NCBI GenBank assembly: GCA_039679385.1
Contig: JBDKVB010000129.1
Location: forward strand, 1 to 51,478
Direction of reading: 5' to 3'
Source of the DNA: Armatimonadia bacterium
GTDB lineage: Bacteria > Armatimonadota > Zipacnadia > Zipacnadales > JABUFB01
DNA length: 51,478 nucleotides
Made by a program: the position numbers and the translations under genes. The notes under the pieces were generated by a model. The model ran no database searches, was not told the DNA's origin, and saw only the letters and a list, made by a program, of their open reading frames with translations. Positions 1-51,478 of the stretch are shown here, one piece after another (position 1 is the first letter of the stretch; the number at the start of each line of letters is the position of its first letter).

Positions 1-33
1 CGGCGAGAGGGGGCCTTGCGCCTCCTCTCGCCG
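1..33. other. Hairpin at the window edge
   Basis: CGGCGAGAGG (1-10) and CCTCTCGCCG (24-33) form a perfect 10-bp stem with a 13-nt loop. No T-run follows. It lies in front of the secretin gene and may be the end of an upstream terminator or part of a leader; the window starts too close to decide. Confidence 0.4.
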
Positions 34-108
34 AAGGGCGTTACTACCTCGACGCAAGGGTACGCGAGCAGTCGGGGTGCCGCGCAAGCAAGTGAAAGGT
101 CTGGACCA

Positions 109-1521
109 ATGGCACGAGCCTTGACGACGCGCAGGGGAACCCTACTCGGTGTACTGATCGCGCTGCTATGCTGCGGTGCTGCGCAGGCGGAAGACGCCAA
201 GGGCCCTTCGGCCGAGAAGCCCGAGGAACCGGCTCTGGTGAACAACTCCTTCTTCAACACCGATGTGCGGCAGGCGCTGTCGGACCTTGCCGCGGACACC
301 GGAGTGACGATCCTGCTGGACGAGAGCGTCGTCGGGTTCATCAGTCTGGACCTCAAGGACGTGCCGCTGGACCGGGCTCTGAAGCTGATGCTGCTGCCCC
401 TGGGGATGGTGTACCGGGAGATCGAGCCGGGCGTGTACCTGGTGACGGCTGCAGACCCGAGGGCTCCGAGCTTCCGACTGGTGGCGGAGACGCAGATCCT
501 GCCGATCGGCCACCTTGACCCACAGAACCTGACGCGGCTGCTGCCGGACCGCTATGCGCAGTTCGTGCGAGTGGACACGGCTGCACGTCGCTGCCTGATC
601 GAGGCCCCCAAGGAGTACCTGGAGGATATCGTGCGCCTGATCCGGTCGCTGGACACGGCGCCGGGACAAGTGCTGATCGAGGCCCTGGTGCTGGAGACGA
701 CAACGGGGGCGCTGAAGCAGTACGCACCGACCTTTGCTTCCTCACATCTCGCGGGTGATATTGCCGGGGGGATCTTCAACTACCAGTCGAACTCGCGGAA
801 CCTGAGCAGCGCGAACACCTCGACAACCAGCCAGAAGCCGACACCGGGGAACCTGCTCGTCGGCTTGCAGTGGCTGATGGAGAACAACCAGGCGTCGCTG
901 CGGGCCAACCCGCGTGTTGTGGCGCCGGATGGAACGGCGGCGGAGATCGAGGTCGGCACACAGCAGTACTTCAGCCTGCTGACCGGGTCGGCGGTCTACG
1001 CCTACACGAGGCTGGAGCGCGTCGATGCGACGATCAAGCTGAACATCAAGCCGCGGATCCTGCCCGAGGGGCAGGGGATCGAGTGTGACATTGAGCCCAA
1101 CGTGGCCGATGTCGTGGGCCAGGGCTCCGATGGGCTGCCGGTGATCACCATCCGGCGTGCCAAGTCGACGGTGCGGGTGCAGAACGGGCAGGGGATTGTG
1201 ATTGGCGGACTGCTGCAGGAGACCTCGTCCTCCACGGAGAGCAAAGTGCCGATTCTGGGCGATCTGCCGGTGATCGGCAAGCTGTTCCGGTCGAAGAACA
1301 CCTCGAAGGGCCAGCGGGATATCCTCTTTGTGATCTCACCGCACCTGCTGGATGCGAACGGGCAGTTCGAGGGTCCACTGCTGAGCGAAGTGCTGATGTC
1401 GCGCAAGGCCCCCAGCAGCGTCGGCGAACTGCAGACGCCGCCGAAGCCGGTGCCCGTGAAGCAGGAGACAGGCGCAACCCGGGCCGACCTGGGGCAAGCC
1501 TTTAGCGTGAAGGCCCAGTAG
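109..1521 (+). CDS. Secretin (type II/IV pilus outer-membrane channel family)
   Basis: Outer-membrane secretin of the GspD/PilQ superfamily, 470 aa. I chose ATG 109 because a signal peptide follows at once (basic start, hydrophobic core, AQA cleavage site near residue 27); the open frame extends further upstream without a recognisable N-terminus. An STN-like domain covers about residues 45-105 and a short N1-like domain about 118-195. The secretin core ends in the hallmark VPILGDLPVIGKLFR (380-394) and the membrane-insertion segment just after it. It is shorter than PilQ or GspD (usually 600-700 aa), with few N-domains. The convergent neighbour is a prepilin-like protein, so a role in pilus or type II export is plausible. 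The other machine components would lie to the left of the window. Confidence 0.9.
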   Translation: MARALTTRRGTLLGVLIALLCCGAAQAEDAKGPSAEKPEEPALVNNSFFNTDVRQALSDLAADTGVTILLDESVVGFISLDLKDVPLDRALKLMLLPLGMVYREIEPGVYLVTAADPRAPSFRLVAETQILPIGHLDPQNLTRLLPDRYAQFVRVDTAARRCLIEAPKEYLEDIVRLIRSLDTAPGQVLIEALVLETTTGALKQYAPTFASSHLAGDIAGGIFNYQSNSRNLSSANTSTTSQKPTPGNLLVGLQWLMENNQASLRANPRVVAPDGTAAEIEVGTQQYFSLLTGSAVYAYTRLERVDATIKLNIKPRILPEGQGIECDIEPNVADVVGQGSDGLPVITIRRAKSTVRVQNGQGIVIGGLLQETSSSTESKVPILGDLPVIGKLFRSKNTSKGQRDILFVISPHLLDANGQFEGPLLSEVLMSRKAPSSVGELQTPPKPVPVKQETGATRADLGQAFSVKAQ

Positions 1522-1531
1522 GGCGCAGCCG

Positions 1532-2158
1532 TCAAGGCTCCCAGTGATTGTCGGCGCCGGTCAGGTCTCTGGGCTGCAAGGTCTCCGGCGGACGGTTCCA
1601 TTTCACGTTGCCGGCGAGGTAGACGAAGTTGGCCCCGATTCCATGGCGAGCGTCGACACGGCCCAGACCATTGGCTTTGAGGCCCAGGCCCGTGCTGCGA
1701 ACAGAGCCCCGTAGGTCGAAGAGGAGGATCGTCTGCGCCGGACAATCCACCTGGTCCATGAGCAGAGAAGCCCCGCTGTAACCTCCCACTAAGGTCAGGT
1801 CGTGGTTGATCCCATAGCTGTGCGACCGGCAGACCATGCCGCTAGCCGTGTTCGGCATCTGGTCGGCAGGGCACAGGAGCAGCATCCCCGAGCGATAGTA
1901 GGGCTCGAGGATTACGTCCCAACACAGGTCGGTGTTGCGCAGGCCGGAGGGCGAACGTGCAGGGACGAGGCGACCATCGTTGTCCTGGACGTAGAGCATG
2001 ACTGCCCCCGCGAGGCTGCGCAGGTTGGTCATGCAGGTGGCGCGTTCGGCACTCTTGGTGGCGGTCTCATACACCGGCAGCAAGACGGCCGCCAGGATGA
2101 GGATGATGGCGACGACAACGAGAGTCTCTACCAACGTGAACCCACGAGCGGACTGCAA
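1532..2158 (-). CDS. Prepilin-type N-terminal cleavage/methylation protein
   Basis: Type IV pilin-like or pseudopilin-like protein, 208 aa. The start is TTG 2158: there is no ATG or GTG between it and the upstream in-frame stop, and it gives the short leader MQSARG before the prepilin peptidase site G6|F7TLVE, with the conserved Glu at mature position 5. A hydrophobic helix follows (residues 7-30). The tail RHGIGANFVYLAGNVKW matches the H-X9-DG class of pilin-like proteins that are abundant in Planctomycetota, Lentisphaerota and Armatimonadota, but the DGH is replaced by AGN. The cysteines in the body may form disulfides. Only 10 bp separate its stop from that of the secretin, so the two genes are convergent, not one operon. 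It is probably exported through a pilus-like machine; the exact role is unknown. Confidence 0.85.
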   Translation of the reverse strand: MQSARGFTLVETLVVVAIILILAAVLLPVYETATKSAERATCMTNLRSLAGAVMLYVQDNDGRLVPARSPSGLRNTDLCWDVILEPYYRSGMLLLCPADQMPNTASGMVCRSHSYGINHDLTLVGGYSGASLLMDQVDCPAQTILLFDLRGSVRSTGLGLKANGLGRVDARHGIGANFVYLAGNVKWNRPPETLQPRDLTGADNHWEP

Positions 2159-2249
2159 GAACCTCGCGCCCCCCGGCGGTTGAGTTCAGGACGGCCCCGG
2201 CAGGATGACGGCCAAGAGCCGGAAGTGCCAAAGGATGGTAAGGCCCGCG

Positions 2250-3239
2250 TCAGGCGGGCTGGGAATCACGACCGATCTGCATGAGCTGCAACTGCAACCG
2301 CAGGTTAGCCAGCCCCTCCTCCAGAGTGACCAGCGGGGCGCCCTCGCCCCGGACTGCGGCCACGAAGCGGCTGATGGAGTCCTGCACAAAGTCCACGGAC
2401 TTGAGGCGATGGTCCCCGATGCTCAGGTATGCGGCGAAGACCCCATTTTCGTCGTTGCGCCCCTCGTAGTCAGCCAGCACGTCGTCGAGGCCAAAGCGGC
2501 GAGCCAGCGGTCCTTCGGGCACGTTGACGGTGTCGATGACGGCCTGGACCGAGCGCCCCGCGTCAGTCCGGTACGTGAAGTCGGCACGGACCTGGTGAGC
2601 ATCAACAAGGACGCGGGTCGAGGAAGCCTCGAGCTGTCCCGGGCCGGCAAGGGCGAGGAGCAGGCTGAGCGGATGGGGTGAGAGGTCTACCCAGATCTTC
2701 TCGCCGCTGGCGCCGGACTTGCCGCCGCGCGAGTCCATGCGCATGTAGAAGCGCTCGAAGGAGGCCGGGTCGACGGGCTGACCGGAGAGTTCGCACAGCT
2801 TCAGGTAGGGCTCAAGTGCGGCGACGTACTGGGTGTTTGTGGCCGCAAGAAGACTCCGCGTGCGGGCCGCCTCAACCATGGAGCCGGCTTCGTCGAGGAG
2901 CTGCTCGAAGGGCTTGTCCCAGTCCCACACCAGGGGCTTCTCGCAGAGGATCGCGCAGCCGGCGTCAGCGGCCAGCGCGAAGTGCTCGGCATGCAATTGC
3001 GGCGGCGAGCACAGGGCAAGGAGGTCGGGTCGGGCAGCGTCGAGCATGGGCTCGACGCCAACATAGCCCTTTCCCGTGAAGCCGAAGAGCTTGTGGAGGA
3101 CCTCCGTAGTGGCGGCGACGGACTCCTTGCTGGTGCCTGCGAAGGCCACGACCTCGCAGCCGAGAGCGTTGAACCACTTGGCGTGGTGCTTGCCGATTCC
3201 GGATGCGCCGATCACGGCGGCGCGCAACGGGCTGCTCAT
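2250..3239 (-). CDS. Gfo/Idh/MocA family NAD(P)-dependent oxidoreductase
   Basis: Predicted NAD(P)-dependent sugar or polyol dehydrogenase, 329 aa, cytosolic. The N-terminal Rossmann fold is marked by AAVIGASGIGKHHAKWF (residues 7-23). The family motif EKPLVWDWDKP contains the catalytic or cofactor-contacting Lys. The C-terminal half is the alpha/beta substrate domain. The ATG at 3239 follows a GGGGG-rich Shine-Dalgarno region and lies 18 bp after the lipoprotein stop, so it is probably cotranscribed with the lipoprotein and the Lon-like gene. The substrate cannot be read from sequence. Several proteins of this family act on inositol, glucose or amino-sugar derivatives, which would suit the glycan-degrading character of the window. 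Confidence 0.88.
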   Translation of the reverse strand: MSSPLRAAVIGASGIGKHHAKWFNALGCEVVAFAGTSKESVAATTEVLHKLFGFTGKGYVGVEPMLDAARPDLLALCSPPQLHAEHFALAADAGCAILCEKPLVWDWDKPFEQLLDEAGSMVEAARTRSLLAATNTQYVAALEPYLKLCELSGQPVDPASFERFYMRMDSRGGKSGASGEKIWVDLSPHPLSLLLALAGPGQLEASSTRVLVDAHQVRADFTYRTDAGRSVQAVIDTVNVPEGPLARRFGLDDVLADYEGRNDENGVFAAYLSIGDHRLKSVDFVQDSISRFVAAVRGEGAPLVTLEEGLANLRLQLQLMQIGRDSQPA

Positions 3240-3257
3240 GGTTGGGCCCCCTGCAGG

Positions 3258-3707
3258 TCAGTTGGAGTTGTCGGGCGCGGCATCCTTGTCGGGAGAGGTC
3301 TGGGCCTCCGGTGCGCCGGGTCGAGCGATGCGGAACTCGACGTCGCGCTCCTTGCCGTGGCCGGTGACGGTGATGGTGAAGACCTTGGGCTGTCCAGGCT
3401 TGATGTCCGTGACGACGACGCGGTTGATGCCCCGCTCCTCGCCGCCGGGTCCGCGAAGGGTGACGATCACCATTGCTTCCTTAACCGGCCGGTCGCCATG
3501 GTTCACGATCTCGGCCATGACGCGGGCCAGGTGGTGCTCCTCGTCGAGGTTGTAGCGATAGCGATCGATGCGCAGGTTGGCGATGTCCTCGGTTACCCGC
3601 GGAGCACGAGTGCCACACCCGCCGGCGAGAGCGCCCAGGAGGCACGCCAGCAGTCCCCAGGAAGCCAGAGGTGTGCTGCGGAACGACCTACCGATTGTTG
3701 TTGTCAT
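3258..3707 (-). CDS. Small lipoprotein with an FxLYD-like domain
   Basis: Predicted lipoprotein of 149 aa. ATG 3707 gives a basic N-terminus, a hydrophobic stretch and a lipobox LAGGC, so Cys at about residue 31 would be lipidated; the Ala at -3 is atypical but tolerated. The remainder (LRIDRYRYNLDEEHHLAR, then alternating hydrophobic strands) looks like the small beta-sandwich FxLYD domain found in many lipoproteins. The tail is rich in Asp, Pro and Ser. The start overlaps the end of the Lon-like gene by 20 bp, suggesting translational coupling. The open frame continues upstream inside the Lon-like gene, but that part is shadow sequence. The function is unknown. Confidence 0.72.
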   Translation of the reverse strand: MTTTIGRSFRSTPLASWGLLACLLGALAGGCGTRAPRVTEDIANLRIDRYRYNLDEEHHLARVMAEIVNHGDRPVKEAMVIVTLRGPGGEERGINRVVVTDIKPGQPKVFTITVTGHGKERDVEFRIARPGAPEAQTSPDKDAAPDNSN

Positions 3708-6135
3708 TCTTGGCTGGCTTGGCATGGTTCGCGGTACCGTTGTCCATTCCGCGGCCGTCGAAGGAGGCGGCGAAGTTCTCAAGGGTGGCTGTGACGAGTT
3801 GGTTGATGGTGCCTTCGGGATACGTACCGTTCTTGCGCCTGCTGCCCGCTGGTACGCCGGTGAGGACCTCCAGGCCCTCGTCGACGGTGGAGACCGCGTA
3901 GATGTGGAACTTGCCGTCACGCACGGCCTCAATGACCTCGGGCTTGAGCATCAGGTGCTGCACGTTGCTCTTCGGGATCAGCACGCCCTGCTCGCCCGTG
4001 AGGCCGCGCGACTTGCAGGAGTCGAAGAACCCCTCGATCTTCTCGTTGACGCCGCCGATGGCCTGGACGTGGCCTGCCTGATTGACGGAGCCCGTGACGG
4101 CAAAGCCCTGAGAGATCGGGGCGCCCGCGAGGCTAGAGAGGATGGCGTACAGTTCGGCGGAGGAGGCGCTATCCCCTTCGATCAGGTCGTAGTTCTGCTC
4201 AAAGGTCAGGGAGGCCGCCAGGGTCAGCGGCTTCTCATGGGCGTAGCGGCCGTTGAGGAAGCCGGTGAGGGTGAGCAGGCCCTTGTCGTGCAGGCGCCCG
4301 GTGAGCTTGGCTTCGCGGTCGATCTGCATGACCCCGCTCTTGCCGACGAAGGTGATGGCGCGCAGGCGGTTGGGACGACCGAACCAGTAGTCGCCCAGGG
4401 GGATCACTGAGAGCGCGTTCACCTGCCCGATTTCCTTGCCCTTGAAACTCAGCTCGATGAGGCCGCGGTCGGACATCTCGCGCATTCGCTCCTCGATGCG
4501 GTTCGAGCGGGAGACGTGCTCCTCGATCGCGCGCTGTACGTCCTCGGCGGTCACCAGGGAGTTGCCATTGTGCCCGCACCAGTAGGCGGCTTCGCGGACC
4601 AGGTCGGCCACATCGACGAAGCGGGTGGTGAGCCGCATCTGGTCGGCGACGAGGCGCGAAGCCTGCTCGAGGATCCTGGCGACGGCTGGGGCCTCGAAGT
4701 GGGGCAGTCCTTCCCGGCGGCAGACGGTGGCGACGAACTGGGCATACCGGCGCAGGGCCGTGCGGTTGCGCGGAGTGCTGGCGTCGAAGTCGGCTTTGAC
4801 CTTGAAGAGCTTGCGGAAGTCGTCATCGTAGTTGTACAGCAGGTAGTACAGCTCCGGTGAGCCGACGAGGACCACCTTCACGTCGAGAGCGATGGGCTCG
4901 GGCTCAAGCGTAACGGTGGACATGAAGCGGAACTGATCCTGCAGGCTCTCGATGCGGACCAGTTTGTTCTTGAGCGCGCGCTTGAGGGCCTCGTAGGCGT
5001 AGGGCTTGCGCAGGAGAGTCTCGGCCTCGAGAACCAGATAGCCTCCATTGGCGCGGTGAAGGGCACCGGGACGGATCATGGTGTAGTCCGTGACCAAAGC
5101 GCCCATCTGAGTGCGGTGCTCGATCAGGCCGGTGAGGTTGTCGATGGTCGGGTTCGACTCATAGACGACGGGTGCGCCGTCGCGCGGCCCACAGGAGAGC
5201 AGGACATTGACCCCGTAGAGGGAATAGCGGCTGTCCGGAGTGGGCACAGCGATGGGGAAGGGCATCTGCGGCGTGTCCTCATCGCGTGCGCGCAGGCCCT
5301 CGATGTTGTCGATGATGTCATCGAGGATCTGGCGCAGGTGCTCGCAGACCCGCTCCTCGGTAGCATATCGCTTCTGCAGCTCCTCGAAGAGATGGCCGAC
5401 GGCGAAGCGAGCGACCTCCTGGTCTAGCTTCTTGACCTCCACGCGGACCATCTTGTCCTTGCGATGGTGCCGGCGAAGCATCTCCTCGAGCTTGTCCTGG
5501 AGCTTAGCGCGCCGAGCGTCGATGGCCTTGCGGTCTTCCTCCGTGAGCTCCGCGTAGTCCTGGGGGCTCATGACCTCGCCGTCTTTGGCCGGCGCAACGA
5601 GGACACCCGCGGGTCCGCGCCCAACGACCATATTGGCCGCCTCAGCCTCCTTCTCGAAGGCTGCCAGTTCGGCCTGGCGCTCCTCGCGGAAGGTCTTGAG
5701 GGCCTCCTCGCGACGGTCGACGTACTCCTCGCTCTCGAAGGCTGCGGCGAGTTCGCGCTGCACGTCCTCGATGAGTTCGTTCATGTCATCGCGGAACTCA
5801 CAGGCGGAGCCGCTGGGCAGGTGCAAAGCCTTGGGCTGGTTTGGCTGGTCGAAGTTGTGCACGTACACCCAGTCGCCCGGGGCAGGCTGTTGCGCGGCCG
5901 CCTGGTCAAGCATGGCGCGGCTCATGGAACTGCGGCCGGTGCCCACAGGGCCCATCACGAAGACGTTGTAGCCGTCGCTCTGGATATTGACGCCAAAGCC
6001 CAGGGCAGCCACGGCGCGATCCTGTCCGATCGGCGCGGCGAGGTCCTTGAGGGTCTCCGTGCTTGTGAAGCCGAGCTTGTCGCAGTCGCAAGTCCAGCGC
6101 AGTTGCTCGGGTTTCAGACGCAGCCGATCGATCAC
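3688..6135 (-). CDS. Lon-like ATP-dependent protease (LonB/LonC-type, AAA + S16 domain)
   Basis: Soluble ATP-dependent protease, 815 aa, starting at GTG 6135 behind GGGAGTGAT. The N-terminal ATPase has a P-loop GPVGTGRS at 62-69, followed by a long charged coiled-coil insertion (about 130-280) and the rest of the AAA module. The C-terminal S16 peptidase has the Ser-Lys dyad: Ser656 in GDSASSAE and Lys699 in GGVNEKIEGFF, 43 residues apart as in E. coli Lon. The whole protein resembles the YcbZ/LonH-like and archaeal-LonB-like family rather than housekeeping Lon, since it lacks the LON substrate domain. The C-terminus has a polar, Asn-rich extension after the peptidase domain. It probably degrades misfolded or regulatory proteins. 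It heads an operon with the lipoprotein and the Gfo/Idh gene. Confidence 0.92.
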   Translation of the reverse strand: MIDRLRLKPEQLRWTCDCDKLGFTSTETLKDLAAPIGQDRAVAALGFGVNIQSDGYNVFVMGPVGTGRSSMSRAMLDQAAAQQPAPGDWVYVHNFDQPNQPKALHLPSGSACEFRDDMNELIEDVQRELAAAFESEEYVDRREEALKTFREERQAELAAFEKEAEAANMVVGRGPAGVLVAPAKDGEVMSPQDYAELTEEDRKAIDARRAKLQDKLEEMLRRHHRKDKMVRVEVKKLDQEVARFAVGHLFEELQKRYATEERVCEHLRQILDDIIDNIEGLRARDEDTPQMPFPIAVPTPDSRYSLYGVNVLLSCGPRDGAPVVYESNPTIDNLTGLIEHRTQMGALVTDYTMIRPGALHRANGGYLVLEAETLLRKPYAYEALKRALKNKLVRIESLQDQFRFMSTVTLEPEPIALDVKVVLVGSPELYYLLYNYDDDFRKLFKVKADFDASTPRNRTALRRYAQFVATVCRREGLPHFEAPAVARILEQASRLVADQMRLTTRFVDVADLVREAAYWCGHNGNSLVTAEDVQRAIEEHVSRSNRIEERMREMSDRGLIELSFKGKEIGQVNALSVIPLGDYWFGRPNRLRAITFVGKSGVMQIDREAKLTGRLHDKGLLTLTGFLNGRYAHEKPLTLAASLTFEQNYDLIEGDSASSAELYAILSSLAGAPISQGFAVTGSVNQAGHVQAIGGVNEKIEGFFDSCKSRGLTGEQGVLIPKSNVQHLMLKPEVIEAVRDGKFHIYAVSTVDEGLEVLTGVPAGSRRKNGTYPEGTINQLVTATLENFAASFDGRGMDNGTANHAKPAKNDNNNR

Positions 6136-6254
6136 CGGCGATCACTCCCAGCCTAGGATGCTCCCTCGGGCGCCCGATAGCTGGAACTGACAAAAGAAGG
6201 AGGGACGACCGGCGCCTGAGGGGAAGTTGCAGAAGCTACCAAACCCACAGTACC

Positions 6255-6283
6255 ATTATGCCGTGCCTGGACTCCGGCCGCAA
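6255..6283 (-). promoter_or_regulatory. Possible promoter of the Lon-like operon
   Basis: On the minus strand TTGCGG (6283-6278) is followed after 17 bp by CATAAT (6260-6255). This would start transcription about 114 bp before the Lon-like gene. The -35 match is weak. A weaker plus-strand pair, TTGCAG (6227-6232) with 18 bp to TACCAT (6251-6256), overlaps it and could serve the sialidase gene. Confidence 0.35.
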
Positions 6284-6344
6284 GCGATTTCGGCCCGGCG
6301 GGGCTACAGTTCGCCCATCACCATCAATCTGAGGTGGCTCAGCC

Positions 6345-8018
6345 ATGAAGGTTCTTGCTGCAGGGATCGTGCTGTCACTCGTGCTCCTGATCCAGACTCT
6401 AGGCGTCTGCCAGGTTACGGCGCAGATCGAGTGGAGTGACGTCTACACTGCCGACAAGCTGCCTGACGAGGCCGGCTGGGGCGCGTCAAAGGGTACGAAC
6501 ACCTCTTCAGAGATCACCCCGGAGGGCCTGCACCTCAAGGATTCCGGGACGGCCAACACGGAGCTTCACTGCTACAGCCGACGCTGGCCGGCCCAGCCGG
6601 ATCGCGGATCCGTAGCAGAAGCAACCGTCAAGGCAGTCTCGTGCACCGCTCGCTCGGGGATGTGTCTGATGGTGGCCGACGGAGTGCACGAGGACGTCCT
6701 GACCTTCTACCCGGACCGTATCGAGCTGAACAACAGTGCGCTCAAGTATGCAATGGACACGACGGACGCCTTCCACACCTACCAGGTCAGGATCTGCGGG
6801 CTGAATATCGAGGTGTGGGTGGATGGGAAGCTGGCCATCGACGGCTGGAACAAGTTCCAGGCCCCAGCCTACGGGAAGCGCTGCGTGGTGCAGTTCGGGT
6901 CTATCTCCAGCGCCTCCACCGGTGAGGCCTACTGGAAGGACGTGCGCTACAGCGTGAACATCCTGTCGGCAGAGCAGATTGCCGGGGCCAAGAACGTGAA
7001 CATCTACTACAAGGAGGGCATCTACGCGTGCTTCCCCTCCCTGATCCGCACCGCCGACGGTACGCTGGTTACGGGCTTCGGGACGCGGGTCCGACGCTCG
7101 CACATTGACGGCACAGGCGGCTCAGCCCGATACCTCTCCAAGGATGGCGGCTACACCTGGGAGCAGACCACGGAGACCTTCACCGACCCGGCCCATGTCA
7201 GAGAGGATGGGGCTATCATCTCACCCCATGCCCAGGGCTGGATCTACGTGCCTGACACGGAGCTGGAGAAGGTCAAGGCCGGCGGACGACGCTGGATGAA
7301 GGCCCGTGAGGGGACGATTGCCTACCTGGGCGAACCGCGGGTGTCGATCACCATGCCCGGCAAGACCCCGGAGACCAAGGACCTGCCGAACCCCGATATC
7401 CGTGGGGTGATGACCTTCAACCCCAGCGCCTTCCTCCACCGGGGCAAGCTGTGGATGACTGCGATCTACGGTGGTCCGACCGGTCAGCCCATGGGTGTGT
7501 GGGTGATCCGCTCGGAGGACGACGGCAACACTTGGGAGGTCCTCCCGGTCGCGCTGCCGGCGGACAAGAAGCTGGGCTATGGGGAAGCAGCGATCTGTGA
7601 CAACGGCCGGGGCGAGATCCTCTGTGTGATGCGCCCGGACCCCGAGAGCTATGACACCTACCAGTGCTTCTCGAAGGATGACGGCAAGACCTGGAGCAAG
7701 CCTGAGGACTGCCGGTTCTGGGGCTATCCGAGCAATGTCATCCTGCTCAAGGACGGCCGCCTGCTGTGCAGCTACGGCTACCGGCGCGATGCCATGGGTG
7801 TTCGTGCGGTCCTGAGCAGTGACGGCGGGCATACCTGGGACGTCGACAAGGAGATTGTGATCCGCTGCGACGGCAAGGGAAGCCCGAGCGATATGGGCTA
7901 TCCGATCTCGCTGCAGATGGAGGACGGGCACATCTTCACGATCTACTACCTGAATGATGCGGCCAACGTGACCCACATCGCCGGGACGCACTGGAACCTT
8001 CCTCCGGCGAAGCAGTAG
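6345..8018 (+). CDS. Secreted sialidase-fold (BNR/Asp-box) protein with N-terminal lectin-like domain
   Basis: Exported protein, 557 aa; ATG 6345 has GAGG about 10 nt upstream. A signal peptide covers about residues 1-26. A concanavalin-like (LamG/DUF1080-type) beta-sandwich is suggested for about 30-205. The rest is a six-bladed propeller of the sialidase superfamily, with four Asp-boxes: SKDGGYTW (265), SEDDGNTW (390), SKDDGKTW (443) and SSDGGHTW (491). True sialidases need an arginine triad, a Tyr/Glu pair and an Asp. I cannot assign these confidently, so it may be an exo-sialidase or another glycan-binding or hydrolysing propeller. It stands alone between a divergent operon and a palindromic terminator, so it is probably monocistronic. 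Confidence 0.82.
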   Translation: MKVLAAGIVLSLVLLIQTLGVCQVTAQIEWSDVYTADKLPDEAGWGASKGTNTSSEITPEGLHLKDSGTANTELHCYSRRWPAQPDRGSVAEATVKAVSCTARSGMCLMVADGVHEDVLTFYPDRIELNNSALKYAMDTTDAFHTYQVRICGLNIEVWVDGKLAIDGWNKFQAPAYGKRCVVQFGSISSASTGEAYWKDVRYSVNILSAEQIAGAKNVNIYYKEGIYACFPSLIRTADGTLVTGFGTRVRRSHIDGTGGSARYLSKDGGYTWEQTTETFTDPAHVREDGAIISPHAQGWIYVPDTELEKVKAGGRRWMKAREGTIAYLGEPRVSITMPGKTPETKDLPNPDIRGVMTFNPSAFLHRGKLWMTAIYGGPTGQPMGVWVIRSEDDGNTWEVLPVALPADKKLGYGEAAICDNGRGEILCVMRPDPESYDTYQCFSKDDGKTWSKPEDCRFWGYPSNVILLKDGRLLCSYGYRRDAMGVRAVLSSDGGHTWDVDKEIVIRCDGKGSPSDMGYPISLQMEDGHIFTIYYLNDAANVTHIAGTHWNLPPAKQ

Positions 8019-8056
8019 CGCAGCCCTGGGCCCACAGCCGGAACACTAAGCAAGCG

Positions 8057-8098
8057 AAAAGGGGACAGAACCCGTGACGGGTCTGTCCCCTTTGTTTT
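8057..8098. terminator. Bidirectional terminator / REP-like palindrome
   Basis: AAAGGGGACAG (8058-8068) pairs with CTGTCCCCTTT (8083-8093). An inner arm ACCCGT/ACGGGT adds further dyad symmetry with one bulged A. It is flanked by AAAA on the left and TTTGTTTT on the right, so it can terminate transcription from both convergent genes (sialidase-like and nadA). The core GGGGACAG...CTGTCCCC also resembles extragenic palindromes spread by REP-associated transposases in other bacteria. Confidence 0.8.
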
Positions 8099-8118
8099 GG
8101 CGAGGCAGGTGGGGCCCG

Positions 8119-9030
8119 TCAGCCGATGGCGACCATTCGCTCGACGGTCGCGCGGGCACGGCCGGCGATGCCCTCGTCGATCTCGATGACGTGCGTGTTT
8201 GTGGTGAGGGCCCTGCGGATGCTCTCCAGGGTAGTGAGCTTCATGTTCGGGCACAGAGCTGAGAACAGGGGATAGAAGGTCTTGCCCGGGTTGTCCTTCT
8301 GGAGTGGATGCAGCAGGCCCATCTCGGTGGCGACGATGAACTCCGAGGCGTCCGATTCGCGGGCGAAGCGGAGCATCCCACTGGTTGAGCGGACGGCGTC
8401 GGCAAGTGCAAGGACCTCGGCAGCACACTCAGGGTGCGCAAGAACCAGGGCAGCGGGGTGCTCCTGCTTGGCCTTCTGGATATCCTCGGCGGTGATGTAC
8501 TGGTGGGTCGGGCAAAAGCCCGGGTAGAGAAGGATCTCCGTGTCGGGCACAGCCCTGGCGACCCAACTACCGAGGTTGCGGTCGGGGATGAACAGGATCC
8601 GGTCGGCGTCGAGAGACTTGACCACCTCGACGGCGTTGGCTGAAGTGCAGCAGATGTCGGACTCCGCCTTGACCTCAGCGGTGGTGTTGACGTAGGCGAC
8701 GACCGGTGCACCCGGATACTGGGCCTTGAACTCCCGCAGCTGCTCGGGGGTGATCATGTCGGCCATCGGGCAGCCGGCTTCCTTCTCGGGTAGCAGAACG
8801 GTCTTGGAGGGGCTGAGGAGCTTGGCCGTCTGGGCCATGAAGTGGACGCCGCAGAAGACGATGACCTCGGCCTCCGCCCGGGCGGCCTGACGGCTGAGGC
8901 CCAGGGAGTCGCCGGTGAAGTCGGCGATGTCCTGCACCTCGGGGCGCTGGTAGTTGTGGGCCAGGAGGACGGCCTTGCGCTCCTGGCGCAGGGCGTTGAT
9001 CTCGTTGATAAGCTCGCTGTTGTCGGTCAT
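8119..9030 (-). CDS. nadA: Quinolinate synthase
   Basis: NadA condenses iminoaspartate with dihydroxyacetone phosphate to quinolinate in de novo NAD synthesis; it is a cytosolic [4Fe-4S] enzyme. The chosen ATG 9030 gives 303 aa and has GGAGG 8 nt upstream; an in-frame ATG at 9063 has no such site. AHNYQRPEVQDIADFTGDSL is diagnostic. The three cluster cysteines can be assigned by spacing: Cys87 (EAGCPMAD), Cys173 (GFCPTHQ) and Cys260 (ALCPNMK), about 86 residues apart as in characterised short NadA proteins. It is the last gene of an operon with a cysteine desulfurase, which can supply cluster sulfur, and an FAD oxidoreductase. No nadB or nadC lies in the window. Confidence 0.97.
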   Translation of the reverse strand: MTDNSELINEINALRQERKAVLLAHNYQRPEVQDIADFTGDSLGLSRQAARAEAEVIVFCGVHFMAQTAKLLSPSKTVLLPEKEAGCPMADMITPEQLREFKAQYPGAPVVAYVNTTAEVKAESDICCTSANAVEVVKSLDADRILFIPDRNLGSWVARAVPDTEILLYPGFCPTHQYITAEDIQKAKQEHPAALVLAHPECAAEVLALADAVRSTSGMLRFARESDASEFIVATEMGLLHPLQKDNPGKTFYPLFSALCPNMKLTTLESIRRALTTNTHVIEIDEGIAGRARATVERMVAIG

Positions 9031-9049
9031 GGGCGGCCTCCGGGCGCCA

Positions 9050-9067
9050 CCGTTTGCGGGCAAACGG
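9050..9067. promoter_or_regulatory. 18-bp dyad before nadA
   Basis: CCGTTTGC and GCAAACGG are perfect 8-bp arms around a 2-bp centre, in the 86-bp gap between the FAD oxidoreductase gene and nadA, about 20 bp upstream of the nadA start and just before its Shine-Dalgarno. It could be a protein operator or a hairpin modulating nadA expression. I do not recognise it as a known NAD-regulator box. Confidence 0.5.
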
Positions 9068-9116
9068 TATGGCAGGGAAAGTCAGTGGGTGAGCCGGCCA
9101 AGGGGCGCGCCAGGGA

Positions 9117-10397
9117 TCACGGCACCAGGGCGCCATGGGCGCGCAGCTCAGCCTTGATGTCATCCAATGCGACTTCGGTGGGTGGGATTCCTGCTTTGGC
9201 GGCGAGAGCGGCCGCCGCACCGACTGCCTGCCCCATTGCCATACAGGGGGCCTGGACTCGCAGCGCGGAGTTCGCGAGGCGGTCGCTACTCACGCAGCGA
9301 CCGGCGGCAAGCAGGTTGCGGCTTCCCTTCGGAATCAGGGCGCTGAAGGGTATTGAGGGGACGACCCCCTCCTGCAGGGGCTCGGGCGTGACGCCGTTCT
9401 CGTCATGTACGTCAACGGGGTAGAAGGCCCAGCAGATTGCGTCCTCAAAGAGCCGGCCGCTGCAGTAGTCCTCGACGGTGATGACGGTCTCGCCCAGGAT
9501 GCGGTAGCTCTCTCGCACGGCGGTCTCGGAAGCGCCGAGTTGCAGTCGGGCACGCTCGCCGCCTGGGAGGGACTGCACAAAGCGCAGCAGGCGCAGGGCC
9601 ATCTGACGCCCTGCGAGGTTGGCTGCAGTCTGAGTCACAGAGGTGGAGGAATCGGCGCCGAAAACATGATTCGCGCCGTGGCTGCCGAGGAAGGAGAGGA
9701 AGGTAGCCTTCCGGTCCCACAGGTCGCCGGGCTGAAGCCTTCCGTCCGCGAGGGCCTGCTGGTACCGTGCCTCGACGAGCTCAGGGTCCATCGCCTTGAC
9801 GTCGTAGCCCTCCAGCCGGAAGTGCAGCGTGCCGGGCTGGATGACCTCCTCGCGCTGCCGGGGGTATCCGAGCAGGCCCACGACCTCGGCGCCGCCGGTG
9901 CAGTCGATGAGCTGCTTGCACTGGACACTGCGACGGACGCCGCTGCCTGCGACGGCAAGATGCCAGCCGGTGTCAGTCGGTGCGCCTCCGAGAGGGAACT
10001 CGTAGTAGCACAGCTCGACCCCGGACTGCAGGCAGGCCTCCTCCGCAAGGGCGGCATAGAGCGGCCCGTTCAGGCGGACCTGGTGCATCGAGTGTCGCGG
10101 TGGCCGGACGGTGAAGTCGGGCATGGTGCCGCCGTCCAGCTCCACAGCGCGGGTGACCAGTTCCCAGCCAAGGCCGGCGATGATCTGCCGCTCCCAGGCA
10201 TGGAACAGACCCGGGTAAGCGACGCCGCCGGTGGTCATGGTGCCCCCGAGTTGAGGGCCTCGCTCGATCAGTACCGTGTGGGCACCGGACCGGGCAGCCT
10301 GAAGGGCGGCGATAGTGCCCGCAGTGCCGCCGCCGATGACAAGGACATCGGCCTCGGTCTGGAGCGTCGCAGGCATTGGCGGGAAGGGACACTGCAT
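9117..10397 (-). CDS. FAD-dependent oxidoreductase (PF12831-like)
   Basis: Predicted flavoprotein of 426 aa, cytosolic; no signal peptide is seen. The dinucleotide-binding motif VLVIGGGTAGTIAALQAARSG sits near residues 18-38, followed by the acidic end of beta-2 (LIERG) and LGGTMTTGGVAYPG, which is typical of the FAD_oxidored family. The C-terminal FAD loop is NLLAAGRCVSSDRLANSA. The start codon directly abuts the TAG stop of iscS (TAGATG), so it is surely cotranscribed and translationally coupled, and nadA follows after 86 bp. In B. subtilis a similar cluster (nifS with nadB, nadC and nadA) has L-aspartate oxidase in this position. This protein does not carry the NadB-type SGGS...QGGIA sequence, so an aspartate-oxidase role is only a hypothesis. 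Confidence 0.82.
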   Translation of the reverse strand: MQCPFPPMPATLQTEADVLVIGGGTAGTIAALQAARSGAHTVLIERGPQLGGTMTTGGVAYPGLFHAWERQIIAGLGWELVTRAVELDGGTMPDFTVRPPRHSMHQVRLNGPLYAALAEEACLQSGVELCYYEFPLGGAPTDTGWHLAVAGSGVRRSVQCKQLIDCTGGAEVVGLLGYPRQREEVIQPGTLHFRLEGYDVKAMDPELVEARYQQALADGRLQPGDLWDRKATFLSFLGSHGANHVFGADSSTSVTQTAANLAGRQMALRLLRFVQSLPGGERARLQLGASETAVRESYRILGETVITVEDYCSGRLFEDAICWAFYPVDVHDENGVTPEPLQEGVVPSIPFSALIPKGSRNLLAAGRCVSSDRLANSALRVQAPCMAMGQAVGAAAALAAKAGIPPTEVALDDIKAELRAHGALVP

Positions 10398-11573
10398 CTA
10401 GAGGGTTCCCTTTCGCTGGGCATCGGCGTAGGTCGGCGACATCGCTCGCAGGCGCTCCACGAACTGCGGCAGAGCGAGGAGCAGGACGTCGACATCGGCG
10501 TCGGTGGTGTGACGCGAGAGGCTCAGACGCAGGGAACCATGGGCCACCGCATGGGAGCAGCCGATGGCCAGCAGAACGTGGGACGGGTCCAGGGAGCCGG
10601 AAGTGCAGGCCGAGCCACTGGAGGCGCAGATCCCGTACAGGTCAAGGGACAGCAGGATGCCCTCGCCCTCGATGTAGTTGATGGTGAAGCTGGCGATGTT
10701 GGGCAGGCGCTTCTCAGGGTGCCCTGTGAGCTGGCAGTGCGGAACTCGCTCAAGGACGCCGTCGATGATGCGCTTGGACAGGCGGCCCATCCGCTGGTTG
10801 TCCTCGTCGGCCCGCTGGGAGAGCAGCTCGACGGCCTTGCCCAGGCCCACGATTCCAGCGACGTTCTCGGTACCGGCACGGCGACCGCGCTCCTGGCCGC
10901 CACCGTCGAGGACCTTGACCAGTCGCGTGCCCTTGCGCAGGTAGAGCGCGCCGACGCCCTTGGGGCCGTAGACCTTGTGGGCCGACATGGCCAGCAGGTC
11001 GACGTTGAGCTCATTGACGTCGATCGGGACCTTGCCCAGCGACTGGACGGCATCGGTGTGGAAGACTACGCCGCGCTCCTTGCAGAGCGCGCCGATCTCG
11101 GCAATCGGTTCGACGGTGCCGATCTCGTTGTTCGAGTGCATGATCGAGACGAGAATCGTGTCGTCGCGGATCGCGTCGGCGACCTGCTCGGGCGAGATGA
11201 CGCCATAGCGATCGGGGACAAGGACCGTGGTCTCGAAACCGTCGCGCTCGAGCGCCTTGCAGGTATGGAGGACTGCATGGTGCTCGATGGCCGAGGTGAT
11301 GAGGTGCTTGCCCTTGCCTCGGAGGGCCCAGGCGGTACCCTTGATGGCGTAGTTGTCGGCCTCGGAGCCGCAGCCGGTGAAGACGATCTCCTGGGGGTCT
11401 GCGCCGAGATAGGAAGCAATATGGCCCCGCGCGTTGTCCAGGGCCTTGCGTGCGCGGCCGGCCAATCGGTAGACACTGCTGGGATTGCCGTACTCGTCCT
11501 GCAAGAAGGGCAACATCGCGCCAAGGACTTCGGAATCGACCTTGGTGGTAGCCGCGTTATCGAGGTAGATCAC
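10398..11573 (-). CDS. iscS: Cysteine desulfurase (NifS/IscS family)
   Basis: PLP enzyme, 391 aa, that removes sulfur from cysteine for Fe-S clusters or thiolation. I chose GTG 11573 (MIYLDNAATT, the normal family N-terminus) with GGGAG about 10 nt upstream, over an ATG 63 bp earlier that adds an atypical extension. PLP-binding Lys200 lies in SAHKVYGPKG and the persulfide Cys323 in SSGSACTSG; the loop around it resembles the NifS-like group. It is the first gene of the operon with the FAD oxidoreductase and nadA. The context suggests it serves the NadA [4Fe-4S] cluster, as NifS does in B. subtilis. Whether it is the only desulfurase in the cell cannot be known here. Confidence 0.95.
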   Translation of the reverse strand: MIYLDNAATTKVDSEVLGAMLPFLQDEYGNPSSVYRLAGRARKALDNARGHIASYLGADPQEIVFTGCGSEADNYAIKGTAWALRGKGKHLITSAIEHHAVLHTCKALERDGFETTVLVPDRYGVISPEQVADAIRDDTILVSIMHSNNEIGTVEPIAEIGALCKERGVVFHTDAVQSLGKVPIDVNELNVDLLAMSAHKVYGPKGVGALYLRKGTRLVKVLDGGGQERGRRAGTENVAGIVGLGKAVELLSQRADEDNQRMGRLSKRIIDGVLERVPHCQLTGHPEKRLPNIASFTINYIEGEGILLSLDLYGICASSGSACTSGSLDPSHVLLAIGCSHAVAHGSLRLSLSRHTTDADVDVLLLALPQFVERLRAMSPTYADAQRKGTL

Positions 11574-11713
11574 GCCGCCCACTCCCAAAACACGCCCCGA
11601 AACCGGGCGAGAGCATTGGTAAACGAAGTTACGCAAACATTAAGCGGCAGCGACCGGAGAGTCAAGGGGAAGGGGGTTCTGCGTGGCTCTGAAGGGGCCC
11701 CGGAGCCGGTGAC

Positions 11714-11743
11714 CTTACAGCCAGGGGTCCTTTGTGCTACAAT
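11714..11743 (+). promoter_or_regulatory. Probable promoter of the cyclophilin gene
   Basis: CTTACA (11714-11719), an 18-bp spacer and TACAAT (11738-11743) form a sigma-70-like promoter in the divergent region between iscS and the cyclophilin gene. Predicted transcription starts near 11750, giving a leader of about 60 nt. Confidence 0.45.
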
Positions 11744-11758
11744 AGGCTTGAGTAAGAA

Positions 11759-11786
11759 CGCCCCCTACTGCTTGAGGGCGGTTTTA
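11759..11786 (+). terminator. Terminator-like hairpin in the cyclophilin leader
   Basis: CGCCCCC and GAGGGCG flank a short loop and are followed by GTTTTA. The element lies downstream of the predicted promoter and upstream of the start codon, as an attenuator would. The stem is short and the T-run has only four residues. Confidence 0.35.
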
Positions 11787-11808
11787 TCGTTCGTGCCAAG
11801 AGGTAGCA

Positions 11809-12792
11809 ATGGGGAATCTCCGACGCTCGATGTTGGCGGCTTCACTGCTTGTCTGCACGTGCTTTGCCTGTGCTGCGGACCCGGAGAGGGAGTCACCCCT
11901 CCAGGGTGTGTTCGCCTGGGGAACCGGGACGCGGCCGGTGGCCGTGATGGCACCGGTACGGGAGGTGTTCCGTCTGCTGGGGCTCAAGCAGAGCTGGCAG
12001 CCCGCGACGGACACGATCTCGCTATCAGGCCCGACGGGCACTGTGTCCTTCCGCATTGGCCAGACGCAGGCACGATTCGAGCCCCAGGCAGGGGGCGCCG
12101 GTGTGACGGCAACACTCCCGGCGGCCCCAAGGTACCTCGGGAACCGACTGTATGGACCGGTGGAAAGCCTGTGGAAACTCGCCGGCCTTGGGGTGCGAGT
12201 GGTGAAGCAGGAGGATACCGGCGTCGAGTACCAGGCGGGCGACAAGATATTCGTCATCACGCTGCTTTCGGGAAGGGAGAAGAGCATCATCAACCAGGCC
12301 AAGGGATCGGTAGTGAAGTTCCAGACCTCCAAGGGTGACATCCTGCTTGAGCTGTTCGACGAGCAGACGCCAGTGACCGTGGGCAACTTCCTCGACCTCG
12401 TGGGAAGCGGGTACTACGACGGACTGACCTTCCACAGGGTGATCGCCGACTTCATGATTCAGGGTGGGTGCCCCAAAGGCAATGGCACCGGTGGCCCGGG
12501 CTGGACCATTCCGGACGAGGCAGACCGGGGCCTCAAGCACGAGCGCGGCAGCCTCTCGATGGCGAAGACCGCGATGCCCAATACGGGCGGCAGCCAGTTC
12601 TTCATCTGCCATGTGCCCTGCGCGCATCTGGATGGGGTGCACACGGTGTTCGGGAAGGCCGTCGAGGGCATGGACGTTGTCGACGCGATCCGTCAGGGCG
12701 ACACGATCCAGCAGGCGACCCTTCTGAGCAAGTCAGCCCAGGCGGAGGCTGCGATAGAGAAGACCAGGGCGGCCCGAGTGCCGGAGAAGTAG
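11809..12792 (+). CDS. Exported cyclophilin-type peptidyl-prolyl isomerase with copper-amine-oxidase-like N-terminal domain
   Basis: 327 aa. An N-terminal signal sequence (hydrophobic residues 8-22, with Cys-rich [12 protein letters not shown]) directs export; a lipobox is possible but not clear. Residues of about 35-150 resemble the copper amine oxidase N-terminal (stalk) domain: [20 protein letters not shown] and repeated short beta-alpha segments. Residues of about 165-310 are a cyclophilin, with [13 protein letters not shown] (from 208; catalytic Arg210), GSQFFI and [11 protein letters not shown]. It should catalyse proline isomerisation of envelope proteins. RBS AAGAGGTAGC precedes ATG 11809. 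The gene opens a long plus-strand run, although the 85-bp gap to argG leaves cotranscription open. Confidence 0.88.
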
Positions 12793-12851
12793 CAAAAGCC
12801 CGTGGAGGAGGCCGGCGAGGTCGGTCGTTAGGATACTCACCCGGGGGAGGG

Positions 12852-12867
12852 GAAACCCTCGGGTTTC
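12852..12867. promoter_or_regulatory. 16-bp dyad before argG
   Basis: GAAACCC and GGGTTTC form perfect 7-bp arms around TC, just before the argG Shine-Dalgarno. It does not resemble the A/T-rich ArgR box. It may be an operator for another regulator, or a hairpin affecting ribosome access. Confidence 0.4.
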
Positions 12868-12877
12868 AAGGAGAGAC

Positions 12878-14083
12878 ATGATGGCTGAGAAATGCGTACT
12901 GGCGTATTCCGGAGGTCTGGACACCTCCGTGGCGATCCAGTGGATCGCGGAGAAGTATGGCGTAGACGTGGTTGCGGTCGCCGTCGACGTGGGCGAGGAG
13001 AAGGACTACGAGGGTATCCGCGTCAAGGGCGAGCAAGTGGGCGCCGTCAAGTCGATCGTGGTCGATAAGCGGCAGGAGTTCGTTGACCAGTTCATCAGCC
13101 AGGCGATCAAGACGAACCTTATGTATGAGCACAAGTACCCGGCCTTCACGGCTCTGGCCCGCCCGCTGCTTGCCAAGACCCAGGTTGAGGTCGCGCAGGC
13201 TGAGGGCGCAAGCCTCCTGGCCCACGGCTGCACCGGCAAGGGTAACGACCAGGTGCGCTTTGAGGTCACCTACCAGGCCCTGGCTCCCGAGATGCGCGTC
13301 GTAGCTCCCGCACGCGAATGGGGAATGACCCGCGAGCAGGAAATCGACTACGCCGCAGAGCACGGCATTCCCGTGCCGGTAGCCAAGAAGAGCCCGTACT
13401 CCACGGACACCAACCTGTGGGGCCGGTCCATCGAGTGCGGTATCATCGAGGATCCCTCCAAGGAAGCTCCAGACGATGCCTGGGTCTGGACGGTCAGCCC
13501 GCAGGACGCCCCGAACGACCCCACCTACGTGCGCATCGGCTTCGAGCGGGGCGTTCCCGTGTCGCTGGATGGCGCCAAGATCAACAGCGTTGAGCTGGTC
13601 GCCAAGCTGAATCAGCTCGGCGGGCAGAACGGCGTCGGCCGCGTCAACATGATGGAGAACCGGCTGGTCGGCATCAAGTCGCGCGAGTGCTATGAGACCC
13701 CGGCGGCGACGATCCTCCTGGCCGCCCATCGCGACCTTGAGAGCCTTACGCTGGACCGCGAAACCTACCATTTCAAGCCCTACCTGGAGCTGCGCTGGGC
13801 CGAGTTGGTGTACTACGGACTTTGGTACACCCCGCTGCGCGAGGCCATCGACGGGTTTGTGAATGAGACCCAGAAGCGCGTCAACGGCGAAGTGACCGTC
13901 AAGCTGTACAAGGGCACCTGCGAGGCCGTTGCACGGACCTCGGAGAACAGCCTCTACGACTACAGCCTGGCAACCTACGACGCCGGCGACACCTTCGACC
14001 AGACCGCCTCGGAAGGGTTCATCAAGATCTGGGGCATGCCGGCGAAGGTCACAGCAGCTGTCGACCGCAAGGTCGGGCTCTAG
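12878..14083 (+). CDS. argG: Argininosuccinate synthase
   Basis: Joins citrulline and aspartate using ATP in arginine synthesis; cytosolic tetramer in the family. 401 aa, the usual length. The pyrophosphatase P-loop SGGLDTS is at residues 11-17, and HGCTGKGNDQVRFE carries citrulline and aspartate contacts. Two adjacent ATG codons (12878, 12881) follow AGGAGA (12869-12874); either could initiate. No argH is adjacent, which is common outside organisms with a single arg operon. A hairpin after the stop (14107-14138) probably ends the transcript. Confidence 0.98.
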   Translation: MMAEKCVLAYSGGLDTSVAIQWIAEKYGVDVVAVAVDVGEEKDYEGIRVKGEQVGAVKSIVVDKRQEFVDQFISQAIKTNLMYEHKYPAFTALARPLLAKTQVEVAQAEGASLLAHGCTGKGNDQVRFEVTYQALAPEMRVVAPAREWGMTREQEIDYAAEHGIPVPVAKKSPYSTDTNLWGRSIECGIIEDPSKEAPDDAWVWTVSPQDAPNDPTYVRIGFERGVPVSLDGAKINSVELVAKLNQLGGQNGVGRVNMMENRLVGIKSRECYETPAATILLAAHRDLESLTLDRETYHFKPYLELRWAELVYYGLWYTPLREAIDGFVNETQKRVNGEVTVKLYKGTCEAVARTSENSLYDYSLATYDAGDTFDQTASEGFIKIWGMPAKVTAAVDRKVGL

Positions 14084-14106
14084 TCGGCGAGACAAGCGAG
14101 ACCGGT

Positions 14107-14138
14107 GGGTAGGGCCGACCTCGGTGTCTGCCCTACCC
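14107..14138 (+). terminator. Probable terminator after argG
   Basis: GGGTAGGGC (14107-14115) pairs perfectly with GCCCTACCC (14130-14138) across a 14-nt loop, followed by TTG rather than a long T-run. It lies between argG and the DUF4091 gene. Confidence 0.5.
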
Positions 14139-14194
14139 TTGTCCACGGCCGTCCACTGCGAGGACCACTTGTTGCCTTCCCGGAGGATCGACCT

Positions 14195-17131
14195 ATGAGG
14201 GGACTCATCGCCGCGATCGCCGGAGTTGCCGCCCTTGCGCTGTCGATAGCACTGTGCGGTGCTCAGGGGCTGGTGACCAACGGCGACTTCAGCCAGGTGA
14301 GCGGCGGCGATCAGGGGCTTCCGGTGGGATGGACCGTGGCCGGAGCAGATTCCGCCGCGTATCGGGTCGTCAACGACGACGGGCACAGCGGCTCGCTGAG
14401 CCTGCGGTACAAGGTCGATCAGGCGACGGCCTCGGGCGCTGCGGCACAGTCTTTCGCGTGCAAGCCGAACACGGACTACCTGGTCACGGCCGCTCTGAAG
14501 AGCGACGGGACGCTGCTTCCTGTGGTGCAGGTAGCCGTGCCCGTTAACCCGCCGGTGAAGGTGCTGTCGCTGCGCTCCGGCGGGCAGAAGGTCTGGACGG
14601 TGCAGACCGCACGCTTCAACAGTGGCACGGCGACGCAACTGGAAGTACGGGTGTACGGCGACGCGGCACTGGCTGAGGGTAAGCAGGCCGCTGCAGGCGT
14701 GGCCGGCCTTGACGATGTGCAGGTCTACGAGGCGTCGAAGGCTCCCGCAGAGGTGAGCCCGGGACCGGCGATGACCCCTCCGGGGCCGAACATCGCGCTG
14801 AAGCGCCCCTACACGCTGACCCCGGCGCCGAACTACAGCTACTGCACCGAGCCGGGCGACAAGACCCAGTTGACGGACGGCAGCTACTCGGTCGGATACT
14901 TCTGGACGCAGCCGACGACGGTGGGCTGGAGTAGCGGAGGACCCGCACGCATCCGCATCGACCTGGGGAAGATCGAGCCGATCGCGGGGCTGTCCTTCAG
15001 TACCGCAGCGGGTGTGGCCGGTGTGACATGGCCGACCTCTATCCTGGTGCTCGTGAGCGACGACGGCGACAAGTGGACCTGGGTCGGCGACCTGGTGGAG
15101 AAGTCCCTGCGCTTCGGGACGCCGCCGACGGACCGCTACTCGCAGTACCGGTTCTTCACCGACGAGCTGGAGGCTCGTGGTCGCTATGTCGAGCTGATTG
15201 TCGATTCCTCGCCCTATTGCTTTGTGGATGAGGTGGAGGTATACCGGGGAACGGCGGACATGCTCGTAAAAGCGCCGGTGGGGAAGGTGGCGGACAGCCC
15301 GACGGCCCTGTTCGAGCAGCTCCGCCTGCGGAGTGCGGTTCTGTGGCGTCTGACGGCCGACCTGGAACAGGCACGCAAGGCGATCCGCGAGAGCAAGAGG
15401 ACGGCGGCCGAGAAGGATGCGCTCCTGGACCGCGCCGACCGCCTGGCCGAGGAGGTCAGGCGCCTCCCGTCGGAGCTTCCGGCAGACCTGCACTGCGTGC
15501 TACCGCTGAATGACCTGCACGCGGAGATCTACGCCCTGAACGCCCCGGTTCTGCGGGCACAGGGGCTGTCCGGTCTGACGGTGTGGGGAGCAAAGCGATG
15601 GGATCCGTTGTTGCCCACTCAAGGGCCTGAGCTTCCGCTCTCAGCCCCCGCGCTGCAACTGACGATGATGAGGGACGAGACCCGGGCCGTGGCGCTGAAC
15701 GTGACCAACAGCACGGACCGCGTGGTCGAGGCCGAGGTCACAGTGACCGGGCTCGGCGGGCCGGCGAATCCGGAGTGGATCAGCGTCCGCGAGGTAGTTT
15801 TCACCGACACCCGCGACCGGCGTCCAATTGCTGCGGCGCTGCCGCAGGCCAGGAAGATCGACGGTGGGTACGAGACAACTGTGCCCTCGGGCATGACGCG
15901 TCAGGTGTGGCTGTCGGTCAGCACGAAGGGGATTGCCGCCGGGGAGTACCGCGGGCAGGTAGTGATCTCCGGCGCCGGGCAGCGTACCGAGGTACCCCTG
16001 AGCATCCGGGTGTATCCGCAGCAGATGCCGGCACAGTTCACGGCGGCAGTTGGTGGCTGGGACTACACCAACGGGAACGGATCCTATGATGTGAGGCCCT
16101 CGAACCTGCAGATTCTGGTTGACAACCTGCGGGCTCATGGTGTGAACTCACCATGGGCGAATTCCGGCGTCATGCCTCAGGGGGCCACCTTCGACGCAGC
16201 AGGGAACCTCACCGGGACGCTGGACTTCAGTGCCTGGGACACCTGGGTCAGCCGCTGGCCGGGAGCGAAGAACTACTGCGTTTTCCTCTCGGTCGACAGC
16301 AAGTTCTCGGGCGAGCCGATGGGCACCGCGCGGTTCAACAAGATGGTTGGAGACTTGTTCCGCGCCTGGGTGAAGCACTTCGACGAACAGGGCCTCAGCC
16401 CGGCCAAGCTCGTTGTGTTGCTGGTCGACGAGCCGCACGATAACGACCAGGCCAAGGTCATCATCAACTGGGCGAAGGCAGTGAAGGCAGCGGCTCCCGA
16501 GGTGGTTCTGTTCGAGGACCCGACCTTCCGCGACCCGCGAGAGGCCGACCCGGAGCTGTTCGCCGTGAGTGACATCCTGTGCCCGAACCTGCCGATGTGG
16601 TGGGGCGCGCCCAAGACCTTCGCCGACTTCTACTGGGCGCAGCGTGAGTCTACAAAGAAGCTGTGGTTCTACTCCTGCTCCGGGCCCGCGAAGCTGCTGG
16701 ACCCGATCAACTACCACCGGGCGCAGTTCTGGGCCGGGATGGCGAACGGTGCACAGGGGTCCTTCTACTGGGCCTTCGGGGACGAGTCGAACGCAGCGGG
16801 TTCCTGGCGGGCCTACAGCCAGAACCGCAACCAGTACTCGCCGCTGTTCATCGATGCCACCAGCGTCACGGACGGCAAGCACATGGAGGCCGTCCGGGAG
16901 GGCGCTGAGGACTACGAGTATTTCGTGATGCTGCGAGACCGCTGGGCCCAGCTTCGACGCGAAGGCGTGGCCAGCCCGAAGCTGCAGGCCGCAGAGAGAC
17001 TGCTGGCCGCTGGTCCGTATCGCGCCCTCAAGGGTGTTGGCGCCGGGAGTCTGGGCTGGCTGGACAGCCGGGATCGCGAGGAAATGGACCGGGTGCGCGT
17101 GGAGTTCCTGGAGGCTCTGCAGGGGCTCTAG
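14195..17131 (+). CDS. Secreted multidomain DUF4091 glycoside-hydrolase-like protein
   Basis: 978 aa. ATG 14195 has GGAGG 8 nt upstream and begins a signal peptide (residues 1-25, ending CGAQG). A carbohydrate-binding-like beta-sandwich follows ([12 protein letters not shown], about 27-185), then a discoidin/F5-8-type-C-like domain (about 205-330). Next is a charged helical linker ([20 protein letters not shown], about 390-430) and a beta-sandwich. The C-terminal DUF4091 region (about 600-960) has TIM-barrel features such as [20 protein letters not shown] and a terminal [19 protein letters not shown]4091 proteins are thought to be glycoside hydrolases but few are characterised; the DEP acidic pair is a candidate catalytic site. 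Export implies extracellular or periplasmic polysaccharide processing. thrC follows after 53 bp, probably by chance. Confidence 0.85.
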
Positions 17132-17184
17132 GGCAGGCCCGGCGCAGCGTGCCGGGGACCGTGTCGCACAGAGAGGGAGCAGGT

Positions 17185-18300
17185 ATGAAGGCTCACAAGC
17201 AGTCGAACCCCTGGCGGGGTGTGATCGAGGAGTACCGCGAGTACCTACCGGTGAGCGAGAGTACGCCCGTCGTGACGCTGCTGGAGGGTGGCACGCCGCT
17301 GATCCCGAGCCTCGCGATCGCACGGCGGCTGCCGGGTAAGCTGCGCATCTTCTTCAAGTACGAGGGCGTCAACCCGACCGGCTCCTTCAAGGATCGTGGC
17401 ATGTGCATGGCCATGACCAAGGCGAAGGAGCGGGGCGCCAGGGTGTGCATGTGCGCCTCGACCGGGAACACTTCAGCCGCTGCGGCCGCCTACTCGGTAC
17501 GAGCCGGAATGCGTTGCGTGGTGCTGATCCCGGACGGGTATATCGCGCTGGGCAAGCTCGCGCAGGCGCTGGCCTATGGTGCCCGGACGATCCAGATCGC
17601 CGGGAACTTCGACGACTGCCTGAACTTGGTGCGGGAGATCACCAGCCGGTACGACATCGAACTGGTGAACTCGCTGAACCCCTACCGGATGGAAGGCCAG
17701 AAGACGGCCGCCTTCGAGGTTTGTGATGTGCTCGGCGCGCCGCCGGACTTCCACGCGCTTCCGGTGGGCAATGCGGGGAACATCTCGGCCTATTGGATGG
17801 GCTACAAGGAGTACCGCGAGAAGGGGATGGTGGACCGGCGGCCGACGATGTTGGGCTTCCAGGCGGCCGGGGCTGCACCACTCGTGAGCGGCGTCAGGGT
17901 GGACAACCCGGAGACGATCGCCACGGCGATCCGCATCGGCAATCCCGCACGGTGGCAGGACGCGGAGAACGCGGTGAAGGAGTCCGGTGGGGTGTTCCGG
18001 GCGGTCACGGACGAAGAGATTCTGAAGGCCTACAAGGACCTGGCGGCGGAGGAGGGCGTGTTCGTCGAGCCGGCGTCGGCAGCGTCTCTGGCCGGGGTGT
18101 ACAAACTGGCTGAAGACGGGTACTTTGGGCAGGAGCCGGCAACCGTGGTGTGCACGGTTACCGGGCACGGGCTGAAGGACCCGGATCGGGCGATCCAGAT
18201 TGCGACAGAGCCCGAGAAGTGCGGCAAGGATCTCGGCGAGCTGATTGAACTGTTGGGGCTGTCGGGCAAGGACGGGGGCTCTCGCCCTGGGCGGGAGTAA
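17185..18300 (+). CDS. thrC: Threonine synthase
   Basis: PLP enzyme converting O-phosphohomoserine to threonine, 371 aa, cytosolic. The start at ATG 17185 ([13 protein letters not shown]) follows GGGAGCAGGT; an in-frame ATG-like extension upstream lacks support. PLP Lys69 lies in [27 protein letters not shown] and the glycine-rich PVGNAGN phosphate loop complete the fold-type II pattern. [13 protein letters not shown] at the N-terminus is typical of the short, class II-like bacterial ThrC. It is separated from homoserine kinase and dehydrogenase, which are not in the window. The C-terminal tail is Gly/Ser-rich. Confidence 0.96.
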
Positions 18301-18399
18301 TGTGGAAGGGGAACTCGGTCTTCGAGCCCTGGCAACGCAATACACGAGAAGGACGGAGTTGCGCGCCATGCGTGACGGTCTTCTGAAGGGTCGCTGCGA

Positions 18400-19467
18400 A
18401 TGAGACTACCGACGCTTAGGATCGGCGATCTGACAATTCCTACACCAATCATACAAGGCGGGATGGGGGTCAGAGTATCTGGGGCACGGCTCGCGTCGGC
18501 GGTAGCCAATGAGGGCTGTGCGGGGATGATCGCGAGTGCGGGGATCGCGCACTATGAGCTCTACTCGGGGAAGCACTTCGTTGAGATGAATGACCTCGCT
18601 CTCAAAGAAGAGATCCAGAAGGCCCGGAGTCTGAGCAGCGGGGTCATTGGCGTCAACATCATGGTTGCCCTCTCCAACTACGCCAATCTGGTCAAGGTGG
18701 CCGTGGAGAACAAGGTATCCATGATCGTCTCCGGCGCGGGCCTTCCTCTGGAACTGCCCGGGCTCGTGCAAGACGCACAGGTGAAGCTGGTGCCGATCGT
18801 GTCGTCGGCACGGGCGCTGCGCATAATCTGCACCAAGTGGCTCCGGGCACACAATCGGCTTCCGGATGCAGTGGTGGTCGAAGGACCACAGGCAGGCGGT
18901 CACCTCGGGTTCTCACACGCGGAGATGGGGGCTGAGACGCAGCCGAGCCTGGAGAAGCTGGTGGCCGAGACCGTCGCGGTGGCGAACTCCTACGAGCGGC
19001 CGATGCCGGTCATCGCCGCAGGAGGCATCTACGACGGCGCCGACATCTCCCGATTCCTGAAGCTGGGCGCGTCGGGTGTGCAGATGGCGACGCGCTTCGT
19101 CTGCACCGAGGAATGCGACGTCGACGACGCCTTCAAGAACGCGTACTTGCAGGCGAAGGAAGAGGACGTGATGGTGATTCACAGCCCGGTTGGTATGCCG
19201 GCGCGGGTCATCCGGAACGCCTTCGTGGAGCGCATCCTGCGCGGCGAGACCGTTCCCTTCAAGTGCGAGTACCGTTGCCTGCGCAGTTGTGATCCGAAGA
19301 CTGCGCCCTTCTGCATCGCCAAGGCCCTCGCCAACGCCGCTGCCGGCAAGCTGGAGGACGCCTTCGCCTTTGCCGGGTCCAAGGTGCGTCGCTGCGCCGA
19401 GATCGTGTCGGTCAAGAAGCTGGTCAGCCAGCTCGTGGCCGAGGCCTCGGCGTGCTACGACGCCTGA
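18400..19467 (+). CDS. Nitronate monooxygenase / FabK-like flavoprotein
   Basis: FMN-dependent TIM-barrel protein of 355 aa, cytosolic. The N-terminus IIQGGMGVRVSGARLASAVANEG and the segment EGPQAGGHLG, with the family's catalytic His, place it in the 2-nitropropane dioxygenase superfamily. VIAAGGIYDG and GVQMATRFVCTEEC form the phosphate-binding end of the barrel. A distinctive Cys-rich segment (CEYRCLRSCDPKTAPFCIAKAL, near 288-310) is seen in a FabK-like subfamily. Either detoxification of nitronates or enoyl-ACP reduction is possible, and motifs alone do not decide. GAAGGG precedes ATG 18400. thrC and purC flank it without clear functional linkage. Confidence 0.85.
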   Translation: MRLPTLRIGDLTIPTPIIQGGMGVRVSGARLASAVANEGCAGMIASAGIAHYELYSGKHFVEMNDLALKEEIQKARSLSSGVIGVNIMVALSNYANLVKVAVENKVSMIVSGAGLPLELPGLVQDAQVKLVPIVSSARALRIICTKWLRAHNRLPDAVVVEGPQAGGHLGFSHAEMGAETQPSLEKLVAETVAVANSYERPMPVIAAGGIYDGADISRFLKLGASGVQMATRFVCTEECDVDDAFKNAYLQAKEEDVMVIHSPVGMPARVIRNAFVERILRGETVPFKCEYRCLRSCDPKTAPFCIAKALANAAAGKLEDAFAFAGSKVRRCAEIVSVKKLVSQLVAEASACYDA

Positions 19468-19551
19468 GCGAAGGCCGAAGGTGCCAGGGAGCGCGGTACT
19501 CGGGCAAGAGCACCGCGGCGACCTGAGCTCGAACAGGAGCAATCGACCAGG

Positions 19552-20442
19552 ATGAGTGCCCAGGTGGAACGCACGGTTCTCAAGACCGACCTGCCGGGAG
19601 CGGTCTGTGCACGCTCCGGGAAGGTGCGGGATGTCTACGACTACGGCGACGGCCTACTCATCGTCGCCAGCGACCGGATCTCGGCCTTTGACGTGATCAT
19701 GGCCAACGGCATCCCTGGGAAGGGCAAGATCCTCACCCAGCTATCCCTCTTCTGGTTCGACTACCTGCGAGAGGTAACGCCGAACCACCTGATCAGCGCC
19801 GAGGTCAAGGACTTCCCGGCGCCGACGCAGGCCTTCGGCGAGGTGCTCGAAGGGCGGACAATGTGGTGCAAGAAGGCCCAGGTGATCCCGGTGGAGGCCG
19901 TCGTGCGCGGGTACCTGGCCGGGAGTGGCTGGAAGTCCTACCAGCAGAGCCGGGAAGTCTGCGGCCACCGTCTGCCCGCCGGTCTGGTGCAGTCGGCGAA
20001 ACTGCCGCAGCCGCTCTTCACGCCGACCTCCAAGGCAGAGTCCGGGCATGACGAGAACATGACCCGCGACGAGGTCAAGAACCTGCTTGGCGCGGAGCTC
20101 GCTGAGAAGCTGGAGAGCAAGGCCATCGAGATCTACCTGAAGGCCTCGGAATATGCTGCCACGCGGGGCTTCATCATCGCGGACACGAAGTTCGAGTTCG
20201 GCCTGGTCGACGGCGAGATGATCCTGGTGGACGAGGTGCTGACGCCGGATTCCTCGCGGTACTGGGATGCTGACAAGTACGAACCGGGACGGCCTCAGGA
20301 AGCCTTCGACAAGCAGTTCGTGCGCGATTACCTGGAGACGCTGGACTGGAACAAGGAACCGCCGGGACCGGAGCTGCCGGCGGAAGTCGTCGCGCAGACG
20401 CGCGAGATCTACCTGACGGCGCTGCGGCGACTGACGGCCTAA
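19552..20442 (+). CDS. purC: Phosphoribosylaminoimidazole-succinocarboxamide synthase
   Basis: SAICAR synthase: ligates aspartate to CAIR with ATP, in purine synthesis. 296 aa, the length of the yeast ADE1-like long form rather than the roughly 240-aa E. coli form. SGKVRDVYDYGDGLLIVASDRISAFD and GYLAGSGWKSYQQ are diagnostic of the nucleotide and substrate sites. LVDEVLTPDSSRYW lies near the active site. AGGAG lies 12 nt before ATG 19552. A GC hairpin follows the gene. No other pur genes are nearby. Confidence 0.97.
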   Translation: MSAQVERTVLKTDLPGAVCARSGKVRDVYDYGDGLLIVASDRISAFDVIMANGIPGKGKILTQLSLFWFDYLREVTPNHLISAEVKDFPAPTQAFGEVLEGRTMWCKKAQVIPVEAVVRGYLAGSGWKSYQQSREVCGHRLPAGLVQSAKLPQPLFTPTSKAESGHDENMTRDEVKNLLGAELAEKLESKAIEIYLKASEYAATRGFIIADTKFEFGLVDGEMILVDEVLTPDSSRYWDADKYEPGRPQEAFDKQFVRDYLETLDWNKEPPGPELPAEVVAQTREIYLTALRRLTA

Positions 20443-20473
20443 CTCCTGCATGAGTTGTTGCGGGTCCTAGGGT

Positions 20474-20511
20474 GCGGGCTCCGGCGCGACGTCGGACAAG
20501 CTGGAGCCCGC
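20474..20511 (+). terminator. Weak terminator-like hairpin after purC
   Basis: GCGGGCTCC (20474-20482) and GGAGCCCGC (20503-20511) form a perfect 9-bp stem with a 20-nt partly paired loop. No T-run follows, so termination may be partial or absent. Confidence 0.35.
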
Positions 20512-20540
20512 TTGCGACGCACCTCTGGTGACGATCCACT

Positions 20541-21998
20541 GTGTCTGCTCCCCCACGGACGTTCGAGCAAAAGCTGCTGGCGACGGTGAGACGCTACCGG
20601 ATGCTCGAGCCGGGTGAGCGCGTGTTGGTGGCTGTCTCCGGGGGCCAGGACTCGCTGGCGCTTCTGGATGCTCTTTCCGGGTTGCGGGAGCGGCTGGCGG
20701 TCACGGTGCTGGCTGCCCACCTCAACCACGGGATCCGGGGCGCTGAGGCGGAGGCAGATGCGCGCTTCGTGGCGGAGTTCGGTGAGCGCCTGGGCGTTCC
20801 GGTAGTGTTGGGCGAAGCTGAAGTGCCGGAACTGGCGAAGTCCTGCGGCCTGTCGCTGGAGCATGCGGGACGCGAGGCGCGCTACGGCTTCCTTCGCGAA
20901 GTGGCTGCGAAACAGGGCTGTGCCAAGATAGCCGTGGGCCACACGAGGACGGACCGCGCCGAGACGGTGCTGATGAACGTCCTGAGGGGCTCCGGCCTGG
21001 ATGGCCTGAGGGGCATCCCGCCGGTCAACGGGCAGGTGGTTCGTCCCCTGATCGGCCACAGCCGGGAGGAGACGGGCACCTACTGCCGCGAGCGTGGCCT
21101 GGAGCCCCGCGTCGACCGGACAAACCAGGAGGTTGACGGGTACCTGCGGAATCGTGTGCGCCTCAAGTTGATGCCTCTGCTTGTCGAGGAGTATTCACCG
21201 GGAGTCGAGGAAGCGTTGGTGCGACTTGCGGAGGCCGTTGAGGAAGAGGTGGTGTGGACCGGCCCGATGGTGGACGCGGCGCTGGCGGAGGTCTGTGAGC
21301 GGGATGGCGAGGCCCTGAGAATTGGGCTGGCAGAGCTGTCGCAGGTGCCCGACGGGCTGGTCAACCGCCTGCTGCTGAAGTGCCTGCAGGAGGCTTGTGG
21401 TGGGACCGCGGGTGTGCTGAGTGCACACGTGCAGGCGCTCAGGGAGCTAGTGGAGGAGGGTAAGCCGGGCTCGCGGGCGGCCTTGCCCTTTGAGGTTTGC
21501 GCTAAGCGAGGGTATAATGCTCTTGTCTTGGCCCGGCAAGAGGCTCGTGAAGAGGGCTGGAAGTCGTGGAAGGTCGAGCTGGAAGTGCCGGGAGAGGTTA
21601 GGTTGCCGGTCGGGGGCAGTCTGCGGGCACAGGTGCAGGAATGTCCGCCTCGCCTGAAGTCAACGCCGCACTCCGAGGCGTTGGTGAAGGTTGAGGCAGC
21701 CGGCCGGGAACTCGTCGTGCGCAGTTGGCAGCCCGGCGATCGGGTACAGCCACTGGGCATGACCGGTCACAAGAAGCTGCAGGACTGCTTCGTCAACGCA
21801 AAGGTGCCACGCGCGGACCGACACCGAGTCCCGGTGGTGACCGATGCGAAGGGAACAGTCCTGTGGGTTGGCGGCGTGGTGGTGGGGCAGCAAGGACGGT
21901 TGCATCCGGAGGATACCCGCTGTGTTCGCCTGACCTGGACGCCACCGGAGGGTGTGGTCTGGTGGTCAGGAAGGGACGAGTGCAGTCGGGGGCTTTAG
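20541..21998 (+). CDS. tilS: tRNA(Ile)-lysidine synthase
   Basis: Converts C34 of tRNA-Ile(CAU) to lysidine with ATP, switching its decoding from AUG to AUA. 485 aa, close to E. coli length, so both the ATPase and the C-terminal tRNA-binding domains are present. The PP-loop SGGQDS is at 33-38; [15 protein letters not shown] and [18 protein letters not shown] are family signatures. The C-terminal TilS domain is seen as [23 protein letters not shown]. The start is GTG 20541. ftsH follows after 70 bp, an arrangement (tilS-ftsH) conserved across many bacterial phyla. A promoter-like sequence lies inside the 3' half. Confidence 0.96.
21490..21518 (+). promoter_or_regulatory. Possible internal promoter for ftsH
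   Basis: TTGAGG (21490-21495), a 17-bp spacer and a perfect TATAAT (21513-21518) lie within tilS coding sequence, about 550 bp upstream of the ftsH start. Such an A/T-rich match is notable in this G+C-rich DNA, but it also encodes in-frame residues (GYNALV), so it may be coincidence. Confidence 0.4.
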
Positions 21999-22068
21999 CG
22001 TTAGCCTAGAGGGCTTTCGTACCATAGACACTGGAGGAGGCCGTCGGCCTTGCCCGGCGGCGGAGTCA

Positions 22069-24030
22069 ATGCCCAAGCAAAACCCTGTGGTTCTGACGAT
22101 CGTGGCCGTCGCCTTCATCTATATCCTATGGATGATTCCGCGGCTGAACGCCCAGACACCGGTCAAGGTGTTTGACAGCCTGCCTGAGCTCAACGAGGCG
22201 GTGAGAGCCGGCTACCTGTCTGAGATTGAGATCGTGGGTGGCGGGCGACAGATTCGCGGCTCCCTCTCGACGGCAGGCCGTGCCCATTACGAGAGGAAGT
22301 ACGACAAGTTCCGGGCCGAGGTGTGGATGAGCCCGGAGACCGTGGACAAGCTGGTGGAGACGGTGCCGCGGGGGACGAAGGTGTCGATCGTCCAGGGCCT
22401 CTGGGCCGACCGCCTGCTGGCACTGGCCGGCAATGTCCTTGTCCCGATCGGCATCCTGGTGTTCCTGTGGGTCTTCTTCACCCGGCAGATGAAGATGAGT
22501 GGCGGGCAGGCCCTGTCCTTCGGGCGCAGCCAGGCGAAGCTGCTGGGCGAGAATCACGAGAAGGTCACCTTCAACGACGTTGCGGGGATGAAGGAGGTCA
22601 AGGAGGAGCTGCAGGAGGTCGTCGAGTTCCTCCGGGAGCCTGAGAAGTTCCGTGCGCTCGGTGCGAAGATCCCCCGAGGCGTGCTGTTGGTGGGACCTCC
22701 GGGCTGCGGCAAGACCCTTCTGGCCCGAGCGGTTGCGGGTGAGGCGAACTGTGCGTTCTTCTACATCAGCGGCTCCGACTTCGTGGAGATGTTCGTCGGG
22801 GTCGGTGCATCGCGGGTACGCGACCTCTTTGCCCAGGCCAAGCAGCACCTGCCGGCGATCGTCTTCATCGACGAGTTGGACGCCGTGGGCCGCCTGCGCG
22901 GTGCGGGCCTTGGTGGCGGGCATGATGAGCGCGAGCAGACCCTGAATGCCCTGCTGGTGGAGATGGATGGCTTCGACCCGAACGCGGATATTATCATCCT
23001 GGCGGCGACGAACCGCCCGGACATCCTCGACCCGGCGCTGCTGCGTCCAGGGCGGTTTGACCGCCGGATTGTGGTGGACAACCCGGACGTGGGCGAGCGC
23101 GAAGCGATCCTGCAGATCTACGTGAAGGACAAGCCGCTCAACGAAGAAGTCGACGTTAAGGTGTTGGCCAAGCGAACACCGGGCTTCTCCGGCGCCGATA
23201 TCGAAAACCTGGTGAACGAGGCGGCCTTGCTGGCGGCACGGCGCGACAAGAAGCGCATCGACATGGTCGAGTTTGACGAAGCCGTCGAGCGCGTAATCGC
23301 CGGGCCGGCACGGCGCAGTCGGGTCATTCGGGAGCATGAGCGCAGGACGCTGGCCTACCACGAGGCAGGCCATGCGCTGGTCGGTTGCCTGATGCCGGGG
23401 TTCGACACGACCTACAAGGTGACGATCCTACCCCGTGGCATGGCCCTGGGCTACACGATCAGCCTGCCCGAGGAGGACCGGTACCTGGTTACGCGGACCG
23501 AGATTCTGAACCGCATGACCCAGGCGCTGGGCGGTCGCGCCGCAGAGGAGCTTGTCCTGGGAGAGCTCACGAGTGGGGCTGCGAACGATCTGGAGCGTGT
23601 GACCGAAATGGCGCGGCAGATGGTGACCGAGTACGGGATGACCGAAGCCCTTGGGCCGCTAACCTATGGCAAGCGGCACGGGCCGATTTTCCTTGCCCGA
23701 GACCTCGCCGAGGAGCGGAACTACAGCGAAGAGGTGGCCCGGGATATCGACGAGGAGATCCGGCGACTGGTAGAGGCCTGCTTCAAGCGAGCGACGGAGC
23801 TTCTGGGCGGCGGCCGCGACAAGCTGGATGCGCTGGTGGAGGTACTGCTGGAGAAGGAGACCCTTGACCAGCAAGAGGTAGCGGCGATCGTGGCGACGGG
23901 GAAGCTGCCGCCGGAGCCGGAGCCCGACGAGACACCCTCGGAGCCTCCGGCCACTCCGGCGGAGCCTGAGGCGAGCCCGAGGGCGGCCGGCCCTGCGCCG
24001 GGCCTGCAGTCGAGCCCCGAGGCGCCATGA
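22069..24030 (+). CDS. ftsH: ATP-dependent zinc metalloprotease FtsH
   Basis: Membrane-anchored AAA+ protease degrading misfolded membrane proteins and regulators; hexameric in the family. I chose ATG 22069 ([16 protein letters not shown]) with GGAG upstream, as the longer frame overlaps tilS. 653 aa. Transmembrane helix 1 spans about 6-24, a periplasmic segment about 25-118, and helix 2 about 119-137. Walker A GPPGCGKT is at 209-216 and Walker B is [10 protein letters not shown]. Zinc motif HEAGH is at 431-435, with the third ligand Asp in the [11 protein letters not shown] region. The C-terminal tail is unusually Pro/Glu-rich ([20 protein letters not shown]), a probable disordered extension. 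It follows tilS and ends at a strong terminator. Confidence 0.98.
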
Positions 24031-24050
24031 GGTAAGCAGATGGTCAGCAG

Positions 24051-24080
24051 AGACGCCGGCCTTCGGGCCGGCGTCTTTTT
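24051..24080 (+). terminator. Strong intrinsic terminator after ftsH
   Basis: AGACGCCGGCC (24051-24061) and GGCCGGCGTCT (24066-24076) form an 11-bp perfect stem with a TTCG tetraloop, followed by TTTTT. Confidence 0.95.
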
Positions 24081-24215
24081 GTGACAGGCAGGAATCGGGC
24101 TGCTAACGTCGAAGTGGATAGCGTGACCGTTCTGGGGTGGGTGAGGGGCAGCAACAGTCGAGCTACCGGCAGCGGAGGATGCAGCAACGATCGAGAGACT
24201 GAGGGGTGTGAGGTC

Positions 24216-24791
24216 GTGAACCAGACAACTGGAATGGTTCGCGCTATTGAGACCTTGATGGCCGAAGGCAATACCGACGCGGTCACCCGTGCGTGCGACA
24301 TGATCGAGGAGCGGACGTGCGGAGCAGACGTGCCGCCACGCGCCAGCGACATCCCGCTACTGGCGATACTGGCGACGGCCTGTGAGTTCACAGGAGAGGT
24401 AGCTCGTGCGCGGGAGGCGGCGAATCGGTGGGTCCTGGCAGCGCCGCTCGATCCCTACGCACACTACAAGCTTGCGCTGGTGGAGCAGCGGCTGAAGAAC
24501 TACCCGGAAGCCTCCCGGCGGCTGTATCTGGCAGCGCGTCTGGCCGGTCCGGACGATGATGTGCTGTATGCGGTACGCGATGCACTGGGTGCGCTCGACG
24601 TGCTCCAACTCCAGCAGATCATCGCCCTGCGAGAGGTGGACTACGAGTTCCGGCTGCAGCTTCAGTCTACTCCCGAGGCGGCCCTGGAGGCCAAAGGCTT
24701 TGCGCTCACGGCCGGGGCCTTCCAGCAGCTCTTGGCCCACCGGGACAACGACCCTGAGTACCCCCTGAACCGGCCCCGGTTGCTTTCCTGA
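24216..24791 (+). CDS. TPR-like protein with a peptide-leader-like C-terminal motif
   Basis: Predicted 191-aa cytosolic protein. GTG 24216 (MNQTTGMVRAIETLM) follows GTGAGG; the longer frame upstream looks non-coding. Residues of about 8-130 are helical with TPR spacing (LAILATACEFTGEVARAREA and YAHYKLALVEQRLKNYPEASRR). The C-terminal part contains YEFRLQLQSTPEAALEAKGF followed by ALTAGAFQQLLAHRD. That resembles the conserved helix of Nif11/Os1348/Franean1-type RiPP precursor leaders (x-FR-x-x-L-x-x-dPeaAL-x-x-x-GF-x-L). No maturation enzymes lie nearby, so it may only be a shared protein-interaction helix. It lies between the ftsH terminator and folK, possibly cotranscribed with folK. The function is unknown. 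Confidence 0.75.
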   Translation: MNQTTGMVRAIETLMAEGNTDAVTRACDMIEERTCGADVPPRASDIPLLAILATACEFTGEVARAREAANRWVLAAPLDPYAHYKLALVEQRLKNYPEASRRLYLAARLAGPDDDVLYAVRDALGALDVLQLQQIIALREVDYEFRLQLQSTPEAALEAKGFALTAGAFQQLLAHRDNDPEYPLNRPRLLS

Positions 24792-24878
24792 GGTTCGGTC
24801 AAGCTGCTTGGGTCCGCAGACGCGGTCCAGGTCTCTCCCCGCAGACATGCTGCCATATCCCCTTCGCGAGACTGAACC

Positions 24879-25403
24879 ATGAGCGAATCTCCCGCGCTGG
24901 TATACCTTGGGCTGGGGTCGAATCTCGGGCACCGGGCGGAGCAGCTTGCCCGCGCTGCACTGTGCCTGGCGCTGACGCCCGGGCTGGACCTGGTCAGGCT
25001 CTCGCCGGTGTATGAGACGGCACCCTGGGGAGTGCAGGACCAGCCGCCCTTCCTCAACATGGTGATCGCGGTTCGCTCGGCGCTGAGGCCACAGATGCTG
25101 CTATCGGTGGTCAAGGAGCTGGAGCGCAGGCTCGGTCGTGTGCCCTCGGAGCGCTGGGGACCGCGAGCCATCGATATCGACCTGTTGAGGTACGGGGGGG
25201 AGTCCGTCGACTTGCCGGACCTGCAGCTCCCGCATCCACGGATCTGCGAGCGCCAGTTCGTGCTGGTGCCGCTGGCGGCGATCGCTCCGAGGGTGGAGAT
25301 ATCACCCGGCGTTACGGCTGAGGCGCTGGCCGATTCCGAGGACTCCGAGGTGCGGTTGGTGGGCCCGCTTGCGAAGGCGCTGAGGGGGTCCGGCGGGGTC
25401 TGA
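24879..25403 (+). CDS. folK: 2-amino-4-hydroxy-6-hydroxymethyldihydropteridine pyrophosphokinase
   Basis: HPPK transfers pyrophosphate from ATP to hydroxymethyldihydropterin, in folate synthesis. 174 aa, cytosolic. The N-terminal GLGSNLGHR, the pterin-binding YETAPWGVQDQPPFLN and the signature RWGPRAIDIDLL are all present; the two Asp of DIDLL bind magnesium. The C-terminus extends slightly beyond E. coli HPPK. ATG 24879 has only a weak upstream GAG. No folP or folB is adjacent, unlike many folate operons. The hisG promoter begins at the end of this gene. Confidence 0.95.
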   Translation: MSESPALVYLGLGSNLGHRAEQLARAALCLALTPGLDLVRLSPVYETAPWGVQDQPPFLNMVIAVRSALRPQMLLSVVKELERRLGRVPSERWGPRAIDIDLLRYGGESVDLPDLQLPHPRICERQFVLVPLAAIAPRVEISPGVTAEALADSEDSEVRLVGPLAKALRGSGGV

Positions 25404-25429
25404 CAAGGGCCTATCGGTTGTGGTATAAT
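25400..25429 (+). promoter_or_regulatory. hisG promoter
   Basis: CTGACA (25400-25405), an 18-bp spacer and TATAAT (25424-25429) make the best sigma-70-like promoter in the window. Transcription would start near 25436, about 33 nt before hisG, leaving no room for an attenuator. Its -35 overlaps the folK stop codon. Confidence 0.7.
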
Positions 25430-25468
25430 CCCGCGACGCAAAATCGCCAGTGGTAGGGAGTGACGTGC

Positions 25469-26347
25469 TTGTCTGAGCGAATCCTTCGATTGGGACTACC
25501 TAAAGGGAGCCTGCAACAGGCGACCCTTGAGATCTTCGAGCACGCGGGCTTCAAGATCAGCGTCGACGAGCGGCAGTATCATCCGGCCGTGGATGACGAG
25601 GAGATCTGGAGCGTGCTACTGCGCGCTCAGGAGATGCCTGGGTATGTCGAGCAAGGCATTCTCGACTGCGGGCTCACCGGTCTGGACTGGATCAGGGAGC
25701 GCGACGCCGACGTGGTTGAGGTTGCCGATCTGGTCTATGCGAAACGCGGCATGAGGCCCTACAAGTGGGTGCTCGCGGTCCACGAGAGTTCGGACATCAA
25801 GGGCCCGGAAGACCTGGGCGGGAAGCGGATCGCCACCGAACTGGTCGGTGTGGCCCGACGCTATCTGGCTGACCATGGCGTGGAAGCCCACGTTGAGTTC
25901 TCCTGGGGTGCCACGGAGGCCAAGTGCCCGAGTCTGGTGGATGCCATCATTGAGGGGACCGAGACGGGCAGCACCCTGGTGGCCAACAACCTCAAGATCG
26001 TCGATGTGCTCTTCGAGTCAACCACGAAGCTGGTGGCCAACCGGCAGGCGTGGGAAGACCCCTGGAAGCGCTCGAAGATCGAGGACATCGCACTGCTTCT
26101 GCGCGGCGCCCTGGCTGCAGAGCAGAAGGTCGGCCTGAAGATGAACGTCGCGGCCGCCGATCTGGAGAAGGTTCTGGGTGTACTGCCGGCGCTGAAGCGG
26201 CCGACGGTTTCCCCGCTGGCTGACGGTGACTGGTCGGCTGTGGAGACGGTCGTTGACAGCCGGACGGTCCGTACGCTCATCCCGCAACTGAAGGCCGCGG
26301 GTGCCGAGGGCATCATCGAGTACCCTCTGAACAAGGTCATCCCGTAG
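25469..26347 (+). CDS. hisG: ATP phosphoribosyltransferase, long form
   Basis: First and committed step of histidine synthesis: ATP plus PRPP. 292 aa, the HisG_L class with a C-terminal regulatory ACT-like domain (about 215-290, ending [14 protein letters not shown]), so histidine feedback without HisZ is expected. I chose TTG 25469 ([15 protein letters not shown]) because GGGAG (25456-25460) is 8 nt upstream; a GTG at 25460 would overlap that site. The PRPP loop is [18 protein letters not shown]. It is monocistronic: own promoter before it and terminator hairpin after it; other his genes are elsewhere. Confidence 0.97.
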
Positions 26348-26371
26348 CAGTCGGCTTCTGAAGACCTGAGC

Positions 26372-26399
26372 AGGGCGCGGACGGCACTGTCCGCGCCCT
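26372..26399 (+). terminator. Terminator after hisG
   Basis: AGGGCGCGGAC (26372-26382) and GTCCGCGCCCT (26389-26399) form a perfect 11-bp stem with a 6-nt loop, followed by a pyrimidine-rich CTCTTCTG tail. Confidence 0.75.
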
Positions 26400-26478
26400 C
26401 TCTTCTGCTCGGGAAGGTGTGGGGCGCCGGCGTCGGGAATCAACACCCAACTGCTGTTTGCGCGAGGTGATCGGTGCG

Positions 26479-28320
26479 ATGCGGGCGCTGACGGTTGGTG
26501 TTGTGCTGCTAGGTTTGTGCTATCAGGCTTCTGCGGGGTTTGACGCCTACCTGTACGTGCGACGCAAGCCCACGGACGCCGCCCTTAGGGCTTCGCAGGA
26601 GCTGAAGCTGTACCTGGAGCGGATCACAGGTGCGGCCGTGCCTGTGGTGGCTGAGGGGAAGGACAAGGCTCCCGGCGGCCTGGCGATCCTGGTCGGGGAC
26701 AGTGACCGGGCGCGGAGCCTGGGCTTTGACAGCACGAAGCTCAAGCCCGAGCAGATCCGGATCAAGTCCGGTGAGGGCTGGCTGGTGGTTCTTGGCTGCG
26801 ACCGCGGTCCGACCGGCTTCGAGTTGGCGGGGACCCAGTGGGCGGCCTACGAGCTGCTGGAACGCCTTGGGGTGCGCTGGCTCTGGCCGGGGCCCCTCGG
26901 CGAAGTCGTGCCGTCGAAGCCGGACCTGGCGATGCCCGACCTGGACGTGGACTATACCCCGCCGATCATCCAGCGCAAAATCCGCGACATCGAGTACCAC
27001 GAGCGAGTGCAGGCCGGGCTGGACAAGCTGGGCCTTACGCGCGAGCAGTTCGAGGCGGTCCACGCCGAGGGGCCGGCATGGTTTCGGCGTCAGCGACTGG
27101 GCACGCAGGGCGAGTACAACTACGGGCATGCCTTCGGACACTGGTGGGACAGCTTCCACGTCCAGCACCCGGATTGGTTCGCGCTTCAGCCCAGCGGCAC
27201 CCGTGACCAGGGCAACATCGGCGACCGCGCCCGGCTGTGCGTCTCGAACCCCGAGGTCATCGCGCAGGTTGCGGCGGAGGCCTGTGAGAAGCTGGCCACC
27301 CACCCCGGTTTGATCTGTGCCTCGATCTCCCCCAACGACGGTGGCAGGGCAACCTTCTGTCTGTGCGAGAAGTGTCGGGCACTGGATCCGCCCGAGGCAA
27401 CGCCGATTCAGGTGTGGCACCCGACCCAGAAGGACTTCACAATGCCCTCGCTCACGGACCGCTATGTGTGGTTCTACAACCACGTGGCCGAGATAGTGTC
27501 CGCCAAGTTCCCGGATCGCTACCTCGGGGCCTACGCCTACAGCGCCTATCGGCTCCCGCCGGTTCGCGAGAAGCTGCATCCGAAGGTGTTCATCGGCTTC
27601 GTCGGGCTCAGCTACCTGAACGAAGATGCCCGGCAGCGTGACCTGGCAAGCTGGGATGCCTGGTCGAAGATGGCCCAGCGGTTCTTCCTGCGACCGAATC
27701 TGCTGGGCGGTGGGCAGGGGTTCCCGGCCCTGTACCCGCACCGCATGGTCGCCGATCTGAAGCACTGCTTCGAGACCGGCATGACGGTGACCGATTTCGA
27801 CTGCTGCTACCAACACTGGGCGCTGCAGGGGCTGAACTACTACGTGTTGGCGCGGTTTCTGTGGGACCCGTCGATTGACGTGGACGCGGTGATCGACGAC
27901 TACTGCCGGGCTGGCTGGGGACCCGCAGCAGGCCCGGTGAAGCAGTATTTCGCTGCCCTGGAGCAGCTGATTGACCGAGTCGCAGCCGATCGCACCGATG
28001 CGGGTCGTAAGGAAGCGCCGGACTTGCTGGCACGGTACTACACCGACGAGGTGCTGGGCTCGTGCCAGGCGCTGCTGGATCAGGCACGGGAGCTGGCGAA
28101 GGAGAACCCTGCGGCGAAGCAGCGGATCGAGTTCCTGCAGACGGGCCTCACCTACACCCGGCTGAACCGCGACCGGGTGATGGCCCAGGCAGCGATGAAG
28201 AGCGGCTCGGGAAGCCGGGAGGCCTATGCGGCGGCCGACAGGGCGCTCGCAGACTGCTACCGGCAGATGGGGATCACTCTATCTGTGAACTCGCCCTGGA
28301 TGAGGTTCTACGGCTTCTGA
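26479..28320 (+). CDS. Exported DUF4838 protein (alpha-glucuronidase-like)
   Basis: 613 aa. ATG 26479 with GAGGTGAT upstream starts a signal peptide (MRALTVGVVLLGLCYQASA). Residues of about 20-150 resemble the N-terminal domain of GH67 alpha-glucuronidases and GH20 hexosaminidases (AALRASQELKLYLERITGA, then WAAYELLERLGVRWLWPGPL). The central and C-terminal DUF4838 region has the typical SPNDGGRATFCLCEKC motif; the CxC...C arrangement could bind metal. The expected cleavage target is an extracellular plant- or algae-type polysaccharide, but no member has a firmly known substrate that I can name. The next gene, a nucleotidyltransferase, starts 71 bp later. Confidence 0.85.
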   Translation: MRALTVGVVLLGLCYQASAGFDAYLYVRRKPTDAALRASQELKLYLERITGAAVPVVAEGKDKAPGGLAILVGDSDRARSLGFDSTKLKPEQIRIKSGEGWLVVLGCDRGPTGFELAGTQWAAYELLERLGVRWLWPGPLGEVVPSKPDLAMPDLDVDYTPPIIQRKIRDIEYHERVQAGLDKLGLTREQFEAVHAEGPAWFRRQRLGTQGEYNYGHAFGHWWDSFHVQHPDWFALQPSGTRDQGNIGDRARLCVSNPEVIAQVAAEACEKLATHPGLICASISPNDGGRATFCLCEKCRALDPPEATPIQVWHPTQKDFTMPSLTDRYVWFYNHVAEIVSAKFPDRYLGAYAYSAYRLPPVREKLHPKVFIGFVGLSYLNEDARQRDLASWDAWSKMAQRFFLRPNLLGGGQGFPALYPHRMVADLKHCFETGMTVTDFDCCYQHWALQGLNYYVLARFLWDPSIDVDAVIDDYCRAGWGPAAGPVKQYFAALEQLIDRVAADRTDAGRKEAPDLLARYYTDEVLGSCQALLDQARELAKENPAAKQRIEFLQTGLTYTRLNRDRVMAQAAMKSGSGSREAYAAADRALADCYRQMGITLSVNSPWMRFYGF

Positions 28321-28391
28321 CGGGTGGACGGAGGGTACGGATTGCGGTATCCTGACAGGGACCAAACTCGAAGAGGTTCCCCCGAAGCTTC

Positions 28392-29105
28392 ATGAAGACC
28401 ATCATCCTCCTGGCGGGCCATGCAACGCGCATGCGGCCGCTGAGCAGTTACCTCAACAAGGGCATGATTCCGGTGGCAGGTCGCCCGCTGGCGGAGTATG
28501 TGGTGCGCAGCCTCGTGCGCCAGGGGTTCAGTGAGTTGGTGTTCGCGGTGACGGCCTTCCCGGAGCAGTTGGAGAACTACTTCGGCGACGGATCCCGTTT
28601 TGGTGCGCAGATCGAGTATGTGGCGCGTCCAGAGCCCTCGGGAACAGCCGGCGAAGTGCTGGCGCTGCGGCCGTGCATCCCTGAGGGGGAGAGCTTCCTG
28701 GTTCATTACGGCGACATCCTGACCGCCCTGGACCTGCGGGGGATGCGTGAGCTGCACGAAACGACCGGCGCCACAGCCACGGTCGGGCTTGTTACCCAAG
28801 TGGAGATCCACGCCGGGGTTGGCGAGGTCAGCGAGGAGGGGCGGCTGGTTGGCTTCGAGGAAAAGCCTCTCGTGGGGCGGCCCTGTCACGCGGCCGTGGA
28901 CATGTTTGGGCCGGGCGTCTGGAAGTACCTTGCGCCGGGCCTGGACTTTGGCTACCATGTTATCCCAGCGATGCTCGCTGCCGGGGAGAATGTGAGAGGG
29001 TTCGTCGATCAGGAGGCGTGGTGGATGGATGTGGGCAGGCTGTCCGATCTCGAGCCTGCCGGCGAGCTGATGGAGAAGGTACGTCGTGAAGGCCAGGGTA
29101 TCTGA
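28392..29105 (+). CDS. Sugar-1-phosphate nucleotidyltransferase (NTP_transferase family)
   Basis: 237 aa, cytosolic. Predicted to make NDP-sugars from NTP and sugar-1-phosphate, for envelope or capsule glycans. The fold is recognised by IILLAGHATRMRPLSSYLNKGMIPVAGRPLAEYV near the N-terminus. The usual GGxGTRL...KPM loop is altered to GHATRM and NKGM, so nucleotide specificity or activity may differ. HYGDILTALDL carries the metal-binding Asp, and GFEEKPLVG is the sugar-binding region. It lacks the C-terminal left-handed helix of longer enzymes. Its 3' end overlaps the M14 gene by 20 bp, which implies coupled translation. Confidence 0.85.
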   Translation: MKTIILLAGHATRMRPLSSYLNKGMIPVAGRPLAEYVVRSLVRQGFSELVFAVTAFPEQLENYFGDGSRFGAQIEYVARPEPSGTAGEVLALRPCIPEGESFLVHYGDILTALDLRGMRELHETTGATATVGLVTQVEIHAGVGEVSEEGRLVGFEEKPLVGRPCHAAVDMFGPGVWKYLAPGLDFGYHVIPAMLAAGENVRGFVDQEAWWMDVGRLSDLEPAGELMEKVRREGQGI

Positions 29106-30420
29106 AGTGGCTTTGGAGAGATCCCGGAGGGAGGGCGAGCAGGCGCGAAAGTGGGCACGGCCCTGGAGGGTCGTGTGCCTGCTTGCGCTTGTGTCGGTGA
29201 CGTGGACCTGCCGGGCGGAGATAGTCGATGACATCCTGAGCCACGTGCCGAGCTCTCCCTACAGCTATGCCGGGATGCTGAACAAGCTGGCCAGCCTGCA
29301 GAAGTCGAACCGGATCACGATCACGAGAATCGGCCGGAGTGCGCAGGGACGTGACCTCCTGGCCGTTGCAGTGCATGACCCCGCGACAGTGTTCGGGCAG
29401 GGCGCACGGCTGTTTGTCATTGCCCGTCAGCATGGCAACGAGACCTCGGGCACGGAGGCGGCGCTGGCACTGCTGCACCACTTCGCGACTTCCCAGGGCG
29501 AACTGGAGCGTAACATTCTGCAGCACTTGACCATCGTGTGCGTGCCGATGGCGAATCCGGACGGTGCCGAAGCAGGACGGCGACGGAATGCCCGGGACGT
29601 GGACCTGAACCGCGACTGGGCCTCTCGCTCGCAGCCGGAGACCGCAGCCCTTGAGCAGGCGGTTCGGGCCTGGAAACCGCATGCGGTGATGGACCTGCAC
29701 GAGCTGCCGCAGAGCGCGCCCAAACCGGCCTACGAAGAGAACTTCATCGAGACGATCGGCTCGGGAGGCGGTATCCCGCAGGCCGTCAGCGATCACACGG
29801 TGGGTACAGCGGGCGAGCTTTCCAAGTGGCTCAAAGCGTATGGGTACCGCTCGAATATCTACTACGACGGCCCCTCGCAGTCGCGGAGCCTTTGCCACCG
29901 CTGGTTCGGCCTGTACCACAGCATCCCGAGCTTCCTGGTAGAGGTGAAGACGGGTCCGGGTCGCAGCCTCCGCAGTCGCACGGCTGTGCACGTACTCAGT
30001 GTGCTGGTCGTGGCGAATCACCTGGCGCACACCTTCGGGACCACGAATCCCGTACTGGTTGCGTCCGCGCCGCCGGCACAGGCCTCTGTACAGCGACCTG
30101 CGCAGCGTCCGACGACAACCGGGGGACCGGTATCGGTTGCACTGCGGACCGACCAGGAACTGGGTGAGAGCGCGGGCGGGCCCTTGGAGATCGAGGCGGT
30201 CGTAGGTGGCGGCCCGAGCGGCCGCTATGTGCGCTTCTATGTTGATGGCCGGCTGTGGCTCCTGAGCAATTCGGAGCCCTACCGGTGTTCGCTGGATGGC
30301 GAGGAGTTTGACGAGGGTGAGCACAGGGTACAAGTAGAGGTCCTGGGGGACAACGGACAGGTGATCGCTCAGACCGAGCGGACCGTCCGAGTTGACGAAA
30401 GCATGGTTGCAGGCGAGTAA
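29086..30420 (+). CDS. Exported M14-family zinc carboxypeptidase
   Basis: 444 aa. GTG 29086 overlaps the preceding gene by 20 bp and has GGAGAAGG upstream. A basic N-terminus and a hydrophobic helix (about 29-41, ending TCRA) suggest export. Zinc ligands are His116 and Glu119 (RQHGNETSG) and His205 (MDLHELPQ); Asn175-Arg176 (DLNRDW) bind the C-terminal carboxylate and Glu286 (FLVEVKTG) is the catalytic base. After a Pro/Thr-rich linker, residues of about 360-435 form an Ig-like domain (YVRFYVDGRLWLL). The family includes peptidoglycan amidases and carboxypeptidases, so a peptide or cell-wall substrate is likely. Confidence 0.9.
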   Translation: MKARVSEVALERSRREGEQARKWARPWRVVCLLALVSVTWTCRAEIVDDILSHVPSSPYSYAGMLNKLASLQKSNRITITRIGRSAQGRDLLAVAVHDPATVFGQGARLFVIARQHGNETSGTEAALALLHHFATSQGELERNILQHLTIVCVPMANPDGAEAGRRRNARDVDLNRDWASRSQPETAALEQAVRAWKPHAVMDLHELPQSAPKPAYEENFIETIGSGGGIPQAVSDHTVGTAGELSKWLKAYGYRSNIYYDGPSQSRSLCHRWFGLYHSIPSFLVEVKTGPGRSLRSRTAVHVLSVLVVANHLAHTFGTTNPVLVASAPPAQASVQRPAQRPTTTGGPVSVALRTDQELGESAGGPLEIEAVVGGGPSGRYVRFYVDGRLWLLSNSEPYRCSLDGEEFDEGEHRVQVEVLGDNGQVIAQTERTVRVDESMVAGE

Positions 30421-30485
30421 GGGCTCAGACGAAGCCTTACTGAACTGATTGATCTATCACCGGAACACCCAAGGAGTGAGACATC

Positions 30486-30815
30486 ATGGCACAGGTACAG
30501 GAGCTTACCGAGTCCACTTTCGATGCTGAGGTTCTCAAGGCTGAGGCCCCCGTACTGGTGGATTTCTGGGCATCATGGTGCGGCCCGTGCCGCATGGTCG
30601 CCCCCGTGGTAGAGGCCATCGCCGAGAATTATGCGGGCAAGGTCAAGGTCGGCAAGGTCAACGTTGATCAGGAGGCCGCTCTGGCGACGAAGTACGGCAT
30701 CCGCACCATCCCGACGCTGCTCGTGTTCAAGGGCGGTCAGCCGGCAGAGCGCACCGTTGGTGTGCAGAGCGAGGACGCCATCGCGAGCCTGCTGGACAAA
30801 GTACTCGCGGGGTAG
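30486..30815 (+). CDS. trxA: Thioredoxin
   Basis: 109 aa, the standard thioredoxin length. [15 protein letters not shown] contains the CGPC redox pair, the cis-Pro is in [13 protein letters not shown], and the buried Asp is in VLVDFWASW. It reduces protein disulfides in the cytosol; there is no signal peptide. AAGGAGTGAG precedes ATG 30486. It is 65 bp after the M14 gene and is followed by a T-tailed hairpin, so it may be the last gene of that transcript. Confidence 0.98.
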
Positions 30816-30848
30816 GTGCACTTGCGGCCAAAGCTGCAGGTTGAACCC

Positions 30849-30897
30849 AAGGGCGGCGGTCTCGGTCCTGTTCTCGGATCCGGGCTGCCGCCTTTTT
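30849..30897 (+). terminator. Terminator after trxA
   Basis: AAGGGCGGC (30849-30857) pairs with GCCGCCTTT (30887-30895) with one G-U pair and a 29-nt loop. The run TTTTT ends at 30897. Confidence 0.65.
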
Positions 30898-31227
30898 CCG
30901 TCAGGGGCTCTTTGCGGACGCTGGGAGCAAATCTGCATAAACGGGTGTTATAAGGGATGTCGGAGGAAAGTTGCTCAGAGGACAGCCCGTCGGAGCAGGC
31001 GAACCTCAGGACTGAACACCAGGTTGTATGACGGCGTCCTAGTCTGAGATCGCAAGGGCCGTTACCAGGCAGACCGCGGGTGATCGGGCCCGACCCGCAG
31101 AAGTCACTGGTGTGAGGCCTCCTGAGGCGCAGAACTCGACGGGTCCACCTGAGGCAATCTACGGGCACAAATCGAATCCTAAGCGCCCATTCATACACCT
31201 TGGCCGAAGGCCAGGAGGACAGCAAAA
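30898..31227. other. Gene-free leader region before htrA
   Basis: This stretch, with the trxA terminator, makes a 412-bp gap between trxA and htrA. No frame in it has coding character. It holds an extended -10 element TG-T-TATAAG (30946-30954), which would give htrA a leader of about 265 nt. Sequence such as GGAGGAAAGT and several short GC dyads suggests structure, but I cannot match it to RNase P RNA, tmRNA, SRP RNA or a known riboswitch. Confidence 0.5.
30946..30954 (+). promoter_or_regulatory. Possible extended -10 promoter of htrA
   Basis: TG, one base, then TATAAG; no convincing -35 is seen, which extended -10 promoters tolerate. It would start transcription near 30961, well upstream of htrA. 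Confidence 0.35.
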
Positions 31228-32790
31228 ATGCACAGCACTGGATCGCTGGTGAACCGCCATTCGCATATCACGATCATACTGCTCAGCATGATCGTTGGTG
31301 CGGTGTTGACGGGGCTCGTGTTGTACTACCCGCGTGCCCATGCGCCGGCTGAGGCGCAGGTCACCGGTGCAGGAGTCGGCCTTGCCAAGCAGCTTGATAG
31401 CGTTTTCACAGGGGTTGCCGAACGGACGACCCCTGCGGTTGCCAGCATACGGGTCGAGACGGTGGGCACGGGTGCCGAAGCCGACGAGGAAGGCAACCAG
31501 ATGGACGTCCCCGTGCCGCCGGGCTTTGAGGAGTTCTTCAAGCAGTTCCGGCAGCGTGGCGACGGTGGTCAGCCACAGGCTCAGCCACGTGGTCACAGTC
31601 TCGGTTCGGGGTGGATCTACCGTGACGACGGCTATATCGTGACGAACTCCCACGTCGTCCGCGGGGCGGAGAAGATCACGGTGAAGCTCAATGACCGTCC
31701 GAACGACGAGACGGAATACACGGCCAAGCTGATCGGCACCGATCCGAAGACCGAACTCGCTGTCATCAAGGTTGACGTCAACCGCAAGCTGCCGACGCTC
31801 AAGCTTGGTAACTCCCAGAACACGAAGGTCGGCCAGTGGGTCATGGCCGTCGGCGCTCCCTTCTCGCTGGAGCAGACGGTCACGGTCGGCGTAGTCAGCG
31901 CCAAGGGTCGGTTCCTTCCGGGCCAGAGCCGCTACATCCGCATCGGTGACATTATCCAGACCGACGCGTCGATCAACCCGGGCAACAGCGGTGGTCCGCT
32001 TGTCAACCTGGACGGCGAGGTCGTCGGGATCAACGTTGCAATCGTCTCCAGCGGACTGACCCCGGGCAACGTGGGGATCGGCTTTGCTGTGCCGGCCGAC
32101 ACCGCCCGCGGTGTTGTCGAGGACCTGATCCAGAACAAGAAGGTCGCGCGCGGCTACCTGGGTATTGGCATCGGCGACCTTGATGAGCACATGAAGGACT
32201 TCTACGGTGCTCCGGACGGCGGTGCCCTCGTCGAGAGCATCAACAAGGATGGCCCTGCCGTTAACAGCGACCTCAAGGTCGACGACGTCATCGTTGCCGT
32301 GGATGGCGAGAAGGTTGCCGACACCTGGGAACTGCAGAAGGCAGTCGGCGCCCGGAAGCCGGGTGCAGAGGTATCGCTGAACGTGCTGCGGGACAAGAAG
32401 CCACTGGCGGTCAAGACCAAACTCGGTGAGATGCCTGCGAAGATCGCCGGTTTCGAGGAAGCGGCCAACGCTCCCAAGGCTCAGGAGAAGTCGCCCTTGG
32501 GCGTCAAGATAGAGAACCTCTCGGCAGAGCTGGCGCAGCGACTGGGCCTCGACCGGAACACCGGCCTCGTGGTGACGAGCGTCGATCCGAACGGACCTTC
32601 TGCCAATAAACTCGACCGTGGCGACGTGATCACCCAGATCAACCGGACCAAGGTCAACTCGATTGACGACTTCTCGAAGGCCCTCGATGAGGCGAAGAAG
32701 GCCAACATGAAGTACGTGATCGTGGGCTACGACCGGTTCGCCGGTGACGAGTGGATCAGCGGTCGGGAGAGCGTTCTCCCGAAGTGGTAA
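31228..32790 (+). CDS. HtrA/DegP-type serine protease with two PDZ domains
   Basis: 520 aa envelope protease/chaperone. One N-terminal hydrophobic helix (about 12-34) acts as signal anchor. The trypsin-like domain (about 55-290) shows His142 (TNSHVV) and Ser254 (NPGNSGGPLV). The third triad residue, Asp in DPxSDLA of DegP, is Glu176 here (DPKTELAVIK). Two PDZ domains follow (about 305-400 and 425-510; GYLGIGIGDL and GVKIENLSAEL). AGGAGGAC precedes ATG 31228. The gene is monocistronic, with a long leader and a double terminator. Many HtrA genes are stress induced, but no such element is recognisable here. Confidence 0.95.
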   Translation: MHSTGSLVNRHSHITIILLSMIVGAVLTGLVLYYPRAHAPAEAQVTGAGVGLAKQLDSVFTGVAERTTPAVASIRVETVGTGAEADEEGNQMDVPVPPGFEEFFKQFRQRGDGGQPQAQPRGHSLGSGWIYRDDGYIVTNSHVVRGAEKITVKLNDRPNDETEYTAKLIGTDPKTELAVIKVDVNRKLPTLKLGNSQNTKVGQWVMAVGAPFSLEQTVTVGVVSAKGRFLPGQSRYIRIGDIIQTDASINPGNSGGPLVNLDGEVVGINVAIVSSGLTPGNVGIGFAVPADTARGVVEDLIQNKKVARGYLGIGIGDLDEHMKDFYGAPDGGALVESINKDGPAVNSDLKVDDVIVAVDGEKVADTWELQKAVGARKPGAEVSLNVLRDKKPLAVKTKLGEMPAKIAGFEEAANAPKAQEKSPLGVKIENLSAELAQRLGLDRNTGLVVTSVDPNGPSANKLDRGDVITQINRTKVNSIDDFSKALDEAKKANMKYVIVGYDRFAGDEWISGRESVLPKW

Positions 32791-32807
32791 GACGCTGACC
32801 GAAGCCG

Positions 32808-32834
32808 CCCGGGAGGGGCTAACACCCTCCCGGG
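32808..32834 (+). terminator. First hairpin after htrA
   Basis: CCCGGGAGGG (32808-32817) and CCCTCCCGGG (32825-32834) form a perfect 10-bp stem with loop GCTAACA, 18 bp after the stop. There is no T-run; it is the first of two tandem hairpins. Confidence 0.6.
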
Positions 32835-32843
32835 ATACGAATA

Positions 32844-32877
32844 CGCCGGAGACTGCATCAGCGGTCTCCGGCGTTTT
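32844..32877. terminator. Main terminator between htrA and the UPF0210 gene
   Basis: CGCCGGAGAC (32844-32853) and GTCTCCGGCG (32864-32873) make a perfect 10-bp stem with a 10-nt loop, followed by TTTT on the plus strand. It separates convergent genes. Confidence 0.85.
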
Positions 32878-32910
32878 GATTCGTCGGCGTGCGTGAGGCG
32901 GAGCTTGCGG

Positions 32911-34275
32911 TCAGTTCTTGAGGCTGTGCAGTGGCGCAGGGATCCGGCCGCCGCGAGCGATGAAGACCGCACTGTCGAGGGGGCTCACGGGCATGATCGG
33001 CGCTCGACCGAGTAGACCGCCGAAGTCGACGCTGTCACCGACAGTCTTGCCCGGCACCGGAATCAGACGAGCAGCCGTGGTCTTGTTGTTGATGACGCCG
33101 ATTGCCGCCTCATCAGCGATGATGGCGGAGATGGTGGAGGCCGGGGTGTCGCCGGGGATGGCGATCATGTCGAGGCCGACGGAGCAGACAGCGGTCATGG
33201 CCTCGAGCTTCTCTATCGAGAGCACGCCCTCTTCCGCGGCCTGGATCATGCCTGCATCCTCGCTGACCGGAATGAAGGCGCCACTGAGACCGCCTGCGTA
33301 GGAGGTGGCCATCGTGCCGCCCTTCTTGACGGCATCGTTGAGTAGGGCCAGGGCAGCGGTGCTCCCGGCAGCACCACAGCGTTCGAGCCCCATCTCCTCA
33401 AGGATGTGGGCAACGCTGTCGCCGATGACCGGCGTCGGGGCCAAAGAGAGATCGACGATACCGAAGGGCACACCAAGCCGTCGCGAGGCTTCCCTGGCGA
33501 CAAGCTGACCCATCCGGGTGATTTTGAAGGCGGTCCGCTTGATGGTCTCGGAGACGGTTCCGAGGTCGGCGCCCTTCACATGCTCGAGGGCGCTCTTGAC
33601 GGCCCCTGGGCCGCTTACCCCGACATTCACCACGCACTCGGGCTCGCCGATTCCGTGGAAGGCACCGGCCATGAAGGGGTTGTCCTCGGCTGCGTTAGCG
33701 AAGATAACGAGCTTCGCACAGCCGATTCCGCCCTGGTCAGCAGTACGCTGCGCGGCCTCGACGATAACCTCACCCATCTGCCGGACGGCGTCCATGTTGA
33801 TGCCGGTGCGGGTCGTCGCCACATTGACGGAGGAGCAGACGCGCTTGGTGGCTGCCAGGGCCTCGGGAATCGACCGCACCAGGACCTCGTCGCCCCGGGT
33901 GTAGCCCTTGTGGACGAGGGCCGAGAAGCCGCCGATGAAGTTGACCCCGACGGTGTGGGCCGCCTGGTCGAGGGTGGTGGCGAAGGCGACGTAGTCCTCC
34001 TCACCACCGGCAGCGGCAAGCAGAGAGATGGGCGTCACAGAGATGCGCTTGTTGATGATGGGGATGCCGTACTCGGTCTCAATCTCCTCGGCGACCGCGA
34101 CAAGGTTCTCGGCGCAAGTGGTGATCTTGTCGTAGATGCGCTGCCGCGCTGTCTCGCCGCTCTGGGCTGCGCAGTCGAGAAGGCTGATGCCGAGGGTGAT
34201 GGTGCGAATGTCGAGACGCTCGGAATGGATCATCCGCAGGGTCTCGTTGATCTCTGAGGTATCGAGAAAGCGCAT
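32911..34275 (-). CDS. UPF0210 (DUF711/PFL) family protein
   Basis: 454 aa, cytosolic, uncharacterised but widely conserved. ATG 34275 ([16 protein letters not shown]) follows GGAGGAG; an upstream in-frame ATG adds six residues without a better site. [37 protein letters not shown] and [14 protein letters not shown] are family signatures. The gene lies 59 bp after the ACT-domain gene, a pairing (UPF0237 then UPF0210) conserved in Firmicutes, archaea and elsewhere. The ACT partner suggests control by an amino acid. The enzymatic role is unknown. Length matches family members. Confidence 0.93.
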
Positions 34276-34334
34276 GGCAGTACTCCTCCGCAAGGGTTGG
34301 TGCCACCCCGGTCGGGCAGGGCGAGTTCGCCGCC

Positions 34335-34604
34335 CTAGACCCGGTGCATGGCCGTGAAGATACCCTCGTGCTGAACACGAATCTGCACGCCCAGTTCCTG
34401 GCCGACCGCGTCGAGACGGGTCGAGAGCGCCTTGAGGTCAAGGCTCTCGTCCAGGATCTCGGCGAGCATGATCATGGTGAAGTAGTCCTGGAGGATCGTC
34501 TGGCTGATGTCGAGGATGTTCACGTTGCTTTGGGCGAGGACGTTGGTGACTTTGGCGATAATGCCCACGCGGTCCTTGCCCAGGACCGTGATGACGATCT
34601 TCAT
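34335..34604 (-). CDS. ACT domain protein, UPF0237 family
   Basis: 89 aa, a single ACT domain: [33 protein letters not shown] is the typical ligand-binding beta-alpha-beta start. Such domains bind amino acids as dimers. GGAGGTG lies 7 nt before ATG 34604. It is immediately upstream of, and probably cotranscribed with, the UPF0210 gene, and likely gives it ligand sensitivity. It resembles the E. coli GcvR-like ACT_6 group but is much shorter than GcvR. Confidence 0.93.
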
Positions 34605-34656
34605 CTTGCACCTCCGCGTCAGTATGCCGTGGCCGGATCACAGCCCGGGCAGGCCG

Positions 34657-35613
34657 TCAGGCGGTCTCGTCTGCGTCGGTTAGTGGATAGGGAGAGGGAA
34701 GGTCCCAACCGGGCCGCCAGAGGTGGTAGGGCCAGGTGTACTGCTCCGGATGGGCCCGGAGGCGGCCCTCCAGCGACTTCATGGTCTGCGCCGTGGTGAG
34801 CCACACGTCTCGGTCGCGGTCGCCCGTGTCGGGCAGGCGGATCGGTGGCTCGAGGGCTACCTGATAGCGACCGTCCTGCTCACGGATAGAGTGAGCGGGG
34901 ATGATTGGGCAGCCGGCGCGCTGAGCCATGAGGGCAGGAGTGTGCCACACGTGGGTCTCACGGCCAAAGAAGGGGACGGTCAGGCCCTGCCCACGAGCGA
35001 AACGGTCGGGCATGATGGGCACGAGCTGATTGTGCTTGAGGGCTCGCAGGATGCCCCTGGCACCCTCCGAGATGGGGATGACCGGGAACCCGAGGCGATC
35101 GCGGATCTCCAGGATCGTCTTGGCGATGCGCGGGCTTCGGGCTGACCGTGAGAGCGGAACCAGTGGGAAGCCCTCGTACATGAGACGCATGGCGCCCACT
35201 TCCCAGTTGCCGAAGTGGCCGGAGAACAGGATCGCGCCCTTGCCGTGCTCCAGGGCCTCCGCGAGGTACTCTCCGCCGGTGATGTAGGTCACCTCAGAGA
35301 GCTCCTCCTTGGACATCGAGGTCATCCGCAGGGCTTCCATGAAGAGCATGACCAGGTGCTGGAAGCAGCCGCAGATGACTTGGTCGAGTTCGTCGTGGGA
35401 GAGTTCGTCGCCGAAGGCGAAACCCAACTGGCGGGCTGCATCGCGGCGGTGGCGCCTGTCGATGCGGTAGCCGAAGCGTCCGAGCTTGCGGGCGTAGTCC
35501 TGCATCTGCGGCCAGGAACGCTTCGCAGCGGCCCGCTCGAGTCGATGGATCACGTAAGGACCGAAGGCGCCCCGGACCTTGCGGCGAAGGTCGGCGGTGT
35601 TGATGAGCTTCAA
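34657..35613 (-). CDS. LpxL/HtrB-like lysophospholipid or lipid A acyltransferase
   Basis: 318 aa, probably associated with the inner membrane. The acyltransferase motif HFGNWE (HX4E) sits near residue 134, with PDRFARGQGLTVPFFGRE as the second conserved block (compare D-x-R-x-G-x-x-V-x-F-F-G). LpxL-family enzymes acylate Kdo2-lipid A precursors; related bacterial enzymes make other glycolipids. The absence of a strong N-terminal membrane helix leaves substrate class open. TTG 35613 is used (MKLINTADLRRKV) with GAGG upstream. It implies an outer membrane. The ACT and UPF0210 genes follow with gaps of about 50-60 bp. Confidence 0.88.
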   Translation of the reverse strand: MKLINTADLRRKVRGAFGPYVIHRLERAAAKRSWPQMQDYARKLGRFGYRIDRRHRRDAARQLGFAFGDELSHDELDQVICGCFQHLVMLFMEALRMTSMSKEELSEVTYITGGEYLAEALEHGKGAILFSGHFGNWEVGAMRLMYEGFPLVPLSRSARSPRIAKTILEIRDRLGFPVIPISEGARGILRALKHNQLVPIMPDRFARGQGLTVPFFGRETHVWHTPALMAQRAGCPIIPAHSIREQDGRYQVALEPPIRLPDTGDRDRDVWLTTAQTMKSLEGRLRAHPEQYTWPYHLWRPGWDLPSPYPLTDADETA

Positions 35614-35763
35614 CGCGTCAAACCTCTTCTGCTTCCTGCCCCCGTCAGCGTGCCTGGGGCAAGGTGGCGCGGCCAGGCGGTTCCAGGGAAGGCGCGTCTA
35701 CGAACCGGCGCCGTCAGCAAGCACCAGCCGGCATGGGAATAGGTACGGCTCACAGATGGATCA

Positions 35764-35798
35764 AGCCGGGACGCCCAGAGTCTGCGAGCGTCCCGGCT
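35764..35798. terminator. Hairpin between the aldo/keto reductase and acyltransferase genes
   Basis: AGCCGGGACGC (35764-35774) and GCGTCCCGGCT (35788-35798) form a perfect 11-bp stem with a 13-nt loop. On the minus strand it follows the aldo/keto reductase stop by about 34 nt, but has no T-run after it. It may be a factor-aided or weak terminator. Confidence 0.5.
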
Positions 35799-35831
35799 AT
35801 TGTAGCAGATTGGTCGCCAACCGGTCTCGGG

Positions 35832-36779
35832 CTAGCGCGGGGCATAGCCCCACATGTTCGAGGAGAAGTCGAGCTGGACGCTGATCTTCGTCCCGGCCTC
35901 GCTGATGGCCTGGTACTCCTCATCAGTTAGCTTCCAGCCGACGCCACCCAGGTTGCCCTCGACCTGCTGCGGGGTACGGGCACCGACGATCGGTGCGGTG
36001 ATCCCCGGCGTCTGAAGCATCCAGGCGATAGCAGTCTGGGCAAGGGTCTTGTCTTGGGCCCTGGCGATCGGCTCGATCACGTCGCGAACTGCCTGCACGC
36101 ACTGCTCGAAGATGCCCTCGGCGAAGAGCTTGCTGTGCGAGCGGATGTCGGCGGGGATCGTCGACCGGTCCTGGAACTTGCCGGTCAGGAGGCCCTGCGC
36201 CAGCGGGCTGTACGGGATCACGGCGATGCCGTTCTCGCGGCAGAAGGGCAGGACGTCCGCATCGTACTGCCGCCAGAAGACGTTGTAGGGCGGCTGGCAG
36301 GTGTCGATCTTCGCCGTCGCGACGGCTTGCTGCATCTGCTCGAGCGAGAAGTTGGACACGCCCACGAAGCGCACTTTCCCGGCCTTGCGGATCTCGTCCA
36401 TGGCGCCGATGGTGTCGGCGATGGGGATTCGGGGGCTGGGGTAGTGGACCTGGTACAGGTCGATGTAGTCGATGCCCATGCGTTCCAGGCAGGCGTCGAT
36501 GCCCTTGAGGATGCCGTCGGGAGCAGCGCCGATCTTGCTGGCGATCAGGACCTTGTCACGGCGGTCCTTGACGGCATTCCCGACGATCTGCTCGGAGTAG
36601 CCCTTCCCGTAGCCAACGGCGGTATCGATCATGTTGATGCCGGCGTCAAGGGCGGCGTGGATCGCTGCGACGGACTCGCTATCCTTGACGTCGGTCCAGC
36701 TATCTTGGCCGAACTGCCAGGCGCCGAGGATGATCTCGGAAACCTGGGCGCCCGTAGTGCCCAGTTCACGGTACAGCAT
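35832..36779 (-). CDS. Aldo/keto reductase
   Basis: NAD(P)H-dependent oxidoreductase of 315 aa, cytosolic (alpha/beta)8 barrel. The tetrad is visible: Asp (MIDTAVGYG), Tyr in the same segment, Lys (KVLIASKIG) and His (DLYQVHYPSP). GVSNFSLEQM and the C-terminal IVGARTPQQVEGNLG bind cofactor. The sequence resembles the YghZ/GSP69-like group that acts on aldehydes or sugar-derived substrates. GGGAGGAC precedes ATG 36779. It is 49 bp after the kdgK-like gene, so they probably share a transcript and may act in one sugar-acid pathway. Confidence 0.92.
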   Translation of the reverse strand: MLYRELGTTGAQVSEIILGAWQFGQDSWTDVKDSESVAAIHAALDAGINMIDTAVGYGKGYSEQIVGNAVKDRRDKVLIASKIGAAPDGILKGIDACLERMGIDYIDLYQVHYPSPRIPIADTIGAMDEIRKAGKVRFVGVSNFSLEQMQQAVATAKIDTCQPPYNVFWRQYDADVLPFCRENGIAVIPYSPLAQGLLTGKFQDRSTIPADIRSHSKLFAEGIFEQCVQAVRDVIEPIARAQDKTLAQTAIAWMLQTPGITAPIVGARTPQQVEGNLGGVGWKLTDEEYQAISEAGTKISVQLDFSSNMWGYAPR

Positions 36780-36828
36780 GGTTGACGTCCTCCCTTGCGT
36801 TCGGCTTCCCAGTGACTGTCAGCGGAGA

Positions 36829-37860
36829 CTACCGCTGGACGCGTCCGCTGCCGCCACCCTTGAGAAGCGCCTTGACCTCGTCTGCGGTGACCTGGTTGAC
36901 GTCGCCGACGATGGTGTGCTTGAGGCAGCTTGCGGCCACGGCGAAGTCGATGGATTCCTGCGGTCCCAGGCCGTTGATGAGCCCGTAGATGAGGCCGGAG
37001 GAGAAGCTGTCGCCGCCGCCCACGCGGTCGACGATGGGCAGGATGTTATACTCCGGGCCCTGATACATCTCGCCACCTGAGTAGAACACTCCGCTCCAGG
37101 TGTTGTGGGAGGCCGAGAGGCTGCCGCGGAGGGTGATTGCCACCTGCTTGAGGTTCGGGAACCTGGCGATCAGTTGCTCTGCGACGGAGCGGTAGAGCGC
37201 CGCCTCCACCTTGCCGGCTTCAACATCAATACCCTCGGCGGTGATCCCGAAGACCTTGTCGGCGTCCTCTTCGTTGCCAATGGCGACGTCGCAATGCTTG
37301 ACCAGTTCGGGCATGACCTCGGAGGCCGTCTTGCCCCACTTCCACAGGTTCTTGCGGAAGTTCAGGTCGCAGGAAACGGTGAGGCCCTTGGCCTTGGCGG
37401 CCTCGATGCCCTCCAGGCAGACGTCGGCCGCGCCCTCACTGATGGCCGGGGTGATGCCGGTCCAGTGGAACCAGTCGGCACCGTCGAAGGCGGCGTCCCA
37501 GTTGATGTCGCCGCGCTTGACCTCGGCGATGGAGGCCCCTGCGCGGTCGTAGATGACCTTGGAGGGCCGCTGCACAGCGCCGGCCTCGAGGAAGTAGATG
37601 CCCAGGCGGTTGCCCTGCCAAGCGATGTGGCGGGTGTCGACGCCGAACTGCCGCAGGGAGTTCTCGCAGGCCCGTCCGAGGTCGTTCTTGGGCAGGGCGG
37701 TCACGTAGCGGGTGTCCACGCCGAAGTTCGCAAGGCCAACGGCCACGTTCGCCTCGCCACCACCGTAGACCACCTCAAAGCTGGTGGCCTGAGTGAAGCG
37801 GAGGAATTCTGGCGGCTTGAGCCGCATCATGATCTCGCCAAAAGTGACAGCGGTCGGCAT
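36829..37860 (-). CDS. kdgK: PfkB-family sugar kinase, 2-keto-3-deoxygluconate kinase-like
   Basis: 343 aa, cytosolic. GGGEANVAVGLANFG at the N-terminus and DRVGGGDSFSSGLIYGL near the C-terminus are the two PfkB signatures; the Asp in GGGDSF is the catalytic base. The combination VTFGEIMMRLKPP...FTQATSFEV resembles KdgK-type kinases that phosphorylate 2-keto-3-deoxygluconate from pectin, alginate or glucuronate degradation. That would suit the alpha-glucuronidase-like protein in this window. A 2-keto-gluconate or fructose kinase cannot be excluded. GGGAGAGATG precedes ATG 37860. It is probably cotranscribed with the aldo/keto reductase. Confidence 0.85.
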   Translation of the reverse strand: MPTAVTFGEIMMRLKPPEFLRFTQATSFEVVYGGGEANVAVGLANFGVDTRYVTALPKNDLGRACENSLRQFGVDTRHIAWQGNRLGIYFLEAGAVQRPSKVIYDRAGASIAEVKRGDINWDAAFDGADWFHWTGITPAISEGAADVCLEGIEAAKAKGLTVSCDLNFRKNLWKWGKTASEVMPELVKHCDVAIGNEEDADKVFGITAEGIDVEAGKVEAALYRSVAEQLIARFPNLKQVAITLRGSLSASHNTWSGVFYSGGEMYQGPEYNILPIVDRVGGGDSFSSGLIYGLINGLGPQESIDFAVAASCLKHTIVGDVNQVTADEVKALLKGGGSGRVQR

Positions 37861-38036
37861 CGGTCATCTCTCCCAGTCAAGTTTTCTGGGGCACCGGGTG
37901 GTGCAACCACGCTGCCCGGTGCCCGGTTGATTGTCGATTGTGCCTCGAAGACACCTCAGGCGGGGCTCCAGGCCCCTTTCCCCGGAGGTTTCGCCGTAGG
38001 CACCCGTGACTCCTCCGGACTGGGCCTGTTGGGGTC
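37861..38036 (-). other. Structured intergenic region between thi4 and the kdgK-like gene
   Basis: 176 bp with three separate dyads: CCGGAGG/CCTCCGG (37982-37988 with 38012-38018), GGGGC/GCCCC (37962-37966 with 37972-37976), and a perfect 10-bp stem GGGCACCGGG/CCCGGTGCCC (37889-37898 with 37915-37924) enclosing TGGT-GCA-ACCA. The last could terminate thi4, although no T-run follows on the minus strand. It could also be a structured leader of the kdgK-like gene. Confidence 0.5.
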
Positions 38037-38831
38037 CTAAGCCTGGCGGCGGAGCACTTCGAGGGCGAGCTGCGAAGCCCGCTGTCCAGAGAGGAACATC
38101 CCGCCGAAGATCGCGCCCATGCGGTGCGAAGCAAAGACGGCGTTCGCGGCCATGCCACACACGATCAGGCCGGGGTAGACCTCCTGGGTGTTCGGAACGA
38201 GGGCAGCCTCACCGTGTGCCGCCCACATCGGTCGCTCTCCGGGCACGGCCTCGGCGCCGGTGCAGAGCCTGGCTCCCGGGATCTTCGCCAGCACGCGTCG
38301 GGTGACTTCGGATGGGTGGCCGGTAGCGTCGATGACCACCTTCGCCTCGAGAGCGAGCGGGTCGACGTGAAGCCCGGCCTTCTCGACGGCACCCCAGTTG
38401 ACGACTACACCGGCCACACGGTCGTCCTCGCGAACGACGACATCCTCCACGGCGATTCCGACCCAGATACGAGCCCCGGCGTCGATGGCGGCAGCAGTGA
38501 ACTTGCTGACCGTCTCGACGGAATCGGCGGTGTACAGGCCCTCCGCGTGGGAGGCAAGGTGAACACCGACACCCTCAAGGATCGGGCGCGCGTCCTCCTG
38601 CAAGACGATGCGCGGCATGAGCATGCCGCCGCCCCACATCCCGCCGCCGACATGAAGATTGCGCTCGAAGACGCCGACCTTGAGGCCTTCGCGGGCCAGA
38701 AGGGCTGCGGCGTAGATGCCGGAAGGACCGGCACCTGCAACCGCCACGTCCAACTCGAGGCAGTCCTGGAAGTCCTGAGCGAAGGTGCTGACGATGAGCT
38801 TGCTGATGGTTGTTTCTTGGATCTGAGCCAT
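38037..38831 (-). CDS. thi4: Sulfide-dependent adenosine diphosphate thiazole synthase
   Basis: Makes the thiazole precursor of thiamine from NAD and glycine; prokaryotic forms use free sulfide with iron. 264 aa, cytosolic. The dinucleotide fold starts AVAGAGPSGIYAA (GAGPSG at 33-38), with GGGMWGGGMLMPRIV as the family signature and a GAIFGGMFLSGQRAS C-terminus. Suicidal yeast/plant enzymes carry a donor Cys beside GHDGPFG; here that region reads DATGHPSEVT (168-177) without Cys, so the catalytic, sulfide-using type is expected. GGAGG lies 9 nt before ATG 38831. It is controlled by the upstream TPP riboswitch and terminator. Confidence 0.95.
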   Translation of the reverse strand: MAQIQETTISKLIVSTFAQDFQDCLELDVAVAGAGPSGIYAAALLAREGLKVGVFERNLHVGGGMWGGGMLMPRIVLQEDARPILEGVGVHLASHAEGLYTADSVETVSKFTAAAIDAGARIWVGIAVEDVVVREDDRVAGVVVNWGAVEKAGLHVDPLALEAKVVIDATGHPSEVTRRVLAKIPGARLCTGAEAVPGERPMWAAHGEAALVPNTQEVYPGLIVCGMAANAVFASHRMGAIFGGMFLSGQRASQLALEVLRRQA

Positions 38832-38861
38832 GGTTCGCTACCTCCCTAGAGCACGGCAGCG

Positions 38862-38904
38862 AAAAGGCCGCCGCGCTGTCTGGGAAAGCACACAGCCGGC
38901 GGCC
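38862..38904 (-). terminator. Riboswitch-controlled terminator of thi4
   Basis: On the minus strand GGCCGCCGGCTGT (38904-38892) pairs with ACAGCGCGGCGGCC (38879-38866) with one bulge and a 12-nt loop, followed by TTTT (38865-38862). A second copy of GGGCCGCC at 38917-38910 can pair with the same 3' arm, the natural antiterminator. TPP binding would favour the terminator. Confidence 0.85.
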
Positions 38905-38924
38905 GACATGGCGGCCCGTCGTCT

Positions 38925-39015
38925 GTCGCTTCCCTACGCCGGCATTAACCGGATCAGGTTCGTGGGGTCTGCGGCTTACGCCGCACTCTCAGCTCCGGGG
39001 AGCTCCCCCAGCGAC
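38925..39015 (-). ncRNA. TPP riboswitch (THI element) of thi4
   Basis: Read on the minus strand, the conserved blocks are in order: GGGGGAGCTCCCCGGAGCTG with the CTGAGAGT box, GACCC, then GAACCTGATCCGGTTAATGC and CGGCGTAGGGAAGC. P1 is closed by GTCGCT (39015-39010) and AGCGAC (38930-38925). These match the thi-box consensus closely. It lies about 95 nt upstream of thi4 with an intrinsic terminator between, so thiamine pyrophosphate should switch thi4 off by premature termination. Confidence 0.97.
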
Positions 39016-39114
39016 ATCTGCGGGCATTCTACCGCTAACCGTCGGCTGAGTCCAGCGAAGGGGATCGGGCAGCAAGGAGGAGGATCAGGGCACAGGCAGA
39101 GCCCCGAGAAGGCC

Positions 39115-40080
39115 CTAGAGCAGGCGCGCGAGCCACAAGATGAGCGGGGCAAGGAAGATGCCGGTGACGTTGGTGGTCAGAAAGAGAGCACCGGCCAGAC
39201 GCTCATTGAGGTGGAAGACCTGCGCGAGCAGCACGGACATGATCGCCGAGGGAGTGGCGGCCATGATGAAGCAGACGCAAAGCAGGCTGTGATCGGCGAG
39301 AGCCCAGTAGCCAAAGGGGATGGCCAGGAGCAGACCGAGAGTCGGGGACACGAGGTACTTGAGAGCGTGCAGGATGACGCACTCGCGCCAGTATACGCGG
39401 ACGGCAGACAGATGCAGGCCCAGTCCGATCGCGAAGAGGAAGGCTGCGGTACTGGCCGGCATGGTGAGGTCGATGAGGAAAGCAGAGGACGACGGAGCCG
39501 GGACGTGGAGCCAGTTGAGGGTCAGTCCGGCAAGAATGCTGAGGGTCGGGTTGCGGGATTGCGGGTCCGTGAACTGGCGCGCAAGGACCTTGAGGATGCC
39601 CTGCCCGGCCTCGGCGGAGTAGCACCGGGCCACGTAGAAGCCGAAGGTGAAGAGCATCGGCATGAAGGAGATGCAGTAGACCGAGCCGAGGGCCGCGCCC
39701 TGAGCGCCGAGAGCCACGAAAGTGAGGAAAGTACCGTAGGTGAAGCCCTGGTTCGAGAAGATCGCAGCGGTCGTGAAGGAGCCTGTATCGGAGCGGTCAA
39801 GGCGCAGGAGACGCGAAACCAGTGCTCCGATGGGCCACATTGCGACGATGAGAACCACACTATAGACGGGCAGAGCCAGGGCGCGCCAGTCAGGGGTCTT
39901 CATGCTCCAGAGAGCGAGGAACATGACGACCGGCTGGGCCCAGACAAGGGTAAAGCGGTTGATGGCAGGTGACCAACCGGGCTTGGAGCGCCCGGTTCTG
40001 CGCAGGCAGTACCCGGCAAAGAGACCGCCACTGATGACGGTCATGGTCCGTACGGTGTCGATGAGCAGCTTCTGGTCCAC
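39115..40080 (-). CDS. AEC-family transporter (auxin efflux carrier superfamily)
   Basis: Inner-membrane carrier, 321 aa, with about ten hydrophobic helices, e.g. VVMFLALWSM, VYSVVLIVAMWPIGALVSRLL and STAAFLFAIGLGLHLSAV. The family exports or takes up organic acids such as malate or malonate. TAAIFSNQGFTYGTFL and FIMAATPSAIMSVLLAQ match the two conserved halves of the fold. I chose GTG 40080 with GGGAGAG upstream; the ATG at 40125 lies in the non-coding leader. It is upstream of, but separate from, the TPP riboswitch. No evidence ties it to thiamine. Confidence 0.85.
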   Translation of the reverse strand: MDQKLLIDTVRTMTVISGGLFAGYCLRRTGRSKPGWSPAINRFTLVWAQPVVMFLALWSMKTPDWRALALPVYSVVLIVAMWPIGALVSRLLRLDRSDTGSFTTAAIFSNQGFTYGTFLTFVALGAQGAALGSVYCISFMPMLFTFGFYVARCYSAEAGQGILKVLARQFTDPQSRNPTLSILAGLTLNWLHVPAPSSSAFLIDLTMPASTAAFLFAIGLGLHLSAVRVYWRECVILHALKYLVSPTLGLLLAIPFGYWALADHSLLCVCFIMAATPSAIMSVLLAQVFHLNERLAGALFLTTNVTGIFLAPLILWLARLL

Positions 40081-40110
40081 GCGCGGAGCTCTCCCAGCAA
40101 GGGACAAGGC

Positions 40111-40142
40111 AAAACCGCGGCGCACAACCCAAAGCGCCGCGG
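40111..40142 (-). terminator. Terminator between ispDF and the AEC transporter gene
   Basis: On the minus strand CCGCGGCGC (40142-40134) and GCGCCGCGG (40123-40115) form a perfect 9-bp stem with a 10-nt loop, then TTTT (40114-40111). It lies downstream of a promoter-like sequence (40165-40194), so it may also act as an attenuator in the transporter leader. Confidence 0.8.
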
Positions 40143-40164
40143 CAGAAGGTTACCCAAGTGGGAA

Positions 40165-40194
40165 AGTATAGGCCAGGTCGGACCCGGACGGCAA
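40165..40194 (-). promoter_or_regulatory. Possible promoter of the AEC transporter
   Basis: TTGCCG (40194-40189), an 18-bp spacer and TATACT (40170-40165) on the minus strand. Transcription would start near 40158, directly upstream of the terminator hairpin. Confidence 0.4.
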
Positions 40195-40221
40195 GGTCGA
40201 AAGCTCGGCACGGACCAGCGC

Positions 40222-41481
40222 TCAACGCACAGACAGGAGGCAGACGGCCTCGGCGGCAATACCCTCCTCGCGACCGACGAATCCCAGACGCTCGGTAGTG
40301 GTGGCCTTGACGCTGACCTGCGAGACCTCGACCTGGAGCGCCCGGGCAAGGTTCTCGCGCATCTGGGGAATGTGCGGTGCGAGCTTTGGACGCTGGGCCA
40401 GGACGGTGGCATCGACGTTGACGATCTCGAAGCCCAGGGAGCGAATATGGTCGGCAACCCGGCGGCACAGAAGGGCGCTGTCGATGCCCTTGTAGGCGGG
40501 ATCGGTGTCCGGGAAGAGCTTGCCGATGTCTCCGGCGGCCGCCGCGCCGAGAAGAGCGTCGCAGATCGCGTGGAGCAGCACGTCGGCGTCGGAATGGCCG
40601 GCGAGACCGGTCGGATGCGGAAGATGGACGCCACCCAGGATCAGCTTGCGCCCCTCGACGAGAGCATGGACATCGTAACCGTGCCCCACGCGGAGGGGGA
40701 AGGCATCAGGGCGTTCCGTCGACATGGCAACCTCCGGTGAAGAGGCGTGAGATGACGCGGCCTGGTCGGGCCTGGAGGCTGTCGGGGCCTGACCTCGGCG
40801 GGACAGGAGCGTCTCGGCGAGGTGGAGGTCGTCGACCGTGGTCACCTTGAGGTTGGTGGGCTGGCTGGGGCAGATGAACACCGGCAAGCCGCAGCGCTCG
40901 ACGACGGAGGCGTCGTCAGTGACCTCCCAACCCTCCTGCCTGGCTTGCTGGTAGCAGTCGACCAGGAGCTGGTAGCGGAAGGTCTGCGGGGTCTGGGCTC
41001 TCCAGAGGGTGGCGCGGTCCGGAGTGTCGAGGATGAGGCCCTCGGGAGAGACGACCTTCACGGTGTCGGTGACCTGCGCAGCGGCGACACAGGCTCCCGA
41101 GGCCTGGGCCAGGACGATGGAAGTGCGGATTGTCTCCTCGTCGATGAGCGGGCGCGCACCGTCATGGATGGCAAGAACCTCGGGCGGGTTGTGGGCCAGG
41201 GCCTCGAGGCCGGCCCAGACGGTGTCCTGACGCCGTGCACCACCGGCGAGGAGAGTCAGTGGCTTGGTGAGGCCGGCCTGCTCGCAGAGGTCGCGGGCGA
41301 GGTCAAGGTAGTCGGCGCTCACAGCGAGGAGTAGACGTGAGACAGCATCGGAGCGGTCATAGGCACGGAGGGCCCAAAGGAAGAGTGGCGACCCCGCCAG
41401 GTCCACGAAGACCTTGGGGAGGTCGCCACCGAAACGCGTGCCCATACCCGCCGCCACAACAAGCGCGGCAGCGTCGGTCAT
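40222..41481 (-). CDS. ispDF: Bifunctional IspD-IspF protein (MEP isoprenoid pathway)
   Basis: 419 aa fusion. The N-terminal half (1-225) is IspD, 2-C-methyl-D-erythritol 4-phosphate cytidylyltransferase: [31 protein letters not shown] and [10 protein letters not shown]. After a Ser/Pro/Ala-rich linker (about 226-260), the C-terminal half is IspF, the 2,4-cyclodiphosphate synthase: [11 protein letters not shown] holds metal-binding Asp and His, with [19 protein letters not shown] and [16 protein letters not shown]. IspF activity needs trimerisation. The fusion skips IspE, as in other bifunctional examples. It overlaps the PIN-TRAM gene by 4 bp (ATGA), so they are translationally coupled. A terminator follows. 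Confidence 0.96.
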
Positions 41482-42611
41482 CTTCGCTCTCGTTTCTTGC
41501 GTCCGTTACCGGCGGCAACGGCGGCGCAGTTCTCGCCACCGAGGTCTGAGAAGATCATCTTGCCGGCGGTCGTCTGCAGCACGCTGGTGACGCAGACGGG
41601 GACAAGCTGCCCGAGGTGCTCGGAGCCGCCTTCGACGACGACCATCGTGCCGTCATCGAGATAGGCGATGCCCTGCCCCGGCTCCTTGCCCTCCTTGACC
41701 ACGGTGACGGTCAGGCTCTCGCCGGGTAGGAAGACCGGCTTCATGGCATTGGCCAGTTCGTTGACGTTCAGAACCGGGACGTTTTTGAGCTTCGCGATTT
41801 CGTTGACCGAGTAGTCATTGGTAACGACCGTCGCGCCGACGAGGTCGGCAAGGCTGACGAGGCGCTGGTCGACCTCCTCGTTCTGGTCGAGAGCCTTGGG
41901 GTAGTCTTCGAAGACGCTGGTCTCGACGGAAGGTGTCTCCTTGAGACGGTTGAGCATATCCAGGCCGCGGCGTCCACGAGCGCGCTTGAGGCCGTCCGCG
42001 GAGCTGGCAATGTGCCGGAGTTCCTGGAGGACGAAGCCCGGGATCAGGATCGAGCCCTCGAGGAAGCCGGTCTGAGCGATGTCGGCGACTCTGCCATCAA
42101 TGATGATGTTGGTGTCGAGCATCTTGGGCCTGGAACTGCCACCATTGACCGGCCCGTGGGCGCGCCCCGGGGCAAGGCCGGGGAAGACGAAGACGATCTG
42201 CTCCTTGGCACTCATTGCGAAACCGATGCCCAGGATGATTCCGACGACGCAGGCGAAGATGCGGATCGGGACACCGATACCCTCGACGTTGGCAACGGGG
42301 GTTGTGAATAGGATTGCGACGGCCAGGCCGATGAGCAGCCCGATGACGGCGGTGATCTTGTCGAGCAGGGGTACGGTCTCCATGTTGTTGACCCAGGAGA
42401 TCAACTTGCGGAAGGAGACAAGCCCGAACAGAAAACCAATCAGACCTCCTACGCAGTTAAAGCCGATGCGGAACATGATGTCGCTTGTCGGGGCGCCCTC
42501 GGGAGCAGGGATCATACGGATGACGACGGTGGCGCCGTAGTTGGCAAGGATTGCCCCGACGAGGGCCATCGCGGCGGCGAACAACGACCAGAGACCCCTC
42601 AGAATGAGCAA
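41478..42611 (-). CDS. Membrane PIN-TRAM domain protein (YacL-like)
   Basis: 377 aa. Four hydrophobic helices occupy about 1-150 (e.g. [34 protein letters not shown] and [16 protein letters not shown]). The PIN nuclease domain (about 165-285) has the acidic residues in [24 protein letters not shown] and [17 protein letters not shown]-binding domain follows (about 300-355; [20 protein letters not shown]). It probably cleaves or binds RNA at the membrane. TTG 42611 has AGGTGAT upstream; no ATG fits. This gene next to ispD is a conserved pairing in Firmicutes and others, usually with carD, which is not present here. Confidence 0.93.
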
Positions 42612-42722
42612 CGTTCATCACCTACCGGTGGTGGCGGGCAGGACGCGGGAACAGGCGACCTGTCCAGGGATGTGGAGGAATAGTCTTCGTGTGCTGGTAT
42701 ATGGGTAAAATTGTGACATACG

Positions 42723-42751
42723 CCTGACGGCAAGAACATCCTCGCTATGAT
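42723..42751 (+). promoter_or_regulatory. Possible promoter before the small ORF
   Basis: CTGACG (42723-42728), a 17-bp spacer and TATGAT (42746-42751), about 35 bp upstream of the GTG of the small ORF. The -35 is a 4/6 match. Confidence 0.3.
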
Positions 42752-42786
42752 ACACATCCACCTAGAACACTGCAAGGAGCCACCAG

Positions 42787-42918
42787 GTGCCATTTAGATT
42801 GGCAGGCCTTACTGATGTGAAGCGGCAAAGGTTGGGGATAGGTTCCCGGGAGCACAGGGCGGGGATCGACCGGCAGTCGAGGGATGAGGCCGGAAAGGGA
42901 ATTGATGAAGGCAGGTGA
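42787..42918 (+). CDS. Possible small basic protein, 43 aa
   Basis: GTG 42787 lies 7 nt after AAGGAG and downstream of a promoter-like pair, and the frame closes at TGA 42916-42918. The product (MPFRLAGLTDVKRQRLGIG...) is basic and Arg-rich without hydrophobic helix or recognised domain. Codon bias cannot be judged over so few codons. It could equally be non-coding leader. Confidence 0.3.
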   Translation: MPFRLAGLTDVKRQRLGIGSREHRAGIDRQSRDEAGKGIDEGR

Positions 42919-43252
42919 GTTGTTGCAGCGGCTTGCAGCCATCAAGCCCAGACGCCCCTCGAGACGGTACGGACGGCATGCGCGGCTAGTGACCTGGCCC
43001 TGCACAGTGTTTCAAAGGTACCTACTACCCACCCTCCATGTTCTTCAAACCTCCGCTATGGCCACATCCGCTTGCTTCGCACCCAGGAGCGGTGCTGCCG
43101 AGTGTCATACGTGAGAAGGTGGGCGGCAGCGAGAGGGAATCGGCGCGCGAGTGCGAACTTGTTCACCGGTGAGGGAGGCCACTGGCCCCGGGGTCGAAGG
43201 CAGCGGCAGCAGGAACAGCGGATCGGAGACCCCAGCCCCCGGAGGGCGCAAG

Positions 43253-44299
43253 ATGCAGATCGAGATCGTGACCCTGAGCGGAACTGAACGCGAGATGGGG
43301 AGGCAGCACGGAGAGGCCTTCGCGGCCGGAGTCCGGGCGATGTGCGAGATCCGGAGGAGGCTGATCCTGGATAGAACACCCCAGCACACGCGGCAGAGCC
43401 TGCTGGGGCTGACGGCCGAGCCCCTGGCGATGCTCCAGGCGATGCTGCCGGAGGTGTATGCGGAGTTCTCGGGGATTGCGGAGGGGGCAGGAGTGTCGGA
43501 ATCCGAGCTGTTCGTCGGGAATGGGTACACGGATGTGGTGGACCTGGCAGCCGCCAGCGCTCCCCGTCCGGAGGAGTGCACCTGCTTCGGGGTCACGGGC
43601 ATCGGTGCGCGCGATGGCAGGAACTACGTGGGCCAGACCTGGGACATGCACGACAGCGCGCTGGACTACGTGGTTGCCTTCGAGCGTCGGCCGGTGAAGG
43701 GGCCGAAGACGGTGACGCTGACGACCATGGGGTGCCTGTCGCTGATCGGGATGAACCAAGCCGGGGTCGCGGTCGGGAACAACAACCTGGTGCCGGTGGA
43801 TGCGCGACCGGGGCTGATGTACCTGTCGCTGATCCACGGGGCCCTGGCGCAGCGGGACGCGGCAGCGGCCTTTGAGCTGATCTGCGAGGCGGAGCGGATG
43901 TCCGGACATCATTACTATATGGGCGACGCCGAGGGCGGAGTGCGAGCTGTGGAGACCACGGGACGGCGGCATGCGGAACTGGGACCTGACCGCCGGGGGG
44001 TCTACGCCCACGCGAACCACTATGTGGCGCCGGAGCTGAGCGGCCTGGAGATGGTTCACCCGCTAACAGGGAGCAGGGCTCGCGAAGACCGGATGCGCGC
44101 CTTGCTGACCGAGAGGGCGGGTGACCTGGAGGCAGAGGGCCTGATGGGGCTGCTGGCCGACCACGAAGGACCGATCTGCCGGCACCCGCGAGGCGACGGC
44201 TCGACCTGTGGTGCCGTGATCATGTCACCACAGGAGCGACGGATGTGGTTGCTGAAGGGGAGGCCGTGCGAGGGCGGTTTCGTGGAGCTCTCGCTCTAG
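43253..44299 (+). CDS. C45-family peptidase / acyl-CoA:6-aminopenicillanate acyltransferase-like N-terminal nucleophile hydrolase
   Basis: 348 aa. ATG 43253 follows GGAGGG by 6 nt; the frame upstream is unsupported. It begins VTLSGTEREMGRQHGEAFAAGV, typical of the family. The self-processing cysteine is probably Cys109 in EECTCFG, comparable to the GC|TT site of penicillin acyltransferase, so cleavage before Cys109 should yield alpha and beta chains. GQTWDMHD and NQAGVAVGNNNL are active-site blocks and GSTCGAVIMSP is near the C-terminus. There is no signal peptide, so it is cytosolic. Substrates in this family include acylated amines and peptides. It precedes the GH2 gene by 96 bp; a functional link is not apparent. 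Confidence 0.88.
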   Translation: MQIEIVTLSGTEREMGRQHGEAFAAGVRAMCEIRRRLILDRTPQHTRQSLLGLTAEPLAMLQAMLPEVYAEFSGIAEGAGVSESELFVGNGYTDVVDLAAASAPRPEECTCFGVTGIGARDGRNYVGQTWDMHDSALDYVVAFERRPVKGPKTVTLTTMGCLSLIGMNQAGVAVGNNNLVPVDARPGLMYLSLIHGALAQRDAAAAFELICEAERMSGHHYYMGDAEGGVRAVETTGRRHAELGPDRRGVYAHANHYVAPELSGLEMVHPLTGSRAREDRMRALLTERAGDLEAEGLMGLLADHEGPICRHPRGDGSTCGAVIMSPQERRMWLLKGRPCEGGFVELSL

Positions 44300-44395
44300 C
44301 GGCGAGAGCTGTGCGGCCCAAGATGCGAAGGGCTGGATGGACTGCTCGCGATGGCGCGAGGATGTGCAGGACACGGGATAGGCTGGAGGCCCAAG

Positions 44396-47300
44396 ATGAA
44401 CCGGACACAGTGGACGATGGCGCTGCTGGTACTGGTGATGGGGACTGCCTTCGGGCAAGGGCGGCAGGAGCTGAGTCTTTCGGGCGAGTGGGAGTATGTG
44501 AAGGTGGCGGATCTCACGACTCCGCCGGCAGAGGGCTGGACTGCGATCCATGTGCCCGGGATGCTCAGCGGGATGGACTACGAGCGTGCCTGGTTCCGGC
44601 GAGACTTCGGCATCCCGGAAAGCATGCGGGGTATGCGGGTTGTGCTGCATTTCGGGGGCGTGAAGTACAACAGCGTGGTGCGAGTCAATGGGCAGAAGGT
44701 TGGAGGGTGTTTTGGCGGCTATGACCCCTTCGACGTGGACATCACGGCGGTGGCGCGTTTCGGCGAGGCGAACCGGCTGGAACTGGGCTGCTGTGACTGG
44801 ACCGGCATCTTCAGCGACCGCGAGACGAGCTTCGCGGTGACCCAGACCAGGGCGGTAGATGCGCGGTCGATCCCCAGGGACAAGATACTGGCACCGATCG
44901 GCGGCCTGTGGAACCTCTACGGTCCGTGGGATGACGTGAAGCTGCGGGCCCATCCGGCTTTGTACGTGAGTGACCTCTTTATCAAACCCTCCTGGCGCAA
45001 GAAGACGTTGCGGGTTGAGTACACGATCAAGAACCTGACGGAGAAGGCAGAAGAGGTGACCCTGGGAGCGGTCGTGGAGGACCAGGGCGCTGAAGGACCG
45101 CCCCTTGGGCCACAGAAGGTCAGTGTCCCGGCCGGCCAGGAGGTTGCGGTGGTGCAGGAGGTGCCCTGGAGCACCCCGCGTTGCTGGTCGCCGGAGGACC
45201 CGTACCTGTACTACCTGCGAACCAGGCTCAGCCGGGGCACGGAGGTACTGGATGAGCTGCGTACGCGGTTCGGGTTCCGGGAGTTCTGGGTCGAAGGACG
45301 GTACTTCTACCTGAACGGATCCAGGATCAACTTGCTGGCTACGTCGTGGTGGCCGCCGAGGGAGGCCGTGGACAAGGAGTACATCCGCGGGCAGATCGCG
45401 GCGATCAAGGGAGCCCACTGCGTGATCTTCCGCACCCATACGCAGCCGTGGCCGGAGATCTGGTATGAGACGGCGGACGAGGAAGGGCTGATGATGATCC
45501 CGGAGGGCGCCGTGTGGAACGATGACGCGGCTTACCGGGTGAACGATCCGGTGTTCTGGAGCAACTACGCTGCGCACCTCAAGGCAATGGTGAATCGGGA
45601 AAAGAACCGGCCCTCCGTGGTGATGTACAGCCTGGAGAACGAGTTCTACGGCGGTCGGGTCAACGACGATTCGCCGGCGAAAGCGGAACTGGTAAAGCTG
45701 GGCGAGATGGTGCGGCAGTTGGACCCGACACGGCCCTTCATGTATGAGTCGGATGGGGACCCGGGAGGCGTGGCCGATGTGGTTGGGATCCACTATCCGC
45801 ACGAGTACCCGCAGTTCACCACGTGGCCGAACACGGCCTACTGGATGGACGGGCCGAAAGCCGGTGGCAGTCTGTTCACCAATGGCGCCCCCTCCTGGCA
45901 GTGGGACCGCAAGAAGCCGGTGTACGTGGGCGAGTTCCTCTGGGTGCCCTCGTCGGACCCCTCGTGGCACACGGTGTTCTTCGGTGATGACGCGTACCTG
46001 GACTACACCGGGTACCGCGTGCGGGCCAAGGGGGAGTCGTGGCGGATGGCGATTCAGGCCTACCGGCACTATGAGGTCGGTGGCATCTCGCCCTGGACGA
46101 TGGTGGAGGGCGGGTCACTGGACGAGACCAGGAACGCCATGTACGCCGCGCAGAAGTACGCGATGCAGCCGGTGGCGGCCTACGTCCGGGAGTATGACCA
46201 CAACTTCTACGCCGGGGAGGAGATCACGCGGACGCTGGAGGTGTACAACGACCAGTTGAGCCCGGCGAACCTGGTGGTGCAGTGGACGCTGCTGGAGGGA
46301 GACCGGGAGCTGCACCGGGGTGAGAAGAACCTGTCGATGGAGCCCGGCGAGCGGCGTGAGATCGAGATCGCGGAGACGATGCCGCTGGTTCTTGAGCGTA
46401 GTGAGGTGACACTACGTGTCAGGGTGATGAAGGCTGCGGAGACGGTATTCGAGGACACGAAGGCCTACTCGGTGTTCCCGCCACTCAAGCTGACCGCGCC
46501 GGCCGGAGTGCAGATTGGCGTCTACGACCCGAACGGGGCGACGCAGGGGACCCTCGAGCGGCTGTCCGTGCCGACGGTGAAGGTGGATGACCTGAAGGCG
46601 ATTCCGGCAGGGGTGCAGGTGGTGGTGATCGGCCGCGGTGCGCTGCAGCCGGAGAAAGCCGGCATGCCGGTGATTGGGGAAGGCGGCGAAGGTGGCCCGC
46701 TGGTGGATTGGGTGCGCCGGGGAGGCCGGGTGCTGGTGCTGGAGCAGTCCGAGTACCCGCGGGGGATGATTCCGGCCAGCCTCCTGAAGCAGGACTCGAC
46801 GATGACCTTCGCGCAACTGCCCGGTCATCCGCTGCTCAAGGGCATCCAGGCGACCGACCTGAAGTGGTGGCGAAGGGACAATATGGTGACCGAGGGCGAG
46901 CCCCTGCGGCCACGAACCGGGGCATGGCGCGCTGTGGTGGTCTCGGGCAGCCAGGCAGGGCTGTCGCACGCACCGCTTCTGGAGCTGCCGATTGGGCAAG
47001 GAACAATGGTGCTGTCGCAACTGAAGGTCGCGGGGAAGCTGGGTGTTGAGCCGGTGGCCGGGATGCTGTTGCAGAACGCGCTGGGCTATCTGGCCGGATA
47101 TGCCGGAAAGCCGAATCGGACGGCGCTGTATTGCCCGTCGGCGGTGACGAAGGACTACCTGGAGGGCCTGGGACTGGTGTACGCGGATATCACGCAGGCA
47201 CCGGGGAAGTGTGACTGGGCTGCTACGGACCTGTTGGTGGCCTGTGGGCCGCTGGAAGGGCTGGTCAAGGAGGCTGAGACGGTCCAGCAGATCGTCGCGC

Positions 47301-48505
47301 TCCTGGAACGGGGCGGAACGGTGCTGCTGCACGGGGTCACTGCGCAGGATATGGTGGACCTCGCGCCGGTGGCGGGTGACCAGATACGGCTTGTGCCCTA
47401 TCAGGGCTCTGTGGTGAGGATGCCGGGGGCACACGCGCTGTCGGAGAGCCTCACCAACGAGGACCTGTATTGGCTCGGGCCGCAGACAGCGGCGAATAGC
47501 TGGGCAACGCGGCCGAGAGCAGGGGACATGGCAGACTTCGTGGTGGCGAAGACACTGAGTGGGACGAGGGTTGGTGAGTACCAGCACGGGCAGATGACGG
47601 TGGCGGGAACGTACTCCTCCGACCGGGAGAACTGGGCGTCGCTAGCGACGAGTGGCTCGACGGCGACGGCGAAGGTGGAGATCCCTGCGGAGGGGATGTA
47701 TGTGATCGGCGTGCAGGCGGGTGGGACACCGACGCTGGGGATCTGGCCTGCCGGTGACGTGCTCGTGGACGGGCGGCTTCTGGGGGCGTTCCAGTGCCAG
47801 AAGGGCGAGTTGGATACCTACACGGTATCAGGGAAGCTGACGGCCGGGAGTCATGAGGTGGCAGTGCGGTTCACGAACGATGCCTCGCGGCCTCCGCTGG
47901 AGGACCGGAACATGTTCGTGGGTGGGATCGTGATTGCGGAAGATAACGCGGCCGGTGGAGTGGCGCTGCTGACCCAGCCCGGGGCACTCGCAGTGGTCCA
48001 GCGCGGGCAGGGGCGAGTAGTGCTTGACGAGGTGAACTGGGACAAGACCGACAGCAACGCGGAGAAGGCCTCGCGGTACATCTCGGGGCTTCTCACCGGC
48101 CTGGGTGCGTCGCTTGAGGCGACGAAGGCAGCAGTGATCCCGGTCAACCAATGGGAGCACGCGCCGGGGATGAACTGGTACCGGTCGGAACCGGGATGGG
48201 CGTACCTGGGTGACCGAGGATGGATAGCGGGGAAGGTGGAGTGCGCGCGGGCCGGGCGCTACCAGTTGCGCCTGGTGGGGAGAGGGACGCCTGCAGCAGG
48301 GCAGTACCCGGTGGTGGAAGAGAGCATCGACGGGAAGCTTGTGGGGCAGGTGGAGGTGGCCGGGCAGTCGACGCGGGGCTACCCGCTGAGTGTGGAACTG
48401 CCGAAGGGCACCGTCGAGATAAGGCTGGAGTTTGTGAATGACCTGAACGTGGAGGGTGAGGACCGGAATCTGTGGATTGAGCGGCTGGAGGCGGTAGCAG
48501 AATAG
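44396..48505 (+). CDS. Secreted GH2-family glycoside hydrolase with tandem C-terminal modules
   Basis: 1369 aa. ATG 44396 after GGAGG starts a signal peptide (residues 1-21). The sugar-binding jelly roll (about 25-190; LSLSGEWEYVKVADL) and Ig-like domain (about 190-300) precede a TIM barrel. Its acid/base is Glu416 (YSLENEFYGG) and the nucleophile Glu513 (YVGEFLW), as in beta-galactosidases, mannosidases and glucuronidases. Residues of about 600-1060 contain beta-sandwich and Rossmann-like segments (VVVIGRGALQPEK; WVRRGGRVLVLEQSEYP) resembling a DUF4350/GATase-like domain. Two carbohydrate-binding modules follow (about 1070-1180 and 1275-1369), both ending in an EDRN-[ML] motif like CBM60-type xylan binders. 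The substrate is unknown. The duplicated modules suggest binding to insoluble plant or algal glycans. Confidence 0.9.
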   Translation: MNRTQWTMALLVLVMGTAFGQGRQELSLSGEWEYVKVADLTTPPAEGWTAIHVPGMLSGMDYERAWFRRDFGIPESMRGMRVVLHFGGVKYNSVVRVNGQKVGGCFGGYDPFDVDITAVARFGEANRLELGCCDWTGIFSDRETSFAVTQTRAVDARSIPRDKILAPIGGLWNLYGPWDDVKLRAHPALYVSDLFIKPSWRKKTLRVEYTIKNLTEKAEEVTLGAVVEDQGAEGPPLGPQKVSVPAGQEVAVVQEVPWSTPRCWSPEDPYLYYLRTRLSRGTEVLDELRTRFGFREFWVEGRYFYLNGSRINLLATSWWPPREAVDKEYIRGQIAAIKGAHCVIFRTHTQPWPEIWYETADEEGLMMIPEGAVWNDDAAYRVNDPVFWSNYAAHLKAMVNREKNRPSVVMYSLENEFYGGRVNDDSPAKAELVKLGEMVRQLDPTRPFMYESDGDPGGVADVVGIHYPHEYPQFTTWPNTAYWMDGPKAGGSLFTNGAPSWQWDRKKPVYVGEFLWVPSSDPSWHTVFFGDDAYLDYTGYRVRAKGESWRMAIQAYRHYEVGGISPWTMVEGGSLDETRNAMYAAQKYAMQPVAAYVREYDHNFYAGEEITRTLEVYNDQLSPANLVVQWTLLEGDRELHRGEKNLSMEPGERREIEIAETMPLVLERSEVTLRVRVMKAAETVFEDTKAYSVFPPLKLTAPAGVQIGVYDPNGATQGTLERLSVPTVKVDDLKAIPAGVQVVVIGRGALQPEKAGMPVIGEGGEGGPLVDWVRRGGRVLVLEQSEYPRGMIPASLLKQDSTMTFAQLPGHPLLKGIQATDLKWWRRDNMVTEGEPLRPRTGAWRAVVVSGSQAGLSHAPLLELPIGQGTMVLSQLKVAGKLGVEPVAGMLLQNALGYLAGYAGKPNRTALYCPSAVTKDYLEGLGLVYADITQAPGKCDWAATDLLVACGPLEGLVKEAETVQQIVALLERGGTVLLHGVTAQDMVDLAPVAGDQIRLVPYQGSVVRMPGAHALSESLTNEDLYWLGPQTAANSWATRPRAGDMADFVVAKTLSGTRVGEYQHGQMTVAGTYSSDRENWASLATSGSTATAKVEIPAEGMYVIGVQAGGTPTLGIWPAGDVLVDGRLLGAFQCQKGELDTYTVSGKLTAGSHEVAVRFTNDASRPPLEDRNMFVGGIVIAEDNAAGGVALLTQPGALAVVQRGQGRVVLDEVNWDKTDSNAEKASRYISGLLTGLGASLEATKAAVIPVNQWEHAPGMNWYRSEPGWAYLGDRGWIAGKVECARAGRYQLRLVGRGTPAAGQYPVVEESIDGKLVGQVEVAGQSTRGYPLSVELPKGTVEIRLEFVNDLNVEGEDRNLWIERLEAVAE

Positions 48506-48553
48506 CAGGAAGCCGGCAACTGGAGCGAAGAACAAGGAAACCTGCGAGAAAGG

Positions 48554-48559
48554 TATAAT
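48554..48559 (+). promoter_or_regulatory. Possible -10 of the cyclase gene
   Basis: A perfect TATAAT lies 80 bp before the cyclase start, in the 132-bp gap after the GH2 gene. No convincing -35 is seen. Confidence 0.4.
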
Positions 48560-48637
48560 GTAACTGAACAGCAGCCTGCCTGGGTCGTGAGGTGGCGGTT
48601 CCGCTGGGTGCCGGGAGATAGCGGGAGGGGATGACCC

Positions 48638-50575
48638 TTGCCGTCGCGTGACCCGACGACTCTTGCGCTGGAGGCACGGCGAGCACGAGGAGTGCAGGTC
48701 GGTATTGCACTGGTTGTGCTGGTGGTCGTTCTGCGTTTCACCCCCCTGACGAGCAACCTCTTCCTTTTCTCTGTGATCGAGAATCTGGCGTACGACAGCA
48801 CCTTTGACCGGGCGCAACCTCAGCCCCCGGTCGACCTTGTAATTGTGGCGGTTGATGACCGTTCGCTGGCCGAGATGGGGCGATTTCAGGACTGGCACCG
48901 GGACGTATATGCGAACTTGGTGGACAGACTCCTGAGCGCGAAGGTAGTGGCCTTCGACCTCTTGTTTCCTGAACCCGACGCGGGCCCAGGGATGAGTGCG
49001 TCGAAGAGCGATGAGAGGTTTGCAGCGGCGATGCGCAAACACGGGAGAGTGGTTCTCGCAGCGCACTGGGAGGAGGGAGGCGGCCAATCCGGGCGATCCG
49101 GAGCGGGCGATCGGGAACGGTTGCAGCTTCCGACCCGAAGGCTGGCTGAGGCTGCAGCGGGAGTTGGGTACGTGGACCTGACGCCCGATGGTGACGGGGT
49201 GTACCGGCGGTTCAGCCCGCAAAGGGTGGATGCGGAGGGGCAAGCGCGGGAGCACTTCGGGGTCGTGATTGCGAGGCTGGCCGGGGCCAGGGCGGAGGCC
49301 GGAAAGGGCGGCACTGATCGGCTCATCAACTACTGCGGACCGCAGGGAACGGTTCGTCGGGTGAGCCTGGTAGAGGTGCTGAAGGATCCGAAAGTGGCGG
49401 AAAGCCTGGCCGGGAAGATCGTGATTGTGGGAGCGACGGCGCCGGGGCTGTATGACATCCGACCGGCGCCCTACCGGAGCACGGGCAGGCTGTTCTATGG
49501 CGTGGACATGAACGCGAATATTGTGAATACGCTCACGGGGCCCGGCCGGCTGGTGGATCGGACCGGTTCGTGGCTGTGGGCAGCCTATGCGGTGCTGGTC
49601 GGGACACTGGTGACCCTGGTGGTGTGGAGGGCCGAGGAGACGGTGGCGGCGACGCTGAGCATCCTGGTGGTGCTGGCGCTGGCGGTGCCCTCGTTCCCTG
49701 TGGCGCTGCGGTACCTGGGGCAGGTGGTTCCCTATGGGGCGATTCTCGGCGCGGCTGTGGTGCCGCTGGTGCTGGGGCTGCCGGAGCGGCTGACGGCGGA
49801 GAGACGGCTGATTCAGCGGCAGTTCGGGGCCTATGTGTCGCCGGAGGTGCTGCGGGGGCTGATGAGTGAGCCGGAGACGCTGCGGAGTAGTCAGCGTCAG
49901 CAGGTGACGCTGCTTTTCGCGGACGTGCGCGGCTCGACGACGCTGGCCGAGCAGACGTCGCCGGAAGTGTGGGTCGCGCAGCTCAATGAGTATCTGACGC
50001 AGATGAGTCGGGCGATCTTCACCTACGATGGGTATCTGGACAAGTTCATGGGGGACGGGATCATGGCTGTGTGGAATGCCTTCGGGACGCAGGAGGGCAG
50101 TCACGCTGAGTTGGCGGTCCGAGCCGGGCTACAGATGCTGCAGCGGCTGGAGGTGCTGAATCGGGCCTGGGCCTCGCGCGAAGGCCGGGCACAGCTTCGG
50201 ATTGGGATCGGGATTCACAGCGGGGAGGCAGTGGTGGGGAACGTGGGGTCAGAAGACCGGACGCAGTACACGGCGATCGGGGATACGGTGAACACGGCCT
50301 CGCGGATCGAGGAGATGACGAAGGAGTACGGCGTGGCCTTCGTGGTGAGCGAGGCGACAGCGAAGCTGGTCGGGGAGCAAGTGACGCTGCGCGAGCTGGG
50401 GAGAGCCCCTGTGCGAGGCAGATCGGAAGGAGTGGGTGTGTACGAGGTGGTCGGGCCGGGGAAGGCAACGACACCTCACTCCCCGGCCCTCTCTCCACGA
50501 CACGGCAACGGCACCTCACGCCCTTTGTCCCCCTCTCCACGCGGTGGCGAGGGGGAAGGCAAAGGCAACGGATGA
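48638..50575 (+). CDS. CHASE2-domain adenylate/guanylate cyclase (class III)
   Basis: 645 aa membrane sensor-cyclase. TTG 48638 follows GGGAGGGG by 8 nt; ATG 48631 is in another frame and stops after six codons. One N-terminal helix (about 18-36) and an extracytoplasmic CHASE2 domain (about 40-300; LVIVAVDDRSLAEMG and IVIVGATAPGLYDIR) precede three helices (about 303-385). The cyclase domain (about 420-600) has both metal Asp residues, Asp429 (FADVRGST) and Asp473 (KFMGDGIM), 44 apart, and YTAIGDTVNTASRIE with the transition-state Asn/Arg. It is likely active; ATP or GTP specificity is not settled. The last 40 residues (after YEVVGPG) derive from an interspersed repeat, and the stop lies within a 19-bp tandem repeat. 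Confidence 0.93.
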   Translation: MPSRDPTTLALEARRARGVQVGIALVVLVVVLRFTPLTSNLFLFSVIENLAYDSTFDRAQPQPPVDLVIVAVDDRSLAEMGRFQDWHRDVYANLVDRLLSAKVVAFDLLFPEPDAGPGMSASKSDERFAAAMRKHGRVVLAAHWEEGGGQSGRSGAGDRERLQLPTRRLAEAAAGVGYVDLTPDGDGVYRRFSPQRVDAEGQAREHFGVVIARLAGARAEAGKGGTDRLINYCGPQGTVRRVSLVEVLKDPKVAESLAGKIVIVGATAPGLYDIRPAPYRSTGRLFYGVDMNANIVNTLTGPGRLVDRTGSWLWAAYAVLVGTLVTLVVWRAEETVAATLSILVVLALAVPSFPVALRYLGQVVPYGAILGAAVVPLVLGLPERLTAERRLIQRQFGAYVSPEVLRGLMSEPETLRSSQRQQVTLLFADVRGSTTLAEQTSPEVWVAQLNEYLTQMSRAIFTYDGYLDKFMGDGIMAVWNAFGTQEGSHAELAVRAGLQMLQRLEVLNRAWASREGRAQLRIGIGIHSGEAVVGNVGSEDRTQYTAIGDTVNTASRIEEMTKEYGVAFVVSEATAKLVGEQVTLRELGRAPVRGRSEGVGVYEVVGPGKATTPHSPALSPRHGNGTSRPLSPSPRGGEGEGKGNG

Positions 50576-50725
50576 CGGCAACGGCAACGGATGACGGCAA
50601 CGGCACCTCACTCCCCGGCCCTCTTTTCATGCGGCGGCGAGGGGGAACGGCGAAGGCAACGGCACCTCACCCCGGCCCTCTCCCGAGGGGAGAGGGAGAA
50701 AGGCAGAGGCACCTCACCCCCTGCC
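50463..50725. repeat. Interspersed repeat field (CACCTCAC...CCCGGCCCTCTC type)
   Basis: At least four degenerate copies of a unit read as C-(A/G)-G-C-A-C-C-T-C-A-C, then CCCCGGCCCTCTC, then a purine arm GGCGAGGGGGAA, start near 50470, 50507, 50600 and 50662, with a partial copy near 50709. The GAGGG/CCCTC arms can fold back. One segment, 50564-50601, is two exact tandem copies of a 19-bp unit, GGCAACGGATGACGGCAAC. Such palindromic extragenic repeats occur in many G+C-rich genomes. Confidence 0.8.
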
Positions 50726-51138
50726 TTCGGCGTCCCCCTCAATGAAATGGCCTGTCAAGAGGCCGGGGCGAGAGGATGTGTCGTTAGCCTTGAGTCGTGC
50801 CTCCGTTGCCCTTGGCCATGTATATAACATGGCCAAGGTGTGTGCTGTCGGAGGTCTGCTGTTACGGGTCTGCCGGCTGTTGTCCGCGATCTGCCCTCGC
50901 CTGGTTACGGTCTGCCGTCGCCGTGTGCTGTGCCCTTGGCCTGCGTGATGGAGGCTTTCTCATCCCTCAATGGGTGCCGACGTCGCACAGGTTAACTTCG
51001 TAGACTGCCGGCTCCTAAACCTCTCCCGATCTCAGCGTCAGACGAGGGGAATCCGAGGACACCGGCAAACCGAAGCTCACGCAAAACGGCCGGTACAGCA
51101 CAGCTCGCAGGGCCCGGCTCAGGCAGCCGCAGTGCGGC
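50576..51138. other. Non-coding stretch between the cyclase gene and the transposase
   Basis: 563 bp with repeat copies to about 50725, a 29-nt palindrome at 50810-50838 and a semi-repetitive stretch (GTTACGGGTCTGCCG and GGTTACGGTCTGCCG near 50871 and 50904). The right part probably contains the non-coding end of the insertion sequence. I see no credible protein gene. Confidence 0.6.
50810..50838. repeat. Perfect 29-nt palindrome
   Basis: CCTTGGCCATGT (50810-50821) and ACATGGCCAAGG (50827-50838) are perfect 12-bp arms around ATATA. It has no T-run. It may be a regulatory dyad, a hairpin of an RNA, or a target or end of the nearby insertion element. Confidence 0.6.
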
Positions 51139-51478
51139 TCAGGCGGCCTCTGTGCTGGACTGGTGCAGCCGCCGGTGGGCGTAGTACACGTCTTTGACAA
51201 TCTCGCGGGCCGCCGCGATCTTCGCCGCGTTGGCCCCGTGACGGCTCTTGACCCGCAGGTACACCTCCTTGGCGCGGCTGGGGTGTTTGCTGCGAACCGT
51301 GGCCTGGGCGCATATCACCGCCCAGTAGCGCAGGTGTTTGTTGCAGTGTTTGGGCAGCCGCCCGGTGCGAGACTTGTCGCCGCTTTGCTGCACCGAGGGG
51401 GCCAGGCCCGCGTAGCTGATGAGCTGTTTGACGCTGGCGAAGCGGTTGAGGTCGCCCATCTCGGCGAGCATGCCCAGG
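51139..51478 (-). mobile_element. IS110-family transposase, C-terminal part (runs off the window)
   Basis: Minus-strand reading frame open to the window edge; at least 112 codons are visible. The sequence LAEMGDLNRFASVKQLISYAGLAPSVQQSG with RTGRLPKHCNKHLRYWAVICA is the Transposase_20 (IS116/IS110/IS902) domain, whose Ser acts as the recombinase nucleophile (probably the Ser of SGDKS). The first in-frame ATG (51471) is inside the domain, so the true N-terminus and the DEDD domain lie beyond the window. These transposases move without long inverted repeats, guided by a non-coding bridge RNA from the element's end. The 3' flank is inside the window. Confidence 0.9.

What the first reader, a model, noticed from the sequence alone, without database searches (positions are those of the whole stretch)
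50455..50601. Cyclase C-terminus extended by an interspersed repeat
After the natural end of the cyclase domain (YEVVGPG) the frame continues into the repeat field and stops within an exact 19-bp tandem duplication. Repeat invasion has changed the protein tail and may vary between strains.
Basis: seen in the sequence. Interest (0 to 1): 0.5.

Follow-up and report, generated by a model that had tools for sequence, protein, structure and literature searches.

The report
Repeat-encoded tail on a cyclase gene
A bacterial signalling enzyme ends in about 37 extra amino acids that are simply the translation of a scattered genomic repeat which, probably together with a jumping gene, has wedged itself between the enzyme's gene and its usual neighbour; this kind of event is already known.

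Summary
Observation confirmed. The CHASE2-cyclase ORF (48638-50575) leaves its conserved domain at YEVVGPG. Codons 609-645 (50462-50572) are REP-like palindromic repeat and end at a TGA inside the first copy of an exact 19-bp tandem duplication (50564-50601).

None of 27 orthologue C-termini examined carries the tail: they have 3-30 residues after the domain, here 39. The own genome holds at least 87 repeat hits in 57 fields; besides the cyclase, one other coding-like frame stops well inside a field. The tail is predicted disordered (pLDDT 30-35) and lacks a coding signature. I read it as a passive, probably tolerated extension. Correction: the stop is in copy 1 of the 19-bp unit, so 19-bp copy number would not change the protein.

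The larger event: in 26 of 27 orthologues a FecR-like gene follows directly. Here its orthologue lies on another contig, 323 bp from the contig end, behind the opposite end of an IS1111-like (IS110-family) element like the one that closes this window. Inferred order: cyclase, repeats, IS, repeat, FecR. All 8 informative IS junctions cut the repeat at one point. Each part has precedent: new member of a known kind.

The parts
48638..50575 (+). ORF of a CHASE2 + class III nucleotidyl cyclase protein, 645 aa, TTG start
48713..49609 (+). CHASE2 sensor domain, aa 26-324 (PF05226, E 4.2e-47)
49886..50428 (+). Adenylate/guanylate cyclase catalytic domain, aa 417-597 (PF00211, E 1.2e-24); D429, K469, D473, N552 and R556 invariant in 19 aligned sequences
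   Evidence: catalytic roles of these residues recalled
50462..50572 (+). Repeat-encoded C-terminal tail, aa 609-645; last predicted strand is aa 599-607, aa 610-645 have pLDDT below 50
50462..50738 (+). Field of head-to-tail REP-like units (R1 hits 50470-50506 weak, 50510-50561, 50602-50651, 50661-50704, 50708 onward interrupted)
50564..50601 (+). Exact 19-bp tandem duplication (50564-50582, 50583-50601) with the ORF's TGA at 50573-50575 in copy 1
50739..51478 (-). 3'-side part of an IS1111-like (IS110-family) insertion sequence, cut by the contig end
50742..50754 (.). Subterminal inverted repeat ATGAAATGGCCTG, 13 bp, perfect match to the copy at the end of contig C159
50742..51138 (-). 397-bp non-coding region downstream of tnp; candidate target-matching segments at 51044-51049 (CCCCTC on the minus strand) and 51020-51026 (GGAGAGG on the minus strand)
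   Evidence: 64 of 5000 random sequences have such a pair; criteria set after seeing it
51139..51478 (-). C-terminal part of the IS110-family transposase (Transposase_20, PF02371, E 7.8e-18)

Best explanation
A REP-like palindromic repeat array came to occupy the junction between a CHASE2-cyclase gene and its conserved downstream FecR-like gene. Shown: the cyclase frame enters the array directly after the last domain strand, and the repeat units are nearly stop-free in the sense direction, so translation would run 37 codons until the TGA in the spacer GGATGACGG. Inferred: the original variable, mostly acidic tail was lost and replaced by a disordered, slightly basic, Pro/Gly/Ser-rich tail, without selection for it and with little effect on catalysis. 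Inferred next step: an IS1111-like element inserted into the last repeat unit at its usual target point, separating cyclase from FecR and, being multi-copy, breaking the assembly there.
For: Domain boundary: PF00211 ends at aa 597; model strand 599-607, then aa 610-645 pLDDT 30-35. 27 of 27 orthologue C-termini lack the tail; tails 3-30 aa with net charge -6 to +1, against 39 aa and +3 here. Codon score +0.25 per codon for the core and -0.28 for the tail, trained on 23 window ORFs that include this one. Repeat is interspersed: 87 R1 hits at E<=0.01, merged to 57 fields. R1 units are open in sense frames 0/1/2 in 80, 79 and 78 of 87. A FecR-like gene follows the cyclase in 26 of 27 orthologues: 24 by motif, L018 and L026 by reading the sequence after the stop. 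Own FecR orthologue: C159, 58% identity, E 1.5e-142. The C159 end carries the other IS end, and with 3-bp and 7-bp extensions outside the 13-bp inverted repeats the C129 and C159 flanks meet as one uninterrupted repeat unit.
Against: No relative of the same genus is available, so the event is not dated and fixation is unknown. Expression of the tail is not shown. C129 and C159 are not physically joined in the assembly: two IS left ends of this subtype (C129, C80) and two right ends (C159, C163, identical over 106 bp) exist, so pairing rests on gene order. Orthologue L027 is not followed by the FecR-like gene. Nine of 57 fields are spanned by a coding-like ORF and six frames start in a field; these look like over-long start choices but were not resolved. 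R1 counts come from capped first looks.
Confidence: 0.82

Rival explanations
1. The tail has been recruited: the repeat-coded, basic, Pro/Gly/Ser-rich extension changes localisation, stability or partner binding of the cyclase and is under selection.
For: It is the longest of the 28 tails and the only one with net charge above +1.
Against: No coding signature, predicted disorder, no homologous tail in 27 orthologues, and orthologue tails vary freely in length.
Confidence: 0.08
2. The array matters as RNA or DNA, not as protein: its hairpins, lying in the 3' end of the cyclase message, terminate or stabilise the transcript and thereby uncouple FecR expression; the tail is a by-product.
For: The field folds better than its shuffles (z -3.23, 1 of 100 shuffles as good); [quoted passage not shown] genes elsewhere stop within 5 bp of a field in 4 of 57 fields.
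Against: No transcript data. The hairpin is 7 consensus pairs with little covariation (1 of 7 pairs with double changes). The IS alone would also uncouple FecR.
Confidence: 0.3
3. Assembly artefact: the metagenome or draft assembly joined repeat sequence wrongly to the cyclase gene end.
For: The contig ends 900 bp further on, in a multi-copy IS; repeats are where short-read assemblies fail.
Against: The join lies inside the contig; FecR on C159 carries the matching other half of a repeat unit and IS end, which an accidental join would not predict.
Confidence: 0.07

Closest known systems
REP elements overlapping genes (De Gregorio-type GTAG/CGTC REPs, PMC3733652; section 15 and passages read)
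   Same: Short palindromes in high copy, mostly intergenic, often next to gene 3' ends; [quoted passage not shown]
   Different: No GTAG or CGTC tag in the consensus; no Y1-type RAYT transposase found in the genome
Rickettsia palindromic elements and other protein-coding MITEs (review PMC2229807, passages read)
   Same: A mobile palindrome read in frame as part of a conserved enzyme
   Different: Here C-terminal extension only, unrelated sequence, unrelated host
IS elements that target REPs, e.g. ISPa11, ISPpu9, ISPpu10 (PMC1525189, abstract and Results read)
   Same: Every informative copy (8 junctions) sits at one point of the repeat
   Different: Different repeat and different IS
IS1111 family with seekRNA (PMC11187229, passages read)
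   Same: DEDD transposase, 13-bp subterminal repeats, 7 and 3 bp extensions, long region downstream of tnp, candidate segments in the IS1111 order
   Different: No RNA shown here; one guide segment has one change in the C132 subtype

Membership tests
GTAG/CGTC REP | short palindrome able to form a hairpin | tested here: met
GTAG/CGTC REP | high copy number, interspersed | tested here: met
   87 hits at E<=0.01, 57 fields
GTAG/CGTC REP | GTAG or CGTC tag at one end | tested here: not met
   consensus of 22 units begins GGCACCTCAC and holds no GTAG or CGTC
GTAG REP | RAYT (Y1_Tnp) gene in the genome | tested here: not met
   PF01797: 0 matches in a 96.6% complete genome; control rings in 5 of 14 genomes
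Protein-coding palindromes (RPE-like) | repeat read in frame within a conserved gene | tested here: met
Protein-coding palindromes (RPE-like) | translated product | not testable with these tools
   needs proteomics
IS1111 (IS110 family) | DEDD transposase with Transposase_20 C-terminus | tested here: met
   complete copy on C132: PF01548 E 3e-13, PF02371 E 8.9e-20; window part PF02371
IS1111 (IS110 family) | 11-13 bp subterminal inverted repeats with 7 and 3 bp extensions | tested here: met
   rule from PMC11187229
IS1111 (IS110 family) | long non-coding region downstream of tnp | tested here: met
   397 bp in the window
IS1111 (IS110 family) | seekRNA that pairs with both target strands | tested here: inconclusive
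   candidate pair in the right order; 64 of 5000 random sequences also have one; criteria set post hoc
Class III nucleotidyl cyclase | cyclase domain with catalytic residues | tested here: met
   PF00211; D429, K469, D473, N552, R556 invariant in 19 sequences, roles recalled

The most novel reading that the evidence does not exclude
A REP-like repeat array worked as a landing pad for an RNA-guided IS1111-like element, and the two together split a conserved, overlapping cyclase-FecR gene pair: the cyclase received a repeat-coded tail and FecR an independent expression unit. The repeat family would thus steer where operons of this lineage break.
Probability: 0.45. Interest if true: 0.42.

Novelty: new member of a known kind. 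Interest (0 to 1): 0.27.

Why it matters
It is a clean example of how an interspersed palindrome can add a tail to a conserved protein and of how repeat plus targeted IS can pull apart a conserved gene pair. It also warns annotators that such tails are repeat translation. It does not open a new class of system.

Tried and rejected
Rfam on 50000-51478: three hits far below the gathering scores (mir-1181, sot0042, Antizyme_FSE; best E 0.023), rejected as chance. RAYT as the mover of the repeat: no PF01797 match. Exact 20-mer of the repeat in genome contigs: 4 stretches, two from one Anaerolineae MAG, one Enterobacter, one Microbacterium; R1 confirms the repeat in the two Anaerolineae contigs, gives one weak hit in the Enterobacter stretch and none in the Microbacterium one, so spread beyond this order is shown for Anaerolineae only, and the window's own phylum stayed unnamed. 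A leftover of the old cyclase tail before FecR on C159: an open frame one base before FecR's exists, but it is constrained by FecR's own codons, so it was given no weight. Strain comparison: no same-genus genome held. Literature: peptide strings of the translated repeat gave 0 papers; searches on palindromic repeats in genes, REP overlap with stops and CHASE2 with FecR listed no paper on this repeat family by title or abstract start; only this library was searched.

Dropped before counting: L038 and L039 (their matches do not reach the C-terminus) were left out of the 29 relative loci, leaving 27. One search was a faulty first try (minus-strand loci not turned) and was replaced. The left IS end of C132 has too little flank and was left out of the 8 junctions. 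In one search, 40 of 47 first-look candidates were scored, 150 of 4881, 146 per genome.

Full report
What is there. The window is the whole of contig C129 (51478 bases) of a 5.61-Mb draft genome in 184 contigs. ORF 48638-50575 encodes CHASE2 (aa 26-324) and a class III cyclase domain (aa 417-597). After YEVVGPG the frame enters sequence that recurs head to tail to about 50738. It ends at TGA 50573-50575, inside the first copy of an exact 19-bp tandem duplication (50564-50582, 50583-50601). Because the stop is in copy 1, a change in 19-bp copy number would not alter the protein.

The repeat. Twenty-two units from the own genome share GGCACCTCAC followed by a hairpin of the form CCCTCTCCACGC-GTGGCGAGGG; RNAalifold keeps 7 pairs, one with double changes. 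Model R1 gives 100 own-genome hits at E<=0.05 and 87 at E<=0.01; a few of these are the two strands of one palindrome, and only 150 of 4881 first-look candidates were scored, so the number is approximate. The 87 hits merge into 57 fields. Of the 40 relatives, 30 have at least one hit: 20 in G001, 1 each in G002 and G003 (same family), up to 129 in G010. The family is widespread and patchy. It has no GTAG/CGTC tag and the genome no RAYT, so I call it REP-like, not a member of those families.

The tail against orthologues. 38 of 40 relatives have a cyclase match (39 of 41 genomes with the own one). I examined 27 C-termini out of 29 relative loci; two (L038, L039) do not reach the end. Conservation stops at the strand VYEVVG. 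Tails after it are 3-30 residues long with net charge -6 to +1; here 39 residues, +3. R1 finds nothing better than E 0.6 in the 29 relative loci. The codon score falls from +0.25 to -0.28 per codon at the tail. AlphaFold2 with 19 sequences places the last strand at 599-607 and gives 610-645 pLDDT 30-35.

How common it is. In the 57 fields, coding-like frames stop well inside the field in 2 cases: the cyclase, and C83:3-524, which has no Pfam match. Four more stop within 5 bp of a field edge. Nine fields are spanned by a coding-like ORF and six frames start in one; in the nine spanning cases the field lies near the ORF's first codons, which suggests start codons chosen too far upstream, but I did not resolve this. 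Units are open in the sense direction in 78-80 of 87 cases per frame, against 53-60 of 87 in antisense. A gene that runs into a unit in sense will therefore usually be extended; no selection for the tail is needed.

The neighbour. In 24 of 27 orthologues a gene with the motif (D/E)x(V/I)xREN follows 124-318 bp after the cyclase stop; L018 and L026 show the same gene start by eye; L027 does not. In the same-family loci L012, L029 and L037 its likely start lies 41-44 nt before the end of the cyclase stop codon, so the genes overlap. Pfam calls it FecR in L012 and in the own orthologue, the two tested. The own orthologue is on C159 with its start 323 bp from the contig end. That end carries the other end of an IS1111-like element.

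The IS. The window closes with the C-terminal part of an IS110-family transposase, preceded on the field side by a 397-bp non-coding region and a 13-bp subterminal inverted repeat. Left ends were found on C129, C132, C80, C51, C9 and C77, right ends on C159, C163 and C132. C132's left end has too little flank to judge; the other 8 junctions cut the repeat at one point...CCCC(C)|TCTCCACGC.... C77 keeps only a short left end. With the extensions known for IS1111 (7 and 3 bp, PMC11187229) the flanks of C129 and C159 meet as an uninterrupted unit. Two left ends (C129, C80) and two right ends (C159, C163) are of the same subtype, so the join C129-C159 rests on the conserved gene order and on matching orientation, not on reads. 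A candidate guide pair in the non-coding region has the IS1111 order; 64 of 5000 random sequences have one as well, and the criteria were set after seeing it.

Mechanism. Shown: repeat in frame, interspersed repeat, absence in orthologues, neighbour displaced to a contig whose end is an IS in the same repeat. Inferred: repeat array first, then IS; loss of the old tail; tolerance without function. Which process brought the first repeat is unknown.

Compared with what is known. REPs at gene ends that encode amino acids (PMC3733652, section 15), palindromes in frame in Rickettsia genes (PMC2229807, passages), REPs as IS targets at one fixed point (PMC1525189, Results) and RNA-guided IS1111 (PMC11187229, passages) cover every step. 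The finding is a new member of a known kind, of modest interest.

Noticed in passing
window 50739-51478; C132, C80, C51, C9, C77, C159, C163: An IS1111-like element with at least two subtypes inserts at one point of the REP-like repeat in all 8 informative junctions; its non-coding region holds a candidate guide pair.
   Followed up: partly
L104 (C83) 3-524: A second coding-like frame, open at its 5' end, runs into a repeat field (ends ...HKGTAPHPLPAASPLPRKG); no Pfam match.
   Followed up: partly
relatives L012-L037, L040: A CHASE2-cyclase gene directly followed by a membrane-anchored FecR-like gene is conserved across an order; function of the pair seems undescribed in the library searched.
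   Followed up: partly
L067, L069: The same repeat family is present in an Anaerolineae metagenome-assembled genome.
   Followed up: partly
L066 (C77) around 1500 on the minus strand: A left IS end of about 33 bp without the rest of the element, inside a repeat unit.
   Followed up: no
window 44351-48505: A 1384-aa glycoside hydrolase family 2 protein with CBM60 matches lies directly upstream of the cyclase.
   Followed up: no
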